From Cytophagales bacterium (GTDB taxonomy: Bacteria; Bacteroidota; Bacteroidia; Cytophagales; Cyclobacteriaceae), in contig DPLR01000433.1 in NCBI GenBank assembly GCA_003541895.1, forward strand, positions 1 to 11,918: a DNA stretch of 11,918 bases. The letters are read 5' to 3'. The position numbers were made by a program, and so were the translations under genes. Within the stretch, counting starts at the first letter, position 1, and each line of letters opens with the position of its first letter. Below, one piece after another: positions 1 through 11,918 of this stretch. The notes beneath the pieces are model-generated. The model was not told the origin of the DNA. It saw nothing but the letters and a program-made list of their open reading frames with translations, and made no database searches.

Positions 1-354
1 GACCAATAAATTATTTTGATAGAACGCGGTCTGAATTTGTTTCCCCTTTTCATCAAACACTTCCACCGTGCCGTGGCGCATGCCATTTTCGTAGTTGATT
101 TTACGGATCAAGATTCCGTTTTCACTGTATTCATAAAACGTTCCAGAGCGAACTCCATTTATAAACGTTCCTTCAATAGCCTGCTTTCCGTTGGGGTAAA
201 ATTTTTTGTATTGTCCCTCCATCGTTTCGTTGTCATCCAAAACAAAATAGTCTTCGCAGAGTTTTGTTCTGCTTCTGTCATAATACGTTTTGACTTCTTT
301 TTGAGCATAAGAAGTGATACTTACAATGGTGAAAAGGATGAAAAGATATCGCAT
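1..354 (-). CDS. Exported MORN/YwqK-like repeat protein, 3' end outside window
   Basis: The minus-strand frame is open from an ATG at 354-352 to the window edge (118 codons), so the C-terminus is missing. Residues 1-18 (MRYLFILFTIVSITSYAQ) look like a Sec signal peptide ending in the YAQ cleavage site common in Bacteroidota. From about residue 45 there are tandem beta-strand repeats of the form G-x-Y/F-x-x-[FY]-x-x-x-G: GQYKKFYPNGK, GTFINGVRSGTFYEYSENG, KINYENGMRHGTVEVFDEKG. This is the pattern of MORN_2/YwqK proteins, often labelled antitoxin components without functional proof. The protein is probably exported; its role is unknown. It lies 73 bp downstream of the thiolase on the same strand, with no convincing terminator or promoter between them, so read-through is possible. 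The plus-strand frame over 16-357 is its shadow. Confidence 0.8.
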   Translation of the reverse strand, partial: MRYLFILFTIVSITSYAQKEVKTYYDRSRTKLCEDYFVLDDNETMEGQYKKFYPNGKQAIEGTFINGVRSGTFYEYSENGILIRKINYENGMRHGTVEVFDEKGKQIQTAFYQNNLLV

Positions 355-427
355 TGATTATCTTATTGAACTGGATGAGAGTTTAACGAGATATTCATTC
401 ATTAAGTATCAGCCGATTGGAAAAGGA

Positions 428-1606
428 TTACAATTTTTCAATCACAATCGCTGAAGCACCACCGCCACCGTTGCAGATTGCCGCCACGCCAATGGATGAA
501 TTGGTTTGCTTTAGCACATTTGCCAGTGTGATCGTAATGCGCGCGCCCGAAGCACCGAGTGGATGACCAAGTGCCACAGCACCGCCATTGATGTTTACTT
601 TTTCAGGATCGAGCCCAAGCTTGATGTTATTGGCAATGGCCACGGCAGAAAACGCTTCGTTAATTTCATAGTAGCCAACGTCTTTCTTTTCAACTCCTGC
701 CATCTTCATGGCTTTCGGAATTGCAAGAGAAGGTGTTGTTGTAAACCACATAGGATCTTGAGCGGCATCGGCATAGCCACGAATCTTAGCGATGGGGGTA
801 AGCCCCAACTCTTTTGCTTTTGCAGCGCTCATCAAAATTACTGCTGCTGCTCCGTCATTGATAGTAGAAGCATTGGCAGCTGTTACCGTTCCTTCTTTGG
901 AGAACACGGGTTTCAAGGAAGGGATTTTATCAAAGTTTACATTTTTATATTCTTCATCTTCGGCAAACAAAGTAACATCACCTTTTTTGCCTGTGATTTC
1001 AACGGGAATAATTTCGTCTTTGAATTTTCCTGCAGACCAGGCGGCCGCAGATCTCTTGTAAGATTGAATTGCGTAGGTATCTTGATCCTGACGAGAAATA
1101 TTCATCTCCTTTGCGGTGTTGTCTGCACACACGCCCATGGCGCAATGATTGTAAACATCAGTTAGTCCATCGTAGGTTAAGCCATCTACTACTTGCCCAT
1201 CGCCATACTTGTAACCGTATCGTGCCTTCAATAAATAATAAGGAATGTTGCTCATGCTCTCCATGCCACCGGCAACTACCACATCGTTTTGACCAAGCAT
1301 GATGGATTGCGCACCGAGCATAATTGATTTCATACCTGAAGCACAAACTTTATTCACAAGCGTACATGGAATTTCATAACCCAAACCAGCAGCAACGGAC
1401 ACTTGAGTTGCGGGAGCTTGGCCAAGCCCTGCAGGAATTACGTTTCCTAAAAAGACTTCTTGCACTTGCTTTGGGTCTAGATTGATTTTGCCAAGTGCGC
1501 CTTTTACTGCGATGCCGCCCAACTTAACTGCAGAAACGCTGGCGAGGCTTCCACCAAAACTACCGATCGGTGTGCGAACGGCAGAAACGATAACTACTTC
1601 TTTCAT
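428..1606 (-). CDS. Acetyl-CoA C-acetyltransferase (thiolase)
   Basis: This 392-residue protein has the usual length of biosynthetic thiolases, which condense two acetyl-CoA to acetoacetyl-CoA (reversible; cytoplasmic). The family start VSAVRTPIGSFGG is at residues 8-20. The catalytic residues are all present: the nucleophile Cys88 in NKVCASGMK, Asn316 in NEAF, His348 in GHPLGASGAR, and Cys378 in CNGGGGAS. These positions match the well-studied Zoogloea enzyme almost exactly. Sequence alone does not separate ketone-body/PHA-type (AtoB/PhaA) from beta-oxidation-type (FadA) roles. No fadB-like or PHA gene is in the window, so no gene symbol is given. The ATG at 1606 is the natural N-terminus. 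It has no clear Shine-Dalgarno, and a candidate promoter lies about 50 bp upstream. The gene runs in the same direction as batB-batC but is separated from batC by 110 bp. Confidence 0.95.
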   Translation of the reverse strand: MKEVVIVSAVRTPIGSFGGSLASVSAVKLGGIAVKGALGKINLDPKQVQEVFLGNVIPAGLGQAPATQVSVAAGLGYEIPCTLVNKVCASGMKSIMLGAQSIMLGQNDVVVAGGMESMSNIPYYLLKARYGYKYGDGQVVDGLTYDGLTDVYNHCAMGVCADNTAKEMNISRQDQDTYAIQSYKRSAAAWSAGKFKDEIIPVEITGKKGDVTLFAEDEEYKNVNFDKIPSLKPVFSKEGTVTAANASTINDGAAAVILMSAAKAKELGLTPIAKIRGYADAAQDPMWFTTTPSLAIPKAMKMAGVEKKDVGYYEINEAFSAVAIANNIKLGLDPEKVNINGGAVALGHPLGASGARITITLANVLKQTNSSIGVAAICNGGGGASAIVIEKL

Positions 1607-1656
1607 GAGAAATGATTTAAAGATTCAATGATTGAGAAATTCGTATGATTAAAACT

Positions 1657-1687
1657 CAAAATTACATCAAGTAATTGCAATCTTCAA
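1657..1687 (-). promoter_or_regulatory. Candidate Bacteroidota-type promoter of the thiolase gene
   Basis: On the minus strand a TAATTTTG at 1664-1657 matches the Bacteroidota -7 consensus TAnnTTTG exactly. A TTG at 1687-1685 lies 20 bp upstream, at the expected -33 distance. The -7 element is 50 bp from the thiolase ATG. The -33 triplet falls inside an imperfect palindrome (1675-1704), which could serve as an operator. The call is based on motif match and spacing only. Confidence 0.5.
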
Positions 1688-1704
1688 TTTTTTGAATTCT
1701 GCAA
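1675..1704. repeat. Interrupted palindrome overlapping the thiolase -33 region
   Basis: TTGCA (1675-1679) pairs with TGCAA (1700-1704). Inside it TTCAA (1683-1687) pairs with TTGAA (1692-1696) around a TTTT centre. The two stems are separated by symmetric 3-base internal loops. There is no T-tract after it on the minus strand, so it is a poor intrinsic terminator for batC. A regulator-binding site is an alternative. AT-rich short stems can arise by chance. Confidence 0.35.
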
Positions 1705-1716
1705 CTGGCGATCAAT

Positions 1717-2595
1717 TTACCAATCAGGTTTGCCTTTGTCTTTTGGCTTGGTGGCCTTGCGTCTATTCTGCTGCAGGTACTGAACTTCCTGATTTTTCAT
1801 CGCTTCTAAAATCATCTTTGCTTTTTGCTCGCTGATTTTCATGTCTTTCAGTTTTTCTGAAAGCGATGGATCGGGTTTGTTCTTCTCGTCTTTGTTCTGC
1901 TGATCTTTTTTCTCTTGCTCTTTTTGTTGCTGCTCTTTTTCCTTCTCTTTCTGCTCTTTGTCTTTTTGATCTTTCGATTGCTGGTCTTTCTGATCTTTCT
2001 TTTCCTGCTCTTTTTTCTGCTGATCCTTCTGATCTTGATTGTCCTTCTGATCTTTGTTTTGCTGGTCTTTATTCTGTTGATCCTTGTTGTTTTTTTGATC
2101 TCTATTCTTGTCGTCTTTTTTATCCTTGTTGTCTTTGTTCTGGTCTTTATTCTGTTGCTTTTTTTGCTCGTCCAATTTTTTCTTCACCATTTCATAATTG
2201 AATTTGGCTTGCTCATTTTCAGGCTCGGCTTTAATCGCTTCCTTAAAATGATTCAATGCTTCTTCAAATTTTCCTTGACGGTTGGCCATCACACCCAACT
2301 GTTGGTTTGACCACGATTTAATTTTTCTGTTGCTGCTAGCGGTCAGTGGCTGATAGGTATTAAATGCATTGGCTGTGTCGTTCTTTTGAAAATAGGAATT
2401 CGCGAGGTTCATTGCCAATTCTTCTTCGGTAACACCGAGCGAATCTTTTAAGTACCTGTACTTCTCGATGGCCGTTTTGAAATCGCCCGCGAGGTACGCC
2501 TTCTTTGCTTCTGCTTTTAGCGAATTTATTTTACTGACCTTATTCGGATCAATGCTAAGTAGAATTCCCAGTATTAAAATTGCAGTCGCTTTCAT
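1717..2595 (-). CDS. batC: BatC-like TPR protein with a long charged linker
   Basis: This 292-residue protein begins with a hydrophobic N-terminus (about residues 3-14) that fits a signal peptide or anchor. It is followed by TPR-type helices (about 23-50, 58-85, 96-128, including NRQGKFEEALNHFKEAIKAEP). Residues 143-240 are a low-complexity linker made almost only of K, Q, D, N and E. The C-terminus (254-292, KISEQKAKMILEAM ... KGKPDW) is the conserved tail of Bacteroidota BatC proteins. BatC belongs to the Bat (Bacteroides aerotolerance) system, thought to work with the VWA proteins BatA/BatB at the membrane; its molecular role is not settled. The ATG overlaps the batB stop (ATGA at 2595-2592), indicating translational coupling. 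batD and batE, often next, are absent here; thiolase follows instead. Confidence 0.88.
   Translation of the reverse strand: MKATAILILGILLSIDPNKVSKINSLKAEAKKAYLAGDFKTAIEKYRYLKDSLGVTEEELAMNLANSYFQKNDTANAFNTYQPLTASSNRKIKSWSNQQLGVMANRQGKFEEALNHFKEAIKAEPENEQAKFNYEMVKKKLDEQKKQQNKDQNKDNKDKKDDKNRDQKNNKDQQNKDQQNKDQKDNQDQKDQQKKEQEKKDQKDQQSKDQKDKEQKEKEKEQQQKEQEKKDQQNKDEKNKPDPSLSEKLKDMKISEQKAKMILEAMKNQEVQYLQQNRRKATKPKDKGKPDW
1876..2169 (-). repeat. Low-complexity K/Q/D/N/E-coding tract in batC
   Basis: About 98 codons (BatC residues 143-240) encode almost exclusively Lys, Gln, Asp, Asn and Glu in short degenerate units such as NKDQQ and KDQKD. The coding strand is strongly purine-rich. The tract probably forms an extended, flexible, highly charged spacer or a helical charged segment between the TPR domain and the conserved C-terminal tail. 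Units are not exact copies, but such tracts are prone to length change between strains. Confidence 0.85.
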
Positions 2596-3560
2596 ATGGT
2601 CACTGTCTTCACATCAATGAGCAAATCTAAAACTAAAAGGATTAACGCAAGCAACAAGAAAAAATGATATTGATTAGACGAAACATCGACAAATCGAGCA
2701 TCGCGAAGTTCGCCTTCAATTTTACCTATGGTATTGATCAATTTGGAAACATCATTTTGGGTTTCATTGATTTCAAAATACTGACCGTTTGTTTTATTGG
2801 CGAGCGATTTTAATTCGGACGAATTCAATTTAGAAACTACGGTTTGGCCCTGGGCATCGGTCTTATAACCACGCCCCGAAATTATCTGCCCGCCTTTTTC
2901 AGTGCCAACACCCAAGGTAAAAAGCTTAATGTTCTTTTCCTCTATTTCTTGAGCGATTTCATTGCTTTGTTCTCCAAAATCTTCGCCATCGCTGATCAAC
3001 ACAATTACTTTCGATTTCTGCTGTGTACTCGGGCCTTCCTGGTTGTTTAGTTTATCTAGCGCCATACGTAGTGGTGGCCCAAAGTCAGTACCGCTGGAAG
3101 GGACTAAACTTGAATTCATCGTTTCGATAAAAAGGTTCAAAGCATTTTGATCGTACGTAAGCGGACATTGCATGAAAGCTTCTGAAGAGAAAATAATTAC
3201 GCCAACCCGGTCTGAGTTGAACGCCTCTACAATGCGCTTCATTTCGTATTTTACTTTTTCTAGCCGCGTAGGCTGAATATCAAAAGCATCCATCGATTTG
3301 GATAAGTCAACGCAGATCATGATGTCTTTACCCACCGACTTGATTTCTTTTTTTGAGTCGCCAAACGAGGGCCCCATAAAAGCCACGATGAGCAACCCAA
3401 AGAAAATGGTGCGAACTGTGAGCTTGAAAAAGGTAGTGTAGTAAGGCGTGTTCAATACCTGACCGATGCGTACAATGCGGAACATGAATATTCCGTAAAG
3501 AACGATGAAGAGCGAAACGAAGATGAATTGGGTCAAACCCCAGTCACGAAACCAAACCAC
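2592..3560 (-). CDS. batB: BatB-like VWA-domain membrane protein
   Basis: This 322-residue protein has two N-terminal membrane segments (about 10-30 and 50-65), a von Willebrand factor A domain (about 78-285) and a C-terminal membrane segment (about 299-316). That is the BatA/BatB layout. The metal-ion-dependent adhesion site is complete: D85-x-S87-x-S89 in DLSKSM, T158 in SGTDFG and D191 in SDGED. Bat proteins are linked to oxygen tolerance and envelope stress in Bacteroides and Leptospira, with no enzymatic activity assigned. The start is GTG at 3560: an in-frame TAA lies just upstream and no ATG or TTG intervenes, so GTG is the only reasonable choice. The gene overlaps batC by ATGA. Unusually, batA is not directly upstream; instead there is a broken exported methyltransferase 90 bp away on the same strand. 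Confidence 0.92.
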   Translation of the reverse strand: MVWFRDWGLTQFIFVSLFIVLYGIFMFRIVRIGQVLNTPYYTTFFKLTVRTIFFGLLIVAFMGPSFGDSKKEIKSVGKDIMICVDLSKSMDAFDIQPTRLEKVKYEMKRIVEAFNSDRVGVIIFSSEAFMQCPLTYDQNALNLFIETMNSSLVPSSGTDFGPPLRMALDKLNNQEGPSTQQKSKVIVLISDGEDFGEQSNEIAQEIEEKNIKLFTLGVGTEKGGQIISGRGYKTDAQGQTVVSKLNSSELKSLANKTNGQYFEINETQNDVSKLINTIGKIEGELRDARFVDVSSNQYHFFLLLALILLVLDLLIDVKTVTI

Positions 3561-3595
3561 GATATTTTTTTGCTCGCGAATTTAAGAGGTAATGA

Positions 3596-3628
3596 CAAAA
3601 GTAAAAAGTCAAATGATTTAGAGGGCAA
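3596..3628 (-). promoter_or_regulatory. Possible housekeeping promoter of batB-batC
   Basis: A TACTTTTG at 3603-3596 on the minus strand matches TAnnTTTG exactly and lies 35 bp before the GTG of batB. The best -33 triplet is TTG at 3628-3626, with a spacer of 22 bp, slightly longer than usual. It would allow batB-batC expression independent of the methyltransferase upstream. Motif evidence only. Confidence 0.35.
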
Positions 3629-3650
3629 CCCCTTCAAATTGGCTTTCCAC

Positions 3651-4265
3651 TCATTTCTTAAAACTAATCATTATCCCTGCGCGACTCTTTTTATCGATCG
3701 TAGTTTCGAAATCTTTGTTATTTATAACGAACTCATTGTATTCGGGCGGCACATTACCATCGATTACGTTATGAGCGGTGAAGCATCCGCCTTTTTTAAG
3801 CTTAGGCGTAACATTAAGGAAATATTGTTTGTACCAATCTTTGTCTGCATCCGAAAAAACGAAATCAAACGGGCCGGGGAGTTGTTTTACGATTTCGTGG
3901 GCGTTTCCAAGTTTCAGGTCTACAAATTGAATTAGCCCAGCCTCGGTCAAATTCTTAATCGCTTGCTTTTGTCTTTTTTCATTCAGTTCAACTGATGTTA
4001 CTTTTCCGCCCGTTTTGCTCATCGCCCATGCAATCCAAATGGTAGAGTGACCGGTTGATGTTCCGATCTACAATGCCGAGGTGTATTTATTTTTCACAAT
4101 TAAATCATGAAGCGTTTGCCCATCAACAAAGGGTACGTTCAGGTCATGCCACTCGCTTTTATGTTCTTTTAAAAATTTCTCCACTCTTTCATCAAGGGCA
4201 GTGTTAGACTGCGATTGACTTGCGAAACAGATCAACAGAAAGGAAATGGTGGCAATTGTTTTCAT
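3651..4265 (-). pseudogene. Exported SAM-dependent O-methyltransferase interrupted by one in-frame TAG
   Basis: One continuous frame of 205 codons runs from ATG 4265 to TGA 3651, broken only by a TAG at 4070-4068 (codon 66). There is no frameshift: reading through gives TSAL-*-IGTSTGHSTIWIAWAMSKTGGKVTSVEL, and the family normally has Glu at the stop (ALEIGTSTG, SAM-binding motif I). A single GAG to TAG change would explain it. Later family motifs are intact: GPFDFVFSDADKDWY (acidic, metal/SAM region) and GGCFTAHNV. Residues 1-19 (MKTIATISFLLICFASQSQ) look like a Sec signal peptide, which is odd for a SAM-dependent enzyme. Without suppression the gene yields only a 65-residue fragment lacking the fold. 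A restart at ATG 4022 would lose motif I. It could be a recent pseudogene or a sequencing error. It is divergent from the ECF sigma operon and has a matching promoter upstream. Confidence 0.85.
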
Positions 4266-4287
4266 AAGTGAAGAATTAATCCACTAC

Positions 4288-4317
4288 TTAGACCACTGGA
4301 GTACCTAAATTATTCCC
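4288..4317 (-). promoter_or_regulatory. ECF-type promoter of the exported methyltransferase
   Basis: On the minus strand GGGAATAA (4317-4310) is followed by a 16-bp spacer and GTCTAA (4293-4288). The layout is that of ECF promoters (GGAA-type -35, GTC-type -10; E. coli sigma-E uses GGAACTT with GTCTAA). The ATG of the methyltransferase is 22 bp downstream. The same two boxes with the same spacer occur on the plus strand in front of the sigma gene, while the two spacers are unrelated in sequence. That makes chance unlikely. Confidence 0.75.
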
Positions 4318-4338
4318 ATCGAAAAAGTAATGAGGCTT

Positions 4339-4368
4339 GGGAATAAAACCAACACGAGACTTGTCTAA
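4339..4368 (+). promoter_or_regulatory. ECF-type promoter of the sigma/anti-sigma operon (autoregulatory)
   Basis: GGGAATAA (4339-4346), a 16-bp spacer and GTCTAA (4363-4368) precede the sigma factor ATG by 26 bp. The sequence mirrors the promoter on the opposite strand at 4288-4317. The two -35 elements form a perfect 9-bp inverted repeat (TTATTCCCA at 4310-4318, TGGGAATAA at 4338-4346). ECF sigma factors commonly transcribe their own operon, so the sigma encoded at 4395 is the natural candidate to read both promoters. The match between sigma and promoter is inferred. Confidence 0.75.
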
Positions 4369-4394
4369 CGGCAAAATGGACTTTAGATTGCCTT

Positions 4395-4928
4395 ATGGCC
4401 GAACTCAAGGATGAAGAACTGATAACCAACGCGCAACAAGGCGATTTAACTTCATTCAAAACGCTGGTGATTAGGCATGAAGGTAAAGTGGCAGGTGTTG
4501 TGCGGTCTATGTTAGGTTCTACTGCAGAAGCGGAAGATATTGGTCAGGAAGTTTTTATCCGGTTTTATGAGGCCTTACAAAAATTCAGGGGCGAATCGGC
4601 TGTGGGCACTTATTTGATTCGGATTGCCATTAATCTTTCGTTGAATGAATTAAAAAGGCGGAAGCGCAGGTTTTCCATCTTTGCAAGAGAAGAAGAAGGA
4701 CAATTCGAGGTGGATGATAACAACCCAATGGATTTGAAAGAGATGATCAACCACGAATTCAACCGGTTGGATGTGGACTTCCGTGCAGTGGCCACCTTGC
4801 GGTTGGTGGAAGGATATTCAACCGAAGAGACAGCCGAGATTTTGGGTATTCCATTGGGAACCGTTTTATCACGATTAGCGCGAGCGCAAAAAAAATTAAG
4901 AGCCGGTTTAGAAAAGCATTTGAATTAA
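4395..4928 (+). CDS. ECF-family RNA polymerase sigma factor
   Basis: This 177-residue protein has the two-domain ECF layout. Sigma region 2 covers about residues 15-92, with AEDIGQEVFIRFYEAL (46-61) and region 2.4-like IRIAINLSLNELKRRKRR (75-92). Region 4 covers about 118-172, with the helix-turn-helix YSTEETAEILGIPLGTVLSR (141-160). Length and motifs are typical. It directs core RNA polymerase to a dedicated promoter set, probably for an envelope stress response given its neighbours. Five bases separate its stop from the anti-sigma-like gene, so the two are co-transcribed. It is preceded by an ECF-like promoter that recurs in front of the divergent methyltransferase gene, suggesting autoregulation. 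No Shine-Dalgarno is visible; the ATG at 4395 matches the normal ECF N-terminus. Confidence 0.95.
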   Translation: MAELKDEELITNAQQGDLTSFKTLVIRHEGKVAGVVRSMLGSTAEAEDIGQEVFIRFYEALQKFRGESAVGTYLIRIAINLSLNELKRRKRRFSIFAREEEGQFEVDDNNPMDLKEMINHEFNRLDVDFRAVATLRLVEGYSTEETAEILGIPLGTVLSRLARAQKKLRAGLEKHLN

Positions 4929-4933
4929 AGTGT

Positions 4934-5344
4934 ATGGAAAATTTTAGCGAAGATATTTTTTTAAAATCGTTGGATGTGGAGCTCAGCCTTCAGCAGAAAA
5001 CGGAATTGGAAAATGCATTACAAAACGATCGACAGTTGCAAAAGAAAGCCGATCAATTTGTGAAGCTGCGCACCCAGTTGCAGCGAAACGAAGTTGATTC
5101 CTTCGGGCCTTTTTTTGCCGAACGAATCATCAACAGGATTAAATCCCTGAAAAAGGAGATTGACTATCAGATTTTTTTCTTCTTCAAAAAATACCAGTTG
5201 GCTGTGCTGGGTGTGATTGTGGCTTTGGTGGTCCTGAATATTTTTTCTTCAGATCACCTTACCCTTCAGTCCATTTTTGGTTTTGAAGAACAGCAAGTTG
5301 AAGATTTAGTTACGATTGATATTTATAAAGACCTAACACCTTAA
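4934..5344 (+). CDS. Probable anti-sigma factor, single-pass inner-membrane protein
   Basis: This 136-residue protein has a cytoplasmic N-terminal helical region (1-80), one membrane segment (about 88-104, QLAVLGVIVALVVLNIF) and a short outer tail (105-136). The N-terminal stretch DIFLKSLDVELSLQQKTELENALQNDRQLQKKADQF resembles the helical hairpin of anti-sigma domains (consensus LDGELS..E...LE.HL). It has no Cys or His zinc motif, so if it is an anti-sigma it is not of the zinc-binding type. A phenylalanine run (FFFFK, 81-85) lies next to the membrane. It follows the sigma gene by 5 bp and precedes the Spy-like gene by 4 bp. The role is inferred mainly from position and topology: it would hold the ECF sigma at the membrane until an envelope signal arrives. 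Confidence 0.7.
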   Translation: MENFSEDIFLKSLDVELSLQQKTELENALQNDRQLQKKADQFVKLRTQLQRNEVDSFGPFFAERIINRIKSLKKEIDYQIFFFFKKYQLAVLGVIVALVVLNIFSSDHLTLQSIFGFEEQQVEDLVTIDIYKDLTP

Positions 5345-5348
5345 AGTT

Positions 5349-5768
5349 ATGACCGCTGAGAGAAAAAAAGCCGTACTTGTTTTAATAGCCACGTTCATCA
5401 TTGGGATTTTAATTGGAGCCTTGGCGACCGGAATGTTTGCAAGAAAATATTATCACGGGCGTGATGGATTTCGGATGGGACGCAATGAGATAAAAGACGA
5501 GCGCAGAGGGAGACTAGCCAATAAAATTTACAAAGTGGTGAAAGCAGACTCGGCAACCATTCGTTTGATGAAACCGATCGTTGATGAAACGGTGGCTCAC
5601 CTAGATCAAGTGGAGGAGCAGAGCCATAAAAATGCACATGATCAATTGGATTCGCTGAAAATAAAATTGCGCCCCATCTTAAATGAAGAGCAAATGGAGC
5701 GTTTAGAGAAATTCTTATCCTTTAAAAGACCCAACCGAGAAGAAAGGCGTGAACGCGATCGCGACTAG
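5349..5768 (+). CDS. Membrane-anchored Spy/CpxP/CnrX-like periplasmic helical protein
   Basis: This 139-residue protein has an N-terminal membrane anchor (8-29, VLVLIATFIIGILIGALATGMF). A periplasmic, highly charged, helical domain follows. Its segment RPILNEEQMERLEKFL (108-123) resembles the LTxxQ element of Spy/CpxP/ZraP/CnrX-type proteins. Histidines at 36, 84, 93 and 97 could bind metal but are not in a recognised site. The C-terminus (126-139) is a basic/acidic tail (KRPNREERRERDRD). In the Cupriavidus CnrYXH system an ECF sigma, an anti-sigma and a metal-sensing protein of this fold work together. This locus has the same three types of part, so it may sense metal or misfolded envelope proteins. 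That comparison is by architecture, not close sequence identity. It is the last gene of the operon; folC starts 48 bp downstream. Confidence 0.65.
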   Translation: MTAERKKAVLVLIATFIIGILIGALATGMFARKYYHGRDGFRMGRNEIKDERRGRLANKIYKVVKADSATIRLMKPIVDETVAHLDQVEEQSHKNAHDQLDSLKIKLRPILNEEQMERLEKFLSFKRPNREERRERDRD

Positions 5769-5816
5769 AAATTCTTTTCATGCTCGTTTTAGATTCCTAT
5801 TTTCGCGCATCGAAAA

Positions 5817-7094
5817 ATGGAATCGTACCGCGAAAACCTAAACTATTTGTATGAACGCCTGCCTATGTTTCAGCGGGTAGGTGCGGCTGCCTATAAACAA
5901 GATTTAACCAATACGCTGGCACTGTGCGAGGCACTCGGAAATCCGCGGTTCAAATTCAAATCGATTCACGTGGCGGGCACCAATGGCAAAGGCAGCTCAT
6001 CGCACATGCTCGCTGCGGTGTTGCAAACGGCAGGTTATAAAACCGGACTTTACACTTCGCCTCACTTAAAAGAATTTACCGAACGGATAAAAATTAACGG
6101 ACAAGAAGTCTCACGCGATTTTGTGGTTGATTTTGTGAAGCGGATAACACCGGCCATCGAAAAAATTCAACCCTCTTTTTTTGAAACAACCGTGGCGATG
6201 GCATTAGATTACTTTGCACAAGAACAAGTTGATATTGCTGTGATTGAAGTAGGTTTGGGCGGACGATTGGATTCTACCAATGTAATTACACCGGAAGTTT
6301 CGTTGATCACAAATATCAGTTGGGATCATGCCGATTTACTTGGAGATACATTGCAGAAAATTGCCAGCGAGAAAGCAGGCATTATAAAACCAAATGTTCC
6401 CGTCATCATCAGTGAGCGCCAAGAAAATATAGATGATGTTTTCATCGTAAAATCGAAAGCAACCGGCAGTCCTATTTTGTTTGCAGAAGAAATGTGCGAG
6501 GTATCTTCTTTAGGTGATGGAAATTTTGAAGTGAGCATTCAAAACCAAAAGAAAAAATATACGCTTGATTTACAAGGACAGTATCAAAAGAAAAATTTGG
6601 CAGGAGTTTTGGCGGTGATTGAAGAGTTGAAGAAAAAAGGTTTCGAAGTTTCGGATGAAAATATAGCGCAAGGTTTAAAGAATACAATTCCACTTACGGG
6701 CTTGAAAGGACGCTGGCAAAAATTGAGCGACAGTCCATTGATCGTTTGCGATACCGGCCATAATGAAGCGGGAATTCGCGAAGTGCTTGACCAGATTTCG
6801 AAACAGAAATTCAGTCAACTGCACATGGTTTGGGGAATGGTGAAAGACAAAGACGTGAGCAAAATACTGTCGCAGCTTTCGACATCGGCTCGGTATTATT
6901 TCTGTCAAGCAAAAATTCCGCGCGCCATGAATGCCGATGAATTAAAAATGAAAGCAAGCGAATACGGTTTACAAGGCGAAGCAATTGCTGATGTAAATCA
7001 AGCCCTGCATAAAGCCAAACAAAACGCATCTGCCGATGATATGATTTTTATTGGCGGCAGCACTTTTGTAGTTGCCGAAATCGAAGGGTTATAA
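5817..7094 (+). CDS. folC: Bifunctional folylpolyglutamate/dihydrofolate synthase
   Basis: This 425-residue protein has the normal length of FolC. The enzyme adds glutamate to folates (and often to dihydropteroate) with ATP in the cytoplasm. Mur-ligase-family motifs appear in order: P-loop GTNGKGS (54-60), SPHL and ERI (81-91), EVGLGGRLDSTN (144-155), WDH (169-171), SEKAGIIKP with the conserved lysine (184-192), DTGHN (312-316) and the C-terminal GSTFVVAE (414-421). The ATG at 5817 gives the usual N-terminus (YLYERLPMFQRVG). A weak -7-like TATTTTCG at 5798-5805 lies just upstream without a good -33, so read-through from the sigma operon cannot be excluded. trmB follows after 19 bp, so the two are probably co-transcribed. 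Confidence 0.96.
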   Translation: MESYRENLNYLYERLPMFQRVGAAAYKQDLTNTLALCEALGNPRFKFKSIHVAGTNGKGSSSHMLAAVLQTAGYKTGLYTSPHLKEFTERIKINGQEVSRDFVVDFVKRITPAIEKIQPSFFETTVAMALDYFAQEQVDIAVIEVGLGGRLDSTNVITPEVSLITNISWDHADLLGDTLQKIASEKAGIIKPNVPVIISERQENIDDVFIVKSKATGSPILFAEEMCEVSSLGDGNFEVSIQNQKKKYTLDLQGQYQKKNLAGVLAVIEELKKKGFEVSDENIAQGLKNTIPLTGLKGRWQKLSDSPLIVCDTGHNEAGIREVLDQISKQKFSQLHMVWGMVKDKDVSKILSQLSTSARYYFCQAKIPRAMNADELKMKASEYGLQGEAIADVNQALHKAKQNASADDMIFIGGSTFVVAEIEGL

Positions 7095-7113
7095 CTAAGA
7101 TCCTGAATCAAGA

Positions 7114-7773
7114 ATGAAAAGCAAGTTAAAACGGTTTGAAATTAATGCAGGTCGGGAGAACGTAATTGAACCCGGCAAAGAAATTTATTTGAAAGTAAAG
7201 GGAAATTGGAAAGAACTCTACTTCAAAAACAACCATCCGTTAACCGTTGAACTTGCTTGCGGCAGAGGAGAATATTCGGTGGGCCTTGCTCGTAAATTTC
7301 CGCAGCAAAATTTTATCGGGGTCGATATCAAAGGCGATCGACTTTGGAAGGGAAGCACGTGGGCTTTTGAAGAAGGATTGAAAAATGTTGGTTTTCTGCG
7401 CACGCAAATTCTTAACATCGAAAGTTTTTTTGATGAAAATGAAGTAGACGAAATCTGGCTTACATTTCCTGACCCTCGTCCACGTAAGCGCGACATCAAA
7501 CGGAGATTAACGAGCCCGCGTTTTCTGGAAATGTTCAAAAAAATATTGAAGCCCGATGGTTGGTTTCGATTCAAAACGGATAACACCGCTTTGTTCGATT
7601 ATACCTTAGAAGAATTAAAACTTAGGAACGACATTGTAGGGCTAAAATACACACACGATTTATACCAATCCGATCTTCAAGAAGACTGTCAAGATATCAA
7701 AACTCGCTATGAAGAAATATTTTCTGCGGAAGGAGAGAAGATCAAGTATTTGCGGTTCAAGTTTTTGAAATAG
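7114..7773 (+). CDS. trmB: tRNA (guanine-N7)-methyltransferase
   Basis: This 219-residue protein matches TrmB, which makes m7G46 in the tRNA variable loop using SAM. The SAM motif ELACGRGEYSVGLA is at 46-59 and GVDIKGDRLWKG at 69-80. The signature TFPDPRPRKRDIKRRL is at 117-132, KTDN is at 154-157, and the substrate-side T-x-YE motif is at 197-200 (TRYE). The Bacteroidota version typically begins with a basic segment of this kind (KSKLKRFEINAGRENVIEP). It lies 19 bp downstream of folC. An AT-rich inverted structure with heptamer repeats follows its stop. Confidence 0.95.
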   Translation: MKSKLKRFEINAGRENVIEPGKEIYLKVKGNWKELYFKNNHPLTVELACGRGEYSVGLARKFPQQNFIGVDIKGDRLWKGSTWAFEEGLKNVGFLRTQILNIESFFDENEVDEIWLTFPDPRPRKRDIKRRLTSPRFLEMFKKILKPDGWFRFKTDNTALFDYTLEELKLRNDIVGLKYTHDLYQSDLQEDCQDIKTRYEEIFSAEGEKIKYLRFKFLK

Positions 7774-7854
7774 GTATAAGTATCATGACATAAGAAGTAA
7801 GTTGTCGTTCCAGTCGAGTCTTACTACTTATATTTTACCTCTTACGTCTGACTT
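7774..7854. repeat. Degenerate heptamer repeats in two facing arms downstream of trmB
   Basis: From 7820 the plus strand reads in steps of seven: CTTACTA, CTTATAT, TTTACCT, CTTACGT, CTGACTT (to 7854). From 7801 leftward the minus strand reads CTTACTT, CTTATGT, CATGATA, CTTATAC (to 7774). The consensus is roughly CTTACNT. The inner 12 bases of each arm (7790-7801 and 7820-7831) are complementary at 11 of 12 positions around an 18-base loop, so the RNA could fold into a long AT-rich hairpin. It may act as a terminator or RNA-stability element for folC-trmB. No gene is seen in the 168-bp gap. Confidence 0.6.
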
Positions 7855-7892
7855 TTAGCGCCTCCATAACATTCCCCTAACATTCATTTTAA

Positions 7893-7922
7893 TTTGCAAT
7901 AACTTTCTATTGACGATCTTTG
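7893..7922 (+). promoter_or_regulatory. Candidate Bacteroidota-type promoter of the phosphoesterase-glycosyltransferase pair
   Basis: TTTG at 7893-7896 and GATCTTTG at 7915-7922 are spaced by 18 bp. The second box differs from TAnnTTTG only in its first base. The GTG start of the phosphoesterase lies 19 bp further on, giving a very short leader. Motif and position only. Confidence 0.45.
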
Positions 7923-7941
7923 CACAATCAAACTTCCTCAC

Positions 7942-8796
7942 GTGGGAAAAAGAAAAAAGCGCGAAGTAGAACTAGTGGTGATCTCCGATGTACACCTTGG
8001 CACCTATGGCTGCCATGCCGAAGAATTGTTGCGCTATCTCAAAACCATTAAACCCAACCGGTTGATTTTAAATGGCGACATCATTGACATGTGGCAGTTC
8101 AGCAAACGCTATTGGCCGAAGTCGCACATGTTGGTGGTAAAACATATCACGGGAATGATCGCAAAAGGAGCGAAGGTGACTTATCTCACGGGCAACCATG
8201 ATGAGATGTTGCGCAAGTTCAAAGGTTTTAGGTTGGGGTCATTTGAAATTGCGAATAAAAAAATTATTCAACTCAACGGAAGAGCAGCCTGGATTTTTCA
8301 CGGGGATGTGTTCGATGTAACCATGAAGTACTCCAAGTGGCTTGCCAAGCTGGGTGCTATCGGTTACGATATTTTAATTTTGATCAACTTCGCAGTAAAT
8401 GCCTTATTAAAATTTTTTGGCAAAGGGAAAATTTCGCTTTCTAAACGAGTGAAAGATAGCGTGAAGCAAGCGGTGAAGTTCATCAACGAGTTTGAAAAGA
8501 CGGCTGCCGAAATCGCTATTGAAAACGGATATGGTTATGTAGTCTGTGGTCATATCCATCATCCTGAAATAAAAATTATTAAAACAGATAAAGGAGAAGT
8601 GACTTATTTAAACTCGGGTGATTGGGTCGAAAACCTCACAGCACTTGAATATCATCAGGGTGAGTGGAAAATTTATCGTTACGCTGATGATCCTCACGCG
8701 CAGTCTATCAAAATTGATAAAGAGAAGCAAAGCGATCTTGACAATGATGAGATATTTAAAGACCTTATCAACGAATTTATGCCTGTAAAAAAATGA
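7942..8796 (+). CDS. LpxH-family metallophosphoesterase (UDP-2,3-diacylglucosamine diphosphatase-like)
   Basis: This 284-residue calcineurin-like phosphoesterase carries the full two-metal site: SDVHLG (15-20, D16 and H18), NGDIIDMW (44-51, D46), GNHDE (84-88), FHGD (119-122, H120) and GHIHHP (203-208). The overall form is that of COG2908, which includes LpxH, the lipid A pathway enzyme that cleaves UDP-2,3-diacylglucosamine. This protein is longer than classical LpxH (about 240 residues), with a hydrophobic middle segment (about 143-160) that may touch the membrane and an acidic C-terminal tail. The exact substrate is uncertain. The start is GTG at 7942 (MGKRKKREVEL). The next gene overlaps its stop in ATGA, so both are translationally coupled and likely act on the same envelope lipid or glycolipid. 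Confidence 0.82.
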   Translation: MGKRKKREVELVVISDVHLGTYGCHAEELLRYLKTIKPNRLILNGDIIDMWQFSKRYWPKSHMLVVKHITGMIAKGAKVTYLTGNHDEMLRKFKGFRLGSFEIANKKIIQLNGRAAWIFHGDVFDVTMKYSKWLAKLGAIGYDILILINFAVNALLKFFGKGKISLSKRVKDSVKQAVKFINEFEKTAAEIAIENGYGYVVCGHIHHPEIKIIKTDKGEVTYLNSGDWVENLTALEYHQGEWKIYRYADDPHAQSIKIDKEKQSDLDNDEIFKDLINEFMPVKK

Positions 8797-9782
8797 ACAT
8801 TTTATACGCCATTCAAGGCACAGGCAATGGTCACCTGAGCCGCGCAGTTGATGTCATCCCCGAATTAAAAAAATACGGAAATCTAGATTTGTTTGTAAGC
8901 GGTGCGCAAGCCGAAGTAAAGTTGCCTTATCCGGTAAAATTCAAATCGAAAGGACTGAGTTTTTATTTTGGAAAAAAAGGCGGGATTGATTTCTTTAAAA
9001 CCTTTCAGCAGAACAGTTCAAAGGAAGTGATGAAGGAAATCAAATCGTTTCCAATAGAAGACTATGATTTAGTGATCAATGATTTTGAGCCGATCTCTGC
9101 GTGGGCAGCAAGAAAGAAAGAAGTAAAAATTATTTCCTTGAGCCATCAAGCGGCTTTGTTATCTGATAAAACTCCCAAACCAAAATTTATTGACCCGTTT
9201 GGCGAGTGGATTTTGCATAACTACGCTCCGGTTAAAAAATACGTTGGCTTTCACTTTGAAGAGTACGACAAAAATATTTTCACGCCTGTTATCCGCGCGT
9301 CCATACGCCAGGCCAAAGTAAGTAACAAAGGTCATTACACCGTTTACTTACCAGCTTACGATGACAAAAAATTAGTTCAACTTTTTTTGAAGGCAACGAA
9401 GGTACGCTGGCATATTTTTTCTAAGCATACCAAAACACCTTACCATGTAGGGCGAGTTTCGGTGTACCCTGTGAGTGGCGTGGATTTCATAGAAAGTGTG
9501 GTGTCGAGTGCGGGCGTGCTAACAGGTGCAGGTTTTGAAACACCGGCCGAAGTACTTCACCTAAATAAAAAGTTGCTCGTTGTGCCGATGAAAAGTCAGT
9601 ACGAGCAAAAATGCAATGCGGCCGCACTGAAAAAGTTGGGGGTGCCAGTGCTTAAGAAAGTTAAGAAGAAATCGTTTAAGAAAATCAATCGCTGGTTAGA
9701 TGAAGGCAAGCCATTGGATATTTCTTTTCCTGATATTACAGCGAGGGCAGTTGAGCGTGCCATTGAAAAAGTTTCGAAGTAA
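8793..9782 (+). CDS. Glycosyltransferase of the Glyco_trans_1_3 (PF13528-like) type
   Basis: This 329-residue protein opens with a GT-B-fold N-terminus typical of MurG/GT28-like enzymes: MNILYAIQGTGNGHLSRA (1-18), with the glycine-rich loop GTGNGH. The donor-side half has GAGFETPAE (245-253) followed by PMKSQYEQKCNA (265-276), the usual nucleotide-sugar binding region. No signal peptide or clear membrane segment is seen, so it is probably a cytoplasmic enzyme at the membrane face. The ATG overlaps the phosphoesterase stop (ATGA at 8793-8796). The pairing suggests successive steps in making an envelope glycolipid; donor and acceptor cannot be read from the sequence. It converges on the next minus-strand gene with only 3 bp between stop codons. 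Confidence 0.82.
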   Translation: MNILYAIQGTGNGHLSRAVDVIPELKKYGNLDLFVSGAQAEVKLPYPVKFKSKGLSFYFGKKGGIDFFKTFQQNSSKEVMKEIKSFPIEDYDLVINDFEPISAWAARKKEVKIISLSHQAALLSDKTPKPKFIDPFGEWILHNYAPVKKYVGFHFEEYDKNIFTPVIRASIRQAKVSNKGHYTVYLPAYDDKKLVQLFLKATKVRWHIFSKHTKTPYHVGRVSVYPVSGVDFIESVVSSAGVLTGAGFETPAEVLHLNKKLLVVPMKSQYEQKCNAAALKKLGVPVLKKVKKKSFKKINRWLDEGKPLDISFPDITARAVERAIEKVSK

Positions 9783-9785
9783 AAA

Positions 9786-10373
9786 TTATTCATGCTCTAA
9801 CGTTTCAAGGATTTCAGCTAACGGATAGTCTTTCAGGCCTGGTCGTTGTTCTGCGCCACCCTCCAACCGTATTCCGGCAATTGGTAAATTCAAAATACGA
9901 TCGATTTCGCTCGCATTTGAAAGATGCATCACCAATTCAAAATCATTGGCCATTTCATGCAATACCAACTCTTCTTTCGGATTAAGAGGGGAGTCAACAA
10001 TTTCTAAAAACAGAATTTGACTTTTAAGTGAAATCAATTTGGTTTTGGCCAAACTCCATTCGTGTAAATGAATCAAAGGAACAGCTACGTTCCCTACAGA
10101 TATGTGATCGAGGAGATCAAAAGGTAGCTGAATAAAATCGGCTTCATATTCGTTAACCCGATCGATGTTATTCAAATCAACCTCAATCCCAAACTTAGGC
10201 CCCGCCACCCAACTGGTTATCTCTTTAAACGTTTTTGAATCTATGCTTGAAATCGGAAAGGAAAGGAAGTCAACCCCCATGCCAGCACAATACCGGGCCT
10301 CGCTAAGGTTAGTGATTTGACTTACTTTAACTTTAGTTCTCAACATGCCCAAAGATTGAAAAGAAATGGTCAT
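9786..10373 (-). CDS. TrpF-like (phosphoribosylanthranilate isomerase fold) protein lacking the catalytic Cys
   Basis: The N-terminus KVKVSQITNLSEARYCAGMGVDFLSF follows the first strand and helix of TrpF (K[IV]CG[IML]T...A..GAD..GF). The C-terminus AGIRLEGGAEQRPGLKDYPLAEILETL follows the TrpF phosphate-binding end (D.SSGVE..PG.KD). The catalytic cysteine position is a serine (KVS), and the GG-G/FDW stretch of true TrpF is not recognisable. It may be a diverged paralogue without isomerase activity or with another reaction. No other trp gene is in the window. Starts: TTG at 10379, ATG at 10373 and ATG at 10346 are all possible. ATG 10373 is annotated; ATG 10346 (MLRTKVKVS) would fit the family N-terminus equally well. 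It is divergent from the lipoprotein gene. Confidence 0.7.
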   Translation of the reverse strand: MTISFQSLGMLRTKVKVSQITNLSEARYCAGMGVDFLSFPISSIDSKTFKEITSWVAGPKFGIEVDLNNIDRVNEYEADFIQLPFDLLDHISVGNVAVPLIHLHEWSLAKTKLISLKSQILFLEIVDSPLNPKEELVLHEMANDFELVMHLSNASEIDRILNLPIAGIRLEGGAEQRPGLKDYPLAEILETLEHE

Positions 10374-10421
10374 CGGCAAAATGACATCGCGTAAAAAATG
10401 GATTACTATCGTATAAAAAAA

Positions 10422-10429
10422 TAACTTTG
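10422..10429 (+). promoter_or_regulatory. Candidate -7 element of the lipoprotein gene
   Basis: TAACTTTG matches the Bacteroidota -7 consensus TAnnTTTG exactly and lies 27 bp before the ATG at 10457. No good TTTG or TTG is seen 19-21 bp upstream; ATG at 10398-10400 is the closest. The call therefore rests on the -7 box and position. Confidence 0.45.
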
Positions 10430-10456
10430 ATCTGGATTAAACAATAGGTTCACAAA

Positions 10457-11197
10457 ATGAAGGGATGGATTAGGATGACCAAGAGGTGGAGCGTATATAT
10501 ATTTTTGATCACGTGTCTGTTTTTAAATGGCTGTACTAATGATAATTTGGTACACATCTCCGATCAATCTTATTTCCCCTTGCGTGTGGGTAACTATCAG
10601 ATTTACACCGTCAATGAAACTGACATCAATCGGCTCTCGTGCAGCACCTCATTGGTGCCCAAAAAATATGATTTGAAAGTTTTGGTTTTTGATTCGGTAA
10701 AAAACACGGAGGGAGGTTTTACATATTTGATTCATCGGTACACGCGCGCTGATTCAACGCAGGCTTGGATTATTTTAGATTCATGGTCGGCCCGTAAAGA
10801 TGTGAATCAAGTAGTGGTTAACGAGGGAAACACACCCTATGTGAAATTAGTCTTTCCGATGGCCTCAGGAACGCTATGGAACGGTAACACCTACAATGGC
10901 AATGCAGTAGAAGATTACACGATGACTGACGTTGGCAAATCATACACACAGGGAAATGGCAAGAAATTTTCAAGTACGGTTACGGTTGTGCAAAGCGATA
11001 ATCAGGATTTCATAGTTTATCAAGACAAACGAATTGAAGTATATGCTGCTTCTGTCGGATTGATTTACAAGGAGACAACCCAACTCACATATTTTCAAAA
11101 TGATTGCGGAAGTGGCAATACTTGTTGCCTGGGAACCCAAGACCCAAAGACGGGAATCATTTATACGCAAGAACTGAAAAGTTACGGCCGTGAATAG
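10457..11197 (+). CDS. Predicted lipoprotein of unknown function
   Basis: This 246-residue protein has a lipoprotein signal: a basic start, a hydrophobic stretch (12-24) and lipobox FLNGC with Cys26 as the lipidated residue. The mature part begins TNDNLV, followed by SYFPLRVGNYQIYTVNET, a start common in uncharacterised Bacteroidota lipoproteins. The rest looks beta-rich. Three cysteines cluster near the end (C217, C223, C224 in NDCGSGNTCCLG), and C62 could partner one of them in a disulfide. No enzyme motif is recognised. ATG 10457 is annotated; ATG 10475 (MTKRWSVY) gives an equally good signal. Its last 8 bases overlap the start of the S8 protease, so the two are probably expressed together and both exported. 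Its role is unknown. Confidence 0.8.
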   Translation: MKGWIRMTKRWSVYIFLITCLFLNGCTNDNLVHISDQSYFPLRVGNYQIYTVNETDINRLSCSTSLVPKKYDLKVLVFDSVKNTEGGFTYLIHRYTRADSTQAWIILDSWSARKDVNQVVVNEGNTPYVKLVFPMASGTLWNGNTYNGNAVEDYTMTDVGKSYTQGNGKKFSSTVTVVQSDNQDFIVYQDKRIEVYAASVGLIYKETTQLTYFQNDCGSGNTCCLGTQDPKTGIIYTQELKSYGRE

Positions 11198-11918
11198 AAC
11201 AATTATTTTATTGTTCATTTCCTGTTCATTGTATGGTCAAAGCAATCGATACTTCGTCTCGTTTAAGGATAAAGCCAATACCATCTATTCCGTTTCTAAT
11301 CCACGCCAATTTCTTTCTCAGAAAAGTATCGACCGAAGAGCCCGTGAGAATTTCATAACCACGGAAGAAGATTTTCCCGTGAACGCCTCTTATGTTCAGC
11401 AAGTAAAAGCTACCGGAGCTGAAGTGTATTTTACCTCGCGGTGGTTCAATGGAGTTTTAGTTCAAACTGATCCCGCAACGATTAGCACCATTGGTCAGTT
11501 GAGTTTTGTATCGGCAGTTGAAATGGTGGCGCCCGGTACTAAGTTGGTGGGTGGAAGAGTAAGAGCACAAAAGAAATTAGAGCAAATAAATTCAGTATCC
11601 GGTTTTGAAAATGATTGGCAACTCAAAATGATAGGGATCGACAAAATGAAATCAGAAGGATATAATGGGGAAGGAGTTGATATCGCTGTATTTGATGCAG
11701 GATTTATTGGCGTAAATAAGCTAACTGCATTTCAACTCCTAAACTTAGATGGCAGGCTAAAGGCCGCTTTCAATTTTGTTAATAACAACGCTGATGTCTA
11801 CACAGCCGATAATCATGGGGGGGGTGGTGTGTTGGTTATGGGAGGGTCGATTTTTTGGTGTTGTGTAGGGGGGGTGTGGTGTGTCAGGTTCTTTTGTTAT
11901 GCAGCCGCGACGCGAGGT
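11190..11918 (+). CDS. Exported S8 (subtilisin-like) serine protease, 3' end outside window
   Basis: The frame is open from GTG 11190 to the window edge (243 codons). Residues 1-17 (IILLFISCSLYGQ core) form a signal peptide. The next part is the Bacteroidota subtilase pre-domain: RYFVSFKDKANTIYSVSNPRQFLSQKSIDRRARENF (20-55) and VSAVEMVAP (108-115). The protease domain follows, with catalytic Asp169 in VDIAVFDAGF and catalytic His209 in DNHG. The Ser motif (GTSxAxP) would lie beyond the window. From codon 210 (position 11817) the expected HGTxVLSxMGG is corrupted into a Gly/Trp/Cys-rich stretch that looks like sequence error. GTG is chosen because it begins the signal peptide and no ATG is near. 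It overlaps the lipoprotein gene by 8 bases. The full protein likely continues to a secretion domain, but this is not visible. Confidence 0.85.
   Translation, partial: MNRTIILLFISCSLYGQSNRYFVSFKDKANTIYSVSNPRQFLSQKSIDRRARENFITTEEDFPVNASYVQQVKATGAEVYFTSRWFNGVLVQTDPATISTIGQLSFVSAVEMVAPGTKLVGGRVRAQKKLEQINSVSGFENDWQLKMIGIDKMKSEGYNGEGVDIAVFDAGFIGVNKLTAFQLLNLDGRLKAAFNFVNNNADVYTADNHGGGGVLVMGGSIFWCCVGGVWCVRFFCYAAATRG
11817..11918. other. Probable low-quality contig end
   Basis: After the catalytic-His codon (CAT 11814-11816) the sequence becomes strongly G/T-rich, with G runs (eight G at 11817-11823 region, seven near 11869-11875) and very few A or C, unlike the rest of the window. The translation loses the conserved HGT-VLS-MGG pattern, yet scattered fragments still resemble the expected subtilase continuation. 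This fits base-calling errors at an assembly edge better than real divergence. Confidence 0.7.

Follow-up and report, generated by a model that had tools for sequence, protein, structure and literature searches.

The sigma-E/RseA system of E. coli and the SigW/RsiW system of Bacillus are autoregulated and use promoters with a GGAA-type −35 and a GTC-type −10 element. In the CnrYXH system of Cupriavidus, a sigma factor is combined with an anti-sigma factor that has one transmembrane helix and with a membrane-anchored periplasmic partner, and in the Cpx system CpxP exerts negative feedback. For Bacteroidota and related phyla, few ECF promoters are known that can be recognized in the sequence itself. 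The locus described here lies in a window of 11,918 nucleotides from a Cytophagales bacterium (the whole stretch of DNA analyzed). It shares with sigma-E/RseA and SigW/RsiW an ECF sigma factor with sigma2 and sigma4 regions, a putative membrane anti-sigma factor, a GGAA/GTC-type promoter and predicted autoregulation. In contrast to these systems, the −35 element runs on as TAA after GGAA, and the third gene of the operon is Spy-like, whereas the known systems have other partners. Soluble Spy-like proteins in the predicted regulon, candidates for feedback, recall CpxP and Spy of the Cpx system, although a sigma/anti-sigma pair stands here where Cpx has a two-component system.

Among described systems, CirY/CirZ/Spy of Phocaeicola vulgatus comes closest, likewise with an ECF sigma factor, an anti-sigma factor and a Spy-like gene in one operon (PMC13114119). 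In excerpts of that report, the cirY/cirZ/spy locus holds the genes whose upregulation in this gut Bacteroidales species is most significant during colitis, and deletion of cirZ, the anti-sigma gene, raises cirY and spy transcripts (PMC13114119). This deletion is the nearest experimental support for the logic of the module considered here, the two loci being likened by layout and not by orthology. Because the layout is shared, the promoter and the sensor hypothesis presented below may be useful for the colitis locus as well. In B. thetaiotaomicron, the SigW-1 and SigH-1 promoters are called non-canonical in the excerpts of a second report, with a TGTT element at −10 of the SigW-1 targets; the boxes found here are unlike the promoters described there (PMC12596196). 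Our promoter sequence was not found in the literature searched, most subscription journals being outside the scope of the search, and its absence from print is unproven.

The 129-bp gap (4266–4394) between an O-methyltransferase gene (3651–4265, − strand) and the sigma gene (4395–4928, + strand) contains two exact GGGAATAA-N16-GTCTAA sites that point outward in opposite directions. The predicted ECF promoter of the sigma operon occupies 4339–4368 on the + strand, with the −35 box GGGAATAA at 4339–4346 and the −10 box GTCTAA at 4363–4368. The predicted ECF promoter of the methyltransferase gene occupies 4288–4317 on the − strand, with the same boxes at 4317–4310 and 4293–4288. The distance from the −10 box to the ATG is 26 bp on the sigma side (ATG at 4395) and 22 bp on the methyltransferase side (ATG at 4265). 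No pair of exact sites arose in 200 dinucleotide shuffles of the window. The mirror placement, spacing, start distances and gap length given in the original prediction are thus all confirmed. We also agree that the spacers, AACCAACACGAGACTT and TTTAGGTACTCCAGTG, are unrelated when compared by eye, and that the window holds no third copy: the single further match with up to three mismatches, at 9978–10007, is at chance level (expected mean 1.18; three or more matches in 22 of 200 shuffles). The assembly of this genome (3.48 Mb in 705 contigs, 73.9% complete), searched throughout, contains no GGGAATAA-N14-18-GTCTAA besides the window pair.

The mirror image, TTATTCCCA-N19-TGGGAATAA, includes a perfect 9-nt inverted repeat at 4310–4318 / 4338–4346 and could in principle be an operator for a dimeric regulator instead of two promoters. 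However, among the thirteen divergent pairs in the loci fetched, 11 of them at sigma loci, the distance between the −35 boxes ranges from 21 to 115 bp. Single, unpaired sites are numerous, and the −10 box is retained at a constant distance even where an inverted partner is missing. An operator of fixed spacing is rejected because of this variation, and we regard an operator of any kind here as scarcely credible. As far as the partner genes in the divergent pairs were read, they include methyltransferase, PepSY and His-rich genes, at least three kinds in all. On comparison of these loci, the mirror layout is simply two promoters, predicted to belong to the same regulon, in divergent placement.

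The three genes of the sigma operon are separated by only a few bases, all on the + strand. The first (4395–4928) codes for a 177-residue protein with Sigma70 regions 2 and 4 only (Sigma70_r2, E 3.3e-17; r4_2, E 2.6e-9) and is preceded by a bipartite GGAA/GTC promoter, both features of the ECF class; its PDB profile matches are to SigH, SigE and SigW. The second (4934–5344) codes for a putative anti-sigma factor of 136 residues, with one hydrophobic helix at about 88–106 and a 30-residue, presumably periplasmic, C-terminal tail. The third (5349–5768) codes for a membrane-anchored Spy-like protein of 139 residues with a hydrophobic helix at about 8–26, which is likely a sensor or regulator. A clear orthologue of the sigma factor was identified in 28 of the 62 genomes of the same genus (52–77% identity; next best sigma factor, 32%). 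In 27 of these 28 loci a protein with one transmembrane helix follows the sigma gene, and frames of both following kinds are present in the same number, the 28th locus being cut. With the sigma alignment as query, named genomes gave 308 relatives, of which the best 80 were taken; 21 of these loci lie on contigs already in the genus set. According to a simple script, the 80 loci contain a candidate anti-sigma gene in 75 cases, a candidate third gene in 68 and both in 65; some of the loci end early, and others have longer gaps or larger frames. One metagenome-assembled genome (JAEUUG01) carries two complete sigma/anti-sigma/Spy-like operons, each with the motif in front (L123 and L131).

The anti-sigma and third proteins were each aligned in 55 rows (the window protein and 54 scan candidates). 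The anti-sigma family has a short N-terminal helical domain like that of RsiW, one hydrophobic helix and a tail with a median of 31 residues. Its profile matches are to RsiW (E 8.9e-4) and RseA (E 5.5e-3), and RsiW is also the top Foldseek match (TMt 0.70), a weak one at E 4.2. A glycine is retained in the tail in 49 of the 55 rows, preceded by L or F in 46, and such conservation would fit a docking or cleavage site. For the third protein, the PDB profile search gives Spy at E 8.5e-4, with helical apolipoproteins ranked above it, and CpxP at E 0.55; an LTXXQ match is present in 10 of the 55 members, the window's own protein not among them. Its structural model is all-helical (pLDDT 85.7, pTM 0.50); Foldseek gave no match for it at E 0.001, and VIA-align nothing meaningful. 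The operon shares with CnrYXH a sigma factor, a putative anti-sigma factor with one transmembrane helix and an anchored, presumably periplasmic, partner. In contrast to CnrYXH, the third protein here has no His, Met or Cys that is invariant or nearly so across the 55 rows, and CnrX is not among its listed PDB sequence matches. The conserved metal ligands expected for metal sensing of the CnrYXH type are thus absent from these rows.

The original prediction proposed that the adjacent sigma factor reads these boxes and controls its own operon, and it looked to conservation of the motif beside sigma orthologues. Such conservation is found. The upstream motif is present in all 27 readable genus orthologues, as NGGAATA-N17-GTCTAA in 26 and as a one-base variant, GGAAATAA, in G079; the 28th (G006) is cut inside the gene by a contig end, which makes its upstream region unreadable. 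Among the best 80 of the 308 relatives, GGAA[TA]-N17-19-GTC[TAC] lies within 170 bp upstream in 78. The two misses are L135, for which only 40 bp of upstream sequence is available, and L146 from Chryseolinea serpens, which has no site. The latter is the sole uncut scan locus without the motif and apparently has a different coding gene directly upstream. With the near block (L114–L135 and L162) set aside, this looser form is found in 56 of 57 loci of the same best 80, and a stricter form within 150 bp, the one compared with shuffles, in 48 of the 57 (shuffles: mean 0.535, maximum 3). These outer loci include Bacteroidales, Saprospiraceae, Rhodothermaceae, Melioribacteraceae, Calditrichota, KSB1, Zixibacteria, Aminicenantes and Fibrobacteria. 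Since the motif precedes the sigma gene itself in nearly every orthologue, autoregulation is supported comparatively. At the position following GTC, the 78 sites among the best 80 loci have T in 55 cases, A in 19 and C in 4. A specificity code relating this base to sigma residues was considered and dropped; we claim none because most of the top covarying columns belong to the variable linker or the termini.

Within the genus, motif and sigma gene occur together. The form GGGAATA-N16-18-GTCTAA is present in 31 of the 62 genomes, namely in 27 of the 28 with a found sigma gene and in 4 of the 34 without (Fisher p 5.6e-12), and GGAATAA-N16-GTCTAA in 28 of 28 and 8 of 34, respectively (p 1.4e-10); both p values overstate independence because the genomes are related. 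Reversed-pattern controls gave 9 matches against 67 for the first form and 5 against 88 for the second, with none in the genome studied here. The single sigma-bearing genome without the GGGAATA form (G075) carries TGGAATA. In G064, a site lies 30 bp before a sigma gene that is truncated after 61 codons at a contig end; when this genome is counted as sigma-bearing, the figures become 27 of 29 against 4 of 33 and 29 of 29 against 7 of 33.

These data also bear on whether the boxes could be promoters of another ECF sigma factor of the same genome, with the neighboring sigma gene merely one of its targets. Eleven sigma-like matches turn up in this genome at E 0.001, four genomes without a found orthologue retain GGGAATA-type motifs, and G034, a further such genome, retains a motif before a PepSY gene. 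Against this, 30 of the 34 genomes without a found sigma gene also lack the motif (those of them listed hold 5 to 27 sigma-like matches each), and the motif stands before the sigma gene itself in nearly every orthologue, other phyla included. We consider such a rival sigma factor very improbable. The adjacent sigma factor is supported as the reader of the motif by their co-occurrence in the genus. Motifs before target-type genes are present in four genomes without a found sigma gene (G012, G021, G061 and G078), of which two reach a completeness of 94% and 98%. Because many of these sites precede the usual target families, it is likely, but unproven, that the sigma gene is unassembled there; an anti-sigma search of the four genomes was negative for two and gave weak matches for the others, at best E 5.7e-8. 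Both sites in G067, the site in G009 and one of the two in G034 fall within long open frames and appear to be chance matches. The second G034 site (L244, contig C31, − strand) is the one before the PepSY gene; this genome is rated 100% complete, a sigma orthologue was not found in it, and the site may be read by another sigma factor or be a relic.

The genome studied here contains six exact NGGAATA-N17-GTCTAA sites, each 17–27 bp before the ATG of the sigma operon or of a regulon-type gene. Apart from the sigma operon, the products behind them are exported or membrane proteins. Besides the two window sites, they precede a YncE-like propeller protein (C14, 21 bp; Pfam on the gene itself), a PepSY-type membrane protein (C390, 26 bp; Pfam on relatives), a DUF5982-type protein (C208, 27 bp; Pfam on relatives) and a His-rich secreted Spy-like protein (C129), where the site is 17 bp before the second ATG and overlaps the first. 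Seven further sites with one mismatch were set aside as chance, given 15 control matches with up to one mismatch. Among the 67 sites of the genus, 58 fall after clustering into 11 recurring target families: sigma (21), PepSY (6), CarboxypepD_reg (5), methyltransferase (4), small His-rich secreted proteins (4), two Spy-like families (4 and 3), DUF5982 (4), YncE-like (3), cytochrome b561 (2) and TolB-like (2, named by eye). The other nine are singletons, some probably due to chance; a haem-binding protein (PF14376) in G015 is one of the motif-bearing singletons. Thus, the search of this genome and related genomes proposed with the original prediction found sites that track the sigma gene and precede recurring target families. 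The promoter is sharp enough to list regulon members in draft genomes, and a widespread sigma/anti-sigma/Spy operon is now tied to testable targets.

When ten target representatives were searched with Pfam, two Spy-like ones had no useful match. The profile of the third operon protein matches eight motif-bearing targets (E 1.7e-24 to 5.7e-8; 68 sequences searched), the Spy-like target of the genome studied here giving the value of 1.7e-24. An LTXXQ profile search of this genome found nothing at E 0.001, so regulon members cannot be counted in that way. The C129 gene (L195, around 1501–1930) codes for a secreted His-rich relative of the anchored Spy-like protein, with the motif in front, which hints at feedback. 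His-rich proteins of 75–76 residues that look secreted are recurring motif targets as well (L033, L035, L038 and L088).

The motif occurs together with the sigma gene, lies before that gene even in distantly related bacteria and singles out a small group of predicted cell-envelope genes. Drawing on these comparisons, on the operon and on the recurring target families, we propose, with a probability of roughly 0.87, that the adjacent ECF sigma factor uses the two sites as its promoters and that the locus is an autoregulated envelope-stress module with a small regulon. In the resting state, the membrane anti-sigma factor would hold the sigma factor encoded at 4395–4928. The module would respond to a signal at the inner membrane or beyond it, which the target list leads us to guess is a misfolded or damaged envelope protein arising from metal or redox stress; the anchored Spy-like protein would relay this signal to the periplasmic anti-sigma tail, freeing the sigma factor. 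The free sigma factor would then transcribe from both window sites, driving its own operon in positive autoregulation together with the small regulon. The latter would comprise the exported O-methyltransferase, PepSY membrane proteins, the YncE-like propeller, the DUF5982 protein and secreted His-rich Spy-like proteins. These secreted proteins, being relatives of the third operon protein, could serve as chaperones and as negative feedback.

A broader reading is quite possible, though we hold it short of probable. It takes the ECF sigma factor, the RsiW-like anti-sigma factor and the anchored Spy-like sensor as one ancestral module conserved in Bacteroidota, Calditrichota, Ignavibacteria, KSB1, Zixibacteria and neighboring groups, with a nearly fixed self-promoter, GGGAATAA-N16-GTC(T/A)AA. 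As part of the same joint claim, the Spy-like protein would sense by docking on the conserved anti-sigma tail, and the secreted copies of the sensor domain in the regulon would switch the module off. If this were true, the promoter would make the regulon readable from uncultured genomes.

The methyltransferase gene carries an apparent signal peptide, and its frame is interrupted in the assembly by a TAG at 4070–4068 (codon 66), a stop overlooked in the original prediction. Intact, full-length frames occur in relatives, and the TAG may be an assembly error or mark a young pseudogene. The sigma promoter may accordingly be real while the divergent site of the window no longer matters, the gene behind it having decayed. 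However, a single stop in a fragmented assembly of this completeness could be an assembly error, and the window protein is 81% identical to the G003 protein over residues 14–202 of the latter. We therefore judge decay rather unlikely, and prefer to read the divergent site as a working promoter of the predicted regulon. An O-methyltransferase of SAM-dependent type with an apparent signal peptide is also seen in the orthologues at L105, L213, L214 and L216.

Methyltransferase orthologues occur in 20 of the 62 genus genomes. Thirteen of these 20 genomes are sigma-bearing (G064 counted among them), and in 10 of the 13 the motif is found ahead of the methyltransferase gene or of a PepSY gene immediately upstream; the same holds for two of the seven without a found sigma gene (G021 and G078). 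No motif was found within 900 bp upstream of the methyltransferase in G064 and G072, the match in the latter lacking its first 54 residues, nor in the gap before the divergent methyltransferase gene in G068, which has the sigma gene. Downstream in the window lie genes for a BatB/BatA-like VWA protein (2592–3560, − strand) and a BatC-like TPR protein (1717–2595, − strand), both only putative regulon members. No sigma-70 promoter or terminator was found between the methyltransferase and bat genes, and promoter-like and terminator-like matches in the stretch 3500–5900 are fewer than the shuffle means. The methyltransferase gene has a bat-type gene behind it in G000, G001, G003, G068 and G069. The same order occurs in G031 and G063, both without a found sigma gene and without the motif there, and is missing in G002, G005, G027 and G033, which have both sigma gene and motif. 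The motif therefore does not explain this synteny. The methyltransferase thus holds as a predicted target, whereas the suggestion that the bat genes belong with it is neither supported nor contradicted by synteny. The comparative tests could have failed and came out for the promoter, sigma, autoregulation and methyltransferase reading, which is on this ground supported.

In two genomes without a found sigma gene, G013 (L225:1426–2658) and G024 (L226:1453–2658), the methyltransferase and a PepSY_TM-like domain are encoded in one open frame, which suggests a joint function of methyltransferase and PepSY proteins.
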